Assembly: GCF_004339665.1 (NCBI RefSeq)
Contig: NZ_SMMU01000014.1
Span: 1-64,000 of the forward strand
Direction: 5' to 3'
DNA from: Azotobacter chroococcum
GTDB lineage: Bacteria > Pseudomonadota > Gammaproteobacteria > Pseudomonadales > Pseudomonadaceae
Length of the DNA: 64,000 nt
The translations under genes were made by a program, and so were the position numbers. The notes under the pieces are model-generated. The model was not told where the DNA came from. It made no database searches and saw nothing but the letters and a program-made list of their open reading frames with translations. This document shows positions 1 to 64,000 of the stretch, in pieces (the stretch's first letter is position 1; each line of letters begins with the position of its first letter).

Positions 1-17
1 CCACACGTTATGAGAAG

Positions 18-50
18 AAGGCCAGCCATTTCAAGGGAATGCTGGCCTTT
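18..50 (+). terminator. Probable intrinsic terminator of a gene left of the window
   Basis: AAGGCCAGC (18-26) pairs perfectly with GCTGGCCTT (41-49) around a 14-base loop, followed by a short T run. It probably ends a plus-strand transcript that enters from outside the window. The T tract is short, so strength is uncertain. Confidence 0.5.
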
Positions 51-107
51 GCGGCTGCTCTGCTATGGCTACGCTGATACGTCAACAGAACCTAGGGAAA
101 GCTTCAG

Positions 108-362
108 ATGAACAATAATGATCCTGCACGTCCGACGGTGCGCAGCGCTCGATGCCGCCGGATCTTCGATATGCGGGCCCTTGTGCTGGCAACTTCGGTG
201 GCTGGCCTCGTCATGCCGGGCACCGTCGAGGCGGCGACGCCGGGCAATGCCACTTACCTGAAGCCCTGCTGTCCCCAGTTCAACTTCAGCCCGCATCGAG
301 AAGCTGGGACTGGCGCGGCCGGAGCGGCGGCACTGAGGCTTTCCGGTCGGCTGGGGCGCTAA
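108..362 (+). CDS. Small hypothetical protein, doubtful
   Basis: This 84-codon frame is not recognised. It contains a second in-frame ATG at about residue 22 that begins a hydrophobic, signal-peptide-like stretch ending near VEA-AT, so a short exported product is imaginable. AGGGA lies about 10 bases before the first ATG. The last 25 residues are Ala/Gly/Arg-rich and look like unselected high-GC sequence, and the stop overlaps the stop of the convergent MFS gene by three bases. It could be a real short gene with a decayed tail or chance. Confidence 0.3.
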
Positions 363-1588
363 TCCACCTCGACCGTCGCCAGTTCCGTCTCGGCTTCGCT
401 GGGTTGACGGGTGCTGCGGTACTGCAGGGCCAGGGTCAGGCCAAGGCCCAGGAAGGAGGCCAGCGCGCAGACCAGAAAGATCGAGCGGAAGCCGTGGCTG
501 CCGATCAGCAGGCCGATCAGCGGGCCGGCGACGCCCAGCGCCAGATCGAGGAACAGCGAATAGGCGCCGATCGCCGCCCCGCGGTTCGATGCCGGTGTGC
601 TTTTCACCGCTTCCACGCCGAGGGCGGGAAACACCAGCGAGAAACCGAAGCCGCTCAGCCCCGCGCCGAGCATGGCCGAGAGCGGGCCGGGCGCCGCCCA
701 GAGCAGCAGCAGGCCGCCGCCCTCGACCAGCAGGCAGACGATGCCCACCCGGTAGCCGCCGAGACGGTCGATCGCCTGGGCGAACAGCAGGCGGGCGGCG
801 ATGAAGCTCAGGCCGAAGGCGGTCATCGCGTATGCCGCCCAAGACCAGCCGCGGCTGTCGTAGTAGAGGGTGATGAAGGCGGCGATGGTGCCGTAGCCGA
901 GGGTCCCCAGGGCCATGGTCAGGCCGTAGGGGCTGACCCGTCCGAGCACGCTCATGAAGCTCAGCCGCTCGCCGACGACCACCGGCACGCCCGCCTTGCG
1001 CCAGGCCAGGGCGAGTCCGCACAGGGCGATCAGCAGCACGCTGGCGCCCATCCAGGGCAGGCCGTAGCGCTCCACCAGCCAGACCCCGAGCGGCGCACCC
1101 AGGCCGATCGCGCCATAGCTGGCGATGCCGTTCCAGGAGATCACCCGGGCGGTACCCGCGCTGCCGACCTGGCCGATGCCCCAGGCGATCGCGGAGGCGC
1201 CAAGCACGCTGTGGGCCGCGCCCAGCACCAGGCGGCTGAGCACCAGGGCGAGCAGGCTGAGCAGCGGCAGGGCCGGCCAGAGCGTGGCCAGCAGCATCAG
1301 CAGGCCGCCCAGGGCGCAGCCGATCAGCCCGTAGACCAGGGCCGGCTTGGGACCTGCGCTGTCGATCACCCGGCAGGAAAACGGGCGCACCAGCAGGGTG
1401 ACCAGGTACTGCAGGCCGATCACCAGGCCGGCGATCAGGGTGCTGAAGCCCAGGTCGTGGTGGATCAGCCCCGGCAGGACGGCCATGGGGATGCCGATGC
1501 TCATGAAGCCGAGAAAGGTGAGGCAGACGATGGAAAGGATCTGCAGGGTGTTGCCCTGGACGGGCGGTGCCGAAGGCTCGCGGGACAT
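359..1588 (-). CDS. MFS transporter, YhhS/YfcJ-like
   Basis: A 409-residue inner-membrane protein with about 12 hydrophobic segments and the usual length of the major facilitator superfamily. The loop between the second and third helices reads [17 protein letters not shown], a diverged form of the MFS loop signature. Overall sequence resembles the YhhS/YfcJ branch (formerly UPF0226), whose substrates are mostly unknown and may include small amphipathic compounds or arabinose-like sugars. The start at MSREPSAPP has a GGAAAA Shine-Dalgarno-like stretch just upstream. It is transcribed alone; the next gene in the same direction is 175 bases upstream. Substrate cannot be read from the sequence. 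Confidence 0.85.
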
Positions 1589-1763
1589 TGGGGTTTTCCG
1601 GGCTGGATGCTCTGGTGAGGTATGTCATCAGACAACTATTTTGAGAGCGGCGCAACCGATGAGTGGTTCGCGGATGATTGATTCGTCCCCGAATGCCGGC
1701 GCTGGAAGCGCCTGACCGGAAAAGGCGTTCGCTGATCGCCCCAAAGGCGGCGGGCAGCGCCCC

Positions 1764-2042
1764 TCAGTCGCGATAGAACACCTGCACCAGGTGATAGCCG
1801 AACTGCGACTTCACCGGGCCATGGATCTCGCGCAGGGCCTTCCTGAAGATCACCTGGTCGATCGCGCGCACCATCTGCCCCGGACGGACCTCGCCGAGGT
1901 CGCCGCCACGCTTGCCCGAGGGGCAGAGCGAATGGCGGCGGGCTAGCTGGGCGAAGTCCTCGCCCCTGGCCAGGCGCTGCTTCAACTGCGCGGCTTCGGC
2001 CTCGCTGCCGAGCAGAATGTGACGTGCCATCGCTTTGGCCAT
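1764..2042 (-). CDS. Parvulin-type peptidyl-prolyl cis-trans isomerase
   Basis: A 92-residue single-domain rotamase of the PpiC/parvulin family, which speeds isomerisation of prolyl peptide bonds during folding in the cytoplasm. Family hallmarks visible are the ARHILL start, the FAQLARRHSLCPSGKRGGDLGEV core and the terminal FGYHLVQV strand. There is no signal peptide, unlike SurA or PpiD. The ATG chosen has GAGGA about nine bases upstream; a TTG five codons earlier is also in frame but lies inside that ribosome-binding region. It is divergent from the PilU-like gene across about 120 bases. Confidence 0.9.
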   Translation of the reverse strand: MAKAMARHILLGSEAEAAQLKQRLARGEDFAQLARRHSLCPSGKRGGDLGEVRPGQMVRAIDQVIFRKALREIHGPVKSQFGYHLVQVFYRD

Positions 2043-2116
2043 AGAAGGAGTCCTCAACTTGGAAGTCTGCGCATTGTGCCAGATCGGAGGGGCTGGCTAG
2101 AGTGCCGCGAGCCGGT

Positions 2117-2147
2117 TTGACAACCGTTTGATTTTGAACGACATATG
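2117..2147 (+). promoter_or_regulatory. Candidate promoter of the PilU-like gene
   Basis: A perfect -35 hexamer TTGACA (2117-2122) is followed 19 bases later by the weak -10 candidate CATATG (2142-2147), just upstream of the ATG at 2165. The consensus -35 makes it worth noting; the -10 match is poor. Confidence 0.3.
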
Positions 2148-2164
2148 CCTCGCGGACTTATTCC

Positions 2165-3322
2165 ATGGATATTCAATCGATGCTGAGAGTCCTGGCTACC
2201 CAGGACGGTTCGGACCTTTACCTGTCCACCGGCGCGCCGCCCTGCGCGAAGTTCAACGGCGTGCTCAAGGCGCTCGGCCAGGAGCCGCTGCAGCCGGGCG
2301 CCGTGGCGAAGATCGCCGAGGGGTTGATGGATGCCGAGCAGCGCGTCGAGTTCGAGCGCGAGCTGGAAATGAACCTGGCGATCTCCCTGCCGAACATCGG
2401 CCGCTTCCGCATCAACATCTTCAAGCAGCGCAACGAGGTGTCCATCGTCGCGCGCAACATCAAGCTGGACATCCCGCGCTTCGAGGACCTCAAGCTGCCG
2501 AAGATCCTCCTCGACGTGGTGATGGAGAAGCGCGGCCTGGTGCTGTTCGTCGGCGGCACCGGCTCGGGCAAGTCGACCTCCCTGGCGGCGCTGATCGACT
2601 ACCGCAACCGCAACAGCGGCGGGCACATCATCACCATCGAGGACCCGGTGGAATACGTGCACCGGCACAAGAAGTCGATCATCAACCAGCGCGAGGTCGG
2701 GGTGGACACCCGCAGCTTCCACGCCGCGCTGAAGAACACCCTGCGCCAGGCGCCGGACGTGATCCTGATCGGCGAGATCCGCGACCGCGAGACCATGGAG
2801 CACGCCCTGGCCTTCGCCGACACCGGCCACCTGGCGATTTCCACCCTGCACGCCAACAACGCCAACCAGGCGCTGGACCGCATCATCAACTTCTTTCCCG
2901 AGGAGCGCCGCCCGCAGCTGCTCAACGACCTGGGCAACAACCTCAAGGCCTTCGTCTCCCAGCGCCTGGTCAAGACCCAGGACGGCAAGCGCCGGGCCGC
3001 TGTGGAGGTGCTGCTCGGCACGCCGACGGTGCGCGACCTGATCAAGCGCAGCGAGCTGTCCGAGATCAAGGAGATCATGGCGAAGTCGCGCAACCTCGGC
3101 ATGCAGACCTTCGACCAGGCGCTGATCGAGCTGGTCAACGAGGGCGCCATCGGCGAGGAGGAGGCGCTGAAGAACGCCGACTCGGCGAACAACGTGCGCC
3201 TCCAGCTGAAGCTGCACCGCGACGGCGGGGTAGCCGGCGCCGACAAGCAAGGCGGGGAAAGCGCCTGGCAGGGGCTGAGCCTGGAGATGGTCGAGGAGCC
3301 GGAGGAGGCCGGCAACGGCTGA
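2165..3322 (+). CDS. PilU-like type IV pilus retraction ATPase (PilT/PilU family)
   Basis: A 385-residue hexameric secretion-type ATPase that would act at the cytoplasmic base of type IV pili to power retraction. The Walker A loop GGTGSGKST is at residues 130-138, followed by the Asp-box region IITIEDPVEY, LIGEIRDRETM (Walker B) and the His-box STLHANNANQALDRI. GEIRD, the RHKKS-INQREVG segment and the C-terminal DSANN...GLSLEM tail are closer to PilU than to PilT. The N-terminus (MDIQSMLRVLATQDGSDLYLS) is the usual PAS-like PilT/U domain. It stands alone: no pilT or other pilus gene is beside it, so it may be a PilU paralog rather than the pilTU-linked copy. The ribosome-binding site is weak. 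Confidence 0.88.
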   Translation: MDIQSMLRVLATQDGSDLYLSTGAPPCAKFNGVLKALGQEPLQPGAVAKIAEGLMDAEQRVEFERELEMNLAISLPNIGRFRINIFKQRNEVSIVARNIKLDIPRFEDLKLPKILLDVVMEKRGLVLFVGGTGSGKSTSLAALIDYRNRNSGGHIITIEDPVEYVHRHKKSIINQREVGVDTRSFHAALKNTLRQAPDVILIGEIRDRETMEHALAFADTGHLAISTLHANNANQALDRIINFFPEERRPQLLNDLGNNLKAFVSQRLVKTQDGKRRAAVEVLLGTPTVRDLIKRSELSEIKEIMAKSRNLGMQTFDQALIELVNEGAIGEEEALKNADSANNVRLQLKLHRDGGVAGADKQGGESAWQGLSLEMVEEPEEAGNG

Positions 3323-3367
3323 GTGGTTCGGGCGGGGCGCCGGGCGGGCGCCTCGCCGCCGCTGGAG

Positions 3368-4747
3368 TCAGTACACCCAGACCTCGACCCGGCGGTTCTT
3401 GATCCGGCCTTCCTCGCCGCTGTTGGCGGCCACCGGCAGGGCGTCGCCGAGGCCGGTGATTTCGCGGAAGGTCACGCCGCCCTTGGCCAGTTCGCGGCGC
3501 ACCGCCATTGCCCGCAGCTTCGACAGCAGGGCGCTGCGTTCGCTGTCCTGCTTGGGATCGCCGAAGCCGACCAGCACCACCGAATTCTCCAGCTTGCCCT
3601 TCTCGCGCAGGTAGGCGAGCACGCGCTCGACATCGCGCAGGGCCTTGTTGTCGAGCAGGGCGCTGCCCTCCTGGAAGCGGAAGTTCACCGACAGGCGATT
3701 GGCCTCGCGAGCCAGCTGCAGGTAGCTCGGCGGCATGCCGGCGTGGGGGGCGACGTGTACCGCCTGTACCTTCTGGGCGATGAAGCCGTTCTTCGCGACC
3801 ACCTCCTGGCCGCGCGGGCTGTGGGCGAACTCGACCAGGGCCTTGGTCCAAGCGCTGGGCTGTTGCGGCGGGTTGTAGAGGAACAGGCGCCGCGCCAGGG
3901 GATAGTCCTCGGTGGCGATCAGCGCGGGCTCGGGCGGCATCGGCCGGGAGTCGCCGGAGGAGATCGCCAGGGGCTTGGCCTGGCGCACGTAGGGCAGGCC
4001 GATGAAGCCGATGCCTGCCGGATCCTGGCTGACCGAGGCGGACAGCTGGCTGCTCGACTCGAAGCGCCTGGCGCCGATGGCGAGGGTCTTGCCCTGGGGC
4101 TTGAGCACCAGTTCGTTGAAGGTGTCGAAGGTGCCGGACTGGGCATCGCGGGCATACAGCTGGATCGCGCCGCCGCGACCGCCGAGTTCTTCCCAGGTCT
4201 TCAGCTCGCCGGCGAACACCCGGGCCAACTGCTCGAGGCTGAGCGCGCGCAGCGGGTTGTCCGGATGGAGGATGACCGCCAGGCCGTCGATGGCGATCAC
4301 CTGCTCGGCCGCCGGGCTGCGCAGGTCGCCCAGCGCCGTCAGTGCGGCGACCTCGCTGTCCTTGATCGGCCGCGAGGAGGCGGCGAGATCGGCGCTGCCG
4401 TCCTGCAGAGCGGCGAAGCCGGTGCTGGAGCCGTGGGCGCTGATTTCCGCCAGCACCTGGCGGCCCTGGGCATCCAGGCCGACGACCCGCTGTTCGTTCG
4501 CTTGCGCGCCGTTCTCGACACGCACCTCGCGCAGGCCCTGCTGCTCGAACAGGCCGACCACCAGGGCCGGGCCGAGTTCGGCACCGATGGTGTTGGAACC
4601 CTGGATGCGCAGCACGGGGGACGGCGTGGCAGGCTTGGGCTGGGCAGCCCCCGCGCTCCACGGCAGGCTGGAGCAGAGCAGGGCGATCAGCAGGGAACGG
4701 GCAGGGCTTCGCGGGAATCGGGCAGGCACAGGCAGGGCGCGCGACAT
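3368..4747 (-). CDS. PstS-like phosphate-binding / OmpA fusion protein
   Basis: A 459-residue exported protein. An Arg-rich N-terminus and hydrophobic core ending at SAGA form a signal peptide. Residues about 45-320 are a PstS-like type-2 periplasmic binding domain: IQGSNTIGAELGP, AASSRPIKDSE, the RDAQSGTFDTF anion-binding segment and DPAGIGFIGLPYV. Residues about 330-459 are an OmpA-like peptidoglycan-binding domain with NFRFQEGSALLDNKA and the terminal RIKNRRVEVWVY. The architecture suggests a cell-wall-anchored phosphate- or anion-binding protein rather than an ABC transporter component: there are no pstCAB genes nearby. It converges with the PilU-like gene. Ligand is inferred from family resemblance only. 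Confidence 0.85.
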   Translation of the reverse strand: MSRALPVPARFPRSPARSLLIALLCSSLPWSAGAAQPKPATPSPVLRIQGSNTIGAELGPALVVGLFEQQGLREVRVENGAQANEQRVVGLDAQGRQVLAEISAHGSSTGFAALQDGSADLAASSRPIKDSEVAALTALGDLRSPAAEQVIAIDGLAVILHPDNPLRALSLEQLARVFAGELKTWEELGGRGGAIQLYARDAQSGTFDTFNELVLKPQGKTLAIGARRFESSSQLSASVSQDPAGIGFIGLPYVRQAKPLAISSGDSRPMPPEPALIATEDYPLARRLFLYNPPQQPSAWTKALVEFAHSPRGQEVVAKNGFIAQKVQAVHVAPHAGMPPSYLQLAREANRLSVNFRFQEGSALLDNKALRDVERVLAYLREKGKLENSVVLVGFGDPKQDSERSALLSKLRAMAVRRELAKGGVTFREITGLGDALPVAANSGEEGRIKNRRVEVWVY

Positions 4748-4881
4748 GGGAAGGGCACCTTCTTACTACACAGGGGGGAGGGTCGCGCGAGAATAAGTCT
4801 GTTTGGTTGCGGTTATGTGACGGTCGATCGACGGTGCCGACCAGTGTGCCCAGTTGTGAAGCCGGTCACGGTCTGCGGCGA

Positions 4882-5694
4882 TCAGTCGAGTTCCAGCCAG
4901 ACCGGCGCATGGTCGGATGGCTTGTCCATGGCGCGCAGTTCGTAGTCCACGCCGGCCTGGCGCAGGCGCGGACGCAGGGCGCGGGAGGTGAGGATCAGGT
5001 CGATGCGCAGGCCGCGCCGGGGATCGTCCTCGAAGCCGCGGCTGCGGTAGTCGAACCAGCTGAAGCGGTCGCAGACCTCCGGGTGCAGTTCGCGGAAGCT
5101 GTCCTGCAGGCCCCAGCCCTTGAGCCTGGCCATCCATTCGCGCTCCTCCGGCAGGAAGCTGCACTTGCCGGTGCGCAGCCAGCGCCTGGCGTTCTCCGCG
5201 CCGATGCCGATGTCGCCGTCCTCCGGGGCGATGTTGAAGTCGCCCATCAGCGCCAGGGGCTGGTCGGGGGCGAAGCGGCTTTCCAGCAGGGCCTGCAGGT
5301 CGGCGTAGAAGCGCGTCTTGGCGGGAAACTTCAGCGGATGGGCGCGGCTTTCGCCCTGCGGGAAGTAGCCGTTCATCACCGTGACCGGCTGCCCGCCGGC
5401 GTCGGCGTAGGTGCCCCAGATGAAGCGCTTCTGCGAGTCCTCGCCGTCCTCGGGAAAGCCCTTCTGCACCTCCAGCGGCGGCTGCCGGGAGAGCAGCGCG
5501 ACCCCGTAGTGGCCCTTCTGCCCGTGGTAGTGCACGTGGTAGCCGAGCGCCTCGATCTGCTCGCGGGGGAATTGCTCGTCGGCGACCTTGGTTTCCTGCA
5601 GGCCGATCACGTCCGGCCGGTGCTTGTCGATGAGTGCCGAGAGCTGGTGCGGGCGGGCGCGCAGGCCGTTGATGTTGAAGGAGACGATCTTCAT
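4882..5694 (-). CDS. xthA: Exodeoxyribonuclease III
   Basis: A 270-residue AP endonuclease / 3'-5' exonuclease of the EEP superfamily, acting in base excision repair. Catalytic residues of the family are in place: N7 (FNINGLRA), E34 (GLQETK), Y110 (NGYFPQG), D152 and N154 (GDFNIAPED), the RIDLIL segment near 230 and D261-H262 (SDHAPVW). Length equals the usual family size. It is divergent from the GNAT gene and sits beside tamA-tamB, a neighbourhood remembered from P. aeruginosa. Confidence 0.96.
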
Positions 5695-5829
5695 GGGGGA
5701 CTGCCGGTTCGAAGCGGGGCCGCCATGCTAGCCGATCACCGCGCGGCCGGGCCAGCTGCCTGGCGGCTGCCGGAGCCCGGTGCTAACGTGCAGGAAGGGG
5801 AAACGAACCGCTGCCAGGAGGCCCTGCCT

Positions 5830-6468
5830 ATGACCGCGCCTGCCGAAGTCCGGCTCATCGACGGGGGCTACCTGCGCGAGTCCTGCTCGCTGCTCTACCA
5901 CGCCTACCGCCGCACGCCGACCTTCTCCTACCTGTTCGAGGCCGACCGGCCCGGCTACGACCAGCGGGTGCGCGCCACCGTGCGCGAGCTGCTGTCGCGC
6001 CACTTCGCCGACGACCTGCCGGCGCTCGGTCTGCTGCTCGGCGAGCGGCTGATCGGCGTGGCGCTGATCTCCCCGCCGCAGCGCCGGCTGGAAATCACTG
6101 AAAGCTGGAGCTGGCGGATGCGCATGCTGCTGACCGCCGGCTTTCGCTGCACCCGGCGCTACCTGGACTACCACGAGGCGGTGATCGCCTGCCTGCCGCC
6201 GGGCGCCTACCACATGCTGCCGCTGATCGGCGTGCGTCCGGAGTTCCAGGGCATGCACTACGGCGAACAGCTGCTCGGGGCCCTGCACCGCTGGTGCGTC
6301 GGCGACAGCAACTCGCGCGGCATCGTGCTCGACACCGGCGATCCGCACTATCTGGAGTTCCTCCAGCGCCAGGGTTATCAGGAGGTCGGTCTGGTCGAGC
6401 TGGGACCGGTGCACGAGCACATCCTCTTTCACCCCAGCCCGCAGCCGCTGGCGGAAACGGATGCCTGA
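5830..6468 (+). CDS. GNAT-family N-acetyltransferase
   Basis: A 212-residue protein with the GNAT fold: an N-terminal strand-helix region (VRLIDGGYLRESCSLLYHAYR), a central GVALISPP strand, the acetyl-CoA motif A region LIGVRPEFQGMHYGEQLLGALHRW and a C-terminal LEFLQRQGYQEVG segment. Motif A reads EFQGMHYG instead of the usual Q/RxxGxG/A, so it is somewhat diverged. The start has AGGAG (5816-5820) at proper spacing; longer upstream readings are open only because of high GC. Substrate unknown. It lies between xthA and tamA. Confidence 0.85.
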   Translation: MTAPAEVRLIDGGYLRESCSLLYHAYRRTPTFSYLFEADRPGYDQRVRATVRELLSRHFADDLPALGLLLGERLIGVALISPPQRRLEITESWSWRMRMLLTAGFRCTRRYLDYHEAVIACLPPGAYHMLPLIGVRPEFQGMHYGEQLLGALHRWCVGDSNSRGIVLDTGDPHYLEFLQRQGYQEVGLVELGPVHEHILFHPSPQPLAETDA

Positions 6469-6544
6469 CCGGCACGCGAGTGCCGTGTAAACGCTTGGTA
6501 AGAGCGGTCGGAGCGCTCGAACAGCCGTGCTAGCATCCTTGCCC

Positions 6545-8269
6545 ATGAGAGTTTTCATCCATACAGGGACGTTTCTGGGCCTGCTGCTCTGCGCTTCTGC
6601 AGTGTTCGCCCAGGCCCGCCTGGAGGTGCAGGTCGAGCCGGCCCGCGCCAGCCTGCGAACCAATATCGAGGGTTATGTCGGCGAACTCGGCGAGCGCGAC
6701 GAGCAGGCCCTGCGCCGTCTCGCCCCGGCCGCCGAGGCGCAGGCCCGCAGCGCGGCCGAGGCGCTCGGCTACTACCATGCGCAGATTTCCAGCGAGGTCC
6801 GTCCCGGCGCTCCGCCGACCCTGCTCCTGCGCGTGCTCCCCGGCGAGCCGGTACGCCTGCGCCGCGTCGAGATCCGCATCGAGGGGCCGGCGGCGCAGCT
6901 CGAGGCGTTCCGCGTGCCGCAGGGCCGCCGTCTCAGGCCTGGCGCCCAGCTCAACCACGGCCGCTACGAGAGCGCCAAGAAGCTGATCCAGAACCAGGCG
7001 TCACGCTTCGGTTTCTTCGCCGGCCGCTTCACCCGCCAGCGCCTGTTCATCGACCCGGCCGCCGGCGTCGCCGACATCGAGCTGGTCTATGCCAGCGGGC
7101 CGCGCTACCGGCTGGGCGAGGTGGTCTTCGAGGGCGAAACGCCATTCGACGAGGCCTTCATGCGGCGCATGGTGCCCTTCGAGGCCGGCGCGCCCTACGA
7201 CTCCGAGCTGATCGCCAGGCTGCAGCAGAACCTCCAGGCGCGCGGCTACTTCGAGGGCGTGCGGGTCGACGCCAGCCCTGCCGGCGTCAATGGCCAGGTG
7301 GTGCCGGTGCTGGTCCAGCTGCACATGCGCAAGCCGCGCAGCTTCGGCATCGGCGCCGGCTTCTCCACCGACGTCGGCCCGCGCGGGCGGCTCAACTGGA
7401 CGCGCCACTGGGCCAATCCCCAGGGGCACAGCTACGGCGCGGAAATGGAGCTGTCGCAGCCCAAGCAGAACGTCGGCTTCTGGTACGACATTCCCCTAGA
7501 CCCGCCGATGACCGACAAGCTGCGCTTCGTCGGCGGCTATCAGTACGAGGAACTGGCCGACACCGACACCCGCAGCCGGCTACTCAAGGTTGGCCCGGAG
7601 TGGCACCGCCGGCTGGACAACGGCTGGCAGCAGGTGTTCTCGCTGAAATGGCAGCGCGAGGACTACCGCTACGGCAGCGACAACGGCCTGAGCACCCTGC
7701 TGCTGCCGGGCGTGGCCTATTCCTACCTGAACAGCGACCATCCCCTCGACCCGAGCCGCGGCTATCGCCTGCAGGTGGAGATGGCCGCGGCGAGCGAGGG
7801 CCTGCTGTCGGACGCCAACCTGCTCTACAGCTCCGCGATGCTCAAGGGGCTGACCACCCTGGCCGGCCGCCACCGCCTGCTCGGCCGGTTGCAGGTCGGC
7901 GGCAACTTCACCGACGAATACGCCACGGTGCCGCCGTCGCTGCGCTTCTTCGCCGGCGGCGACCAGAGCGTGCGCGGCTACGAGTACCAGACGCTGTCGC
8001 CGACCAACTCCGACGGCGACCACATCGGTGGCCGCTACATGATCGCCGGCAGCCTGGAATACCAGTATGCGCTGCGCGACAAATGGCGCATCGCCACCTT
8101 CATCGACCAGGGCAACGCCTTCAATTCCGAGACCTCGCCCGATCTCAAGACCGGCGTGGGCTTCGGCGTGCGCTGGGTGTCGCCGGTCGGTCCGCTGCGG
8201 GTGGACGTGGCCCACGGCCTCGACGACGGCAGTTTTCGTCTGCACTTCTCCATGGGGCCGGAGCTATGA
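6545..8269 (+). CDS. tamA: Translocation and assembly module protein TamA (Omp85 family)
   Basis: A 574-residue outer-membrane protein that works with TamB in moving phospholipids and/or some autotransporters to the outer membrane. An N-terminal signal peptide ends at VFA. Next come POTRA-type modules (about residues 25-260) and a C-terminal 16-stranded Omp85 barrel with the conserved loop-6 motif VRGYEY and final strand RLHFSMGPEL. The ATG chosen starts directly at the signal peptide; an ATG six codons upstream is the alternative. The extended -10-like TGCTAGCAT lies only a few bases before the start. The stop overlaps the tamB start as ATGA, indicating translational coupling. Confidence 0.95.
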   Translation: MRVFIHTGTFLGLLLCASAVFAQARLEVQVEPARASLRTNIEGYVGELGERDEQALRRLAPAAEAQARSAAEALGYYHAQISSEVRPGAPPTLLLRVLPGEPVRLRRVEIRIEGPAAQLEAFRVPQGRRLRPGAQLNHGRYESAKKLIQNQASRFGFFAGRFTRQRLFIDPAAGVADIELVYASGPRYRLGEVVFEGETPFDEAFMRRMVPFEAGAPYDSELIARLQQNLQARGYFEGVRVDASPAGVNGQVVPVLVQLHMRKPRSFGIGAGFSTDVGPRGRLNWTRHWANPQGHSYGAEMELSQPKQNVGFWYDIPLDPPMTDKLRFVGGYQYEELADTDTRSRLLKVGPEWHRRLDNGWQQVFSLKWQREDYRYGSDNGLSTLLLPGVAYSYLNSDHPLDPSRGYRLQVEMAAASEGLLSDANLLYSSAMLKGLTTLAGRHRLLGRLQVGGNFTDEYATVPPSLRFFAGGDQSVRGYEYQTLSPTNSDGDHIGGRYMIAGSLEYQYALRDKWRIATFIDQGNAFNSETSPDLKTGVGFGVRWVSPVGPLRVDVAHGLDDGSFRLHFSMGPEL

Positions 8270-11200
8270 AGGGCTTGAGACTGGGGTTGTATGGCCTGCT
8301 GCTGGGGCTGGCGCTGCTATTGGCTGTTCTGGGTGGATTGCTCGGCACGGGCGCCGGCAGCCGCTGGCTGCTCGATCAGGTGCCGGGGCTGCTGGTGGAG
8401 GACTTCTCCGGGCGCCTCGCCGGCAGCTGGCAGGCCGGACGGCTGAGCTGGCGGCAGGACGGGCAGGCTGTCGAGCTGAGCGAGGTCGAGTTCGCCTGGC
8501 GACCGGCCTGCCTGCTGGGACTGACCCTCTGCGTGGACCGGCTGGTGGCCGGGCAGGTGAGCCTCACCTTGCCGCCGGGCGAAGACGAGGGGGCGGGCGG
8601 GCCGCTGCAACTGCCGGAACTGAAGCTGCCGCTGCAGATCCGCCTCGGCGAGGTGCGGGTCGGCCGCCTGCTGCTGAACGGCGGCGAACAGGCGCAGGGC
8701 CTGCATCTGGCGGCGCACTGGAGCGCCGAAGGCATCCGCATCGATACGCTGGAGGCCCGCCGCGACGAGCTGGCGCTGGACCTGCAGGGCCGCCTGCTGC
8801 CGACGGCCGGCTGGGCGCTGACGGCGAGCGGCAGCCTGCGTCTGCCGGCACCGGAGGGCCAGTCCTGGGAGCTGAGCCTGCAGGTGGAGGGCGATCTGCA
8901 GGACCGCCTGCGGCTGCAGGCCGACAGCCAGGGTTACCTGACAGGACGGCTGAGCGGCGATCTCCGGCCGCTCGCCGAGCAGGTCCCGGCCAGCCTGACC
9001 CTGACCGCCGACGGCTTCAAGGCGGCTGCCGGGCTGCCGGATACCCTGCGTCTGGAGCGGCTCGAACTCAGCCTTGACGGCGACCTGCAGGAGGGCTATG
9101 CGGTCAAGGGCGATGCCAGCCTGCCGGGCGAGGGCGGTGCCGTGGCGCTGGCTCTGCAGGGGCGGGTGACGGCCGAAGGCGCAGAGCTCGCGACGCTCCG
9201 CCTGGATGCCGGCAACAGGCAGCGCGTCGACCTGGCCGGCCGCCTGGACTGGCGCGAGGGACTGGCCGGCGAGCTGCGCATCGACTGGCGGGACTTCCCC
9301 TGGCGGCGGCTCTATCCAGCGATTGCTGAGCCGGCGGTGAGTCTCAAGCGCCTGACCGGCGAGCTGTCCTACCGCGACGGTGGTTATCTCGGCAACTTCG
9401 ACGCCGCCCTCGAGGGGCCGGCCGGTCCCTTCAGCCTGGCCAGCCCGCTGAGCGGCGACTTTACCCAGCTCCACCTGCCGCAGCTCAGGCTGGTCGCCGG
9501 CCAGGGGCGGGTGCAGGGCGTGCTCGGCCTGCGCTTCGCCGATGGCTTCGGCTGGAATGCCGACCTGCAGCTGAGCGACCTCGATCCCGCCTACTGGCTC
9601 GCCGAGCTGGCCGGCCGCCTCGGTGGTCCGCTGAAGAGCCGGGGTCAATACCGCGACGGCCGTCTGCAGCTGGACGCCGCTGCCGACCTGACCGGCCAGC
9701 TGCGCGGCCAGCGGGCGCGCCTGCTGCTCGAGGCGAAGGGCGCGGATGGCGCCTGGGACGTGCCGAGCCTCGACCTGCGCCTGGGCGACAACCGCATCCA
9801 CGGCAGCGGGCGGCTCGACGCGCACCTCAGGGGGCAGCTGGAGCTGGCGCTGCCGCAGCTCGGTCAGCTCTGGCCGGGTCTGCAGGGCAGCGCCAACGGG
9901 CGTCTCGAACTTGCCGGCACGCTGCAGGCCCCCCAGGGCAAACTGGATCTGGCCGGCCGCCGGCTGCGTCTGGACGAGCGGCGCCTGGACAGCCTGGCGC
10001 TGAACGCCCAGCTCGACGCTGCCCAGCGCGGCCGCGTAACCCTGAAGGCCGACGGCATCCAGTCCGGCGATACCCGCCTGGGGCGGCTCCAGGTGCTGGG
10101 GCAGGGCGACCGGCGCAGCCAGACGCTGACCCTCGACCTCGACGGCCCGCAACTGGAGCTGGCGCTGGCCCTCGACGGGCGTCTGGAGGAGCTGGCGCGG
10201 GGCTGGAACTGGCGCGGCCGGCTGAGCCGCGGCCAGGTGCGCAGCGGTGGCCAGGACTGGCGCCTGCAGGCTCCGGCGCGCCTCGAGCGGCTGGCCGACG
10301 GCCGGCTGCACCTCGCTGCGCACTGCTGGCGCTCCGGTTCGGCGAGCCTCTGCGGCGAGGACCAGCGGCTGCTGCCCGAGCCGCGACTGAACTACCGGCT
10401 GCGCGACTTTCCGCTGGACAGCCTGGCCGCCTGGTGGCCTCAGGACTTCGCCTGGCAGGGCCGGCTGAACGGCGAGCTGCAGCTCGACCTGCCGGCCGCC
10501 GGGCCCAGCGGGCAGATCCGTCTGGACGCCGGCAACGGCGTGCTGCGCCTGCGCAACAAGGGGCGCTGGCAGGAGTTCCCCTACCGCCAGCTGGTGCTCG
10601 ACAGCCGCCTGCAGCCGCAGCGCATCGACAGCCGCCTGGCCTTCGCCGGGCCGCAGCTGGGCGAGCTGGAGGTCCGTGCGCAGATCGATCCGCGCGGCAG
10701 GGACAAGCCGCTCTCCGGCCAGTTCGCCCTGCGCGGGCTGGACCTGGCGGTGCTGCGCCCCTTCGCCGGCCCGGTCGAGGAACTGGCCGGCAGGCTCGAC
10801 GGCAGCGGCAGCCTGCGCGGCAGCCTGCTGCAGCCGCAGATCGACGGTCGCCTCGAGCTGCGCGGCGGGCTGCTGGCCGGCAGCGACCTGCCGACTCGCA
10901 TCGAGGATCTCGCCCTGCAGGTGCAGATCGTCGGCGACAGCCTGCGCCTGAACGGCGGCTGGCGCAGCGGCGAGCATGGCCGTGGCAGCCTCGACGGCAC
11001 CCTGGACTGGCGCCAGGCGCTGGCACTGGACCTGCGCATCCAGGGCAGCCGCCTGCCGGTGAGCGTGCAGCCCTATGCCGAGCTGGAGGTGGAGCCGGAC
11101 CTGCAGGTGCGCCTGGCCGGCGCTGCGGCCGACCGGCAGCTGACCCTGAGCGGCAAGCTGCGGGTGCCGCGCGGGGCGATCACCCTGCGCGAACTGCCGG

Positions 11201-11961
11201 CCTCGACCGTCCGGGTCTCCGAGGATGCGGTGGTGGCCGGCCGCGAGGTCGAGCCGCGGCGGAAGCTGGCGATGCGCATGGACATCGACGTCGAGGTCGG
11301 CCGGGACAAGCTGACCTTCAGCGGCTTCGGCCTGACCGCCGAGCTGGCCGGCCACCTGCACATCGGCGACAACCTCGACACCCGCGGCGAGTTGAGCCTG
11401 GACAAGGGCCGCTACCGCGCCTATGGCCAGCGCCTGGACATTCGCCGGGCGCGCCTGCTGTTCATCGGCCCGATCGACCAGCCCTACCTGGACATCGAGG
11501 CGATCCGCCGGGTCGGCGATGTGGTGGCCGGCCTGCGGGTCGGCGGCAACGCCCTGGAGCCGCGTACCGACGTGTTCGGCGAGCCGGCGATGGGCCAGGA
11601 GCAGGCGCTCTCCTACCTGCTGCTGGGCCGCGCGCCGGGCAGCAGCGACAGCGGCGACAGCGCCCTGCTGGCCCGCGCCGCGCTCGGCCTCGGCCTGGCC
11701 GGCAGCTCCTCGTTCACCGGCAGCCTGGCGGAAAGCCTCGGCATCGAGGAGTTCGAGGTGGGCACCCAGGGCACCGGCACGGACACCAGCGTGGTGGCCA
11801 GCGGCAAGCTTTCCGAGCGCCTCAGCCTGATCTACGGGGTCGGCGTGTTCGAGCCGCTGAACAGCATCGCCCTGCGCTACCAGCTGACTCGCCGGCTGTA
11901 CCTCGAGGCGGCCAGCGGCCTGGCCAGCTCGCTGGACATCTTCTACAAGCGCGACTTCTGA
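8266..11961 (+). CDS. tamB: Translocation and assembly module protein TamB (AsmA-like, DUF490)
   Basis: A 1231-residue protein with a single N-terminal membrane anchor (LGLYGLLLGLALLLAVLGG) and a very long beta-rich periplasmic body, the lipid-channel 'bridge' architecture of the AsmA/TamB family. The conserved C-terminal TamB domain is clear (LSLDKGRYRAYGQRLDIRRA, FIGPIDQPYLDIEAIR), and the protein ends in an aromatic residue, KRDF, as expected for interaction with the TamA barrel. It begins inside the tamA stop (ATGA at 8266-8269). Repeated Leu/Gly/Arg-rich strand segments fill the middle. A very long open frame on the opposite strand is a high-GC artefact. Confidence 0.95.
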   Translation: MKGLRLGLYGLLLGLALLLAVLGGLLGTGAGSRWLLDQVPGLLVEDFSGRLAGSWQAGRLSWRQDGQAVELSEVEFAWRPACLLGLTLCVDRLVAGQVSLTLPPGEDEGAGGPLQLPELKLPLQIRLGEVRVGRLLLNGGEQAQGLHLAAHWSAEGIRIDTLEARRDELALDLQGRLLPTAGWALTASGSLRLPAPEGQSWELSLQVEGDLQDRLRLQADSQGYLTGRLSGDLRPLAEQVPASLTLTADGFKAAAGLPDTLRLERLELSLDGDLQEGYAVKGDASLPGEGGAVALALQGRVTAEGAELATLRLDAGNRQRVDLAGRLDWREGLAGELRIDWRDFPWRRLYPAIAEPAVSLKRLTGELSYRDGGYLGNFDAALEGPAGPFSLASPLSGDFTQLHLPQLRLVAGQGRVQGVLGLRFADGFGWNADLQLSDLDPAYWLAELAGRLGGPLKSRGQYRDGRLQLDAAADLTGQLRGQRARLLLEAKGADGAWDVPSLDLRLGDNRIHGSGRLDAHLRGQLELALPQLGQLWPGLQGSANGRLELAGTLQAPQGKLDLAGRRLRLDERRLDSLALNAQLDAAQRGRVTLKADGIQSGDTRLGRLQVLGQGDRRSQTLTLDLDGPQLELALALDGRLEELARGWNWRGRLSRGQVRSGGQDWRLQAPARLERLADGRLHLAAHCWRSGSASLCGEDQRLLPEPRLNYRLRDFPLDSLAAWWPQDFAWQGRLNGELQLDLPAAGPSGQIRLDAGNGVLRLRNKGRWQEFPYRQLVLDSRLQPQRIDSRLAFAGPQLGELEVRAQIDPRGRDKPLSGQFALRGLDLAVLRPFAGPVEELAGRLDGSGSLRGSLLQPQIDGRLELRGGLLAGSDLPTRIEDLALQVQIVGDSLRLNGGWRSGEHGRGSLDGTLDWRQALALDLRIQGSRLPVSVQPYAELEVEPDLQVRLAGAAADRQLTLSGKLRVPRGAITLRELPASTVRVSEDAVVAGREVEPRRKLAMRMDIDVEVGRDKLTFSGFGLTAELAGHLHIGDNLDTRGELSLDKGRYRAYGQRLDIRRARLLFIGPIDQPYLDIEAIRRVGDVVAGLRVGGNALEPRTDVFGEPAMGQEQALSYLLLGRAPGSSDSGDSALLARAALGLGLAGSSSFTGSLAESLGIEEFEVGTQGTGTDTSVVASGKLSERLSLIYGVGVFEPLNSIALRYQLTRRLYLEAASGLASSLDIFYKRDF

Positions 11962-12066
11962 TGACGCGCGGCCCGGCGGCGAGCGCCGCCGGAGCCGTGC
12001 GTGCTGGTCCGCTTCGTGCTTCCATTGGCGGCTCAATCCGCCGCGCAACAACGAAGGAGCCTTCCG

Positions 12067-13410
12067 ATGGAGTCCATCCACAATCTGGTCAACGCGCTCA
12101 ACGGCATCGTCTGGGGGCCGCCGATGCTGGTGCTGATCCTCGGCACCGGGCTGTTCCTGCTGCTGGTGCTGCGCTTCATGCCCTGGCGGCGTCTGCCGAC
12201 CGGCTTCGCCCTGCTCTGGCAGGGGCGCGCCAGGGGTTCGAGCGCGACCGGCGAGATCAGCCCGTTCGAGGCGCTGATGACCTGCCTGGCGGCCACCGTC
12301 GGCACCGGCAACATTGCCGGGGTGGCCACCGCGATCTTCCTCGGCGGTCCCGGCGCACTGTTCTGGATGTGGTGCACCGCGCTGGTCGGCATGGCCACCA
12401 AGTACTGCGAAGTGGTGCTGGCGGTGCACTACCGCGAGCGCGACGGGCGCGGCGAGCACGTCGGCGGGCCGATGTTCGCCATCCGCAACGGTCTCGGGCC
12501 GAAGTGGGCCTGGATGGGCGGCGCCTTCGCGGTGTTCGGCGGGCTGGCCGGCTTCGGCATCGGCAACATGGTGCAGGTCAACAGCATGGCGCATGCCCTG
12601 GAGGACAGCTTCGGGGTGCCGATGTGGGGCACCGGCCTGGCGACCATGGCGGTCACCGCGCTGGTGATCCTCGGCGGCATCAGGCGCATCGGCCGGGTCG
12701 CCGAGGCGCTGGTGCCCTTCATGTGCCTGACCTACGTGGCCGCCGCCCTGGTGGTGCTGGTGGTCAACGCCGAGGCGTTGCCCGGCACCTTCGCGCTGAT
12801 CTTCGAGCACGCCTTCAGTCCGGCGGCGGCCAGCGGCGGCTTCGCCGGCGCGGCGGTGATGGCGGCGATCCGCTATGGGGTGGCCCGCGGCATCTTCTCC
12901 AACGAGGCCGGACTCGGCACTGCCGGCATCGCCCAGGCCGCCGGCACCACCACCAGCTCGGTGCGCTCCGGGCTGATCGGCATGCTCGGCACCTTCATCG
13001 ACACCCTCGTCGTCTGCAGCATGACCGGCCTGGCGATCCTCAGCTCCGGCGTGTGGACCAGCGGCAAGAGCGGCGCGGCGCTCTCCGCGGCGGCCTTCGA
13101 GTCGGCCATGCCGGGCTTCGGCGCGGCGCTGCTCAGCCTGGCGCTGGTGATCTTCGCCTACACCACCGTGCTCGGCTGGAGCTTCTACGGCGAGAAGTGC
13201 TGGGAATTCCTCTTCGGCACCCGGGCGATCCTGCCGTTCCGGCTGATCTGGGTCGCGGCGATTCCCTTCGGCGCCATCGCCCAGCTGGACTTCGCCTGGC
13301 TGGTGGCCGACACCCTCAACGGCCTGATGGCGATTCCCAACCTAGTCGCGCTGCTGCTGCTTAGCCCGGTGGTGCTCAGGCTGACCCGGGAATATTTCGC
13401 CGGGCAATGA
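12067..13410 (+). CDS. Alanine/glycine:cation symporter (AGCS family)
   Basis: A 447-residue inner-membrane protein with about 10-11 hydrophobic helices that would import alanine or glycine with Na+ or H+. Family signatures include PFEALMTCLAATVGTGNIAGVATAI, WMWCTALVGMATKYCE and GIFSNEAGLGTAGIAQAA. The start MESIHNLVNALN is preceded by AAGGAG at good spacing; an upstream in-frame ATG would add 22 residues with no family resemblance. It follows tamB by 105 bases and may have its own promoter. Substrate choice is by family only. Confidence 0.92.
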   Translation: MESIHNLVNALNGIVWGPPMLVLILGTGLFLLLVLRFMPWRRLPTGFALLWQGRARGSSATGEISPFEALMTCLAATVGTGNIAGVATAIFLGGPGALFWMWCTALVGMATKYCEVVLAVHYRERDGRGEHVGGPMFAIRNGLGPKWAWMGGAFAVFGGLAGFGIGNMVQVNSMAHALEDSFGVPMWGTGLATMAVTALVILGGIRRIGRVAEALVPFMCLTYVAAALVVLVVNAEALPGTFALIFEHAFSPAAASGGFAGAAVMAAIRYGVARGIFSNEAGLGTAGIAQAAGTTTSSVRSGLIGMLGTFIDTLVVCSMTGLAILSSGVWTSGKSGAALSAAAFESAMPGFGAALLSLALVIFAYTTVLGWSFYGEKCWEFLFGTRAILPFRLIWVAAIPFGAIAQLDFAWLVADTLNGLMAIPNLVALLLLSPVVLRLTREYFAGQ

Positions 13411-13439
13411 GTGACGGGCTCACTCGCTGCGGCGGATCT

Positions 13440-13616
13440 TCAGGATTCGGTTGCGTCTTCGATGGCATGCAGGTAGCGGCCGTCGGCTTCCTGTCCGTCC
13501 TGGAGCAGGGCGCTTGCCCGGGCGACTTGCGAGTGGGCGACTTTGTATTCCCAGCGTTCGGCCGCGCCGACGGGATAGAAGTGCTGCCAGGAAGCCTCTG
13601 GGAAACCCAGGGCGAT
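13440..13616 (-). pseudogene. Truncated 3' end of an unrecognised gene
   Basis: On the minus strand, one frame reads 58 codons to TGA at 13440-13442 with sequence that looks properly coding: PEASWQHFYPVGAAERW followed by EYKVAHSQVARASALL and HAIEDATES at the end. There is no ATG, GTG or TTG in it, and the frame is closed by TGA at 13617-13619, exactly where the MocR-type gene stops. It therefore looks like the tail of a gene whose front was lost when the adjoining regulator/exporter block arrived. Family not recognised. Confidence 0.45.
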
Positions 13617-13619
13617 TCA

Positions 13620-15038
13620 CTATTCGGACAATGCTCGCGCCAGTACATCGAACACTCTGGCGTCCGTGGATTGCGCGGCATTGAAGCGCAGGAAGTTGCC
13701 TGCGCTCAGTGATTGGCTGAAAGCGTTGCCCGGTGCCAGCACCACCCCATTTTTCAAGCATGAGCGGGCAATGCTGGCAGCATCAACTCCCTCCGGCAGC
13801 CGACACCAGACGAACATTCCCGACCGAGGGACGAGCCAGGGCGTGATGCCAATTGCTTCGAGTCGGGTGATGGTCTTCCCCATCACCTCCGCAAGCCGGC
13901 CCCGAACCGCCTCCATATGCTTGCGATAGCCGCTGTCGGTCAGCACTTTCAGTAAGACGTCGGCGGCCAGTCTCCCGCCTCCGAAGCTGGTTGCGATCTT
14001 GAGGTCGGTGAGGCTGTCGATCCAGTCGGCACGTGCGGCAATGTAGCCACATCGTAACGAGGCCGAGATCGTCTTGGAGAAACTGCCGATATGGATCACG
14101 CGCGAGAGGCCGTCGAAGGCAGCCAGCCTGGGCGCCGGACTCAGCTCGAAATCGGCGAAGATGTCATCTTCGACAATCACAAGGTCCGAGCTTTCGGCAA
14201 GCTTCAATAGCCGGTGAGCCGTCACGGATGAGAGCGCCGCGCCGGTGGGATTGTGGATTCCGGAGTTGGTGATGTAGAGCCGGGGGGCATGCTCTTGCAA
14301 GGCCGCGCCGAACGCTGCTACATCCGGTCCATTCGAAGTGTAGGGGACGCCTACGGCCTTCACTCGATGCGCCCTCAGCAAGGCGTGGAAGTTGAAGTAG
14401 CAAGGATCGTCAACCAGCACGGTGTCACCCGGCTCCAACAAAAAGCGGCAGATGAGATCGATGGCCTGCGTTCCGGATTCGGTCAGCATGATCTGCTCGG
14501 GAGGCGCTTCGACGTCGCTGGCGGCCATGCGTCGGGCAAGAAGCTGACGCAGCGCCGGGAGACCAAGCGGCGTGCCATAGTCCGCGAGCACCGAAGTGTC
14601 GGCCCGCGCAACCGCCCGCAGCGCTCGGCGCATCCCGGCCTCATACATCCACGAGGCGGGAAGCCAGCCACATCCGGGCTTGAGCAACGTTGCGTCCGTC
14701 TCAAGCGATTGGCGCGAGACCCATAGCGGATCGATCTCTCGATCGAGTTTGGGGCCGATCTCTGCCAGTGCAAGCGGCGCGACGGGCCCAGATACATAGA
14801 AGCCCGATCCTGGACGAGAGCAAACTACGCCTTCTGCTGCCAAGCGCTCATAGGCCTCAACGACGGTTGAAATCGAGAACTGCATGGCCTTCGCCTGCGC
14901 GCGCACGGAAGGCAGCCGCATTCCTGGCAAATAGGTGCGAGCCGCAATTTTCGCCCGGACCGCATCCATGACGGCATCAATCCGTGTCCTGCTTCGTTTC
15001 ACCTTCTTCGCCCTCAACTGTACTGCCAACATATACAT
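13620..15038 (-). CDS. MocR-type transcriptional regulator (GntR wHTH + aminotransferase-like domain)
   Basis: A 472-residue PLP-dependent regulator. Residues about 10-75 form a GntR-type winged helix (AARTYLPGMRLPSVRAQAKAM, STVVEAYERLAAEGVV). The remainder is a fold-type I aminotransferase domain with LTESGTQAIDLI, VDDPCYFNFHALL, NSGIHNPTG and the PLP-lysine region GSFSKTISASLRCGY. Such proteins usually control an adjacent divergent gene in response to an amino-acid or vitamin ligand, here the EamA exporter. Start is MYMLA (15038) or the ATG two codons later (15032). Third-position GC is visibly lower than in flanking genes, as in the exporter, pointing to joint acquisition. Confidence 0.9.
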   Translation of the reverse strand: MYMLAVQLRAKKVKRSRTRIDAVMDAVRAKIAARTYLPGMRLPSVRAQAKAMQFSISTVVEAYERLAAEGVVCSRPGSGFYVSGPVAPLALAEIGPKLDREIDPLWVSRQSLETDATLLKPGCGWLPASWMYEAGMRRALRAVARADTSVLADYGTPLGLPALRQLLARRMAASDVEAPPEQIMLTESGTQAIDLICRFLLEPGDTVLVDDPCYFNFHALLRAHRVKAVGVPYTSNGPDVAAFGAALQEHAPRLYITNSGIHNPTGAALSSVTAHRLLKLAESSDLVIVEDDIFADFELSPAPRLAAFDGLSRVIHIGSFSKTISASLRCGYIAARADWIDSLTDLKIATSFGGGRLAADVLLKVLTDSGYRKHMEAVRGRLAEVMGKTITRLEAIGITPWLVPRSGMFVWCRLPEGVDAASIARSCLKNGVVLAPGNAFSQSLSAGNFLRFNAAQSTDARVFDVLARALSE

Positions 15039-15045
15039 AACAGTT
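15016..15045. promoter_or_regulatory. Candidate operator between MocR-type regulator and exporter
   Basis: AACTGT (15016-15021) and its reverse complement ACAGTT (15040-15045) flank an 18-base spacer that covers the regulator's start codons. The remaining spacer to the exporter also has TGGAT/ATCCA arms near 15060-15082. Short arms make this speculative; it would fit autoregulation. Confidence 0.25.
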
Positions 15046-15126
15046 ATTTTAAATCGTTCTGGATTGTGCTTGGGCGATCCAATACCCCCTGTGCTCCACT
15101 GAGGGGCAACACAAAGGGGGTAAACG

Positions 15127-15990
15127 ATGGACAAAGCGTCGAGTGGATGGATCAACGGTTTCATTGGGATAGTGATCTTTGCCGGCTCGCTGCCGGCGAC
15201 ACGCGCTGCGGTCATTGATTTCGACCCGACGTTTCTGACATGTGCACGCGCGACCATTGCGGCCCTGCTTGGCTTGACGCTTCTGCTCGCATTTCGACAG
15301 CGTCGGCCAGACTTTGAAGACGTTCCCTCGCTGGCGCTCGTCGCCTTGGGAGTCGTCGTCGGCTTTCCGCTGCTGAGCGCGTTGGCTCTGCAATATGTTT
15401 CATCCACCCACTCGATCGTCTTCGTGGGGCTTTTGCCGCTTTGCACCGCGATCTTCGGCGTGCTCCGTGGTGGTGAGCGTCCCCAGCCGGCCTTCTGGCT
15501 GTTCTCGATGCTTGGCAGTGGCCTCGTCGTTGGCTACGCCATGCTGGGGGAAGTCGAGATATCCCTCCAGGGCGACTTGTTGATGCTGGCTGCAATTGTC
15601 GTGTGTGGTCTCGGCTATGCCGAGGGCGCACGTCTGTCTCGCAAAATCGGAGGATGGCAGATCATTAGTTGGGCGCTGGTACTGTCGTTGCCTGTCATGC
15701 TCCCGATTGCTCTGCTCACCATGCCGACGTCATTCGACGATGTAAAAGCGCCTGCTTGGTTCGGATTCGCCTACGTCTCCTTGTTCAGCATGCTGATCGG
15801 CTTCGTATTCTGGTACCGCGGTTTGGCGCAGGGCGGCATCGTAGCGGTCGGCCAGTTGCAGTTGCTCCAACCTTTCTTGGGTCTCGGCCTTGCGACGCTG
15901 TTTCTTCACGAGACAGTGAACGGGATGATGTTGTTCGTGACGTTTGGCGCAGTGGTCTGTGTCGCGGGAGCAAAGAGGTTCGCCAGCTGA
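15127..15990 (+). CDS. EamA/DMT-superfamily exporter
   Basis: A 287-residue, ten-helix inner-membrane protein with two EamA repeats: the first covers GSLPATRAAV...CARATIAALLGL, and the second begins at GDLLMLAAIVVCGLGYAEGARLSR and ends with LLQPFLGLGLATLFLHETV. Members export amino acids and other metabolites. AAGGGGGT stands five bases before ATG. Divergent from the MocR-type regulator with about 90 bases between them, an arrangement commonly seen for regulator-exporter pairs. Codon use is less GC-biased than that of the surrounding genes. Substrate unknown. Confidence 0.9.
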   Translation: MDKASSGWINGFIGIVIFAGSLPATRAAVIDFDPTFLTCARATIAALLGLTLLLAFRQRRPDFEDVPSLALVALGVVVGFPLLSALALQYVSSTHSIVFVGLLPLCTAIFGVLRGGERPQPAFWLFSMLGSGLVVGYAMLGEVEISLQGDLLMLAAIVVCGLGYAEGARLSRKIGGWQIISWALVLSLPVMLPIALLTMPTSFDDVKAPAWFGFAYVSLFSMLIGFVFWYRGLAQGGIVAVGQLQLLQPFLGLGLATLFLHETVNGMMLFVTFGAVVCVAGAKRFAS

Positions 15991-16447
15991 TCGAAGGTTC
16001 GGGGCGGTGTTAGGGTGAACGAGCCCCCGAGGGGGACAAAGAAAACTGAGTCCCTTGCGTGTGCAAGGTGCTAGGCCATGAATGCCGACAGTGCGGTCAG
16101 GATGGCCGCGCTCGCCGACAGCAGAATCCCGACGAAGGGCGCCGGGCGGCATTTGCGCGTTGGGGGCGAGAGAGAAAACGGGCATGGATGTCGGTTCCCT
16201 ATATCGGGCGTGGTCTCGTTCTGTGCAGCATTCTATCCGGCAGCGACATGAGGCCGTGTCGGGCGGCTTCCGGCAATTGCATCATTTGGTGTTGCTGTGG
16301 TGGTGGAGCACGCGGCCATGTTTCGTGGGGCGGGGCCGGGCGATGGGCGAGGCCGTCGCCGGCACAGTGTAAATGAGCCGTAAAAACCCTTTGCTTGGTT
16401 GAGGTGACTACTTATCGTTCTGCCTCCCTTGAAAGTGGTTGTCCGTC
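15991..16447. other. Intergenic stretch upstream of muxA
   Basis: No convincing complete gene. On the minus strand, one frame ending at TAG 16071-16073 encodes a short hydrophobic tail (PFVGILLSASAAILTALSAFMA), possibly a leftover of a membrane protein. On the plus strand TTGCTT (16391-16396) and TATCGT (16113 plus 300, i.e. 16413-16418) with a 16-base spacer form a candidate muxA promoter about 30 bases before its ATG. Confidence 0.35.
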
Positions 16448-17752
16448 ATGTCCGAACCGAACCTGAATCCTCCTTCTCCCGCTCCCCGCCGCCGCTGGCT
16501 CTACGGGGTGCTGGCGTTGCTCGTCGTCGGCGCGCTGGCCGCCTGGTGGCAGTGGTCGGCGCTGTCCGGCCTCTGGGCACCGTCCGCTCCGACGGCGGCC
16601 GGTCCGGGGGCGGGTGGGCCGGGAATGGGGCGGCCGGGCGGTCCCGGCGGGCCAGGGGGGCCTTTCGGCGGATCGGTGCCGGTGCGGGTGGGCGAGGTGA
16701 GGCAGGGCGACTTCCCGGTCGAGCTCAGGGCGCTGGGCACGGTCACCGCCTACAACACGGTGAACGTGCGCTCCCGGGTCGACGGCGAGCTGGTCAAGGT
16801 GCTGTATCGGGAGGGGCAGCAGGTCAAGGCCGGCGACCTGCTGGCGGTGATCGACCCGCGCCTGTACCAGGCGGCGCTGAAGCAGGCCGAAGGCACCCTG
16901 CAGCAGAACCGCGCGCAGCTGCGCAACGCCGAGATCGACCTGGCCCGCTACAAGACCCTGTACGCCGAGGACTCCGTCGCCAAGCAGACCCTCGATACCC
17001 AGGAGGCGCTGGTCGCCCAGTACCAGGGCACGGTGCGCTCCAACCAGGCGGCGGTCGAGGAGGCTCGGGTCAACCTGGACTACACCCAGGTGCGCGCACC
17101 CATCGCCGGGCGTCTCGGCCTGCGCCAGGTGGACGTCGGCAACCTGGTCAGCAGTGGCGACACCACGCCGCTGGTGACCATCACCCAGACCCTGCCGATC
17201 TCGGTCAGCTTCACCCTGCCCGAGGGCGAGCTGCCGCAGGTGCTGGAGCAGCTGCACGCCGGCCAGCGCCTGAGCGTGGAGGCCTGGGACCGCAGCGAGC
17301 GCAACCGTCTGGCGCTGGGCGAGCTGGAGAGTCTGGACAACCAGATCGACCTGACCACCGGCACCGTGCGCCTCAAGGCGCGCTTCGAGAATGCCGAGCA
17401 GCGCCTGTTCCCCAACCAGTTCGTCAACGTCCGCCTGCGCGTGACCACCCGCCAGCAGGCCACGCTGGCGCCGGCGGCGGCACTGCAGTTCGGCTCCCAG
17501 GGCACCTTCGTCTACGTGGTCGACAGTGACGGCAAGGTGCAGTTGCGCTACGTGACCGCCGGCCCCGGCGACGGCACCACCACCCTGATCGAGCAGGGTC
17601 TGAGCGCCGGCGAGCGGGTGGTGCTGGAAGGCACCGACCGCCTGCGCGACGGCGGCAAGGTCGAGGTGATCGACGACAAGCGCCAGGCCAACGGCGAGGC
17701 GCCCAAGCCCGCGCCGGCCGGCCGGCCGCAGGCAGCGAAGCCCGACGCATGA
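16448..17752 (+). CDS. muxA: RND efflux periplasmic adaptor MuxA (MdtA-like)
   Basis: A 434-residue HlyD-like membrane-fusion protein linking the MuxBC inner-membrane pumps to OpmB. It has one N-terminal membrane anchor (about residues 17-36), a Pro/Gly-rich linker (about 52-77), then the lipoyl/barrel-sandwich half ([20 protein letters not shown]), a long coiled-coil hairpin (about 120-200) and beta-barrel domains ([18 protein letters not shown]). ATG 16448 is preferred over the in-frame TTG three codons before. The ribosome-binding site is weak. The stop overlaps the muxB start as ATGA. Assignment follows the two-pump arrangement and adaptor type of the P. aeruginosa muxABC-opmB operon. Confidence 0.93.
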
Positions 17753-20700
17753 ACATTTCGCGCCCCTTCATTCTCCGTCCGGTCGCCACCACGCTGATCA
17801 TGGTGGCGATCTTCCTCTGCGGGATGATCGCCTACCGCCTGCTGCCGGTTTCCGCGCTGCCCGAGGTGGACTATCCGACCATCCGCGTGCTGACCCTCTA
17901 TCCGGGCGCCAGCCCGGAGGTGATGACCAGCGCGGTGACCGCCCCGCTGGAGCGCCAGTTCGGCCAGATGCCGGGCCTCAAGCAGATGACCTCGACCAGC
18001 TCCGACGGCGCCTCGGTGATCACCCTGCGCTTCAGCCTGGAGGTGGACCTGGACGTCGCCGAGCAGTCGGTGCAGGCGGCGATCAACGCGGCCAGCAACC
18101 TGTTGCCCGACGACCTGCCGACCCCGCCGGTCTACAACAAGGTCAACCCGGCCGATACCCCGGTGGTGACCCTGGCGGTCACCTCGGCGACCATGCCGCT
18201 GCCGGAGATCAACGACCTGGTCGACACCCGCATGGCGCAGAAGCTGGCGCAGATCACCGGCGTCGGCATGGTCAGCCTGGCCGGCGGCCAGCGCCCGGCG
18301 GTGCGCATCAAGGTCGACCCGCAGGCGCTGGCCACCTACGGCCTGAACCTCTCGGACGTGCGTGCGCTGATCACCGCCTCCAACGTCAACCAGCCGAAGG
18401 GCAACTTCGACGGCCCGACCCGGGTGTCCCAGCTCGACGCCAACGACCAGCTGAAATCCGCCGACGAGTACCGCAACCTGATCCTCTCCCACCAGAACGG
18501 CGCGACCCTGCGCCTGAAGGACGTGGCGCAGATCGTCGACGGCGCCGAGAACGAGCGCCTGGCCGCCTGGGCCAACCGCAACGCGGCGGTGCTGGTGAAC
18601 ATCCAGCGCCAGCCGGGGGCCAACGTCATCGAGGTGGTCGAGCGCATCCAGGCGCTGCTGCCGCAGATCGCCGCGACCCTGCCGGCCAGTCTCGAGGTGA
18701 TTCCCCTTACCGACCGCACCCAGACCATCCGCGCCGCGGTGCGCGACGTGCAGTTCGAGCTGGTGCTGGCGGTGGGCCTGGTGGTGCTGGTGACCTTCGT
18801 CTTCCTGCGCAAGCTGTCGGCCACGCTGATCCCGTCGATCGCCGTGCCGCTGTCCTTGATCGGCACCTTCGGGGTGATGTACCTGGCCGGTTTTTCCGTC
18901 AACAACCTGACGCTGATGGCGCTGACCGTCGCCGCCGGCTTCGTGGTCGACGACGCCATCGTCATGCTGGAGAACATCGCCCGCCACCTGGAGGAGGGCG
19001 CGACGCCACTCGAGGCGGCGCTGAAGGGCGCGAAGCAGATCGGCTTCACCCTGATCTCGCTGACCTTCTCGCTGATCGCCGTGCTGATCCCGCTGCTGTT
19101 CATGGCCGATGTGGTCGGCCGGCTGTTCCGCGAGTTCGCCATCACCCTGGCGGTGTCGATCCTGATCTCCCTGCTGGTTTCGCTGACCCTGACGCCGATG
19201 ATGTGCGCGCGGTTCCTCAAGCCGGAGGCGCCGCCGGAGCGCCAGGGCCGCTTCTACCGCGCCAGCGGCGCCTGGATCGAGGCCCTGATCGCCCGCTACG
19301 ACCTCGCCCTGCACTGGGTGCTGCGCCACCAGGCGCTGACCCTGCTGATCGCCGTGGCCACCCTGGGCTTCACCGTGCTGCTCTACCAGGCGGTGCCCAA
19401 GGGCTTCTTCCCGGTCCAGGACACCGGGGTGATCCAGGGCATCTCCGAGGCGCCGCAGAACATTTCCTTCCGCGCCATGAGCGAGCGCCAGCAGCGCCTG
19501 GCCGAGGTCATCCTGCAGGACCCGGCGGTGGCCAGCCTGTCCTCCTATATCGGCGTGGACGGCGACAACGTCACCCTCAACAGCGGACGCCTGCTGATCA
19601 ACCTCAAGCCGCATGCCGGGCGCGAGGTCACCGCCAGCCAGGTGATCGAGCGGTTGCGCCCGCAGCTGGCCGCGGTGCCGGGCATCCAGCTGTTCCTCCA
19701 GCCGGTGCAGGATCTGACCATCGAGGACCGGGTCAGCCGCACCCAGTTCCAGTTCAGCCTGGAGTCGCCGGACGGTGACTTGCTGGAGACGTGGACGCCG
19801 AAGCTGGTCGAGGCACTGGACGAGCTGCCGGAGCTGACCGACGTGGCCAGCGACCTGCAGACCCGCGGCCTGCAGGTCTACCTGAGCATCGACCGCGACG
19901 CCGCCGCGCGCCTCGGGGTGACCGTTTCCGCCATCGACGACGCGCTCTACGATGCCTTCGGCCAGCGGCAGATCTCGACCATCTACACCCAGGCCAACCA
20001 GTACCGGGTGGTGCTGGAAAGCCGCGCCGTCGACCGCCTGGGTCCGGCGGCGCTGGACGAGGTGCACGTGGCCAGCGCCGCGGGCGGTCAGGTGCGGCTG
20101 TCCTCGCTGGCGCGCATCGAGGAGCGGGCGGCGGCGCTGGTGCTCAGCCATATCGGCCAGTTCCCGGCGGTGACCCTGTCGTTCAACCTGGCGCCGGGCG
20201 TCTCGCTCGGTGCGGCGGTGGCGGCGATCGAGCGGGTGCAGCAGGAGATCGGCCTGCCGAATGGCATCGAGAGCCGCTTCCAGGGCGCCGCCGAGGCGTT
20301 CCGCGCCTCGCTGTCGAGCACCCTGCTGCTGATCCTCGCCGCCGTCGTCACCATGTACATCGTGCTTGGCGTGCTCTATGAGAGCTACATCCACCCGATC
20401 ACCATCCTCTCCACGCTGCCTTCCGCCGCGGTGGGGGCGCTGCTGGCGCTGCTGCTCTCCGGCAACGACCTGGGGCTGATCGCGATCATCGGCATCATCC
20501 TGCTGATCGGCATCGTCAAGAAGAACGCGATCATGATGATCGACTTCGCCCTGGAGGCCGAGCGCCAGCAAGGCATGGAGCCGCGGGCGGCGATCCACCG
20601 CGCGGCGCTGCTGCGCTTTAGGCCGATCCTGATGACCACCCTGGCCGCGCTGTTCGGCGCCATCCCGCTGATGTTCGCCAGCGGCTCCGGCGCCGAGCTG

Positions 20701-20844
20701 CGCCAGCCGCTGGGCCTGGTGCTGGTCGGCGGTCTCCTGCTCAGCCAGCTCCTGACGCTGTTCACCACGCCGGTGATCTACCTCGCCTTCGACCGCCTGT
20801 CGCGGCGCTTCATGGGCCGCAGCGCGGCGGGGGTGACGGTATGA
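17749..20844 (+). CDS. muxB: RND efflux inner-membrane pump MuxB (MdtB-like)
   Basis: A 1031-residue resistance-nodulation-division transporter with 12 helices and two large periplasmic loops. It begins with the typical [20 protein letters not shown]. The helix-4 proton-relay pair is present in [17 protein letters not shown], and the helix-10 lysine region in [19 protein letters not shown]. Mdt/Mux systems use two different RND subunits, here MuxB and MuxC, forming a heterotrimer; in P. aeruginosa the system contributes to resistance to aztreonam, macrolides, novobiocin and tetracycline. It is coupled to muxA by ATGA and its own stop is overlapped by another ATGA that opens a short bridging frame. 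Confidence 0.95.
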
Positions 20845-20936
20845 GCCTCAAGCCGTTTTGTGTGGGAGCGAATTCATTCGCGATTTGCGTTGCACCTGTC
20901 GTAAATGAATTTGCTCCTACAGGGGGGGCGGCATGA
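20841..20936 (+). CDS. 31-codon bridging frame across a REP insert
   Basis: ATG at 20841 overlaps the muxB stop (ATGA, 20841-20844). The frame runs 31 codons ([13 protein letters not shown]... to ...PTGGAA) and stops at TGA 20934-20936, overlapping the muxC ATG at 20933 (ATGA again). Its body is the REP hairpin pair. The peptide itself resembles the usual translation of Pseudomonas REP sequence and is unlikely to have a function; the frame may matter by carrying ribosomes from muxB to muxC. Confidence 0.45.
20862..20920. repeat. REP element pair (Pseudomonas type)
   Basis: GTGGGAGCGAATTCATTCGC (from 20862) and, inverted, GTAGGAGCAAATTCATTTAC (reverse strand, from 20920) are two copies of the common Pseudomonas repetitive extragenic palindrome, separated by about 15 bases. 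Each copy has the characteristic GTRGGAGC head and an internal palindrome around GAATTC/AAATTC. The pair sits inside the mux operon between muxB and muxC. Confidence 0.85.
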
Positions 20937-23900
20937 ACCTCTCCGCTCCCTTCATCCTGCGCCCGGTGGCGACCCTGCTGCTGAGCCTGGCGATCCTTTT
21001 GCTCGGCACGGTGAGCTTCGGCCTGCTGCCGGTGGCGCCGCTGCCGAAGATGGACTTCCCGGCGATCACCGTGGAGGCCACTTTGCCCGGCGCCAGTCCG
21101 CAGATCATGGCCTCCAGCGTGGCGACGCCCCTGGAGCGGGCGCTGGGCGGCATCGCCGGGATCAGCGAGATGACCAGCCGCAGCAGCCAGGGCAGCACGC
21201 GGATCATCATCCTCTTCGACATCGGCCGCGACATCGACGCCGCCGCCCGCGAGGTACAGGCGGCGATCAACGAGGCGCGCACCCTGCTGCCCAGCGGCAT
21301 GCGCAGCATGCCCACCTACCGCAAGGTCAATCCCTCGCAGGCGCCGATCATGGTGCTCTCGCTGACCTCCAAGGTGCTCGACAAGGGCCAGCTCTACGAC
21401 GTCGCCTCGACCATCGTGGCGCAGAAGCTGGCGCAGGTGGGCGGGGTGGGGGAAGTGCAGGTCGGCGGCAGTTCGCTGCCGGCGGTGCGGGTCGAGCTGG
21501 AGCCGCGCCTGCTCGACCAGTACAACATCGCCCTCGACGAGGTGCGCGAGGCGATCGCCGCAGCCAACGTGCGCCGGCCCAAGGGCGCCGTGGAGGACGA
21601 CGAGCGTCACTGGCAGGTGCAGGCCAACGACCAGCTGATGCGCGCCGCCGACTACCGGCCGCTGGTGATCCGCTACCAGAACGACGGCCCGGTGCGCCTG
21701 AGCGACGTGGCGACGGTCCACGACGGCGTGGAGGACCGCTACAACAGCGGCTTCTACAACGACGAGGAGGCGGTGCTGGTGATCGTCAACCGCCAGGCCG
21801 ACGCCAACATCATCGAGACCATCGCCGCGATCCGCGAGCGGCTGCCGGCGCTGCGCGCGGTGATCCCGGCCAGCGTCGAGCTGGAGGTGGCGATGGACCG
21901 CTCGCCGGTGATCCGCGCCACCCTGCACGAGGCCGAGCGCACCCTGCTGATTGCCGTGGGCCTGGTGATCCTGGTGGTGCTGGCCTTCCTCGGCCACTGG
22001 CGCGCCGCGCTGATCCCGGCGCTGGCGGTGCCGGTATCGCTGGTCGGCAGCTTCGCGGTGATGTACCTGTGGGGCTTCTCGCTGAACAACCTGTCGCTGA
22101 TGGCGCTGATCATCGCCACCGGCCTGGTGGTGGACGATGCCATCGTGGTGCTGGAGAACATCGCCCGGCACGTCGAGGGCGGCGAGAAGCCGCTGGAGGC
22201 GGCGCTCAAGGGCTCGCGCGAGGTCGGTTTCACCCTCTTGTCGATGAACCTGTCGCTGGTGGTGGTGTTCCTGTCCATGCTGTTCATGGGCGGCATTGTC
22301 GAACGGCTGTTCCGCGAGTTCTCGATCACCCTGGCGGTGGCCATCCTGATTTCCCTGGCGGTCTCGCTGACCCTGACGCCGATGCTCTGCGCGCGCTGGC
22401 TCAAGCCCGAGACCGAGACGCGTGCGCCAGGTCGCCTGCAGCGTTTCTCCGACTGGCTGCAGGCGCGGGTGCTGGCCGGCTACGCGCGCAGCCTGGACTG
22501 GACCCTGCGCCACTCGAAGCTGATGCTGTTCGGTCTGCTGGCGACCATCGCCCTCAACGTCTACCTCTATGTCGCGGTGCCCAAGACCTTCCTGCCGCAG
22601 CAGGACACCGGCCAGCTGATGGGCTTCATCCGCGGCGACGACGGGCTGTCCTTCCAGGTCATGCAGCCGAAAATGCAGGAGTTCCGCCGGGCGCTGCTGG
22701 CCGATCCGGCGGTGCAGAGCGTGGCCGGCTTCATCGGCGGCAGGGGCGGGATCGGCAACGCCATGGTCATCGTGCGCCTGAAGCCGATCGCCGAGCGCGG
22801 CCTCTCCGCCCAGCAGGTGATCGACCGCCTGCGCCGGAGCCTGCCGAAGGTCCCGGGCGGCCAGCTGTTCCTCATGGCCGACCAGGACCTGCAGTTCGGC
22901 GGCCGCCAGGGGCGCAGCTCGGAGAACGAGTACGTGCTCCTTTCCAGCGACCTCGACCTGCTGCGCACCTGGCTGCCCAGGGTGCGCGAGGCGCTGGCCG
23001 CGCTGCCGCAGCTCACCGACCTCGACAGCAATGTGGGCGAGGGCGCCCAGCAGATCCGCCTGGTGGTCGACCGTGAGAGCGCCAAGCGCCTGGGCGTGGA
23101 CATGGACATGATCACCGCGGTGCTGAACAACGCCTTCAGCCAGCGGCAGATCTCCACCATCTACGACGAGCTCAACCAGTACAAGGTGGTGATGGAGATC
23201 GACCCGAAATATGCCCAGTCCCCCGAGGCGCTGGACATGGTCCAGCTGATCACCGACGACGGGATGCGCGTGCCGCTGTCGGCCTTCGCCCGCTGGGAGC
23301 GCAGCCTGGAGGAGGACCGGGTGCAGCACCAGGGCCAGTTCGCCGCGGAGAACATCGGCTATTCGATCGCGCCCGGCTACAGCGCCCTGGAGGCCAGCCA
23401 GGCGATCCAGCAGGCGGTGGCGCGGGTCGGTTTGCCCACCGACGTGCAGGGCATGCTCGGCGGCACCGGCGGTGCGCTGATGCAGGCGCAGAAGGCCCAG
23501 CCGCTGATGATTCTCGGCGCGCTGGTGGTGGTGTACATCGTCCTCGGTATCCTCTACGAGAGCTACGTCCACCCGCTGACCATCCTCTCCACGCTGCCCT
23601 CGGCCGGCGTCGGCGCGCTGCTGGCGATCGAGCTGGTCGGCGACCAGTTCAGCCTGATCTCGCTGCTCGGCCTGTTCCTCTTGATCGGTGTGGTGAAGAA
23701 GAACGCCATCCTGATGATCGACTTGGCGCTGCAGCTGGAGCGCCAGGAGCGGCTCAGTCCGCTGGAGTCGATCCGTCGCGCCTGCCTGCTGCGCTTCCGG
23801 CCGATCTTGATGACCACCCTGTCGGCCATCCTCGGCGCCCTGCCGTTGCTGCTGGACACCGCGGAAGGTGCGGAAATGCGCCGGCCGCTGGGCATCGCCA

Positions 23901-24040
23901 TCGTCGGCGGGCTGGTGCTCAGCCAGCTGCTCACCCTCTACAGCACGCCGGCGGTCTACCTGTTCTTCGACCGCCTGCGCCACCGCTTCAACCGCTGGCG
24001 CGGCGTGCGCAGCGATGCCGCCCTGGATACCTCGTTATGA
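20933..24040 (+). CDS. muxC: RND efflux inner-membrane pump MuxC (MdtC-like)
   Basis: A 1035-residue RND transporter, the partner of MuxB. It opens with [20 protein letters not shown] and carries GLVVDDAIVVLENIARHVE in helix 4 and IGVVKKNAILMIDLALQLE in helix 10, as required for proton coupling. Periplasmic porter segments such as GMRSMPTYRKVNPSQAPI match MdtC-type pumps. Translation probably depends on ribosomes arriving from the upstream frame, since the sequence before ATG is only a G-run. Its stop overlaps the opmB start (ATGA). Confidence 0.95.
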   Translation: MNLSAPFILRPVATLLLSLAILLLGTVSFGLLPVAPLPKMDFPAITVEATLPGASPQIMASSVATPLERALGGIAGISEMTSRSSQGSTRIIILFDIGRDIDAAAREVQAAINEARTLLPSGMRSMPTYRKVNPSQAPIMVLSLTSKVLDKGQLYDVASTIVAQKLAQVGGVGEVQVGGSSLPAVRVELEPRLLDQYNIALDEVREAIAAANVRRPKGAVEDDERHWQVQANDQLMRAADYRPLVIRYQNDGPVRLSDVATVHDGVEDRYNSGFYNDEEAVLVIVNRQADANIIETIAAIRERLPALRAVIPASVELEVAMDRSPVIRATLHEAERTLLIAVGLVILVVLAFLGHWRAALIPALAVPVSLVGSFAVMYLWGFSLNNLSLMALIIATGLVVDDAIVVLENIARHVEGGEKPLEAALKGSREVGFTLLSMNLSLVVVFLSMLFMGGIVERLFREFSITLAVAILISLAVSLTLTPMLCARWLKPETETRAPGRLQRFSDWLQARVLAGYARSLDWTLRHSKLMLFGLLATIALNVYLYVAVPKTFLPQQDTGQLMGFIRGDDGLSFQVMQPKMQEFRRALLADPAVQSVAGFIGGRGGIGNAMVIVRLKPIAERGLSAQQVIDRLRRSLPKVPGGQLFLMADQDLQFGGRQGRSSENEYVLLSSDLDLLRTWLPRVREALAALPQLTDLDSNVGEGAQQIRLVVDRESAKRLGVDMDMITAVLNNAFSQRQISTIYDELNQYKVVMEIDPKYAQSPEALDMVQLITDDGMRVPLSAFARWERSLEEDRVQHQGQFAAENIGYSIAPGYSALEASQAIQQAVARVGLPTDVQGMLGGTGGALMQAQKAQPLMILGALVVVYIVLGILYESYVHPLTILSTLPSAGVGALLAIELVGDQFSLISLLGLFLLIGVVKKNAILMIDLALQLERQERLSPLESIRRACLLRFRPILMTTLSAILGALPLLLDTAEGAEMRRPLGIAIVGGLVLSQLLTLYSTPAVYLFFDRLRHRFNRWRGVRSDAALDTSL

Positions 24041-25569
24041 CCGCATCCGTTTTATCTGCTCGACCGAACCGCCTGGCCTGGTCGGTGACGCTCGCCTTGG
24101 CTCTTACCGGCTGCACCCTCGGTCCGGACTATGAGCGTCCGCAGCTGGCCACCCCGGACAGCTTCAAGGAAGGCGAGGGCTGGAAGCTCGCCACGCCGGC
24201 CGACGAGGCCGAGCGCGGCCCCTGGTGGGAAATGTATGGCGATCCTATCCTCGACGAGCTGATGCGCCGGCTGGACGAGTCCAACCAGACCGTCGCCCAG
24301 TCGGTCGCCCAGTACCTGCAGGCGAAGGCGGCGGTGCGTGCGGCGAAGGCGGACTTCTTCCCGACCGGGCGGGTCACCGTCGACGAGACCCGCTCGGCGA
24401 CGGCCAGCGGTGGCGGCGGTACGTCGCGCCTGCCCGACGGTTCGACGGTGAGTTCCGGCGGCGGTGGCGGCGACATCTCCAACAGCTACAACGCGGTCAG
24501 CAACATCAGTTGGGAACTGGACTTCTGGGGCAAGATGCGCCGTCAGCTGGAGTCGGATCGTGCCGGCCTGCAGGGCAGCGCCGCCGATCTCGCCGCGGTG
24601 CGCCTCAGCCAGCAGTCCACCCTGGCCCAGAGCTACCTGCAACTGCGTGTGCTGGACGGCCAGCGGCGCCTGCTCAGGGCCACGGTGGAGGCCTATGCGC
24701 GCAGCCTGCGCCTGACCGAGAACCAGTACCGCGCCGGCATGGTCACCAAGGCCGACGTGACCCAGGCGCTGACCCAGCTGAAGAGCACCGAGGCCCAGGC
24801 CATCGACCTCGACTACCAGCGCGCCCAGCTGGAGCACGCCATCGCCGTGCTGACCGGCGTGCCGCCGGCCGAGTTCGCCATAGCCGAGCTGGACAGCCTG
24901 CCGGATCTGCCGGAAATCCCCACGCTGCTGCCCTCGCAGCTGCTCGAGCGGCGTCCGGACGTGGCCGCGGCCGAACGCGAGGTGATGTCCGCCAACGCGC
25001 TGATTGGCGTGGCCAAGGCGGCGCGCTTCCCGACCTTCAGCCTGAGTGCGGCGGGCGGCTATCGTGCCACCCACACGGACAACTGGTTCGAGAAGGACAA
25101 CCGCTTCTGGAACATCAGCCCGGAGATGGCCCTGACCCTGTTCGACGGTGGCCTGCTGCGCTCCCAGGTGGACCAGGCGCGGGCCACCCACCAGCAGGCG
25201 GTGGCGACCTACCGGCAGACCGTGCTGGACAGCTTCCGCGAGGTGGAGGACTACCTGGTGCAGCTGAGCGTGCTGGAGCGCGAGAGCCGGGCCCAGCAGG
25301 AGGCGGTGGACGCCGCCAACGAGTCGCGCCGGCTGATGGAGAACCAGTACAAGGCCGGCACCGTCGACTACAGCAGCGTGGTCGACGTGCAGACCGCAGC
25401 GCTGACCAACGAGCGCACCAGCCTGACCCTGCTGAGCAACCGGCTGACCGCCAGCGTGCAACTGATCGCCGCGCTCGGGGGGGGCTGGGACAGCGTCGAG
25501 CTGGACGAGCTGGAGAAGCTGGACGAGCAGCTGGAGCAGGCGCGGGCAAAGGAGCCGGAAGCGGATTGA
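24037..25569 (+). CDS. opmB: Outer-membrane efflux lipoprotein OpmB (TolC/OprM family)
   Basis: A 510-residue NodT/OprM-type channel forming the outer-membrane exit of MuxABC. The signal sequence ends in the lipobox LTGC with C26 as the lipidated residue, followed by TLGPDYERP, the usual start of this family. Two repeated outer-membrane efflux domains follow, with coiled-coil helices (for example LRLTENQYRAGMVTKADVTQ and its repeat RLMENQYKAGTVDYSSVVD). A Gly/Ser-rich insertion occurs around residues 120-150. It is the last gene of the operon, coupled to muxC by ATGA. Confidence 0.95.
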   Translation: MTASVLSARPNRLAWSVTLALALTGCTLGPDYERPQLATPDSFKEGEGWKLATPADEAERGPWWEMYGDPILDELMRRLDESNQTVAQSVAQYLQAKAAVRAAKADFFPTGRVTVDETRSATASGGGGTSRLPDGSTVSSGGGGGDISNSYNAVSNISWELDFWGKMRRQLESDRAGLQGSAADLAAVRLSQQSTLAQSYLQLRVLDGQRRLLRATVEAYARSLRLTENQYRAGMVTKADVTQALTQLKSTEAQAIDLDYQRAQLEHAIAVLTGVPPAEFAIAELDSLPDLPEIPTLLPSQLLERRPDVAAAEREVMSANALIGVAKAARFPTFSLSAAGGYRATHTDNWFEKDNRFWNISPEMALTLFDGGLLRSQVDQARATHQQAVATYRQTVLDSFREVEDYLVQLSVLERESRAQQEAVDAANESRRLMENQYKAGTVDYSSVVDVQTAALTNERTSLTLLSNRLTASVQLIAALGGGWDSVELDELEKLDEQLEQARAKEPEAD

Positions 25570-25642
25570 TGGCCTCCGGCGATAAGCGCCGGCAGGGGTG
25601 CGCTTGCGGTTAGAATGCCGCCCCGCTTCCAGGACCTGCTTC

Positions 25643-27913
25643 ATGCCGCTTCGCCTTTTCCTCTTCGTGCTGCTGGCGCTGGGCGCCGTGGCGCGTGCCG
25701 AAGAGCTGTCGTACCGCCGCGACGTCCAGCCGATCTTCACCGCCAAGTGCGTGGCCTGCCATGCCTGCTACGACTCGCCCTGCCAGCTCAACCTGGGCAG
25801 CGGCGAAGGGGTGCAGCGCGGCGCCCACAAGCTGCCGGTCTACAACGGCCTGCGCACCGAGGCCCAGGCGACCACCCGGTTGTTCCTCGACGCCGAGGGC
25901 GAAGCGGCCTGGCGGCGCAAGGGTTTTCATTCGGTGCTCGGGGCTGACGGCCAGGCGGCGCTGCTGGCGCGCATGCTGGAACTCGGCCGCCGCCAGCCGC
26001 TGGAACACAATGCCCGGTTGCCGGAGGATCTGGAGATCGGCATCGGGCGCCAGAACAGCTGTCCGCTGCCCGGCGAGTTCGCAGCCTTCGCCCGCGACAA
26101 TCCCCGGGCCGGCATGCCCTTCGCCGTCACCGGTCTGACCGACGGCGAATACGCGATCCTGAAGCAATGGCTGGCGCAGGGCGCGCCGGTCGACGCGGCA
26201 CCGCTCGAACCGTCGCCGGCCGAGGCGGCGCAGATCGCCGACTGGGAGCGCCTGCTGAATGCCCAGGACAAGCGCTCCCGGCTGGTCGCCCGCTGGCTCT
26301 ACGAGCACCTGTTCCTCGCTCATCTGCATTTCGAGGGCGGTGCGCCGGGGCACTTCTTCCAGCTGGTGCGCTCGCGCACACCGGCCGGCCAGCCGGTCGA
26401 GCCGATCGCCACGCGGCGCCCCAACGACGACCCGGGCAGCGATTTCCACTACCGGCTGCGGCCGATCCACGACGTGATCGTGCACAAGACGCACATCACC
26501 TATCCGCTCGGTCCGCAGAAGCTGGCGCGGGTGCGCGAGCTGTTCCTCTCTGGCGACTGGCAGGTGACCAAGCTGCCCGGCTACGGCGCCCAGCGCCGCG
26601 CCAATCCGTTCGAAACCTTCGCGGCGATTCCGGCGCAGGCGCGCTACCGCTTCATGCTGGACAATGCCGAATACTTCGTGCGCACCTTCATCCGCGGACC
26701 GGTGTGCCGCGGGCAGATCGCCAGCGACGTGATCCGCGATCACTTCTGGACGCTGTTCCAGGCCCCCGAGCAGGACCGCTACCTGACCGATGCGCAGTAC
26801 CGCAGCGAGGTGACGCCGCTGCTCGTGCTGCCCGGCCAGCTCGACGACATCGCCGGCCTGTGGAGTCTCTGGGGCACCTATATGGAGCGGCTCAAGCGCT
26901 ACGAAAGCCTGCGCCGCCAAGCCTACGCCGAGCACCCGGCCGAGTGGGCGGATCTGTGGAGCGGCAACGACAACGCGCTGCTGACCGTCTTCCGCCAGCA
27001 CGACAGCGCCTCGGTGCGCAAGGGACTGGTCGGCGCGGTGCCGCAGACCCTGTGGTGGCTGGACTTCCCGCTGTTCGAGCGCACCTATTACCAACTGGTG
27101 GCGAATTTCGACGTGTTCGGCAATCTCTCCCACCAGTTGCAGACGCGCCTGTACTACGACCTGATCCGCAACGGCGCCGAACAGAACTTCCTGCGCCTGC
27201 TGCCGGCCGGCACGCGCCAGGCGATCCTCGACAGCTGGTACGAGAACAGCGGCCAGCTCAAGCTCTGGCTGGCCTATACCGAGATCGACGGCCAGACCCC
27301 GTCGGCCCTCGGACTGCCACAGCACGAGCCGATCCGCAGCTTCGCCGCGCACCTGCTGGAGCGGCATGCGGCGATCAACGCCCGTCCCGATCCGCTCAAC
27401 CGCTGCCGCTTGGCGCATTGCCATCGCCCAGGGGTGGCCCGTGAGCTGCAATACGCCGAGCAGGCGCTCAGCCGTCTGGCCAGCCGGCCTGCCGCCAGCC
27501 TGCCGGCCGTGCTCGAGCTGCCGGAGGCCAGCCTGCTGCGCATCGAGTACGGCGAGGGGCGGCGGGAGATCTACAGCCTGCTGCGCAACCGCGCCCACAG
27601 CAACGTGGCGTTCATCTTCGGCGAGCAGCTGCGCTACCAGCCGGCGCTGGACAGCCTGACGCTCTATCCGGGCGTGCTGAGCAGCTATCCGAATTTCCTG
27701 TTCAACGTTCGCGCCGAGGAGGTACCGGCCTTCGTCGCGGCGCTGGAGCAGGCGAGGCCGGGGGCAGGCCTGGCGGCCGTTGTCGAGCGCTGGGGCATTC
27801 GCCGCAGCCATCCCGAATTCTGGCGCTATTTCAACGACCTCTCGGCCTGGCTGCGGGAAACCGAGCCGCTGGAGGCCGGGGTGCTGGACATGAACCGCTA
27901 CCAGAATCTGTGA
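25643..27913 (+). CDS. cti: Periplasmic fatty-acid cis-trans isomerase
   Basis: A 756-residue enzyme that converts cis to trans unsaturated fatty acids in membrane phospholipids, a fast response to solvents and heat in Pseudomonas. The signal peptide ends at ARAEE; the c-type haem site CVACH is at residues 36-40, required for activity in this family. Length agrees with characterised Cti proteins (about 766). The start MPLRLFLF is chosen because it opens the signal peptide, and AGGA is about ten bases upstream; the promoter-like TAGAAT (25611-25616) lies just before it. nfuA follows directly, a conserved neighbour. Confidence 0.95.
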   Translation: MPLRLFLFVLLALGAVARAEELSYRRDVQPIFTAKCVACHACYDSPCQLNLGSGEGVQRGAHKLPVYNGLRTEAQATTRLFLDAEGEAAWRRKGFHSVLGADGQAALLARMLELGRRQPLEHNARLPEDLEIGIGRQNSCPLPGEFAAFARDNPRAGMPFAVTGLTDGEYAILKQWLAQGAPVDAAPLEPSPAEAAQIADWERLLNAQDKRSRLVARWLYEHLFLAHLHFEGGAPGHFFQLVRSRTPAGQPVEPIATRRPNDDPGSDFHYRLRPIHDVIVHKTHITYPLGPQKLARVRELFLSGDWQVTKLPGYGAQRRANPFETFAAIPAQARYRFMLDNAEYFVRTFIRGPVCRGQIASDVIRDHFWTLFQAPEQDRYLTDAQYRSEVTPLLVLPGQLDDIAGLWSLWGTYMERLKRYESLRRQAYAEHPAEWADLWSGNDNALLTVFRQHDSASVRKGLVGAVPQTLWWLDFPLFERTYYQLVANFDVFGNLSHQLQTRLYYDLIRNGAEQNFLRLLPAGTRQAILDSWYENSGQLKLWLAYTEIDGQTPSALGLPQHEPIRSFAAHLLERHAAINARPDPLNRCRLAHCHRPGVARELQYAEQALSRLASRPAASLPAVLELPEASLLRIEYGEGRREIYSLLRNRAHSNVAFIFGEQLRYQPALDSLTLYPGVLSSYPNFLFNVRAEEVPAFVAALEQARPGAGLAAVVERWGIRRSHPEFWRYFNDLSAWLRETEPLEAGVLDMNRYQNL

Positions 27914-28021
27914 GGCGACCCGTCTGTGACGGACTTTCACGATTAATCCGACAATCATGCTAGGACTTTATCCCCCAGGATGCATGGCGTACACTCGGGA
28001 GCATATTCGCGAGGAGCTGCC

Positions 28022-28606
28022 ATGAGCGCCATCATCATCACCGACGCCGCACACGACTATCTGGCCGAACTGCTGGCCAAGCAGAGCGGCACCGACATCG
28101 GTATCCGCATCTTCATCACCCAGCCCGGCACGCCCAGCGCCGAAACCTGCATCGCCTACTGCAAGCCGGCCGAACGGAATCCGGACGATACCGCCCTGGC
28201 GCTGAAGAGCTTCACCGCGTGGATCGACTCCGTCAGCGAGCCCTTCCTCGAGGATGCCGTCGTCGACTACGCCAGCGACCGCATGGGTGGCCAGCTGACC
28301 ATCAAGGCGCCGAACGCCAAGGTGCCGATGATCGACGAGGACAGTCCGCTGGGCGAGCGGATCAACTATTACCTGCAGACCGAGATCAATCCCGGCCTGG
28401 CCAGCCACGGCGGCCAGGTGAGTCTGGTGGACATCGTCGAGGAGGGCGTCGCCGTGCTGCGTTTCGGCGGCGGCTGCCAGGGCTGCGGCATGGTCGACAT
28501 GACCCTCAAGGACGGCGTGGAGAAGACCCTGCTGGAGCGCATCCCGGACCTCAAGGGCGTGCGCGATGCCACCGACCACAGCAACCGGGAAAACGCCTAC
28601 TACTGA
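28022..28606 (+). CDS. nfuA: Fe-S biogenesis protein NfuA
   Basis: A 194-residue cytosolic carrier delivering [4Fe-4S] clusters to apo-proteins, important under oxidative stress. The N-terminal half is a degenerate A-type domain ([20 protein letters not shown]); the C-terminal half is the Nfu domain with the cluster ligands C152 and C155 in GGCQGCGM. Length equals the usual 190-195. GAGGAG stands before the ATG. A strong terminator follows. Confidence 0.97.
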
Positions 28607-28630
28607 CGGGTGAGGTTGGGGAAGAATGAG

Positions 28631-28655
28631 AAAAGGCGGCCATGGCCGCCTTTTT
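28631..28655 (+). terminator. Intrinsic terminator of nfuA
   Basis: GGCGGCCATGGCCGCC is an almost loopless GC palindrome flanked by AAAA on the left and TTTTT on the right, a classical Rho-independent terminator 25 bases after the nfuA stop. Confidence 0.9.
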
Positions 28656-28728
28656 CGTTGCTGTGTTACCGGTTGTTTTGCGAGGGGTACGGTTTCTACC
28701 GTCTGGCTTCCTGCGCTGCGCCCTGTCG

Positions 28729-28755
28729 TGAAGCCTTGCCGGGGACAAGGCTTCA
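28729..28755 (-). terminator. Hairpin after the 88-residue gene
   Basis: TGAAGCCTTG (28729-28738) pairs perfectly with CAAGGCTTCA (28746-28755) over a 7-base loop. It lies directly past the stop of the minus-strand gene at 28770. No T run follows, so terminator action is uncertain; it may instead stabilise the mRNA end. Confidence 0.4.
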
Positions 28756-28769
28756 TATTCGTTCGATGA

Positions 28770-29036
28770 TCAGTCCGGCATTTTCCACGGGGCCAGGTCG
28801 AAGCCCTGGCGGGTCAGCTCCTGGCGGGTCTGCTGGATGACGGCGGCGAGTTTCTGCGGATCGGAATAGGTCGAGCAGGGAATGCGTTTGTGACCCAGGG
28901 TCCGCGTATTGCTGCGGTCCACTACGGTCAGGTTCAATTCACTGTTGATTTCCTGGGTCCAGGCGATGCACTGCAGGGGTTTGAACGCGCGGTTGGCGAT
29001 CAGAAGAGCTTCATTGAAACGGAGCGGATTGGTCAT
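28770..29036 (-). CDS. Conserved-looking small protein, unknown function
   Basis: An 88-residue protein of normal codon use with no recognised domain. It is soluble, with two cysteines (LQCIAWTQ and RIPCSTY) and a charged end (FDLAPWKMPD). The start MTNPLRFNEAL has AAGGA seven bases upstream. It points toward nfuA and is followed by a hairpin; no functional clue comes from the neighbours. Confidence 0.65.
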   Translation of the reverse strand: MTNPLRFNEALLIANRAFKPLQCIAWTQEINSELNLTVVDRSNTRTLGHKRIPCSTYSDPQKLAAVIQQTRQELTRQGFDLAPWKMPD

Positions 29037-29245
29037 GGGGCGATCCTTCATTTGAGTACCATGATAAGGCCGTCTGACGCGGCCATTTGTCGTTGCAGGT
29101 AGTTAAAAAGCCATGTCGCGCGAACGCGACAAGAGTTTGGAACTTACCTGGGCAAACGGGTTCCTTCCGCTGCCCTGAAACTCGCATAACATGACTGAAG
29201 TATAGTCCAGCCTTTCCGGAGAAATGCAAATTTTTCCGACGTATG

Positions 29246-29857
29246 TCATCCCAGCATGTCCGCCTGACGATAGAGCAGCAAGAGCTTGCGGGTGATGGTG
29301 TTCTGGATGTCGATCCGCTCGAAGTTGGACAGGTGGCTGAGCTTGCTGACCTGCAGGCGGTGCAGGTGGAGGTAGGGCAGCTGCTGGCCGAATTCGCGCA
29401 GGTCTCCCTTCATCAGGATGGGCAGGAAGACGTCGCCGAGCTTCTTCTGGTTGCTGATGATCTGCGCCAGCGCCTGCTTGAACGGCATGGTCTTGGGGAT
29501 CGATCGGCTTTCGCCCAGCTGTTTCGCCAGCATCAGGCCGGGCTTGCCGAATACCCGGCCGGGCAGGACGAAGAGCCCCGTCGGGCGCACGGCGAACGCG
29601 TCGATGCCGTGCAGGGTGTCGTGGAAGGCATAGGGGTTGGGCAGCACCACCATCTTCCGCCCGAGGTCGCTTGGAAAGTGCAGGTTGTAGTTGGTGTACA
29701 GCTGGCGCACCGACTCCGAATAGACGCACAGTCGGTTCTCGAACAACTGGATGAAGCGCTCGGCCAGTTCGCGGCGGGCAATGTGGTCCAGCTCCCAGAT
29801 CAGGTCGGGGTTGGCCGGTTTGCTGAAGTCGACTTCCTGATGCTTCATGCTGCTCAT
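29246..29857 (-). CDS. Unrecognised 203-residue protein
   Basis: A soluble protein beginning MSSMKHQEVDFSKP, with regular codon use and no signal peptide or membrane segment. Helical, Leu-rich stretches (LIWELDHIARRELAERFIQLF and KQALAQIISNQKKLG) alternate with a central strand region (KMVVLPNPYAFHD, TGLFVLPGRVFG). No family recognised. GAAAGAG precedes the first ATG; the ATG three codons later is an alternative. A 209-base spacer without features separates it from the 88-residue gene. Confidence 0.7.
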   Translation of the reverse strand: MSSMKHQEVDFSKPANPDLIWELDHIARRELAERFIQLFENRLCVYSESVRQLYTNYNLHFPSDLGRKMVVLPNPYAFHDTLHGIDAFAVRPTGLFVLPGRVFGKPGLMLAKQLGESRSIPKTMPFKQALAQIISNQKKLGDVFLPILMKGDLREFGQQLPYLHLHRLQVSKLSHLSNFERIDIQNTITRKLLLLYRQADMLG

Positions 29858-30230
29858 GCGTGACTCTTTCTTGCAATCTAGTAATGGAGCTGCCGAGCGG
29901 GCGGCAGAATACCTGGCAAGCAACGGGCCGGTGAGCACTCGCGCAACCGAGGTTTTGCCGCTGGGCGATCAGTGCTCAATTGGTACCCGCGTCCACAGCA
30001 TCCCAGCCCGCCTGCATAATGCCAAGAAGCTATGACTCAACCAGTGCCGAACGTCATAGATTGAAGTTTGCGGCAGCGTCCGTTCCGCTCTGCTAGCATG
30101 CCGGCCCGCAAGAGGGGCGGGCAACCGGGATTCCGTTTCCTCCTGTACGGGTCATTGACAGGTGTTGTCCGCGCCTATCCATCACGGGCGAGCGGACGGC
30201 CGCATTTTTCGCATTTGGGAGAGGGGATCG
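29858..30230. other. Intergenic region between divergent genes, uppP leader
   Basis: About 370 bases without a supported gene. On the plus strand an extended -10-like TGCTAGCAT (30091-30099) lies about 130 bases before uppP and would give a long untranslated leader rich in G/C runs. No tRNA or classical riboswitch was recognised. Confidence 0.35.
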
Positions 30231-31064
30231 ATGGAGCTTTGGCTCGCCGCGCAGGCGTTCATCTTGGGGGTGGTCGAGGGCTTGACCGAATTTCTGCCGA
30301 TATCCAGCACCGGACACCAGATCATCGTCGCCGATCTGCTCGGCTTCGGCGGCGACCGGGCCAAGGCGTTCAATATCATCATCCAGCTCGGGGCGATCCT
30401 CGCCGTGGTCTGGGAGTTTCGCCAGCGGGTCTTCGGGGTGATCGTCGGCTTGCCGCGCGAGCGCCAGGCGCAGCGCTTCACCGCCAATCTGCTGGTCGCC
30501 TTCTTTCCAGCGGTGATCCTCGGCGTGGCCTTCGCCGATCTGATCGAGCACTGGCTGTTCAACCCGATCACCGTGGCCAGCGCGCTGGTGATCGGCGGTC
30601 TGGTTATGCTCTGGGCCGAGAAGCGCCAGCACGCCGTCGAGGTGCAGACAGTGGACGACATGAGCTGGAAGCACGCCCTCAAGATCGGCTGCGCCCAGTG
30701 TCTGGCCATGATCCCGGGTACCTCGCGCTCGGCCTCGACCATCATCGGCGGCCTGCTGTTCGGCCTGTCGCGCAAGGCGGCCACCGAGTTTTCCTTCTTC
30801 CTCGCCATGCCGACCATGGTCGGCGCTGCCGTCTATTCCGGCTACAAGCACCGTGCCCTGTTCGAAAACGGCGGCGATCTGCCGGTCTTCGCGCTGGGCT
30901 TCGTCGTCTCCTTCATCTTCGCCATGCTGGCCGTGCGCGCGCTGCTCAGGTTCATCGCCAGCCACAGCTATGCGGTATTCGCCTGGTACCGCATCGGCTT
31001 CGGCCTGCTGATTCTCGCCACCTGGCAGATGGGCATGATCGACTGGAGTACGGTGCAAGGCTGA
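30231..31064 (+). CDS. uppP: Undecaprenyl-diphosphatase UppP (BacA)
   Basis: A 277-residue inner-membrane phosphatase that recycles undecaprenyl pyrophosphate to the monophosphate carrier for peptidoglycan synthesis; overproduction gives bacitracin resistance. Family motifs are intact: [17 protein letters not shown] with E16 and E20, and the phosphate-binding [11 protein letters not shown]. Eight hydrophobic segments fit the family. A purine-rich GGGAGAGGGG precedes ATG. The next gene starts 13 bases downstream and is probably co-transcribed. Confidence 0.95.
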
Positions 31065-31077
31065 GGACGGAGCGTTC

Positions 31078-31725
31078 ATGGAACGACGCGGGGTGCTGAA
31101 AAGCTGGGATGACGGCAAGGGCTTCGGCTTCATCCAGCCGGAGGCGGGAGGCGAGCAACTGTTCGTGCACATCTCGGCGATGCGTGGCGACCGCCGGCCC
31201 AGGGCGGGCGAGACGGTGCTGTTCGTCGCCGGGCGTGATCGGGAGGGGCGGATGCAGGCCAGGCACATGCGTCACGCCGAGTTGAGCCTCGACTGCCCAT
31301 CGATCCGCGAGTCACGCCAGGCGACGGGTGGAGTGCGCAACCTGCCGGGCAAGCTCCTGGTCTTCTTGGCGTTCTGCGCATTGCCGCTCGGCGGTGCGCT
31401 GCAACTGTTGCGCGACGGTTCATTCTGGGTGCTGGGCGGCTACGCGCTGTTCAGCCTGGTCAGTTTCCTGCAGTACTGGCTGGACAAGCGTCGCTCGGCA
31501 ACGGGGCGCTGGCGCATACCCGAGACCAGCCTGCATGCCGTCGAGCTGCTCGGCGGCTGGCCCGGTGCGCTGCTGGCACAGCAGGCGTTCCGCCACAAGA
31601 CCGGCAAGGTCGCCTATCAGCTGGTGTTCTGGGGCATCGTGCTGCTGCACCAGGTGGTCTGGATCGACTACCTGTATTTCCAGCGGCTGTTCGCCTCGGC
31701 CATCGCGCAACGCTTTCTCGGCTAG
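31078..31725 (+). CDS. Cold-shock domain / DUF1294 membrane fusion protein
   Basis: A 215-residue protein. Residues 1-65 form a cold-shock (OB-fold) nucleic-acid-binding domain with the RNP1-like GKGFGFIQP and LFVHISAM. After a linker, residues about 100-215 form the DUF1294 membrane domain with hydrophobic helices and the WRIPETSLHAVELLGGWPGA signature. This fusion occurs in many proteobacteria, with unknown role. It follows uppP closely with GGACGGAG before ATG, suggesting one operon. Confidence 0.88.
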   Translation: MERRGVLKSWDDGKGFGFIQPEAGGEQLFVHISAMRGDRRPRAGETVLFVAGRDREGRMQARHMRHAELSLDCPSIRESRQATGGVRNLPGKLLVFLAFCALPLGGALQLLRDGSFWVLGGYALFSLVSFLQYWLDKRRSATGRWRIPETSLHAVELLGGWPGALLAQQAFRHKTGKVAYQLVFWGIVLLHQVVWIDYLYFQRLFASAIAQRFLG

Positions 31726-31759
31726 GCTGGTATATCCCAACCCTTCAAGGAGCTGCACC

Positions 31760-32272
31760 ATGCCGCTGTCCATGTATCAGGCGTCGATTCCCGTGTTTGT
31801 CCGCATGCTGGGCAACCTGTCGGCCATCCTGCACAAGGCCGAGGCCTATGCCGAAGCACGCAAGATCGCCCCTGCAGTACTGGTCAACGCGCGCCTGGCG
31901 CCGGACATGCTGCCGCTGAGCAGCCAGATCCAGATCGCCAGCGACACCGCCAAGGGCTGCGCCGCGCGCCTGGTCGGGGTGGAGATTCCCAGCTACCCGG
32001 ACACCGAGAGCAGCTTCGCCGAGTTGCAGGAGCGCATCGCCAAGACCGTGGCCTTTCTCGAGAGCATCGACGCCGCGCAGCTCGATGGCAGCGAGGAGCG
32101 GCCCATCACGCTGAGCTTTCCCAAAATGGAGCTGAAGTTCGGCGGCAGCGAATACCTGTTCGGCTTCGTCCTGCCCAACTTCTATTTCCACCTCACCACC
32201 GCCTACGCCATCCTGCGCCACAACGGCCTGGATATCGGCAAGATGGACTTTCTCGGAAAGCCGCCGGCCTGA
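31760..32272 (+). CDS. DUF1993 family protein
   Basis: A 170-residue DinB-like helical protein of the DUF1993 family (MYQASIPVFVRMLGNLSAILHKAE at the N-terminus; FYFHLTTAYAILRHNGLDIGKMDFLG at the C-terminus). Members are small, possibly metal-binding, four-helix proteins of unknown function. AAGGAG is well placed before ATG. It converges with ybiT across a strong hairpin. Confidence 0.88.
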   Translation: MPLSMYQASIPVFVRMLGNLSAILHKAEAYAEARKIAPAVLVNARLAPDMLPLSSQIQIASDTAKGCAARLVGVEIPSYPDTESSFAELQERIAKTVAFLESIDAAQLDGSEERPITLSFPKMELKFGGSEYLFGFVLPNFYFHLTTAYAILRHNGLDIGKMDFLGKPPA

Positions 32273-32277
32273 TCCGG

Positions 32278-32305
32278 GGAACAAGCCCCGTGCGGGGCTT
32301 GTTCC
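32278..32305. terminator. Bidirectional terminator hairpin
   Basis: A perfect 13-base-pair inverted repeat, GGAACAAGCCCCG / CGGGGCTTGTTCC with a 2-base centre, stands between the convergent DUF1993 gene and ybiT. GGAACAAG/CTTGTTCC ends provide U-rich-ish exits both ways. Confidence 0.75.
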
Positions 32306-32320
32306 TTCTGCAGCATGGCC

Positions 32321-33910
<1,590 letters not shown>

Positions 33911-33947
33911 GGCTTAGTCCTGCGGGGGTTTCAGAGGGTAGTGGTTT

Positions 33948-34240
33948 TCAGCTGCACCACTTTTGTACCAACCTGGCCTTTTCGGGGGCTTTATCGAGCT
34001 TGTCGAACTCGTGCCAATCGGTACTGGAGTTGATTCAGCGGGCGTGGGTGGATAGTAACATTTGCACGCTATGCCCAAGTTGTGTCGCGATGAAAGCAGG
34101 GTTCATCCGGCCATGAGGCATAGGGTTGCGTAGGCCTGCCGGCAGTTGTACGGAGCCTGCAGTCCAGTTCGTCCAGACGCAGCAGCATGCTCTTCGCCGC
34201 GGCCGGTGTGGCGCGTACCTGGGAAACCGTCTCGGCTGAG
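33948..34240 (-). pseudogene. Decayed tyrosine integrase (C-terminal half)
   Basis: Reading right to left, three frames together spell a phage/island-type tyrosine recombinase end: SMLLRLDELDCRLR, then after a frameshift APYNCRQAYATLCLMAG, then after another frameshift at 34107-34108 MNPAFIATQLGHSVQMLLST followed by HAR, an internal TGA (34035-34037), and STDWHEFDKLDKAPEKARL up to TGA at 33948. In active relatives the box II segment reads RHTYA (here RQAYA) and the nucleophile segment reads STYARW (here STHAR-stop), so the catalytic His and Tyr are both lost. It is a dead relic of a mobile element. Confidence 0.8.
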
Positions 34241-34761
34241 GCTGCTTTCCGGTGGGATATGAACAGGAGAGGGAATGGCCGGTTACGCCGGCTAGTCGGG
34301 CAGTGTGTCGCCGCTGGATGCCTGCCAGCAGGATGGGGCTGATGAACCCCCAGACTTGCAGATTACTCAAACAGGCTGCGCGCCTTGCCGGGAACCGTGA
34401 AACCCGGCGTGACCATCTCTTGGCAATGGCCAGCTGACGCCGCTTGCATGCCGATCTGCCGACGGCATCTCCATAATACACAAATGATAATTATTATCAA
34501 TTGAGAAATTGCAAGACCGTCACTGCAGGGGAGTTCGGGTCAGCATCAGGAGAATATGGCCGGCTGCTCTTGGTAGGGCCTCGACCCTGTACGTGGGCGG
34601 TCTATTGCCACGCTGCCGGCTATTCCTGTTCCGTCGGCTTGCCAAGGGGCCCATGTCGAGCGCATGGAGCGCGGCATTTCCGGCGCCTTTGCTGGCCGCC
34701 AGGAGGCCGGTGGGCGGTGTGGCGCTGGGCGCCATCCGCCGTAGGGCTTTCCACTTCTGCA
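34241..34761. other. Gene-poor scar with orphan Fur-type site
   Basis: No supported protein gene. Frames are broken on both strands. The left part adjoins the integrase relic and may hold its eroded 5' region. The right part starts with an AT-rich promoter/operator and contains only unrecognised short frames (for example a six-codon frame from an ATG at about 34556, quickly closed by TAG). Confidence 0.5.
34473..34500 (-). promoter_or_regulatory. Fur-box-like operator overlapping a sigma-70 promoter
   Basis: TGATAAT (34485-34491), T, ATTATCA (34493-34499) is a perfect 7-1-7 inverted repeat, the core form of a Fur box. On the minus strand TTGATA (34500-34495), 16 bases, TATTAT (34478-34473) is a strong promoter overlapping the box, so iron-loaded Fur would block it. 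It points left into the integrase scar, where no intact gene is seen. Confidence 0.65.
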
Positions 34762-34983
34762 TTACCGATCATTCGTCGCCCTGGGTCTTGATCGATCCTT
34801 GGCCAAAGGCGCGCTGCCTGAAATGACTTGTCCCGTGTGCCTCTTCTGGATGGCTCTGGCTTTTTCCTTCCAGTAGGCATCGCCTTTGGGTTTGAACCGA
34901 CGAGGTTTCATCGCAATGCGGATCGCTATTGCCACAGCCGCCGTCACTGCAATCACTGTGGCGCTAATCCAAAGGGTGTCCAT
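34762..34983 (-). CDS. Small membrane-anchored basic protein, hypothetical
   Basis: A 73-residue frame with one N-terminal hydrophobic helix (LWISATVIAVTAAVAIAIRIA) followed by a strongly basic tail (KPRRFKPKGDAYWKEKARA). AAGGA lies about ten bases before ATG. The helix-plus-basic-tail organisation and start support a real small gene, but no family is recognised and it lies in a degraded region. Confidence 0.5.
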   Translation of the reverse strand: MDTLWISATVIAVTAAVAIAIRIAMKPRRFKPKGDAYWKEKARAIQKRHTGQVISGSAPLAKDRSRPRATNDR

Positions 34984-35171
34984 AGGGGGGTGTCCTTGCT
35001 AATCAAGCGGCTGGAGGGGGAATGCCTTGGCTCTGCTCGTCAAGGCGGAGTTCGACCCCGGATCTTTCTTGCCCGAGCTGTCGGCCTGCAGGTAGACGAG
35101 GGGCCATAAGGGGCGCGATCTTGCCAGTTTTTGACCTGGCCTGCCCAGCGCGGCGGCGCCCGGAGCCTGGC

Positions 35172-35885
35172 TCAGCCTGCATTCACCGGCCCCATTGGCT
35201 GAATCAGTCCGGCCCCCTCGTTGTGCACGTTCCCCACCGCCAGCCCGATCGGGTACCACTCGAACGCCTGCGTCGGTAGTCCCCGATGCAGGGCAATCTC
35301 CTCGGCCTGGGCCGGGGTCTGCTGCGGATCGATCCAGGCGCGGGCCATCTCGGCTCCCAGGACCAGCGGCTGGCGGTCGTGGATCGCGCTCATTCCCCCA
35401 TCGCTCATCCGGGTGATCAGCGCGAAGCCGTCGCCTTCACGCGCTGCTGCGCCCTCGTGCGGAAACCGGCCGATGGCCGGGAAGAACAGCGGTTCGCCGC
35501 TCTTCAGGCGAAAGAAGAAGGGCTGCTTGCGCCCCGTAGCGGCCGCATTCTGCTGCCATTCATACCAGCCATCGGCCGGCACCAGGGCGCGTCCGGATTT
35601 CCAGGCCTCCCGCCAGAAGCGGCTGCTCGCCAGCGTTTCTACCCGGGCATTGATCGCCGGCGGCCGCGCTCGTGGCCCCTGGGCCCAGGCCGGTGCGTAT
35701 CCCCAGGGGACGGGCTCCAGGCGCAACCCGTCGGCATCCGCGTGGATCAGCAGCACCCGCGTATGCGGGGCCACGTTGTAGCGGGCAATCGGCGCGGGTT
35801 CGAGGCCGGCCGCCAGCGGCAATCCGCTGTGCAGCGCCTGCAGGTAGTCGATCGCCGCCCGGTACTGCACGAATCTGCCGCACAT
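35172..35885 (-). CDS. SRAP-domain protein (YedK/HMCES-like)
   Basis: A 237-residue protein that would protect abasic sites in single-stranded DNA by covalent cross-linking. The essential catalytic Cys2 is in MCGRFVQ; the other family motifs are YNVAPHTRVL, INARVETLASSRFW, VPADGWYEWQ and the histidine motif MSAIHDRQPLVL. The protein must start at this Met because the N-terminal Cys is the active residue. It stands alone, with a 188-base featureless spacer downstream before the small membrane protein gene. Confidence 0.93.
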   Translation of the reverse strand: MCGRFVQYRAAIDYLQALHSGLPLAAGLEPAPIARYNVAPHTRVLLIHADADGLRLEPVPWGYAPAWAQGPRARPPAINARVETLASSRFWREAWKSGRALVPADGWYEWQQNAAATGRKQPFFFRLKSGEPLFFPAIGRFPHEGAAAREGDGFALITRMSDGGMSAIHDRQPLVLGAEMARAWIDPQQTPAQAEEIALHRGLPTQAFEWYPIGLAVGNVHNEGAGLIQPMGPVNAG

Positions 35886-36148
35886 GCCGGCCTCCGCTGC
35901 AAGGTCTGTCCCTCGGCAAGTATTGTCAGCGCTGGTGCGGGAGGCCAGGGAACCTGTCGGGAGGAGGGCGTTCGGCCCGGCAGCTCAGGCAAGCGGCCAT
36001 TGCCGAGCCATTTCCGCTGCCTGCGGGGCTTGGTTCCGGGCCGCCGTATGGGGTAGGTTTGAACTGCCTTGCGGAGCGTCTTACCCAGACCCTCCGTTTC
36101 TTCGGCAGGCCCTACCCGGGTAGTCGGATACTCAAAAGGAGATACAGG

Positions 36149-36727
36149 ATGTCTAACGACCCCGTCACCCTCATGGTGGCGCGCCGCGTGGCTCGCGGAC
36201 GCTACCGCGCTTTCAGCGTCTGGCTGGACGAAGGCCGCGGCCTGGCCGCCAGCTTCGATGGCTTTCTGGGCTCCGGCGTGCTGGCACCGCCGCCTGGCGA
36301 TGACGAGTACCAGATCATCTTTCGTTTCCGCGACGAATCCACGCTGGCCGCCTGGGAGCATTCCGCCGCGCGGTATGCCTGGCTGGCACGCGGCCTGGGC
36401 CTTTTCGATGCGCCCCAGGAGCACCGTGCCACCGGGCTGGGCAGTTGGTTCCACGATGCCGTAGTCAACGGCCCGCCGCGCTGGAAACAGGCCACGGCCA
36501 TCTGGCTGGCGTTCTTTCCGGTTTCCCTGGCGTTCCAGTGGCTGTTTGGCGATGCCCTGGGCACGCTGCCGCTCGTCCTGCGGATACTACTTAGCACCTT
36601 GCTGATGACGCCGCTGATGGTCTTTCTCTTCATCCCGCTCAGCACCCGCCTGCTGGCCCCCTGGCTCAATGGCCGTTCCTCCGCCGGCGGACGTCTGGAG
36701 CGCCTGCTGCACCCTGGCCGCGCATAG
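36149..36727 (+). CDS. Antibiotic-biosynthesis-monooxygenase-like domain protein with membrane tail
   Basis: A 192-residue protein. Residues about 5-105 resemble an ABM (dimeric ferredoxin-like) domain: VTLMVARRVARGRYRAFSVWL, DEYQIIFRFRDESTLAAWEHS. The C-terminal part has two hydrophobic helices (ATAIWLAFFPVSLAFQWLFG and VLRILLSTLLMTPLMVFLFI), as in the COG3224-type proteins of unknown function. AAGGAG with seven-base spacing precedes ATG, an excellent start. No partner genes nearby. Confidence 0.8.
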   Translation: MSNDPVTLMVARRVARGRYRAFSVWLDEGRGLAASFDGFLGSGVLAPPPGDDEYQIIFRFRDESTLAAWEHSAARYAWLARGLGLFDAPQEHRATGLGSWFHDAVVNGPPRWKQATAIWLAFFPVSLAFQWLFGDALGTLPLVLRILLSTLLMTPLMVFLFIPLSTRLLAPWLNGRSSAGGRLERLLHPGRA

Positions 36728-37347
36728 CCGCGGGCCGCTCGGCTCCCGGCCGCCCGCCAGGGGCGGCGGAAGCCGAGTCGTTGCGCTGGGCCGCAAGAGA
36801 CTTCATCCGCTTTTCCCGCACAGAAGAGTGTCAGGTCGTCCATACCGAACCAGCCTCGGGCTGTTGCGAGTAAGGCTGCCGGTTGGTCTTTTCGGGAGGG
36901 CGATACAGTGCAGTATTCGGGCCCTCTATATCGGCTCCGTACTTCCGGACTTGAGTTGTCCAATCAGCCAAACAGGGTACCCATCGGCTGTTTTTTTGAG
37001 CCTCTCATTTCAAGACAGTGCAATTACAGTGATGCCTTCCTCATCACGGCTTGATTGTGCATATGGCCAGGCCTGCCGCTATGCGATCAATACTGCCGTC
37101 CTGTCGGAGCCGGATCGAGCCGTGAATCCAGGTGAGATGTTGCCAGTGCCGCCACTCGCTCGAAACCAGATGGTTTTCCCCACTTTCGACGCGTCTATCC
37201 GTCGGCATGAATCGATACGGCATCCGCAAGCATGCAGTCCTTGCCAGTAAGCTGTCTGCAAAATATGGAGCGCAAGCATTTTGTATTTGATGACATGGAT
37301 ACGTTTTATTCGACCGCAGCCTGTCTTGAGTTGTGGTGGCGTCCGAC
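36728..37347. other. AT-richer intergenic stretch
   Basis: About 600 bases with no supported gene on either strand. Base composition becomes visibly less GC-rich and stays so into the first half of the downstream GGDEF-EAL gene. The only structural feature is a possible terminator near 36965-36997. Confidence 0.5.
36965..36997 (+). terminator. Possible intrinsic terminator
   Basis: CAGCC (36965-36969) and GGCTG (36986-36990) can pair, followed by seven T residues; an alternative stem uses AAACAG/CTGTTT. The stem is short and the loop large. It is 240 bases after the ABM-like gene. Confidence 0.35.
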
Positions 37348-39837
37348 ATGCAGAGAAATAAGTATGTCGGCAGTTGCCGGTTTTGGGCATCGCTGCTGCT
37401 GGGCGGCTGGATTCTGGTTTATCTATTTGGTGATTCGCTGCCGCCGATAGGGCCTTTCCTGATACTGCATCAGGTACTGGAAACAGCCTCTATCATGGTA
37501 AGTGTGCTGATCTTCGTCATTGGCTGGCATACGTTCAGGATGCACGCAAATCATGCCATCCTGATTGTTTCCTGTACTTTCCTGGGAGTGGCGATTTCCG
37601 ACTTCTCGCACATGCTGTCTTATACGGGAATGCCCGACTTTTTCGGTCAAAATTCCCCGGAGAAGGCGATTGGCTTCTGGCTGCTGGCACGTTATTTAAC
37701 GGCAATAGGCATGTTGATCATGGCCTGCCTGCCCTGGCGAGTGCTGGCCTGCAGTCATTCTATCTCGACCAATAGAGATAGATATATAGCCCTTCTTGTT
37801 ACACTGTCGGTCATGTCTTTGGCCATCCTGACTTTGCTCCTTTTTCCAGAGGCTATCCCGAAGACCTATCAGGAAGATGTCGGCCTCACGCCATTCAAAC
37901 AGGGGGCCGAATTTGCAATTATTGCAATCTATTGCACCAGCATCGCCTTGCTCTTGATGCGAAGGCATGTCGATACGGGGCTTGAAACAAGTCTCCTGGT
38001 ATGTTCCTTGTCGGTCATGGTGATGAGCGAGGTTTTTTTTACGGTATATCGCAATGTCACGGATGCATATAACCTGTTTGGGCATATATATAAAATTACA
38101 GCCTATGTGATTTTATACAGAGCCATTTTTGTGGAGTCTATTCTGGCACCCTACAAGTCACTGAATGACTCGAGGCAACATATTCAGGTCCTCATGGAGG
38201 CATTGCCAGACATTATTCTCGAGACGCGTCTCGATGGCCTGCTTCTCAGTACCCATGTTCCGGCGGATGGAAGGCTGTTCAAGACGCAGGATCTGGAGGC
38301 AGGGCGTTATCTTCAGGATTTGCTTCCGCCCCAGGCTTTAGAGTGCCTGGTACGAGCGATGCGCGCAGCAGAGCACGACGGCCAGGTCGCGGGCCTGAAA
38401 TTCCAGCTTGGCAGGGCCGGAGAGGAGCTGGTTTTCGAGGTTTCGGCGTCGCTGCTCGCCCACTGGCCTGACGAGAGAAGTCATTTCATGATTTTGATTC
38501 GGGACGTGACGGAGCAAGCCAGAAATCAATCCAAGATCGAGCAGATGGCGCATTTCGATGCGCTCACCGGGCTGCCGAACCGTACGCTGTTCAATACACG
38601 CTTTGAAGTCGAGGCCACGCGCTGCGAAAAGAATCAGCAGCCCATGGCGCTGATTTTCATGGATCTCGACAACTTCAAGAATGTCAACGACTCGCTGGGC
38701 CACAAGGTCGGCGATGCGCTGCTGATCAAAATTGCGTCTCGCCTGGAAAGGATCCTGCGCCCGAGAGACATGGTGTCTCGCCAGGGTGGGGACGAGTTCA
38801 TGTTCCTGTTTCCCGAGGCGGATGCGCATCTGGCTGGACAAATGGCCGAGTGCATCAAAAGCTCCATCGAGCTGCCCATTCAGGTGGGGCAATATACGCT
38901 GCATGTCGCCGCCTCGATAGGAGTCTGCATCTTCCCCCAGGATGGCCGTGATCTCGACACCTTGTCCAGTCATGCCGATATCGCCATGTATCGGGCAAAG
39001 CATGAGCGGCGCAGCCATTACGAACTCTTCACGGAGGAAATGCAGGCCCGCACGGCTCGGACCCTTCTGCTGGAGGGGGCTCTGCGCGAGGCGATTCAAT
39101 GGGGACAGCTGGACGTTTATTACCAGCCGCAGTTCGATATAACGGGCACGCGGCTGGAAGGGGCCGAGGCACTAGTGAGATGGCAGCATCCCGAACTGGG
39201 CTTCATCAGTCCTGCCGAGTTCATTCCGATCGCCGAAGTCAGTGGGCAGATCATCAAGATAGGCGATCTGGTTCTGCACAAGGCCACACAGCAGATGAGG
39301 CATTGGCTGGATGAGGGCTTTCCCGGGGACATGAGCATTGCAGTCAATATCTCCATGGCGCAGTTCCGTGATACAGCCCTGCTGGAGAAGATCGACAGGG
39401 CGCTTGCTGACAATGAGTTGCCGCCATGGGCACTCGAACTGGAACTGACCGAAAGCGTGGCCATGGAGAATCCGGAGAAGGTCGGCGAGATCGTGAGCAG
39501 TTTGCGTTCCCGGGGTGTGAAGCTTTCCATCGACGACTTCGGAACGGGTTATTCGTCGCTCAGCTATCTGAAAAAGCTGCAGGTGCACAAGCTGAAGATC
39601 GACCGCTCCTTCATCCAGGCCATTTCAGCCGGCAGCAGCGATCAAACCATTGTCAGGGCCATCATCGGCCTTGCCAGGGATCTGGACATGCAGACCATCG
39701 CCGAGGGCATCGAGACCGAAGAGCAGCGCCAGATACTGGAGGAGCTGGGCTGCGATTCGGGACAGGGATATCTGTTCTGCAAGCCGCTGCCGGCAGCGGA
39801 GTTCCTGCCCAGGCTGCTCGAGCATTCCGTGAGCTGA
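37348..39837 (+). CDS. MASE3-PAS-GGDEF-EAL cyclic-di-GMP enzyme
   Basis: An 829-residue inner-membrane sensor for cyclic-di-GMP turnover. Residues about 10-265 are a MASE3 domain with seven or eight helices and signatures DFSHMLSYTGMPDFF and AIGFWLLARYLTA. A PAS-like segment (about 275-385) follows, then GGDEF with the intact active motif at about residue 480 (RQGGDEF), then EAL beginning with EALVRW at about 607 and retaining TESVAMENPEK, IDDFGTGYSSL and KIDRSFI. Both enzymatic motifs look intact, so net activity cannot be told. A GTG five codons upstream is an alternative start; neither has a good ribosome-binding site. The membrane half is less GC-rich than the catalytic half. Confidence 0.92.
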   Translation: MQRNKYVGSCRFWASLLLGGWILVYLFGDSLPPIGPFLILHQVLETASIMVSVLIFVIGWHTFRMHANHAILIVSCTFLGVAISDFSHMLSYTGMPDFFGQNSPEKAIGFWLLARYLTAIGMLIMACLPWRVLACSHSISTNRDRYIALLVTLSVMSLAILTLLLFPEAIPKTYQEDVGLTPFKQGAEFAIIAIYCTSIALLLMRRHVDTGLETSLLVCSLSVMVMSEVFFTVYRNVTDAYNLFGHIYKITAYVILYRAIFVESILAPYKSLNDSRQHIQVLMEALPDIILETRLDGLLLSTHVPADGRLFKTQDLEAGRYLQDLLPPQALECLVRAMRAAEHDGQVAGLKFQLGRAGEELVFEVSASLLAHWPDERSHFMILIRDVTEQARNQSKIEQMAHFDALTGLPNRTLFNTRFEVEATRCEKNQQPMALIFMDLDNFKNVNDSLGHKVGDALLIKIASRLERILRPRDMVSRQGGDEFMFLFPEADAHLAGQMAECIKSSIELPIQVGQYTLHVAASIGVCIFPQDGRDLDTLSSHADIAMYRAKHERRSHYELFTEEMQARTARTLLLEGALREAIQWGQLDVYYQPQFDITGTRLEGAEALVRWQHPELGFISPAEFIPIAEVSGQIIKIGDLVLHKATQQMRHWLDEGFPGDMSIAVNISMAQFRDTALLEKIDRALADNELPPWALELELTESVAMENPEKVGEIVSSLRSRGVKLSIDDFGTGYSSLSYLKKLQVHKLKIDRSFIQAISAGSSDQTIVRAIIGLARDLDMQTIAEGIETEEQRQILEELGCDSGQGYLFCKPLPAAEFLPRLLEHSVS

Positions 39838-39866
39838 GCGTTCCCTCCCGCCACTCCTTCCCGGGG

Positions 39867-41057
39867 CTACTGGATACTCGACGCCAGCTCGAAGATCGGC
39901 ATGTACATCAGGATCACGATCACGCCGATGACCAGGCCGATGAAGGTCATCAGCAGCGGTTCGAACAGGCGCACGAACCAGTCGATCCAGCGGCCGGTTT
40001 CCTCGTCGTAGAAGTCCGCGGTGCGCTCCATCATGACCCCGAGGTTGCCGGCCTGTTCGCCGGCACGCAGCATGCGCAGGGAGACCGGGGTCGCCAGGCG
40101 ATTTTCCTCCAGCGAGCGGGACAGGGCGTGGCCTTCGCGGATGAGCTCGCCGGCCCGGTCCAGACGAACGCGCGAGGCGGGGCCGAGCAGGCCGCGGACC
40201 ATGCCCAAGGCGGTGAGGATGGGGATGCCGCCCTGCAGCAGGATGCCCAGGGAACGGTAGAAGCGCGCCATCTCGTAGATGAACAGGCGCTCGCGGATGG
40301 TCGGGACTTTCTCGACCAGCCGGCCGAGGGCTCGCCTCACCCGTTCCTGGCGCAGCAGGACGACGAGGGCAGCCAGGACCGGCAGCAGGCTGCCGAGCAG
40401 TGCATTCTGATGGGTATGAATGAACTGCCCGACGCTCAGCAGCACCTGCGACAGCCATGGCAGGTTGGAGCCGAGCCCCTCGAAGACCAGGCTGAAGCGC
40501 GGCACCACGTAGCCGATCAGAAACAGCAGCACCCCGTTGCCGACCAGCAGCAGCAAAAGCGGATAGACCGAGGCGCTGATGATCTTCTGGCGCACCTCGT
40601 CCATGCGCGTGCGGTAGGCGACGTAGCGTCCCAGAGCGTCGCCGACCGCACCGGTCTTCTCGCTCGACTGCACCAGCGCCACATAGAGCGGGGGAAAGAT
40701 TGAGGGAAACTCGCCCAGCGCCTGGGAGAGGGACTTGCCCTCGTAGAGCAGGCGCACCAGGTCGCTGAGGATCTTGCGCGCCTGGGCGTCGGATTCCTTC
40801 TCGGCAAGGCTTTCGAGGGCGTCGATCAGCGCCAGGCCGGCGTTCAGCAGGGTGGTCAGCTCCTGGCTGAACAGCACCAGCGGGAAGGCTTCGCGGCGCC
40901 GCCAGCGGGCCGGCGACCAGCGCCTTTCGGCGCGCAGGCTGAGCACCTTCAGGCCCTGGTGTTCGGCCAGGCGCAGGGCGTCGGTCGGGCTCGGGGCGTC
41001 GAGGATCAGCGACACCACTTCCGCCGTCTTGCGCATGCCCTTGATCTGAAAGCGCAT
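39867..41057 (-). CDS. gspF: Type II secretion inner-membrane platform protein GspF
   Basis: A 396-residue protein with two T2SSF domains (about residues 60-185 and 265-390) and three membrane helices, the platform subunit that couples the ATPase to pseudopilus assembly. Typical stretches are FSQELTTLLNAGLALIDALE, SASVYPLLLLLVGNGVLLF, RSLGILLQGGIPILTAL and FEPLLMTFIGLVIGVIVI. The N-terminal domain is somewhat short. It follows gspG by 12 bases. No gspE, gspD, gspK or gspL is in the window. Confidence 0.9.
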   Translation of the reverse strand: MRFQIKGMRKTAEVVSLILDAPSPTDALRLAEHQGLKVLSLRAERRWSPARWRRREAFPLVLFSQELTTLLNAGLALIDALESLAEKESDAQARKILSDLVRLLYEGKSLSQALGEFPSIFPPLYVALVQSSEKTGAVGDALGRYVAYRTRMDEVRQKIISASVYPLLLLLVGNGVLLFLIGYVVPRFSLVFEGLGSNLPWLSQVLLSVGQFIHTHQNALLGSLLPVLAALVVLLRQERVRRALGRLVEKVPTIRERLFIYEMARFYRSLGILLQGGIPILTALGMVRGLLGPASRVRLDRAGELIREGHALSRSLEENRLATPVSLRMLRAGEQAGNLGVMMERTADFYDEETGRWIDWFVRLFEPLLMTFIGLVIGVIVILMYMPIFELASSIQ

Positions 41058-41069
41058 GTCCGGCTCCCG

Positions 41070-41507
41070 TCACTGCCAGCTGGTGATTTCCGCGTTCTCG
41101 CCTTCGCCGCCGGGCTGGCCGTCCTTGCCCAGGGTCAGCAGGTCGTAGTCGCCGTTCTCGCCCGGCGAGCGGTAGACGTAGGCGCGGCCCCAGGGGTCCT
41201 GCGGCACGCCCTTCTGCAGGTAGGGGCCGGACCAGCGCGGCTCGTCGCTGGGCGCCGCGACCAGGGCGTTGAGGCCCTGCTCGGTGCTGGGGTAGCGGCC
41301 GGTTTCCACGCGGTAGATGTCCAGCGCCTTGCTCAGGCCCTCGATCTGCGCGCGTGCGACCTTGGTTTCCGAGCGGCCGAGCTGGTTGAAGTATTTGGGA
41401 CCGACGATGCCGGCCAGCAGGCCGAGCACGACCAGCACGACCAGCAGTTCCAGCAGGGTGAAGCCCGGACTGCAGCGGGCCTGGGCAAGGGTTTGCATCC
41501 GTTTCAT
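41070..41507 (-). CDS. gspG: Type II secretion major pseudopilin GspG
   Basis: A 145-residue pseudopilin. The prepilin-peptidase site lies between G15 and F16 (CSPG-FTLLELLVVLVVLGLLAG), with the conserved Glu at mature position 5. The C-terminal part has the GspG loop and calcium-site type region (RYPSTEQGLNALVAAP, YLQKGVPQDPWGRAYVYRSPGENGDYDL). The start has GAGG about eight bases upstream. Together with gspF it makes a minimal two-gene unit; the other secretion components must be elsewhere. Confidence 0.93.
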   Translation of the reverse strand: MKRMQTLAQARCSPGFTLLELLVVLVVLGLLAGIVGPKYFNQLGRSETKVARAQIEGLSKALDIYRVETGRYPSTEQGLNALVAAPSDEPRWSGPYLQKGVPQDPWGRAYVYRSPGENGDYDLLTLGKDGQPGGEGENAEITSWQ

Positions 41508-41871
41508 CTGGCTGACCTCGGGTTCCGGTGACAGAAGGGGCCATGTCGCGACAGTGCCTGCAGCAGCCGCTCCCGCAGGAGGCTCCCTGCCGATAGGCAA
41601 TCCGCACATGGCCGGAGAAAACGCCGGAGCGCGCCGGGACTTCAGCAATCTTCAGGCCAGCCGTCGGAGGCCATTTTCCGCGGCACCGGGTGCCTGCCCG
41701 CTGGGGAATTGGGGATTTTCACCCACCATTCCCCGCTCCGGGCGCCGCCCCGGGAGCACCAGGGCCCGATGGCGTGGGCGCAGGAGAGCCTTTCCCGCTG
41801 CAGCACGATTCTTGCTCGGCTGCTTCGCCAGGAAGCCGCCGGGAGGCGGGCCGGAATCGGGAGAAGGAAGC

Positions 41872-42486
41872 ATGGGACGAGTGGCGGCAGTTCTGCTCGG
41901 TATGCTCGCCGCGCTGGGATTGGCGATGCCCGCGTATGGCGATATCTACCGGGAAGTGGCGGCGGACGGCAGCATCACCCTCACCAATGTCTATCGCAAG
42001 GAGCGCAAGAGTGTGCGCCTGCGTCGCGAGGCGCCAGCGCCGCCGGCCATGCCGGTGGCGACAGCGAAGAGGCAGAGGGGGGAGGCCGGTGCGCTGCCCT
42101 ATGCCGCGCTGGTGGCCGCCGCGGCAGTCGAGCACGGCCTGCCCGAGGCGCTGCTGCATGCGGTGATCCGCGCCGAGTCCAACTACGACCCGTATGCCGT
42201 CTCGCCGAAGGGGGCGGCCGGATTGATGCAGCTGATGCCGGATACCGCCCGCGAACTGGGAGTGGCCGACGTCTGGGACCCGGCCGCCAACATCCGCGGC
42301 GGCGCCCGCTACCTGAGGCGCCTGCTGGAGATGTTCGACCAGGACCTCAGCCTGGCCGTGGCGGCCTACAACGCAGGCCCCGGAGCGGTCATCGGCAGCG
42401 GCAGCGCCATCCCACCCTTCGCCGAAACCCAGCGCTATGTACCCAAGGTGCTCGAGCACTACCGGCGCCTGCAGAGCGGCGGCTGA
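41872..42486 (+). CDS. Lytic transglycosylase (SLT family)
   Basis: A 204-residue exported cell-wall enzyme. A signal peptide ends at AYG; residues about 24-60 resemble DUF4124 (DIYREVAADGSITLTNVYRK). The C-terminal GH23 lytic transglycosylase domain has the catalytic E102 in IRAESNYDPYAVS, then GLMQLMPDTARELGV and AVAAYNAGPGAV. AAGGAAG precedes ATG. It is divergent from gspG across about 365 bases of spacer in which nothing else was recognised; a role in opening peptidoglycan for the secretion pair is possible but unproven. Confidence 0.9.
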   Translation: MGRVAAVLLGMLAALGLAMPAYGDIYREVAADGSITLTNVYRKERKSVRLRREAPAPPAMPVATAKRQRGEAGALPYAALVAAAAVEHGLPEALLHAVIRAESNYDPYAVSPKGAAGLMQLMPDTARELGVADVWDPAANIRGGARYLRRLLEMFDQDLSLAVAAYNAGPGAVIGSGSAIPPFAETQRYVPKVLEHYRRLQSGG

Positions 42487-42843
42487 TCAGTCGCCGCGGT
42501 ATTCGCAGCCGCTGGTGCAGGTCTCGTGGATGCGTACCCGGGAGAGTTCGGGCAGCCGGGGCTTGAGCTGCTGCCAGATCCACTTGGCGAGGATCTCGCT
42601 GGTCGGGTTCTCCAGGCCCTCGATCTCGTTCAAGTAATTGTGATCCAGCCGCTCGTAGATCGGCTTGAAGATCTCCTTGATCTCGGAAAAGTCACGAATC
42701 CAGCCGGTGTAGGGATCGACCTCGCCCTCGATGTAGATGGCCACGCGGAACGAATGGCCGTGCAGCCGGCCGCACTTGTGGCCGGCCGGGACGTGGGGAA
42801 GGCGGTGAGCCGCTTCGAATACGAATTCTTTGAATAATTCCAC
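42487..42843 (-). CDS. queD: 6-carboxy-5,6,7,8-tetrahydropterin synthase QueD
   Basis: A 118-residue enzyme of the queuosine (and 7-deazaguanine) pathway, converting 7,8-dihydroneopterin triphosphate to 6-carboxytetrahydropterin. Zinc ligands H13 (AAHRLP), H28 and H30 (GRLHGHS), catalytic C24, and the DHNYLNE and [10 protein letters not shown] motifs are all present. Length is standard. Convergent with the transglycosylase with no gap (the stops abut), and divergent from the bqs-type operon. Confidence 0.96.
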
Positions 42844-42968
42844 TGGTAGAGCCTTGAATGAGGTGATGGGACGCTTCCCGCCCTGGAGAGCGCATCCCGC
42901 AGGCGTGCAGGGTGGATTTTAACCCCGGGACCGGCTTATGGTTCAGCAGGGGCGACCGGAAGTCGCCG

Positions 42969-42984
42969 TTCAGCGTGAATTAAG
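42969..42984 (+). promoter_or_regulatory. BqsR-box-like tandem repeat
   Basis: TTCAG (42969-42973), six bases, TTAAG (42980-42984) matches the reported BqsR operator TTAAG-N6-TTAAG with one mismatch. It lies about 150 bases upstream of the PepSY gene of the bqs-type operon, the expected place for autoactivation. Confidence 0.55.
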
Positions 42985-43072
42985 GTGCCGGCCGCAAACT
43001 GAGCGAGGCTCTCTCCCGGGCTGGCAGACCTGCCGACAACCTTCCCCATCAGGCTTTTCGAGGGAAATTTCC

Positions 43073-43120
43073 ATGCACGCTTTTGCCGTCCCGCTCGCGG
43101 GACCCGCTTTTGGCCGGTGA
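43073..43120 (+). CDS. 15-codon leader frame upstream of the PepSY gene
   Basis: ATG at 43073 is preceded by GAGGGA at about seven bases. The frame encodes [15 protein letters not shown] and ends at TGA 43118-43120, overlapping the first base of the next ATG (TGATG). It contains the perfect hairpin GTCCCGC/GCGGGAC (43088-43103). The PepSY gene itself lacks a ribosome-binding site, so this leader probably feeds it by reinitiation. Confidence 0.5.
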
Positions 43121-43437
43121 TGCGTTCGCGCGCCCGCTTCGGGGCTGGTGGACTTGTCCTGCTTTCCGCTCTCTGCCTGCCGAGTGCGAGCGCCCGGGAC
43201 CTGGATCAGGATCAGGCCCTGCGTCTGCGTCAGGCGGGCGCCATCCAGCCGCTCGAGCAACTGGTCCGCAATGCCCTGGATCGTTATCCGGGGGCCCGTC
43301 TGCTGGAGGCCGAGCTGGAGGAGGAGCATGGACGCTATGTCTACGAGGTGGAGATACTCACCGCGCAGGGCGTCGTGCGCGAGCTGGAGTTGGATGCCCG
43401 CGACGGGCGCATCCTGAAAGACGAGGAGGACGACTGA
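43120..43437 (+). CDS. Exported PepSY-domain protein of the bqs operon
   Basis: A 105-residue periplasmic protein. The signal peptide ([24 protein letters not shown]) is followed by a single PepSY domain ending [15 protein letters not shown]. Such small PepSY proteins accompany many metal- or cation-responsive two-component systems, including bqsRS in Pseudomonas, and may bind ions or tune the sensor. ATG 43120 is chosen; a GTG one codon earlier is in frame. Its stop overlaps the response-regulator ATG by one base (TGATG). Confidence 0.85.
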
Positions 43438-44102
43438 TGCGCCTGCTGCTGGTGGAGGATTCGGTCGGACTGGCCGATGAACTGGTGACCGGCCTGCAGC
43501 GCCAGGGCTATGCCGTGGACTGGCTGGCCGACGGGCGCGATGCGGCCCGTCAGGGGAGCTGCGAGCCCTACGACCTGATGATTCTCGACCTGGGGCTGCC
43601 CGGCAAGCCGGGGCTGGAGGTGCTGCGCGACTGGCGTGCCCAGGGAGTGGCTACGCCGGTGCTGGTGCTGACCGCCCGCGCCTCCTGGGCGGAGCGTATC
43701 GAGGGGCTGAAGGCGGGCGCCGACGACTACCTGTGCAAGCCCTTCCATCCCGAGGAGCTGCAGCTGCGCATCCAGGCGCTGCTGCGCCGTGCCCACGGAC
43801 TGGCCAACCAGCCGCAGCTGGAGGCGGGCGGGCTGCAGCTCGACGAGGCGCGCCAGGTGGTGCGCTGCGGCGCGGAGGATATCGAGCTCACCGCCGCCGA
43901 GTTCCGCCTGCTGCGCTACCTGATGCTGCATCCCGGGCAACTGCTCTCCAAGGGACAGCTCGCCGAGCACCTCTACGACGGCGAGACCGAGCGCGACTCC
44001 AACGTCATCGAGGTGCACATCAACCGCCTGCGCGGCAAGCTCGGCCGGACGGCGATCGAAACCCGTCGCGGCCAGGGCTACCGCTTCGCGGGCGTGCGTT
44101 GA
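43437..44102 (+). CDS. bqsR: OmpR-family response regulator BqsR/CarR-like
   Basis: A 221-residue regulator. The receiver domain has the acidic pair in [10 protein letters not shown], the phosphoacceptor D51 (MILDLGLPG), T79 (VLTARASW) and K101 ([10 protein letters not shown]). The C-terminal winged helix has [33 protein letters not shown]-like [10 protein letters not shown] and [10 protein letters not shown]. The linked PepSY gene, the sensor's RExxE motif and an upstream BqsR-like box favour BqsR (also named CarR), the Fe(II)/Ca2+-responsive regulator of P. aeruginosa, over other OmpR-family members. Confidence 0.85.
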
Positions 44103-45424
44103 GGTCGATCCAGCGCCGGCTGGGCTTCGGCCTGATCGGTGTCCTGCTCGGTGCCGGGCTCCTGCTGGCGCAGAGCACGTTCTGGATGCTCGATGCGGGG
44201 CTGCGCCGTTACCTGCAGGATGATCTGCGCGAGCAGGCCGAAGCCTTGCTGACCAGCCTGGCCCGCGGGCGGAACGGCGTCCAGCTGGACGAGCCGCGTC
44301 TGCCGGGTGTCTATCAGCGTCCCTATTCCGGACACTATTTCCGCATCGATCTGCCAGGTGAGAGCTGGCGCTCCCGTTCCCTCTGGGATCATGCCCTGAC
44401 GGATTCGTCCACCACGGGCCTGCAGGCCGGGCTGGTCGATGGCCCGGGCGACCAGCGGCTGCTGCTCTATCGCGCCGACTACCGGCGCTTCGGGCAGACC
44501 ATCTCGATCAGCGTGGCCTCCGACTACACGCCGATCCTGCAGGCCTACCGGCGCGTGCAATGGGTCGGCTGCCTGCTCGGGCTGGGCGTGCTGGTGCTGG
44601 TCGTGCTGCTGCAGCGGCTCACGGTGCGCCGGGCCTTGCGGCCGCTCGAGGAGGTGCGCCGACAGGTCGAGCAGCTGCAGCAGGGGCAGCGTCAGGCGTT
44701 GGACCCCGGAGTACCGGTCGAACTGGAGCCGCTGGTGGCGCAGATCAACCATCTGCTGCGGCAGACCGAGAGCACCCTGCAGCGTTCGCGGCATGCGGTC
44801 GGCAATCTCGGCCATGCGCTGAAAACCCCACTGGCCGTGCTGAGCAGTCTGGCCGCGCGGGTCGAACTGGCGGCCTGTCCGGAGCTGCAGGCGTCGCTGC
44901 AGGAGCAACTGGCGCAGATCGAGCAGCGCCTGGCCCGCGAGCTGGGCCGCGCGCGGCTGGCCGGCGAGGCGCTGCCGGCCAGCCATTTCGATTGTGCGGC
45001 GGAACTGCCCGGGCTGTTCGCCACCCTGGCGATGGTCCACAACCGCGGGCTGGCGCTCGACTGGCAGGCCCCGCCGGGACTGCGTCTGCCCTGGGACCGG
45101 GAGGATGTGCTGGAACTGCTCGGCAATCTGCTGGACAACGCCTGCAAGTGGGCGCGGACGCGGGTGAGTCTGGAGATCGCCGGAGCGCCGGAGGGCTGGG
45201 TGGTCCGGGTCGACGACGACGGTCCGGGGATGGCCGCCGAGTTTCGCGGCGAGGCGCTGAACCGGGGGATACGCCTGGACGAGCAGGTCGCCGGTCACGG
45301 ACTGGGCCTGGCCATCGTGCGCGATATCCTCGATGCCTGGCACGGCCGGCTGGCGCTGCAGGATTCGCCACTGGGCGGCTTGCGGGTGGCGATCGAGTTG
45401 CCGGCGCGGCAGGAGGCGAGCTGA
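44099..45424 (+). CDS. bqsS: Sensor histidine kinase BqsS/CarS-like
   Basis: A 441-residue inner-membrane kinase with two helices (about 9-30 and 151-172) enclosing a periplasmic domain. That domain begins with [11 protein letters not shown], placing an RExxE motif at residues 44-48; RExxE is the reported ferrous-iron-sensing motif of BqsS. HAMP-like linker, dimerisation helix with H239 ([10 protein letters not shown]) and ATPase domain ([26 protein letters not shown]) follow. The only sensible start is TTG 44099, overlapping the regulator's stop (TTGA), implying tight coupling and possibly lower kinase expression. Confidence 0.88.
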
Positions 45425-45475
45425 GCTCGGAGGGGGTGTTGCGGGAGGAGCGGGGGGAGAGTGTCGCGGGGGAAG

Positions 45476-45508
45476 GCTATCGCGGAGCGAAAATCGCTCC
45501 GCGATAGC
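45476..45508. terminator. Perfect hairpin between bqsS and nuoN
   Basis: GCTATCGCGGAGCGA (45476-45490) pairs base for base with TCGCTCCGCGATAGC (45494-45508) around AAA. It lies between convergent bqsS and nuoN. The 15-pair stem and triloop make a very stable structure, but no T run follows on either strand, so it is a terminator-like or transcript-stabilising element. Confidence 0.6.
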
Positions 45509-45520
45509 GGACGTGCGGCG

Positions 45521-46993
45521 TTAGCCGACCAGCAGGCCGCTCTGCTGCACCAGCTCCAGCAGGGGTTGCGGGTAGACGCCGAGGCCGAAGGCCAGCAGGG
45601 CGATGAGCAGCAGCATGATGCCGCCGCTGCCCAGGTTCCAGTTGAGCGGAGCATCGCGACGCTGCAGCTTCGGCTCGACCAGGAACAGGGTGACCATCAC
45701 CCGCAGGTAGTAGTAGACGCCGATGGCGCTACCCACGACCAGCGCAGCGAGCAGCCACCAGAGCCCGGACTCGACGCCCGCGGCGATCACGTAGAACTTG
45801 CCGATGAAGCCGGCGGTCAGCGGGATGCCGGCCAGCGACAGCATCATGGTGGTGAGCACGGCGGTCAGGTACGGACGGCGCCAGAACAGGCCGCGGTACT
45901 CGTACAGGGCGTCGGCGTCGCGGCCGCTGTAGGGCGTGGACATCAGGGTGATCACCCCGAAGGCGCCGAGGCTGGTCAGCACGTAGGACGCCAGGTAGAC
46001 GCCGATCGCCTCCACGGCCATGCCCTTGCTGGCGATCAGCGCCACCAGCAGGTAGCCGAAGTGGGCGATGGACGAGTAGCCGAGCAGACGCTTGAGGTTG
46101 CTCTGCAGCAGCGCCAGCAGGTTGCCGAGCAGGATCGAGGCGATGGCGATCAGGCTTAGCAGGTCGTTCATCCAGCCGCCGGAGGTCGCCGGGGACATCT
46201 GGTACAGCCGCAGCAGCACGGCGAACACCGCGACCTTGCTGGCGGTGGCCAGGAAGGCCGAGACCGGTGCCGGCGCACCCTCGTAGACGTCCGGGGTCCA
46301 CAGGTGGAAGGGCACCAGCGACAGCTTGAAGGCCAGGCCGATCAGCATCAGGCCGATGCCGACCTGCACCAGGGTGCCCTGCACGCCGCCCGGCGCCATG
46401 GCGTTGCCCAGGCTGGCGAAGCTCAGGCTGCCGGATTCGGCGTAGAGCAGGGCCATGCCGAACAGCAGGAAGGCCGAGCCTGCGGCCGACAGCACCATGT
46501 ACTTGATGCCGGCCTCCAGCGAACGCCGGCTGAAGAAGGCGTAGGCGACCATGCCGTAGACCGGCACCGAGAGCAGTTCCAGGCCGATGAACAGCCCGGC
46601 GAGGTGCTGGGCGCCGACCAGCACCAGCGCGCCGGCGGCGGCGAGCAGGATCAGCAGGTACATTTCCTCGCGGTTGCCGGGATAGCCCGGCGCGCCGCTC
46701 TTGTCGCCCATGTAGGCATGGATCAGGGTCACGCAGGCCAGGGTGGCGACCAGGATCAGCGCCATGTAAAAGCCGGCGAAGCTGTCCATCTGCAGCAGCG
46801 GGGTGACCGCCAGCGGCGCGACCTTGACCGCCGGAATGACCGACAGCAGGGCGAGGTTGAGACCGGCCACCGAGAGGGTGAAGGTCAGCGAGTGATTTCG
46901 CCTCCAGGCGATGCCGAGCATCACCGCCACGACAGTGGCGGAGGTGATGAGCAGCGGCAGCAGGGCGATGAGATGTTGAGTCGTCATGTGCAT
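45521..46993 (-). CDS. nuoN: NADH-quinone oxidoreductase subunit N
   Basis: A 490-residue membrane subunit of respiratory complex I, one of three antiporter-like proton-pumping subunits. About 14 helices are present; typical motifs include FIGLELLSVPVYGMVAYAF, FKLSLVPFHLWTPDVYEGAP with the conserved Lys, and LLGYSSIAHFGYLLVAL. Start MHMTTQHLIAL aligns with other pseudomonad NuoN proteins; the ATG two codons later is an alternative. It is the last nuo gene, eight bases after nuoM. Confidence 0.96.
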   Translation of the reverse strand: MHMTTQHLIALLPLLITSATVVAVMLGIAWRRNHSLTFTLSVAGLNLALLSVIPAVKVAPLAVTPLLQMDSFAGFYMALILVATLACVTLIHAYMGDKSGAPGYPGNREEMYLLILLAAAGALVLVGAQHLAGLFIGLELLSVPVYGMVAYAFFSRRSLEAGIKYMVLSAAGSAFLLFGMALLYAESGSLSFASLGNAMAPGGVQGTLVQVGIGLMLIGLAFKLSLVPFHLWTPDVYEGAPAPVSAFLATASKVAVFAVLLRLYQMSPATSGGWMNDLLSLIAIASILLGNLLALLQSNLKRLLGYSSIAHFGYLLVALIASKGMAVEAIGVYLASYVLTSLGAFGVITLMSTPYSGRDADALYEYRGLFWRRPYLTAVLTTMMLSLAGIPLTAGFIGKFYVIAAGVESGLWWLLAALVVGSAIGVYYYLRVMVTLFLVEPKLQRRDAPLNWNLGSGGIMLLLIALLAFGLGVYPQPLLELVQQSGLLVG

Positions 46994-47001
46994 GGCTCTA
47001 C

Positions 47002-48531
47002 TTACCGGGCCGAAACGAGTTGGGTGAGGGCGGTGCTCAGCCACTGCTGCACGCCTTGCATGCTGGCGGCAGAGGTGTCGAGAACCGGCTGCGGGTAGAC
47101 GCCGAGGAGGATCAGCAGTCCTGCCAGACCGAGCACCATGCTCAGCTCGCGGCCGTTCAGGCCGAGCAGGGCGCCTTCCGTCCTGGCCGGGCCGAAGTAG
47201 GCGCGGTGGATCATGATCAGCGAGTAGACCGAACCGAGCACCAGGCCGGTGGAGGCCAGCACGGTGATCCAGGGGGCCTGCGGGAAGGTGCCGATCAGGA
47301 CCAGGAACTCGCCGACGAAGTTGCCGGTGCCCGGCAGGCCGAGCGCGGCGGCGGCGAAGAACAGGCTGACCGCCGGCAGCCACGGCATGCGGCTCCAGAT
47401 ACCGCCCATCTCGCGCATGTCACGGGTGTGCAGGCGCTCGTAGAGCTGGCCGCAGAGGATGAACAGCGCGGCGGCGGAGAGGCCGTGGGCGATCATCTGC
47501 ACCACCGCACCCTGCAGGGCGATCTGGCTGCCGGAGTAGATGGCGATCAGGATGAAGCCCATGTGCGACACGCTGGAGTAGGCCACCAGGCGCTTGATGT
47601 CGGTCTGTGCGAAGGACACCAGAGCACCGTAGACGATGGCGAACACGCCGAGGCCCATGGCGATCGGCGCGAACTCCGCCGAGGCGTTGGGGAACAGCGG
47701 CAGGGCGAAGCGCAGCAGGCCGTAGGCGGCGGTCTTCAGCAAGATGCCGGCCAGGTCCACGGAGCCGGCGGTCGGTGCCTGGGCATGGGCGTCGGGCAGC
47801 CAGGAGTGGAACGGAATGACCGGGAACTTCACCGCGAAGGAGATGAAGAAGCCGAGCATCAGCAGGAACTCGGTGCCCGGGGCCAGCTGGGTCTTCAGCA
47901 GGTCGGCGTAGTTGAAGGTGAGCACGCCGCTCTGGCTGTAGTGGACGAACACCAGGCCGAGGATGGCCACCAGCATGATCAGGCCGCTGGCCTGGGTGAA
48001 GATGAAGAACTTGGTGGCGGCAGTGATGCGGGTGTTGCCGGTGCTGCCGCTGTGACCCCAGAGCGCGATGAGGAAATACATCGGCACCAGCATCATTTCC
48101 CAGAAGAAGAAGAACAGGAACAGGTCGACGGCGAGGAAGACGCCGACCACGCCACCGAGAATCCACATCAGGTTGAGGTGGAAGAAACCGATCTTCTGCT
48201 GGATTTCCTTCCAGGAGCAGAGGACCGAGAGCACACCGAGCAGGCCGGTGAGCACCACCATCAGCATCGACAGGCCATCCAGGGCCAGATGCAGCTCGAT
48301 GCCGAAGCGCTCGATCCAGCTCAGCCGGAACTCGGCGCTCCAGAGCGGTGCGGCTCCCGGTGCGGGGGCCAGGGTGAAGTCTCCGGTGGCCCACAGCCAG
48401 AGGCCGAGAACCAGCAGCAGGGACATGGTCAGCAGCGCGATCCAGCGCGGCAGGGTGGCGCTGTAGCGCTCACCCTGCCAGCACAGCAGGCCGCCGATGA
48501 AGGGGATCAGGATCAGCCAGGGCAGAATCAT
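47002..48531 (-). CDS. nuoM: NADH-quinone oxidoreductase subunit M
   Basis: A 509-residue proton-pumping membrane subunit of complex I, of normal length. Conserved features are FFFWEMMLVPMYFLIALWGHSG, FAVKFPVIPFHSWLPDAHAQAPTAG split by a central helix break, and RLVAYSSVSHMGFI. It lies 27 bases after nuoL in the operon. Confidence 0.97.
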   Translation of the reverse strand: MILPWLILIPFIGGLLCWQGERYSATLPRWIALLTMSLLLVLGLWLWATGDFTLAPAPGAAPLWSAEFRLSWIERFGIELHLALDGLSMLMVVLTGLLGVLSVLCSWKEIQQKIGFFHLNLMWILGGVVGVFLAVDLFLFFFFWEMMLVPMYFLIALWGHSGSTGNTRITAATKFFIFTQASGLIMLVAILGLVFVHYSQSGVLTFNYADLLKTQLAPGTEFLLMLGFFISFAVKFPVIPFHSWLPDAHAQAPTAGSVDLAGILLKTAAYGLLRFALPLFPNASAEFAPIAMGLGVFAIVYGALVSFAQTDIKRLVAYSSVSHMGFILIAIYSGSQIALQGAVVQMIAHGLSAAALFILCGQLYERLHTRDMREMGGIWSRMPWLPAVSLFFAAAALGLPGTGNFVGEFLVLIGTFPQAPWITVLASTGLVLGSVYSLIMIHRAYFGPARTEGALLGLNGRELSMVLGLAGLLILLGVYPQPVLDTSAASMQGVQQWLSTALTQLVSAR

Positions 48532-48558
48532 GACGGGCTCAATTCCTTTCGCAAAATG

Positions 48559-50406
48559 TCAGGCCAACAGCACGATGCCGAGCAGCAGCACGGCACCGCC
48601 GACGATGGAGCCGGCATACCAGCGCAGCTGGCCGGTCTCGCTGCGGCTCAGCACCCCGTGACCGCCGCGCGCCAGGCGCGGGATCACGTTGATGCCACGG
48701 TCGATGGGGTCGCGGCCGAGCAGGCGGCAGAGCTGCAGGTAGGGAGTGACGAACAGCCGGTCGTAGAGCCAGTCGAAGCCCCAGGCGGCATACCACAGGG
48801 GAATCAGCCGGCGTGCCGGCTCGCTCTGCGCGATGCCGTCGAGCAGCCTGCGGTCGCCGAGGAACAGCCGCGCGGCTAAGGCGATGCCCACCACGGCGAT
48901 GATCGCGGAGATGACTTCCAGCACATGCTTGGCCCCGCCACCGGCGTGGCCGACGCTTTCCGGCAGCACGCCGTGCAGCGGCGGCACTATCCAGGCGCCG
49001 ACGAAGGTGGACAGGACGATCAGCACCGCGAGCGGCAGGTTGTGGGCGATGCCGTGTCCTGCATGCACCTCGCCCTTCGCCTCGCCATGGAAGGCGATGA
49101 AGATCAGCCGGAAGGTGTACAGGGAGGTCAGGAAGGCACCGGCCAGGCCGGCGAAGAGCAGCAGGACGCGGCCGCTGGCGTAGGCTTCCCAGAGAATCTC
49201 GTCCTTGGAGTAGAAGCCCGCGGTCAGCAGCGGCAGGGCCGCCAGTGCGGCGCCACCGACCAGGAAGCTGGCGTAGGCCAGCGGCAGCTTCTTCCACAGC
49301 CCGCCCATCTTGAAGATGTCCTGTTCGTGGTGGCAGGCGAGGATCACCGAGCCGGAGGCGAGGAACAGCAGAGCCTTGAAGAAGGCGTGGGTCATCAGGT
49401 GGAAGATCGCCGCATCCCAGGCGCCGACGCCCAGGGCGAGGAACATGTAGCCGATCTGGCTCATGGTCGAATAGGCGAGGATGCGCTTGATGTCGGTCTG
49501 CACCAGGGCGGCGCAGCCTGCCAGCAGCAGGGTCACGCCGCCGACGATGCCGACCAGGTCGAGGATCTCCGGAGTCAGCAGGAACAGGCCGTGGGTCCGG
49601 GCGATCAGGTAGACGCCGGCGGTCACCATGGTCGCCGCGTGGATCAGCGCCGAGACCGGGGTAGGGCCGGCCATGGCGTCGGCCAGCCAGGTCTGCAGCG
49701 GCAGCTGGGCGGACTTGCCGACCGCGCCACCGAGCAGCATCAGGGTAGCGATCCACAACCAACTGTCGCCTTCGGCATATTTCTGCGGGGCCAGGCTGAC
49801 CAGTTCCTGGATATTCAGGGTGCCCACATTGAAGAACAGGATGAACAGGCCGATGGCCATGAACACGTCGCCGACGCGGGTGACGATGAAGGCCTTGAGC
49901 GCCGCATTGCCGTTCTTGCGTTCGTGGAAGTAGAAGCCGATCAGCAGGTAGGAGCACAGCCCCACGCCTTCCCAGCCGAAGTACAGGAACAGCAGGTTGT
50001 CGCCCAGCACCAGGAACAGCATGCTGGCGATGAACAGGTTGGTGTAGGCGAAGAAGCGCGAGTAGCCTTCTTCACCGCGCATGTACCAGCTGGCGAACAG
50101 GTGGATCAGGAAGCCCACGCCGGTGACCACGCCGAGCATGGTGACCGACAGGCCGTCCAGGTAGAGGGTGAAGCTCGGCGCGAAGCCGGCCACGCTCATC
50201 CACTGCCACAGCGTCTGGGTGAAGACGCCGCCTTCCGGCGGGGCGCTGTTGAACTGCCAGATGACATGGGCGGCGGTCAGGGCCGAGAGGCCCACGGAGC
50301 CGACGCCGATCAGCGCCGACAGGTTCTCGGAGAAGCGTCCGCGGGAGAAGGCCAGCAGCAGCCAGCCGATCAGCGGAAACAGACAGGTGAGGAATAGTAG
50401 GTTCAT
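48559..50406 (-). CDS. nuoL: NADH-quinone oxidoreductase subunit L
   Basis: A 615-residue proton-pumping subunit located at the far end of the complex I membrane arm, with the long C-terminal lateral helix. Motifs [40 protein letters not shown] and [18 protein letters not shown] are intact. The start overlaps the nuoK stop as ATGA (50403-50406). Confidence 0.97.
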
Positions 50407-50711
50407 CCGCGCATCTCGCTGGCAGCGTCGATATCGAGGGTATGGAAGCGGCGATACAGCTGCAGCAGGATCGCCAGGCCGATGCTGGCCTCGGCGGCTG
50501 CCAGGGTGATCACCAGAATGAACATGATCTGGCCGTCAGGCTGAGCCCAGCGGCTGCCGGCAACCACGAAGGCCAGGGCGGCCGCGTTCATCATGACTTC
50601 CAGGCTCATCAGCACGAACAGGATATTGCGCCGCACCATCAGGCCGACCAGGCCGAGGCTGAACAGCACGCCGGACAGCGCCAGACCGTGTTCCATGGGG
50701 ATTGCATTCAT
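50403..50711 (-). CDS. nuoK: NADH-quinone oxidoreductase subunit K
   Basis: A 102-residue membrane subunit of complex I with three helices and the conserved glutamates of the proton path ([15 protein letters not shown] and [13 protein letters not shown]). Start [10 protein letters not shown]; a methionine five codons on is an alternative. Four bases after nuoJ and overlapping nuoL. Confidence 0.96.
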
Positions 50712-50715
50712 CGGG

Positions 50716-51216
50716 TCACTCCTTGGCTTCGTGGCGGCCGAGGTGGTAGGCGGCAACCAGCGCGGCGAGCAGCAGCATGGAAGCCAGCTCCACCGCCAGC
50801 AGGTAGGGTCCGAACAGCGCGATGCCGACGGCCTTGGCGTCCACCGTCTGCTGGCCGATGACGGCACCGTTCGAGGTGCCGAACAGGACATACAGCAGTT
50901 GCACGAGCAGCAGGGCGGACAGCACCGTCGGTCCGGCCCAGATGCCGGGCTTGAGCCATTGCCGTTCCTGCTCGGCGATAGCCGGACCGAGGTTGAGCAT
51001 CATCACCACGAAGACGAACAGCACCATGATGGCGCCGGCGTAGACGATGATTTCCAGCACGCCGGCGAAGGGAGCGCCGAGGCTGAAGAAACACATCGAG
51101 ACCGCCAGCAGGGAAACGATCAGATAGAGCAGGGCATGCACGGGGTTGGTGTGGGTGATCACCCGCAGGGTGGACACCACGGCGGCCCCGGCAGCGAAGT
51201 AGAACGCGAATTCCAT
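50716..51216 (-). CDS. nuoJ: NADH-quinone oxidoreductase subunit J
   Basis: A 166-residue complex I membrane subunit with five helices. The third-helix motif [25 protein letters not shown]-like stretch ([18 protein letters not shown]) is diagnostic of NuoJ. It begins 13 bases after nuoI. Confidence 0.96.
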
Positions 51217-51229
51217 CTTTCCTGGGTCC

Positions 51230-51778
51230 TTAAGGCAGCAGGCCTTTCACGTTGATCGGCTCGGCTTCGTTCTGCGCGGTACCTTTCGGCTTGCCGGCGA
51301 TCGCCATGCCCGCCACGCGGTAGAAGTTGTAGTCCGGGTATTTGCCGGGACCGGCGATCAGCAGGTCCTCCTTCTCGTAGACCAGCTCCTGGCGCTTGAA
51401 CTCGGCCATCTCGAAGTCCGGGGTCAGCTGGATCGCGGTGGTCGGGCAGGCTTCCTCGCAGAGGCCGCAGAAGATGCAGCGCGAGAAGTTGATGCGGAAG
51501 AATTCCGGATACCAGCGGCCGTCGTCCTTCTCGGCCTTCTGCAGGGAGATGCAGCCGACCGGGCAGGCCACCGCGCAGAGGTTGCAGGCCACGCAGCGCT
51601 CTTCGCCGTCGGGATCGCGGGTCAGCACGATGCGGCCGCGATAGCGTGGCGGCAGGTAGACGGGCTCTTCCGGGTACTGCAGGGTGTCGCGCTTGCGGAA
51701 GGCGTGGGAGAACACCATCACCAGGCTGCGCAGCTGGGTGAAGGTGCCGTACAGCACCTCTCCAATGTATTTGAACAT
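51230..51778 (-). CDS. nuoI: NADH-quinone oxidoreductase subunit I
   Basis: A 182-residue ferredoxin-like subunit carrying two [4Fe-4S] clusters (N6a and N6b) on the electron path to N2. The two motifs [15 protein letters not shown] and [14 protein letters not shown] are complete. An amphipathic N-terminal helix associates it with the membrane. Fourteen bases separate it from nuoH. Confidence 0.97.
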
Positions 51779-51792
51779 GGCGTGTTTTCTCC

Positions 51793-52782
51793 TTACTGGG
51801 CCGCCAGCACGAGCGCGCCGGTCGCCAGCAGGTTGAGCAGGGTCAGGGGCAGGCAGAACTTCCAGCTGAAGGCCATCACCTGGTCATAGCGCGGGCGCGG
51901 AATGGCGGCGCGCAGCAGGATGAACAGCATGATGAAGAAGGCGGTCTTCAGGGCGAACCAGAGGAAGGACAGCTGCGGCAGGATGCCGAACGGGCCGTGC
52001 CAGCCGCCGAAGAACAGGGTCACCAGCAGCGCCGAGACCAGCACGATGCCGATGTACTCGCCGACGAAGAACATGCCCCACTTCATCCCCGCATACTCGA
52101 TGTGGTAGCCGTCGGCCAGTTCCTGCTCGGCTTCCGGCTGGTCGAAGGGGTGACGGTGGGTCACCGCGACGCCGGCGATGAAGAAGGTACAGAAGCCGAA
52201 GAACTGCGGGATGATGAACCAGAGGTGCTGCGCCTGGTACTCGACGATGTCGCGCATGTTGAAGGAGCCGGCCTGGGCAACCACGCCCATCAGCGCCAGG
52301 GCCATAAACACCTCGTAGGAGATGGTCTGGGCCGAGGCGCGCAGGCTGCCGAGCAGGGCGAACTTGTTGTTGCTCGACCAGCCGGCGAAGAGCACCGCGT
52401 ACACCGCGAGGCCGGCCATGGCGAAGAAGAACAGCAGGCCGATGTTGAGGTCGGCCACGCCCCAGGTCGGAGTCACCGGCACCACGGCGAAAGCCATCAG
52501 CAGCGCACTCATGGCGACGATCGGCGCCAGGGTGAAGATCAGCTTGTCGGCGAACGGCGGCGTCCAGTCCTCCTTGAAGAACATCTTCAGCATGTCCGCA
52601 CCGAGCTGGAACATGCCGAACGGGCCGACCCGGTTGGGACCGTAGCGATCCTGCCAGAGGCCGAGCAGGCGGCGCTCGACGAAGCTGAGCAGGGCGCCGC
52701 AGACGACCACGGCCAGCAGGATGACGATGGCCTTGAGAACGGCGACGACGATTTCGATGAGTTCGGGAGTGATCCAGCTCAT
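51793..52782 (-). CDS. nuoH: NADH-quinone oxidoreductase subunit H
   Basis: A 329-residue complex I membrane subunit at the quinone-binding interface, with eight helices. Conserved stretches are [39 protein letters not shown] and the loop [19 protein letters not shown]. The ATG overlaps the nuoG stop (ATGA, 52779-52782). Confidence 0.97.
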
Positions 52783-55493
52783 TGCACAGCCTCCTGCAGA
52801 GCGCTGGCCAGACGGCCGAAAAGCGTGGCGGGGATGCCCGGCAGGCCGGCCGGCAGGGCCACCAGGCCGATGCCCAGGTTGGCGTCCACCCGCAGCGGCA
52901 GGCGCAGTTCCACGCCGTCGATGCGCAGGCTGAGCAGGGTTCCCTCGTGGACGCCGAGACGCTCGGCCTCGGCCTCGGCCAGGGCGATGTAGGGCTGCGG
53001 GATGCGCTCCTGCACAGGGGCGGCAAGCGCGCTGGTTTCCTCGCTGCCGAACAGGTGGTGGAAGGGCACCACCTGCCAGCTGCCCCGCGGCGGGTTGAAG
53101 GCTGCCGGCGGTTCGGCGAACCAGGTCAGGCGATCGCCCTGCGCCTCGATCAGGCGGATGCCCGGGTCGCCGGCGCGCAGGTGGCCGCCGACCTCGGCCT
53201 GGAACTTGTTCCAGGCCTGCGGCGAGTTCCAGCCCGGCGACCAGGCGAAGGGGATCTGCTGGCGATCCTCGGTGCTGCCGGCATAGCCCTCCATGGAGAA
53301 GGCGAAGGCACTGTCCTGATCCTGCGGCGCGCGCGGCTCGTGCACGCTGATGTTGGCGCGCATGGCGGTGCGGCCGCTGTAGCGATGCGGTTCGCGGGCC
53401 AGCTTCAGGCCCTTGATGCGGAACGCGGCATTCGGCGCGGCGTTGCGGATGCCGGCCAGCTGCGGATGGGCATCGGCACAGGCGGCGGTGACCTGGTCGA
53501 GCTGGGTCCAGTCGACAGTGCGGCCCTGCAGGGCGCTGTGCAGGGCATGCAGCCAGCGCCAGCCCTCGCGCACCAGGTTGTCGGCGTCGTAGTAGCTCGG
53601 CTCGAAAACCTGGAAGAAGCGCTGGGCACGGCCTTCCTGGCTGACCAGGGTACCGTCGGCCTCGGCGAAGCTGGCCACCGGCAGCCGCAGGTGGGCCCGG
53701 GCTGCGGTGGCGGTCTGCTGGTGATCGGCGACGATCACCGCCTTCGCGGCCGCCAGGGCGGTATCCACCCGGGCCGGATCGGCACGGCGATACAGGTCGT
53801 TTTCCAGGATCACCACGGCATCGGCCTCGCCGCTGGCGAGCTGCTCGAGCGCAGCGTCCAGCGAGTGGCCGCCGAGCAGGGCCAGGCCCAGGCTGTTGGC
53901 TTCCGGCGCGACCAGGCTGATGCCGGCGTTCTTCTGCCGCTTGTGCAGGGCCTTGGCGATGTTCGCCGCGGCTTCGAGGATGGCCCGGGAGCCCAGGGAA
54001 GTGCCGGAAACCAGCAGCGGGCGCCTGGCGGCCAGCAGGGCGTCGGCGATGCGCCGGGCCAGTTCGGCGGCCTCGGGCTCGAGCCCCTCGACGGCCGGTG
54101 CTTCGGGATCGATGGCATGGGCCACAGCAAAGCCCAGGCGGGCCAGATCGTCCGGCGCGGCATGCACGCATTCGGCCGCCACGTCGTCCAGCCGGGTGGC
54201 GGCCAGGCTGGCGATGAACAGCGGGCTCAGCGCGCGCTGGGCGATGTTCTTCACTGCCGCATCCAGCCAGGGCTGGACCTTCATGCTGGCGGCCATCTCC
54301 TCGGCCTTGCCCTTGACCGACTGGCGCAGGGCCAGAGCGATGCGCGCGGCAGTCTGGGTCAGATCCTCGCCTAGCACGAACACCGCATCATGGTTCTCGA
54401 TCTCACGCAGCGAGGGGGTTGGCAGCGGGCCTTCCTGCAGGATCTGCAGGGCCAGTTGCAGGCGTTCCAGTTCACCCGCCTCGATGCCGCTGGAGAAGTT
54501 CTCGGGGCCGACCAGCTCGCGCAGGGCGAAGTTGCTTTCCAGGCTGGCGCGTGGCGAGCCGATGCCGATCACGCGACGATCCTTGAGCAGGGCGACGGAG
54601 TGGTCGAGGGCGGCGTCGATTCCGAGCTTCTTGTCGCTGCCCAGGAGCGGCTGACGCGGGCGATCGATGCGGTTGACATAGCCGTAGCCGAAGCGGCCGC
54701 GGTCGCAGAGGAAGTAGTGGTTCACCGAGCCGTTGTAGCGGTTCTCGATGCGTCGCAGTTCGCCGTAGCGCTCGCCGGGGCTGATGTTGCAGCCGACCGA
54801 GCAGCCATGACAGATGCTCGGGGCGAACTGCATGTCCCACTTGCGGTTGTAACGCTCGGAGTGGGTCTTGTCGGTGAACACCCCGGTCGGGCAGACCTCG
54901 GTGAGGTTGCCGGAAAACTCGCTCTCCAGCACGCCGTCCTCGACCCGTCCGAAATAGATGTTGTCGTGGGCGCCGTAGACGCCCAGATCGGTGCCGCCGG
55001 CATAGTCCTTGTAGTAGCGCACGCAGCGATAGCAGGCGATGCAGCGGTTCATCTCGTGGGCGATGAACGGACCGAGCTCCTGGTTCTGGTGGGTGCGCTT
55101 GGTGAAGCGGTAGCGGCGCATGGTGTGGCCGGTCATCACCGTCATGTCCTGCAGGTGGCAGTGACCGCCTTCCTCGCACACCGGGCAGTCGTGCGGGTGG
55201 TTGGTCATCAGCCACTCGACGACGCTCTCGCGAAACTGCTTCGCCTCCTCGTCGTCGATGGAGATCCAACTGTTGTCGGTGGCGGGGGTCATGCAGGACA
55301 TGACGAGGCGACCGCGTTTGTCGTTCTCGTCGTTGTACTGCTTGACCGCGCACTGGCGGCAGGCGCCGACGCTGCCTAGCGCCGGGTGCCAGCAGAAGTA
55401 GGGAATGTCGAGTCCGAGGGACAGACAGGCCTGGAGCAGGTTGTCCGCGCCATCGACTTCGAACGTCTTGCCGTCTACGTGGATAGTGGCCAT
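52779..55493 (-). CDS. nuoG: NADH-quinone oxidoreductase subunit G
   Basis: A 904-residue peripheral subunit. The N-terminal domain carries a [2Fe-2S] cluster ([15 protein letters not shown]), then [15 protein letters not shown] and [11 protein letters not shown] with the HxxxCxxC pattern, and the cluster-N7-type CHGCSVGCN motif. The rest is a molybdopterin-oxidoreductase-like domain without cofactor, used as scaffold. It is separated from nuoF by an unusually long 160-base spacer and has a weak ribosome-binding site. Confidence 0.97.
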
Positions 55494-55573
55494 GGTTCAG
55501 TTTTCTTCAATACCCGCCGGAGCGGGTGTGGCTAATGGAATCCGGTCTGTGGCGCTGCATGGGGCAGCCGCCG

Positions 55574-55642
55574 ACGCAGGTCGGGGCGGGCACTGGAGCC
55601 CGGCGGGCCATGGATCGGGCCCCGGCTCCGTTCGACCTGCGT
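55574..55642 (-). ncRNA. Nested hairpin in the nuoF-nuoG spacer
   Basis: Three nested inverted repeats fold the spacer: ACGCAGGTCG (55574-55583) with CGACCTGCGT (55633-55642), GGAGCC (55595-55600) with GGCTCC (55624-55629), and GGGCC (55605-55609) with GGCCC (55618-55622). In the nuo transcript this gives a stable structure within the only long intra-operon gap. It could be a processing, stabilising or attenuation element; nothing identifies a known RNA family. Confidence 0.45.
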
Positions 55643-55653
55643 TTCGAGCAAAC

Positions 55654-57003
55654 TCAAACCTGTGAAGCGGCGACGCCCGGGCGTGTCTCGTTGGGGGTTC
55701 CCCGCACGCCGGCCTCGAACTCCTGGCGGAAATACTTGAGGGCGCTGCCCAGCGGCTCGACGGCACCCGGTGCGTGGGCGCAGAAGGTCTTGCCCGGGCC
55801 GAGGAAGTTGACCAGCTGCTCCAGGGTCTCCAGGTCGCCGGGCTGGCCTTCGCCACGCTCCAGGGCGCGCAGCAGCTTGACGCTCCACGGCAGGCCGTCG
55901 CGGCAGGGGGTGCACCAGCCGCAGGATTCGCGGGCGAAGAACTCCTCCATGTTGCGCAGCAGCGAGACCATGTTGATGCTGTCGTCCACCGCCAGGGCCA
56001 GGCCGGTGCCCATGCGGGTGCCGACCTTGCCGATGCCGCCGGCGTACATCTGCGCGTCCAGGTGTTCGGGGAGCAGGAAGCCGGTACCGGCCCCGCCGGG
56101 CTGCCAGCACTTGAGCCGGTAGCCGTCGCGCATGCCGCCGGCGTAGTCCTCGAACAGCTCGCGGGCGGTGATGCCGAAGGGCAGTTCCCAGAGGCCGGGG
56201 TTCTTCACCTTGCCGGAGAAGCCCATCAGCTTGGTGCCCATGTCCTCGCTGCCGGGGCGGGCTAGGGACTTGTACCAGTCGACGCCGTTGCCGACGATCG
56301 CCGGCACGTTGCTCAGGGTTTCGACGTTGTTCACGCAGGTCGGCTTGCCCCAAACGCCGACGGCGGCGGGGAAGGGCGGCTTGGAGCGCGGATTGGCGCG
56401 ACGGCCCTCGAGGGAGTTGATCAGCGCGGTTTCCTCGCCGCAGATGTAGCGGCCGGCGCCGGTGTGCACAAACAGCTCGAAGTCGAAGCCGCTGCCGAGG
56501 ATGTTCTTGCCGAGCAGGCCGGCGGCCTTGGCTTCGGCGATGGCGCGGTTGAGATTGCGAGCCGCATCGACATACTCGCCGCGCAGGAAGATGTATCCGC
56601 GATAGGCCTTCAGCGCCCGGGCGCTGATCAGCATGCCCTCGATCAGCTGGTGCGGCAGCTGCTCCATGAGCAGGCGGTCCTTCCAGGTGTTCGGCTCCAT
56701 CTCGTCCGCGTTGCACAGCAGGTAGCGGATGTTGATGGATTCGTCGGCGGGCATCAGGCCCCATTTGATGCCGGTGGAGAAGCCCGCGCCGCCCCGGCCC
56801 TTGAGGCCGGAGTCCTTCACGGTGGCGACGATGTCGGCCGGCGACATCTCGGCGAGCGCCTTGCGGGCCGCGGCATAGCCGTTCTTCTGCTGGTACTCGT
56901 CGAGCCAGACCGGCTCGGCATCATCGCGCAGGCGCCAGGTCAGGGGATGGGTTTCCGCCGTGCGGGGAGTACGGTTGGCGGGACCGATGGAGGTAAGGGT
57001 CAT
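55654..57003 (-). CDS. nuoF: NADH-quinone oxidoreductase subunit F
   Basis: A 449-residue subunit that binds NADH and FMN and passes electrons to cluster N3. The FMN/NADH region reads [16 protein letters not shown] and [14 protein letters not shown]; the N3 cluster motif is [12 protein letters not shown] with a later Cys in FCAHAPGA. Translation is coupled to nuoE through ATGA (57000-57003). Confidence 0.97.
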
Positions 57004-57494
57004 GGGTAGGCCTCCAGCAGTTGGTCGATGCCTTCGGGAGTCAGGTTGCCGAAGGTGTCGTCGTCGATCATCAGGGCCGGGGCCTTGTCGCAGTTGCCCA
57101 GGCAGCATACCGGCAGCAGGGTGAAGCGGCCGTCGCGGGTCGTCTGGCCGGGGGTGATGCCGAGCTTCTGGCGGATGGCGCCGAGCACGTCCTCATGGCC
57201 GCCGATGTAGCAGGTCATGCTGTCGCACACGCGGATCACGTGGCGTCCCACCGGTACACGGAAGATCTGGCTGTAGAAGGTGGCCACGCCTTCGACGTCG
57301 CTGGCCGGAATGCCGAGAATCCCGGCGATCGCCGCGATGGCGCCGTCTGGCACCCAGCCGCGCTCTTTCTGGACGATCTTCAGCGCCTCGATGGAGGCGG
57401 CGCGCGGGTCCTCGTAGTGGTGCATCTCGTGCTCGATGGCCGAGCGTTCGGTTTCGCTGAGGACGAAACGGTCGGTCTGGATAATTGAGTTCAT
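57000..57494 (-). CDS. nuoE: NADH-quinone oxidoreductase subunit E
   Basis: A 164-residue thioredoxin-like subunit carrying the [2Fe-2S] cluster N1a. The four cysteines are visible in [11 protein letters not shown] and [13 protein letters not shown]. It starts directly after the nuoCD stop, with one base between them. Confidence 0.97.
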
Positions 57495-57495
57495 G

Positions 57496-59277
57496 TCAGC
57501 GGTCCACGTCGGCCATAACGAAGTCGATGCTGCCCAGATAGGCGATCAGGTCGGCCACCATGCTGCCGCGGATCACCGAGGGAATCTGCTGCAGGTGGGC
57601 ATAGCTCGGGGTGCGGATCCGCGTACGGTAGCTCATGGTGCTGCCGTCGCTGGTCAGGTAGTAGCTGTTGATGCCCTTGGTCGCCTCGATCATCTGGAAG
57701 GACTCGTTGGCCGGCATCACCGGACCCCAGGACACCTGCAGGAAGTGGGTGATCAGGGTCTCGATGTGCTGCAGCGTGCGCTCTTTCGGTGGCGGCGTGG
57801 TCAGCGGATGGTCGGCCTTGTAGGGGCCTTCCGGCATGTTCTTCAGGCACTGCTCGATGATCCGCAGGCTCTGGCGCATCTCGCCCATCTTGACCATGCA
57901 GCGGTCGTAGGCATCGCCGTTGTGCGCCAGCGGGACCTCGAACTCGAAGTTTTCATAGCCGGAATAGGGGCGCGCCTTGCGCAGGTCGAAGTCGAGCCCG
58001 GTGGCGCGCAGACCGGCGCCGGTGACGCCCCACTCCAGTGCCTGCCTGGTGTCGTACTGGGCCACGCCCATGGTCCGGCCGCGCAGGATGCTGTTCTGCA
58101 GCGCCGCCTTCTCGTACTCGTCGAGGCGCTTGGGCATCCACTCGATGAACTCCCTGACCAGACCGTCCCAGCCGCGCGGCAGGTCGTGGGCGACCCCGCC
58201 GATGCGGTACCAGGCCGGGTGCAGGCGGAAGCCGGTGATGGCCTCGACCACCTTGTAGGCGCGCTGACGGTCGGTGAAGGTGAAGAACACCGGCGTCATG
58301 GCACCGACGTCCTGGATGTAGGTGCCGAGGTAGAGCAGGTGGTTCAGGATGCGGAAGAACTCCGCCATCATGATGCGGATGACGTCGACCCGTTGTGGCA
58401 CCTTGATGCCGGCCAGCTTCTCGACTGCCAGCACGTAGGGCAGGTTATTCATCACCCCGCCGAGGTAGTCGATGCGGTCGGTGTAGGGGATGAAGCTGTG
58501 CCAGCTCTGCCGCTCGGCCATCTTCTCGGCGCCGCGGTGGTGGTAGCCGATCTCCGGCACGCAGTCGACGATTTCCTCGCCGTCCAGTTGCAGGATGATG
58601 CGGAAGGCACCGTGGGCGGAGGGGTGGTTGGGGCCGAGGTTGAGGAACATGAAGTCCTCGTGCTCGCCGCCGCGCTTCATGCCCCACTCCTCGGGCTTGA
58701 AGCGCAGGGCTTCCTGCTCAAGGTCCTGTTTGGCCGCCGACAGGCTGTAGGGATCGAATTCGGTGGCGCGGGCCGGGTAGTCCTTGCGCAGCGGATGGCC
58801 TTCCCAGGTCGGCGGCATCAGGATGCGGGTCAGGTGCGGGTGGCCGGCGAAATCGATGCCGTACATGTCCCAGACCTCGCGCTCGTGCCAGTTGGCGTTC
58901 GGCCAGATGCCGGTGGCGCTGGGCAGCCTGAGATCGCCTTCCTTCAAGGCGACTTTGATCATCACGTCGCTGTTTCGTTCGATCGACAGCAGGTGATAGA
59001 AGACGCTGAAGTCGGCTTCCGGCAGGCCGCGGCGCTGGGTGCGCAGGCGCTCGTCGACGCCATGCAGGTCATAGAGCATGACGTAGGGGCGCGGCAGATT
59101 GCGCAAGAAGCGCAGGACTTCGATGAGTTGTTCCCGTGCTACCCAAAGTACGGGCATACCCGTGCGGGTGCTTTGTACGGTGAAGGTTTCAGCACCAAAA
59201 CGGGAATTGAGTTCGGCGACCACATCGTGGTCGTCGGCCTTGTACGGCGGAATGGACAGAACGCTGTCTGCAGTCAT
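57496..59277 (-). CDS. nuoCD: NADH-quinone oxidoreductase fused subunits C/D
   Basis: A 593-residue fusion of the 30-kDa (NuoC, about residues 1-190) and 49-kDa (NuoD, about 205-593) subunits, as usual in enterics and pseudomonads. NuoC has the signature [20 protein letters not shown]; NuoD has [26 protein letters not shown] and the C-terminal [14 protein letters not shown], which line the quinone site near cluster N2. A 73-base gap separates it from nuoB. Confidence 0.97.
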
Positions 59278-59350
59278 GGTCTCGGTCGCTTTCGGTCAAC
59301 GGACAGAATGAGCCTGGGCTTGCCGCGCGGATGGGCGCGGAAAGGCCGGC

Positions 59351-60025
59351 TCAGACTTCGTCGGGGCTGCGCAGGTTGGTGACCTGGATACGCTGTTCGC
59401 GGCGCAGTTCCCGTTGCGAGGGCATCTCGGCACGATAGATGCCTTGGTCGCCGACGACCCAGGAAAGCGGCCGGCGCTCCTGGCCGATGGATTCCTGCAG
59501 CAGCATCAATCCCTGCAGGAAGGCTTCGGGGCGCGGGGGACAGCCGGGTATGTAGACGTCTACGGGGAGGAACTTGTCGACACCCTGGACCACGGAATAG
59601 ATGTCATACATGCCGCCGGAGTTGGCGCAGGAACCCATGGAGATGACCCACTTGGGTTCAAGCATCTGCTCGTAGAGGCGCTGGATGATCGGCGCCATCT
59701 TGATGAAGCAGGTTCCGGCAATGACCATGAAGTCGGCCTGTCGCGGTGAAGCGCGAATCACTTCGGCACCGAAACGGGCGATATCGTGGGGAGCGGTGAA
59801 GGCGGTGGTCATCTCCACGTAGCAGCAGGAAAGGCCGAAGTTGTAGGGCCACAGGGAGTTCTTGCGTCCCCAGTTGACCGCACCACTCAGCACGTCTTCC
59901 AGCTTGCCCATGAAAATGCTGCGGTTGACCTGGCCCTCTGTCGGGTCGGTTACGGTCTCCCGCTCGCCGATCGGATATTGCTCGTAGGAGGCATCCGGAT
60001 CGATCCTGGTGAGTTTGTATTGCAT
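59351..60025 (-). CDS. nuoB: NADH-quinone oxidoreductase subunit B
   Basis: A 224-residue subunit holding the terminal cluster N2. Ligands lie in [24 protein letters not shown] and [11 protein letters not shown]. Start [11 protein letters not shown] is chosen because GAGG is about nine bases upstream and homologues start here; an in-frame TTG two codons earlier is less likely. It follows nuoA by ten bases. Confidence 0.97.
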
Positions 60026-60035
60026 TGCCAAAGCC

Positions 60036-60449
60036 TCATTGTTTCAGCTTCGCCTGCCGATTGCGGCGGCCTTCCGGAGCCCAGTCGAGGGCTCCGATCC
60101 GCCAGAGATAGACAAGACCCGCCAACAGAATTGCTATGAAAATCGTTGCTTCGATGAAACCGGCCCAGCCGCTTTCGCGAACCGATACCGCCCATGCGAA
60201 GAGAAATAGGGCTTCGACGTCGAAGATCACGAAGAGCATCGCGACCAGATAGAATTTTGCCGAGAGGCGCAGACGCGCACCGCCGGTGGGAACGATGCCG
60301 GATTCGAAGGGCTCGTTCTTGCTGCGTCCGACTGCCTTGCTGCCGAGCAGGCGGGAAACGCCGAGCATGAAGGCGCACAGGCCTGCGACGCCTAGCAGGA
60401 AAACTGCAAATCCCCAGTTGTGAGACAGCGTGGCGACGGCTTCAGGCAT
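60036..60449 (-). CDS. nuoA: NADH-quinone oxidoreductase subunit A
   Basis: A 137-residue, three-helix membrane subunit of complex I. The conserved quinone-side loop ([20 protein letters not shown]) and [19 protein letters not shown]-type second helix are intact. GAGGAG with seven-base spacing precedes ATG. It is the first gene of the nuo operon. Confidence 0.97.
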
Positions 60450-60897
60450 GCCGGGACTCCTCGGTCGAACGGCTCAAAGGGCGGATGGCTGCGGCAAAAT
60501 GTAGCAGCTGCTTTGGGTGGCTACTCTATATTTGGGTGACCTCGGAAATATTGCTCCAGATCAATTTTTTGTTACAAAAGCATCCGCCGCGCACTCTTTT
60601 GGCGTGATGCCAATCACTGTGCACGGTGATTCGATAGGCTTGCCGCGTCGTTTTGCCATTACGCAGAAGCGCCGAGGAGCGAGCCTCAATTTTCCGATGT
60701 GGCCGGCGCTTCCTGTTCAACGATAGCTCATCCATGGGAAATGCAAGTTCAAGCTGCTAGGCGTCCGAACGGGCGAACGCGGGATTCCCGCTTGTCATGA
60801 TCGAGGCGGTTGGTTCGCTGTCGCTGACGGGGCTGCGCAATGAATGAAGGCATGACCGGACTGGGGCCGGTCATGCAGCCGTTGGCCCTGAAGGGGG
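60450..60897. other. Intergenic region between phoX and nuoA
   Basis: About 450 bases without a supported gene. The right-hand end near phoX contains a hairpin, GCATGACCGG (60850-60859) with CCGGTCATGC (60867-60876), just after the phoX stop; it lacks a T run but may terminate or protect the phoX transcript. The nuoA-proximal part holds the nuo promoter. The middle is less GC-rich than the genes around it and shows nothing else. Confidence 0.5.
60524..60564 (-). promoter_or_regulatory. nuo promoter with ANR/FNR-like box
   Basis: TTGCT-CCAG-ATCAA (60551-60564) matches the ANR/FNR consensus TTGAT-N4-ATCAA with one mismatch. On the minus strand TATAGA (60530-60525) is a reasonable -10; a start about seven bases later would put the box centre near -41, the classical activating position. 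The nuoA ATG is about 70 bases downstream. Confidence 0.5.
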
Positions 60898-62886
60898 TTA
60901 CAGCACCTTGCGCCAGCCGTCACGGGTAATGACCACCGTCGCGGCGCGCGGACGCTTGCCCGGGCCGTCCGGCCAGGTGCTGAGCAGGTTGCTCGGAGTC
61001 GAGCCTTCGCCGGGGTGCTGGATGTTGACGAACAGCGTGCGGAAATCCGGAGTGGCGGTGATGCCGGTGACCTCGCAGCCGCTGGGGCCGACCAGGAAAC
61101 GCTTCACTTCGCCGCTTTCGGGGTCGGCCACCAGCATCTGGTTGTTGCCGAAGGGACCTGAACTCAGCTGGCTGCCGCTCATGTCGGTCTGGATCCACAG
61201 ACGTCCCTCGGGGTCGAACCAGAGGCCGTCCGGGCTGGCGTGGATGCTGTCGGCGGTGAGCGCTTCTCCGTCCGGTCCGCGGCTGTCGCTCTGCGGGCCG
61301 CCCAGGAGGAAGATATTCCAGCCGAAGCGGGTGCCGGAGTGGTCCTGGTTCTCTTCCTTCCAGCGGATGATGTGGCCGTAGGCGTTGTTGGTCCGCGGGT
61401 TGGCCGCATCGGCTTCGGTCCGGTTGGTGTTATTGGTGAGGGTGAAGTAGATCTCGCCGGTTTCCGGATGTACGGCGCCCCATTCCGGACGATCCATCTT
61501 GGTCGCGCCCACGGTGTCGGCGGCCGTGCGGGTGTTGATCAGGACGTCGCCCTGGTCGGCGAAGCTGATGCCCTTGGCGGTGCAGGCAGCCTGGAAGGCC
61601 GGGTCCTGGATGTCCAGGGGCAGCCAGTCGCCTGAGCCGTCGGCATTGAAGCGGGCGACATAGAGGATGCCCTCGTCGAGCAGGCGGCTGTTGTCGGGAT
61701 GGCTCGGGCGGAACTTGTCGCGGCTGACGTATTTGTAGACGTATTCGTTGCGCGAGTCGTCGCCCGAGTAGCAGACCACGGGCTTGCCGGGCTGGGTGGG
61801 GGCAAAGATCACCCCCTCGTGGGCGAAGCGGCCGAGGGCGGTGTGCTTGACCGGCACGGACTTCGGATCGAAGGGGTCGATCTCGACGATCCAGCCAAAG
61901 TGGTTGGGTTCGTTGCGATAGTCGCCGCTGGCCATGCCGGCCTTGCGGGTGGCATCGAAGCGCTGGAATTCGTCGCCTTCCAGGGTTTCCCAGGCATAGC
62001 GGCTGTTGCTGCCCACACCATAGCGGCTCAGTTCGCGGGGTTTTTCGCTGTCCTTGCTGGCGAAATAGCCTGCCCAGTTCTCCTCGCAGGTCAGGTAGGT
62101 TCCCCAGGGGGTGAAGCCGTTGGCGCAGTTGTTCTGGGTGCCACGGGTGGCCGTGCCCTCGGGGCTGTAACGGGTGCTCAGCAGGGCATGGCCGCGTGCT
62201 GGGCCCTGGATCTCCATCGGGGTGGCGGCGGTGATGCGGCGGCCGAACTTCGAGTTGCCGACCACTTCCCAGTCACCATTGGGGTTGCGACGGATTTCCA
62301 CCACCGAGACACCGTGGGCGTTGATTTCCTTGCGGACTTCTTCAGGCATCGTGCGCTTGCCATCGACCACGGTCGGGCCGTTGGGGTGCAGCAGCGGTGC
62401 GTCGATGTATTCGTGGTTGAGCACTAGCAGACCGTGCTCGCTGTTGTGACCTTTGCCGTTCTGGGCATCGATAGGGAAGTAGTGCATGCCGTCGTGGTGC
62501 ATGCCGGTCTGTTCGGCCTGGTCCTGGGCGCTGTTGGTGCCGTCCTCGCGATAGGCCGGATAGCTGCCGCAAATTGGCGTGCCCCAGGGAATCAAGGCCC
62601 TGGCCTGGAAGCCCTCGGGCACGGTGACGGTATCGGCACGGGTCACAGCCACCGGAGTAAACGGCAGGCGTCCGGGGCGTTTCAGCAGGCCGTTGGCCTG
62701 ACCGGCGAGGCCTGCGCCCGGCATGGTTACGCCGAGGAAGGCCAGCATGCCCATGGCCATTCCGCCGCCAATCACCTGGCGACGGCTGATGCCCTCGAGC
62801 AGGTCGTTGATGTGCGGATTGTCCGAGTGATTGCTGGGCAGTTCGTCGCCATTGCCAAACAGGGTGGTGTCTTTATCGGTTGTCAC
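60898..62886 (-). CDS. phoX: Alkaline phosphatase PhoX (Tat-exported)
   Basis: A 662-residue enzyme of the PhoX (DUF839) family, releasing phosphate from monoesters in the periplasm with Ca2+ and Fe3+ cofactors. A long polar N-terminus leads to the twin-arginine motif SRRQVIGGG (R35, R36) and hydrophobic stretch ending near GLAGQA, so export is folded via Tat. Family motifs include LVLNHEYID, TPWGTYLTCEENWAGYF, PNHFGWIVEIDPFDP and RFAHEGVIFAP. It stands alone with its own Pho-box-like promoter. Confidence 0.94.
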   Translation of the reverse strand: MTTDKDTTLFGNGDELPSNHSDNPHINDLLEGISRRQVIGGGMAMGMLAFLGVTMPGAGLAGQANGLLKRPGRLPFTPVAVTRADTVTVPEGFQARALIPWGTPICGSYPAYREDGTNSAQDQAEQTGMHHDGMHYFPIDAQNGKGHNSEHGLLVLNHEYIDAPLLHPNGPTVVDGKRTMPEEVRKEINAHGVSVVEIRRNPNGDWEVVGNSKFGRRITAATPMEIQGPARGHALLSTRYSPEGTATRGTQNNCANGFTPWGTYLTCEENWAGYFASKDSEKPRELSRYGVGSNSRYAWETLEGDEFQRFDATRKAGMASGDYRNEPNHFGWIVEIDPFDPKSVPVKHTALGRFAHEGVIFAPTQPGKPVVCYSGDDSRNEYVYKYVSRDKFRPSHPDNSRLLDEGILYVARFNADGSGDWLPLDIQDPAFQAACTAKGISFADQGDVLINTRTAADTVGATKMDRPEWGAVHPETGEIYFTLTNNTNRTEADAANPRTNNAYGHIIRWKEENQDHSGTRFGWNIFLLGGPQSDSRGPDGEALTADSIHASPDGLWFDPEGRLWIQTDMSGSQLSSGPFGNNQMLVADPESGEVKRFLVGPSGCEVTGITATPDFRTLFVNIQHPGEGSTPSNLLSTWPDGPGKRPRAATVVITRDGWRKVL

Positions 62887-62921
62887 GGGAAGCTCCGTCT
62901 AAGGGGGGGCGAACGGAGATG

Positions 62922-62955
62922 AACCTAACGGCTGTGTGCGACAGGAGAGTGACAC
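62922..62955 (-). promoter_or_regulatory. Pho-box-like PhoB site and -10 of phoX
   Basis: On the minus strand GTGTCAC (62955-62949), four bases, CTGTCGC (62944-62938) is a direct repeat fitting the Pho box (CTGTCAT-N4-CTGTCAT) with two mismatches in each half. Ten bases after it TAGGTT (62927-62922) can serve as a -10, the usual spacing for PhoB-activated promoters. The ATG is 36 bases further. Confidence 0.5.
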
Positions 62956-62993
62956 GCGTCGGGGGCGAGGCTCGGACTTTCGGCGTGTGTCGT

Positions 62994-63029
62994 GAAAAAA
63001 GACATCCCCCGGCAGGGCCGGGGGATGTC
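62994..63029 (-). terminator. Intrinsic terminator of aceA
   Basis: GACATCCCCCGG (63001-63012) pairs perfectly with CCGGGGGATGTC (63018-63029) over a 5-base loop, and on the minus strand the stem is followed by six T residues. A textbook Rho-independent terminator about 30 bases after the aceA stop. Confidence 0.93.
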
Positions 63030-63059
63030 GGTGTTGTGCTAGCTGCGAACGGGTTCCAA

Positions 63060-64000
63060 TCAGTGGAACTGGTTCATGGTGTTGTCCTTGCCACCCGCCT
63101 TCAGAGCGGCTTCACCAGCGAAGTATTCCTTGTGGTTGTCGCCGATGTCGGAGCCAGCCATGTTCTGGTGCTTGACGCAGGCGATGCCCTGACGGATTTC
63201 CTGACGCTGCACGCCCTTCACGTAGGCCAGCATGCCTTCTTCGGCGAAGTAGCCCTTGGCCAGGTTGTCGGTGGACAGCGCGGCGGTGTGGTAGGTCGGC
63301 AGGGTGATCAGGTGGTGGAAGATGCCAGCCTGAGCGGAACCGTCACGCTGGAAGGTACGGATCTTCTCGTCGGCGATCTGGGCCAGTTCGCTGTTGTCGT
63401 ACTCGACGCTCATCAGCTTGGCGCGATCGTAGGCGGAAACGTCCTTGCCTTCGGCGGCCATGGTATCGAACACCTGCTGACGGAAGTTCAGGGTCCAGTT
63501 GAACGACGGGCTGTTGTTGTACACCAGCTTGGCGTTCGGGATCACCTTGCGAACTTCGTTCATCATGGCGGCGATCTGACCAACGTGCGGCTTCTCAGTT
63601 TCGATCCACAGCAGGTCGGCACCGTTCTGCAGCGAGGTGATGCTGTCCAGGACGCAGCGAGCTTCGCCAGTGCCCTTGCGGAACTGGAACAGGTTGCTCG
63701 GCAGACGCTTCGGACGCAGCAGTTTGCCTTCGCGCTTGATCACGACGTCACCGTTGCCCAGTTCGGCTTCGCTGATTTCTTCGCAATCCAGGAAGGCGTT
63801 GTACTGGTCGCCCAGGTCGCCCGGCTCGTTGGTCACGGCGATCTGCTTGGTCAGGCCGGCGCCCAGGGAGTCGGTGCGGGCAACGATCACGCCGTCGTCC
63901 ACGCCCAGTTCGAGGAACGCGTAGCGCACGGCGTTGATCTTGGCGAGGAAGTCGGCGTGCGGAACGGTAACCTTGCCGTCCTGGTGGCCGCACTGCTTCT
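63060..64000 (-). CDS. aceA: Isocitrate lyase, C-terminal part (gene runs off the window)
   Basis: The frame is open from the stop at 63060 to the right edge, giving about 313 C-terminal residues. The enzyme splits isocitrate to glyoxylate and succinate, the first step of the glyoxylate shunt for growth on acetate or fatty acids. Visible segments ADLLWIETEKPHVGQIA, LVYNNSPSFNWTLNF and the C-terminal VKHQNMAGSDIGDNHKEYF belong to the long (about 530 residue) isocitrate lyase subclass of pseudomonads. The catalytic KKCGH-type loop is partly visible as KQCGHQDGK at the edge. The start lies outside the window. Confidence 0.95.
   Translation of the reverse strand, partial: KQCGHQDGKVTVPHADFLAKINAVRYAFLELGVDDGVIVARTDSLGAGLTKQIAVTNEPGDLGDQYNAFLDCEEISEAELGNGDVVIKREGKLLRPKRLPSNLFQFRKGTGEARCVLDSITSLQNGADLLWIETEKPHVGQIAAMMNEVRKVIPNAKLVYNNSPSFNWTLNFRQQVFDTMAAEGKDVSAYDRAKLMSVEYDNSELAQIADEKIRTFQRDGSAQAGIFHHLITLPTYHTAALSTDNLAKGYFAEEGMLAYVKGVQRQEIRQGIACVKHQNMAGSDIGDNHKEYFAGEAALKAGGKDNTMNQFH

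Follow-up and report, generated by a model that had tools for sequence, protein, structure and literature searches.

What does a Fur-type promoter control when no gene is visible behind it? In the window, the 64,000-nucleotide stretch of Azotobacter chroococcum DNA that was analysed as a whole, the initial annotation had described the promoter TTGATA-N16-TATTAT together with the palindrome TGATAAT-T-ATTATCA, had found no intact target gene and had proposed either an unannotated iron-regulated small RNA or the remains of a lost iron gene. A direct scan located promoter and palindrome where they had been described (Table 1); on the minus strand, TTGATA (34500-34495) is followed after 16 nt by TATTAT (34478-34473). 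The promoter had been called exactly overlapped by the palindrome, which is right for the -35 box and part of the spacer but not for the -10 box, which lies outside. TTGATA-N16-TATTAT was the sole promoter-like match in 33800-35200, and since 0.4 matches were expected from shuffles, it is by itself weak evidence. With up to three mismatches allowed, the palindrome was found in the window at 34485-34499 only (one report per strand; 0.06 in shuffles). In the 4.86-Mb genome, TGATAATNATTATCA with at most one mismatch occurred at four places, on both strands each, and the reversed-pattern control gave none. Two of the four are perfect 7-1-7 palindromes, the window site being one and the other lying within a PrrF match of 84.2 bits, slightly below the gathering score of 90; the two sites with one mismatch adjoin ECF sigma-factor genes, with a FecR gene after one of them. 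Because the other sites are found at a PrrF match and at ECF sigma-factor genes, the window palindrome is in company typical of a Fur box, and we regard it as a candidate Fur site. The PrrF-like match beneath the genome's only other perfect palindrome (L135, G000:C64) is a second, sub-threshold one, and the genome G002 likewise has a second PrrF-like match.

Table 1 Features of the Fur-type promoter, the RNA gene and the neighbouring genes (positions in the window)
Feature	Position	Strand	Evidence or remark
-35 box TTGATA	34495..34500	-	promoter scan; present too in the G001 and G003 orthologues
Fur-type 7-1-7 palindrome TGATAAT-T-ATTATCA	34485..34499	strand-neutral	palindrome scan of window and genome
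-10 box TATTAT	34473..34478	-	occupies -12 to -7 with the RNA start as +1
Structured RNA gene of ~196 nt, starting at 34466 (approximate 3' end)	34271..34466	-	covariance model match (184.5 bits) and conservation
Helix P2, 5' strand GCAGAT, pairs with 34358-34363	34454..34459	-	covariation in A1
Helix P2, 3' strand ATCTGC	34358..34363	-	covariation in A1
Hairpin P5 GCTGG-CAGGCAT-CCAGC	34313..34329	-	alignment, helix scan, covariation
Pseudoknot 5' strand GGCA, within the P5 loop	34319..34322	-	alignment and covariation
Pseudoknot 3' strand TGCC; this copy retains 4 of 5 family pairs	34299..34302	-	alignment and covariation
3' hairpin GCCGG-CGTAA-CCGGC, without a T-run after it	34278..34292	-	scan and covariation in A1
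23-residue C-terminal tail of a tyrosine-recombinase-like gene; bystander	34038..34106	-	tblastn
ABC-F-type ATPase gene, the first same-strand gene after the RNA, at a distance of 360 nt	32321..33910	-	Pfam ABC_tran/ABC_tran_Xtn, found in the orthologues too

When 57 genomes were searched at the DNA level with 33900-35200, a stretch often ending at 34465-34468 recurred several times per genome in one genus, Azotobacter. In most blastn matches (25 of 31), the start of the conserved block is no more than 2 nt away from the expected +1; the remaining six (the window and five copies, all with a Fur box) extend upstream into the promoter. In alignment A1, which comprises 31 copies, the block is 189-207 nt long and has 45 invariant columns. 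A covarying RNA of ~196 nt was identified at 34271-34466, inside the stretch 34200-34470 for which a search for conserved RNA structure had been suggested beforehand. Its first base, 34466, is six bases past the -10 box, so the promoter does have a target and the statement that no intact gene follows it had to be given up. The window copy scored 184.5, 176.6 and 57.3 bits with the covariance models R1, R2 and R3, all of which were built with this copy included (in R1 as one of 31 sequences). It has the features of the family, i.e. P2, P5, the loop pseudoknot and the core AAGYC...GGCGA, minus one base of P5 and one pair of the pseudoknot.

The RNA of the window is identical to its orthologues in G001 and G003 at 184/191 (96%) and 174/190 (92%) positions and the promoter at 34/34 (100%) and 27/34 (79%), compared with 97% and 90% for the opening 210 bases of the ATPase gene that follows. 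The upstream flank (34540-34761) amounted to 144/194 (74%) with G001 and 15/36 (42%) with G003, where it is mostly missing, and the downstream flank (34107-34239) to 72% and 58%. RNA and Fur-type promoter are conserved between species about as well as coding sequence and the flanks less, and a conserved RNA and promoter amid poorly conserved flanks is therefore a signature of selection on both. Farther upstream on the same strand lies a 73-codon ORF with a hydrophobic N-terminus (34762-34983; 84% nucleotide identity to G001 and 76% to G003), for which no Pfam match was found.

The consensus structure was assembled from an RNAalifold result and a helix scan and then counted on the 31 copies of A1, whose rows are related and not independent, as in all copy counts given here. 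In A1, 91.9% of the cells pair, compared with 84.8% in shuffles, and changes on both sides were found at 25 of 51 pairs, with 106 such cells against 34.1 in shuffles; the weakest measure, further pair types, was equalled by 7 of 500 shuffles. Sliding the partners against each other destroyed the pairing, a control that favours the structure because it was taken from the same alignment. A broader alignment of the core (A4; 40 of the 45 rows of the R2 match set, five extra Azotobacter copies being dropped) had 96.4% of its cells paired, compared with 82.9% after shuffling. In both alignments each of the five pairs that join the P5 loop to a stretch downstream of it, as a pseudoknot, has changed on its two sides; the pseudoknot covaries strongly and is the strongest item of the structure evidence. 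In the A. vinelandii copy (L024), whose pseudoknot is complete, GGCAT/ATGCC replaces the GGCAC/GTGCC of most Azotobacter copies, i.e. the change is paired. The base that is missing from P5 in the window is G in 29 and A in one of the other 30 rows of A1, and because this conserved base and one pseudoknot pair are lacking, the window copy may be slightly worn or starting to decay. The minimum free energy of the RNA was not below that of shuffled sequences (z = -0.11). No intrinsic terminator was found after the window RNA, so its 3' end is uncertain; a Rho-dependent ending or trimming is our guess. By eye, an internal loop in A1 in which an invariant CGG stretch (columns 15-20) stands opposite UUCGAGU (columns 122-129) looks like a tRNA T-loop facing the GG of a D-loop.

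These results bear on both proposals of the initial annotation. The small RNA starting near 34466 gains strong comparative support, down to the predicted start base, and would be the iron-regulated transcript that had been suspected; the remains of a lost iron gene are not supported, since what follows the promoter is an RNA that is conserved, covaries and has dozens of relatives. A protein gene had been tried as a candidate and was rejected: the 148-aa frame had no Pfam match, no frame is open through more than seven of the 31 copies and the lengths of the copies do not differ in steps of three. A tRNA or tmRNA was ruled out, as ARAGORN gave no match to the RNA. With Rfam 15, GOLLD and ROOL included, the window gave no match at the gathering score, and 33900-35200 had none even when E was allowed to reach 1. 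At 11 loci of relatives (L054-L056, L058-L060, L070, L076, L080, L081 and L085) no match at or above gathering fell on the RNA; in L055 the RNA is overlapped, on the opposite strand, by one bZIP match below threshold (E 0.71). Among open-licence PMC papers, no title or abstract opening describing this RNA was found. The family thus has no match in Rfam 15 and appears to be uncatalogued.

R1 matched five, 16, nine and five times in the four Azotobacter genomes G000, G001, G002 and G003; one of the five copies in G000 (C35) is weak and degenerate and was excluded from further use. Many of the Azotobacter copies stand in tandem and some in prophages, and two viral contigs (L035 and L044) have seven R1 copies each. 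Neighbours of the Azotobacter arrays include RecE-like and other exonuclease genes as well as antirepressor-like genes. In three Azotobacter genomes, arrays of six, three and two copies (L013, L020 and L022) lie between thrS/infC-like genes and a gene for an FAD-dependent oxidoreductase, as named by eye. Promoters were counted on 51 copies from the Azotobacter genomes and the viral contigs L035, L036 and L044. The motif TANNNT was found at -12 to -7 in 28 of the 51 and at any other offset in at most five. Not every copy has a recognisable promoter, because no TANNNT starts anywhere from -14 to -10 in 16 of the 51, including the Fur-box copy of L016. When up to one mismatch was tolerated, eight of the 51 copies had a Fur box in front of them. 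Three of the eight are at the ABC-F locus, namely the window copy and its orthologues in G001 and G003; the other five belong to arrays and include one copy each from the viral contigs L035 and L044. The three RNA copies at the ABC-F locus of A. beijerinckii all lack a Fur box, and so do seven relatives in other genera.

Outside Azotobacter the family is sparse. R1 matched 17 of 398 Pseudomonadaceae genomes, i.e. the four of Azotobacter, seven in other genera that were accepted and six that were set aside; the latter, six of the 13 matching genomes outside Azotobacter, were judged to be chance matches (E 7e-6 to 4e-4, core absent by eye). In five of the seven accepted relatives csrA adjoins the RNA, and Pfam CsrA was found in all four scanned; csrA alleles have been reported in phage genomes (PMC7366521). 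The surroundings of these five loci (L054, L055, L056, L058 and L059) are phage-like. Three of the five are near an exonuclease gene that is also present in the Azotobacter array locus L016, whose protein is 81% identical to that of L054. With R2, weak matches were obtained in two more of 293 genomes of the order and in one of 274 of the class, and the core proved to be shared. The core model R3 gave matches in ten of 248 genomes of the Pseudomonadaceae (the four of Azotobacter and six already found with R1). Under strict filters and apart from the source genome, it matched a single genome among 274 of the class, one that had supplied a row to the model, and no genome among 249 of the phylum. 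Because the searches of class and phylum with R3 were nearly empty, the RNA family is rare in bacterial genomes at large.

Pattern searches of viral contigs gave 4, 8, 26 and 19 stretches, in overlapping sets. In an earlier search, R1 had confirmed five of 16 stretches, the other 11 being without a match; another had given seven stretches, of which those from Fibrobacter and Gemmobacter had no R1 match, and L079 was left out of use. Out of 30 viral loci (L086-L115), ten were left out as near-duplicates or the same records by eye, and R2 matched all of the 20 that it was given (E ≤ 1.3e-4), a result that is not wholly independent because the loci had been picked by a core pattern that is also in the model. 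The neighbours of the RNA were assigned with PHROGs at seven viral loci, six of which are near early-type phage genes: RecT and exonuclease VIII (L099), a single-strand binding protein and a Holliday-junction resolvase (L102), an exonuclease and a resolvase (L090), a helicase (L093), a DnaD-like loader (L092) and a repressor (L086). At the seventh locus, L089, the only matches were to unknown proteins or, weakly, to ligase. In the near-identical stretches L096 and L105, a site resembling an intrinsic terminator lies directly 3' of the RNA, and the promoter scan by both gave no sigma-70-type match. Nucleotide searches of phage, plasmid and E. coli genomes had no match except one of 29 bases that was judged to be chance, and PADLOC returned one weak match only on ten neighbours. 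In L094, L100 and L103 the RNA is, by eye, directly beside a tRNA gene, and in L085 an Rfam tRNA (L085:1648-1721) abuts it. Judged by these sequences, the family is rare among bacteria and present in diverse viral contigs, and a phage origin is most likely.

At the host locus, the promoter had been thought to fire into an integrase scar. The fragment in question, which by eye we take to be that of an integrase and which had no Pfam match, lies past the 3' end of the RNA and is not part of it. The same integrase-like tail was seen upstream of the same ATPase gene in G002 (L019), also in L006, and in another genus (L005) beside what seems to be the same ATPase gene; the recurrence perhaps marks an old integration spot. 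The downstream ABC-F ATPase, presumably YbiT-like, is encoded on the same strand as the RNA in all four Azotobacter species, at a distance that ranges from ~330 to 1,500 nt.

We consider it likely that 34271-34466 (minus strand) works as an RNA gene in its own right that came from a phage, is repressed by Fur and induced by iron starvation, and probably acts in trans. The site, the position of the RNA behind the promoter, its conservation, its covariation and its phage distribution were established by computation. When iron is sufficient, Fur-Fe2+ would sit on the palindrome over the -35 box and block RNA polymerase; under iron starvation the promoter would be released and fire at 34466 to give an RNA of ~196 nt. 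This RNA is predicted to fold into a long P2/P3 stem with two inner hairpins, the pseudoknot of the P5 loop with downstream sequence and the 3' hairpin, and would act in trans, its fold binding a conserved partner, instead of relying solely on a short antisense seed. Phages encode it mainly in early-type regions with genes for recombination, replication and immunity; in Azotobacter prophages it would have been amplified to tandem arrays, and at least three host species would have kept a single copy under Fur control upstream of an ABC-F ATPase gene. Fur binding, transcription, action in trans and a benefit to the host are what we infer. A wider claim, to which we give slightly less than an even chance, is that an uncatalogued family of pseudoknotted RNAs, encoded by diverse phages from many metagenomes, acts in trans on a conserved host machine, that Azotobacter phages expanded it to arrays of seven copies, some of them tied to Fur, and that the host kept one such copy as an iron-starvation RNA.

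The RNA could instead be a cis-acting leader, antitermination- or riboswitch-like, for the gene behind it, i.e. the ABC-F ATPase gene in the host and early genes in phages, which we regard as rather unlikely. Such a leader would account for the constant order of RNA and ABC-F gene in the four species, for the promoter-proximal position of the RNA and for the finding that an SD sequence with an ORF starts within 52 nt of the RNA 3' end at 11 of 28 other loci from phages or genomes (the doubtful start of L054 excluded; three of the 11 are near-identical). HK022 put RNAs, which act in antitermination, are likewise promoter-proximal structured RNAs of a phage early region, a likeness by description; the RNA described here differs from them by its tandem arrays and by copies with a terminator-like site right after the RNA. 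Action in trans is favoured over a leader because the copies stand in tandem and more than half have a -10-like box of their own, because the genes behind the RNA, judged by eye from their N-termini, look unrelated between phages, and because of the terminator-like site straight behind the RNA in L096 and L105, which fits a stand-alone RNA gene. In addition, the distance to the ABC-F gene varies and the intervening sequence is poorly conserved, which also argues against a leader.

It is improbable that RNA and Fur promoter are functionless leftovers of a decaying prophage in the host. The integrase tail nearby, the other copies within prophages or viral contigs, the damage to P5 and pseudoknot in the window copy and the degenerate copy C35 elsewhere in the genome would all agree with such debris. 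Against it, the conservation of RNA and promoter is close to that of the first part of the ABC-F gene and does not extend to the flanks, and the pseudoknot of the A. vinelandii copy has changed as a pair.

A second antisense sRNA of the ArrF/PrrF type (RF00444) is very improbable. ArrF is an iron-responsive sRNA of A. vinelandii (PMC8401924), and it shares with the window RNA the logic of a short RNA behind a Fur-box promoter; moreover, the genome's only other perfect palindrome is in a PrrF-like match. However, RF00444 had no match in the window at gathering or in 33900-35200 at E ≤ 1, which contradicts a paralogue, while PrrF was found elsewhere in all four Azotobacter genomes; the ~196-nt RNA of the window has a different, pseudoknotted fold, a phage distribution and tandem arrays.

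CsrA-titrating sRNAs carry repeated GGA motifs. An RNA that titrates CsrA/RsmA, to which the csrA gene beside five of the seven accepted relatives would point, can be dismissed with similar confidence, since GGA is depleted in the family: the 31 copies average 1.3 each where base shuffles give 3.6, and the window copy has no GGA at all. A. vinelandii has CsrA-titrating sRNAs, RsmZ1-7 and RsmY1-2 (PMC7366521); the window RNA is like them a multicopy small RNA in Azotobacter with csrA beside its phage-type relatives, but differs from them in its depletion of GGA.

Only as a structured RNA of unknown function in phages and prophages does the RNA resemble GOLLD and ROOL, which occur in phages and prophages, often near tRNAs, ROOL having pseudoknots (PMC12286853). 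In contrast to these, it has no Rfam match, is much smaller than GOLLD and has copies that are predicted to be iron-controlled.

In sum, an apparently empty Fur promoter has become a specific candidate for an RNA gene, and it leads to a family of RNAs, unmatched in Rfam 15, which phages carry and sometimes multiply. A viral RNA gene appears to have been kept by the host under iron control. If this is true, it would link phage biology with the iron status of the host, and Azotobacter, which serves as a model of nitrogen fixation and has iron-rich nitrogenases, would gain another candidate for an iron-responsive RNA.
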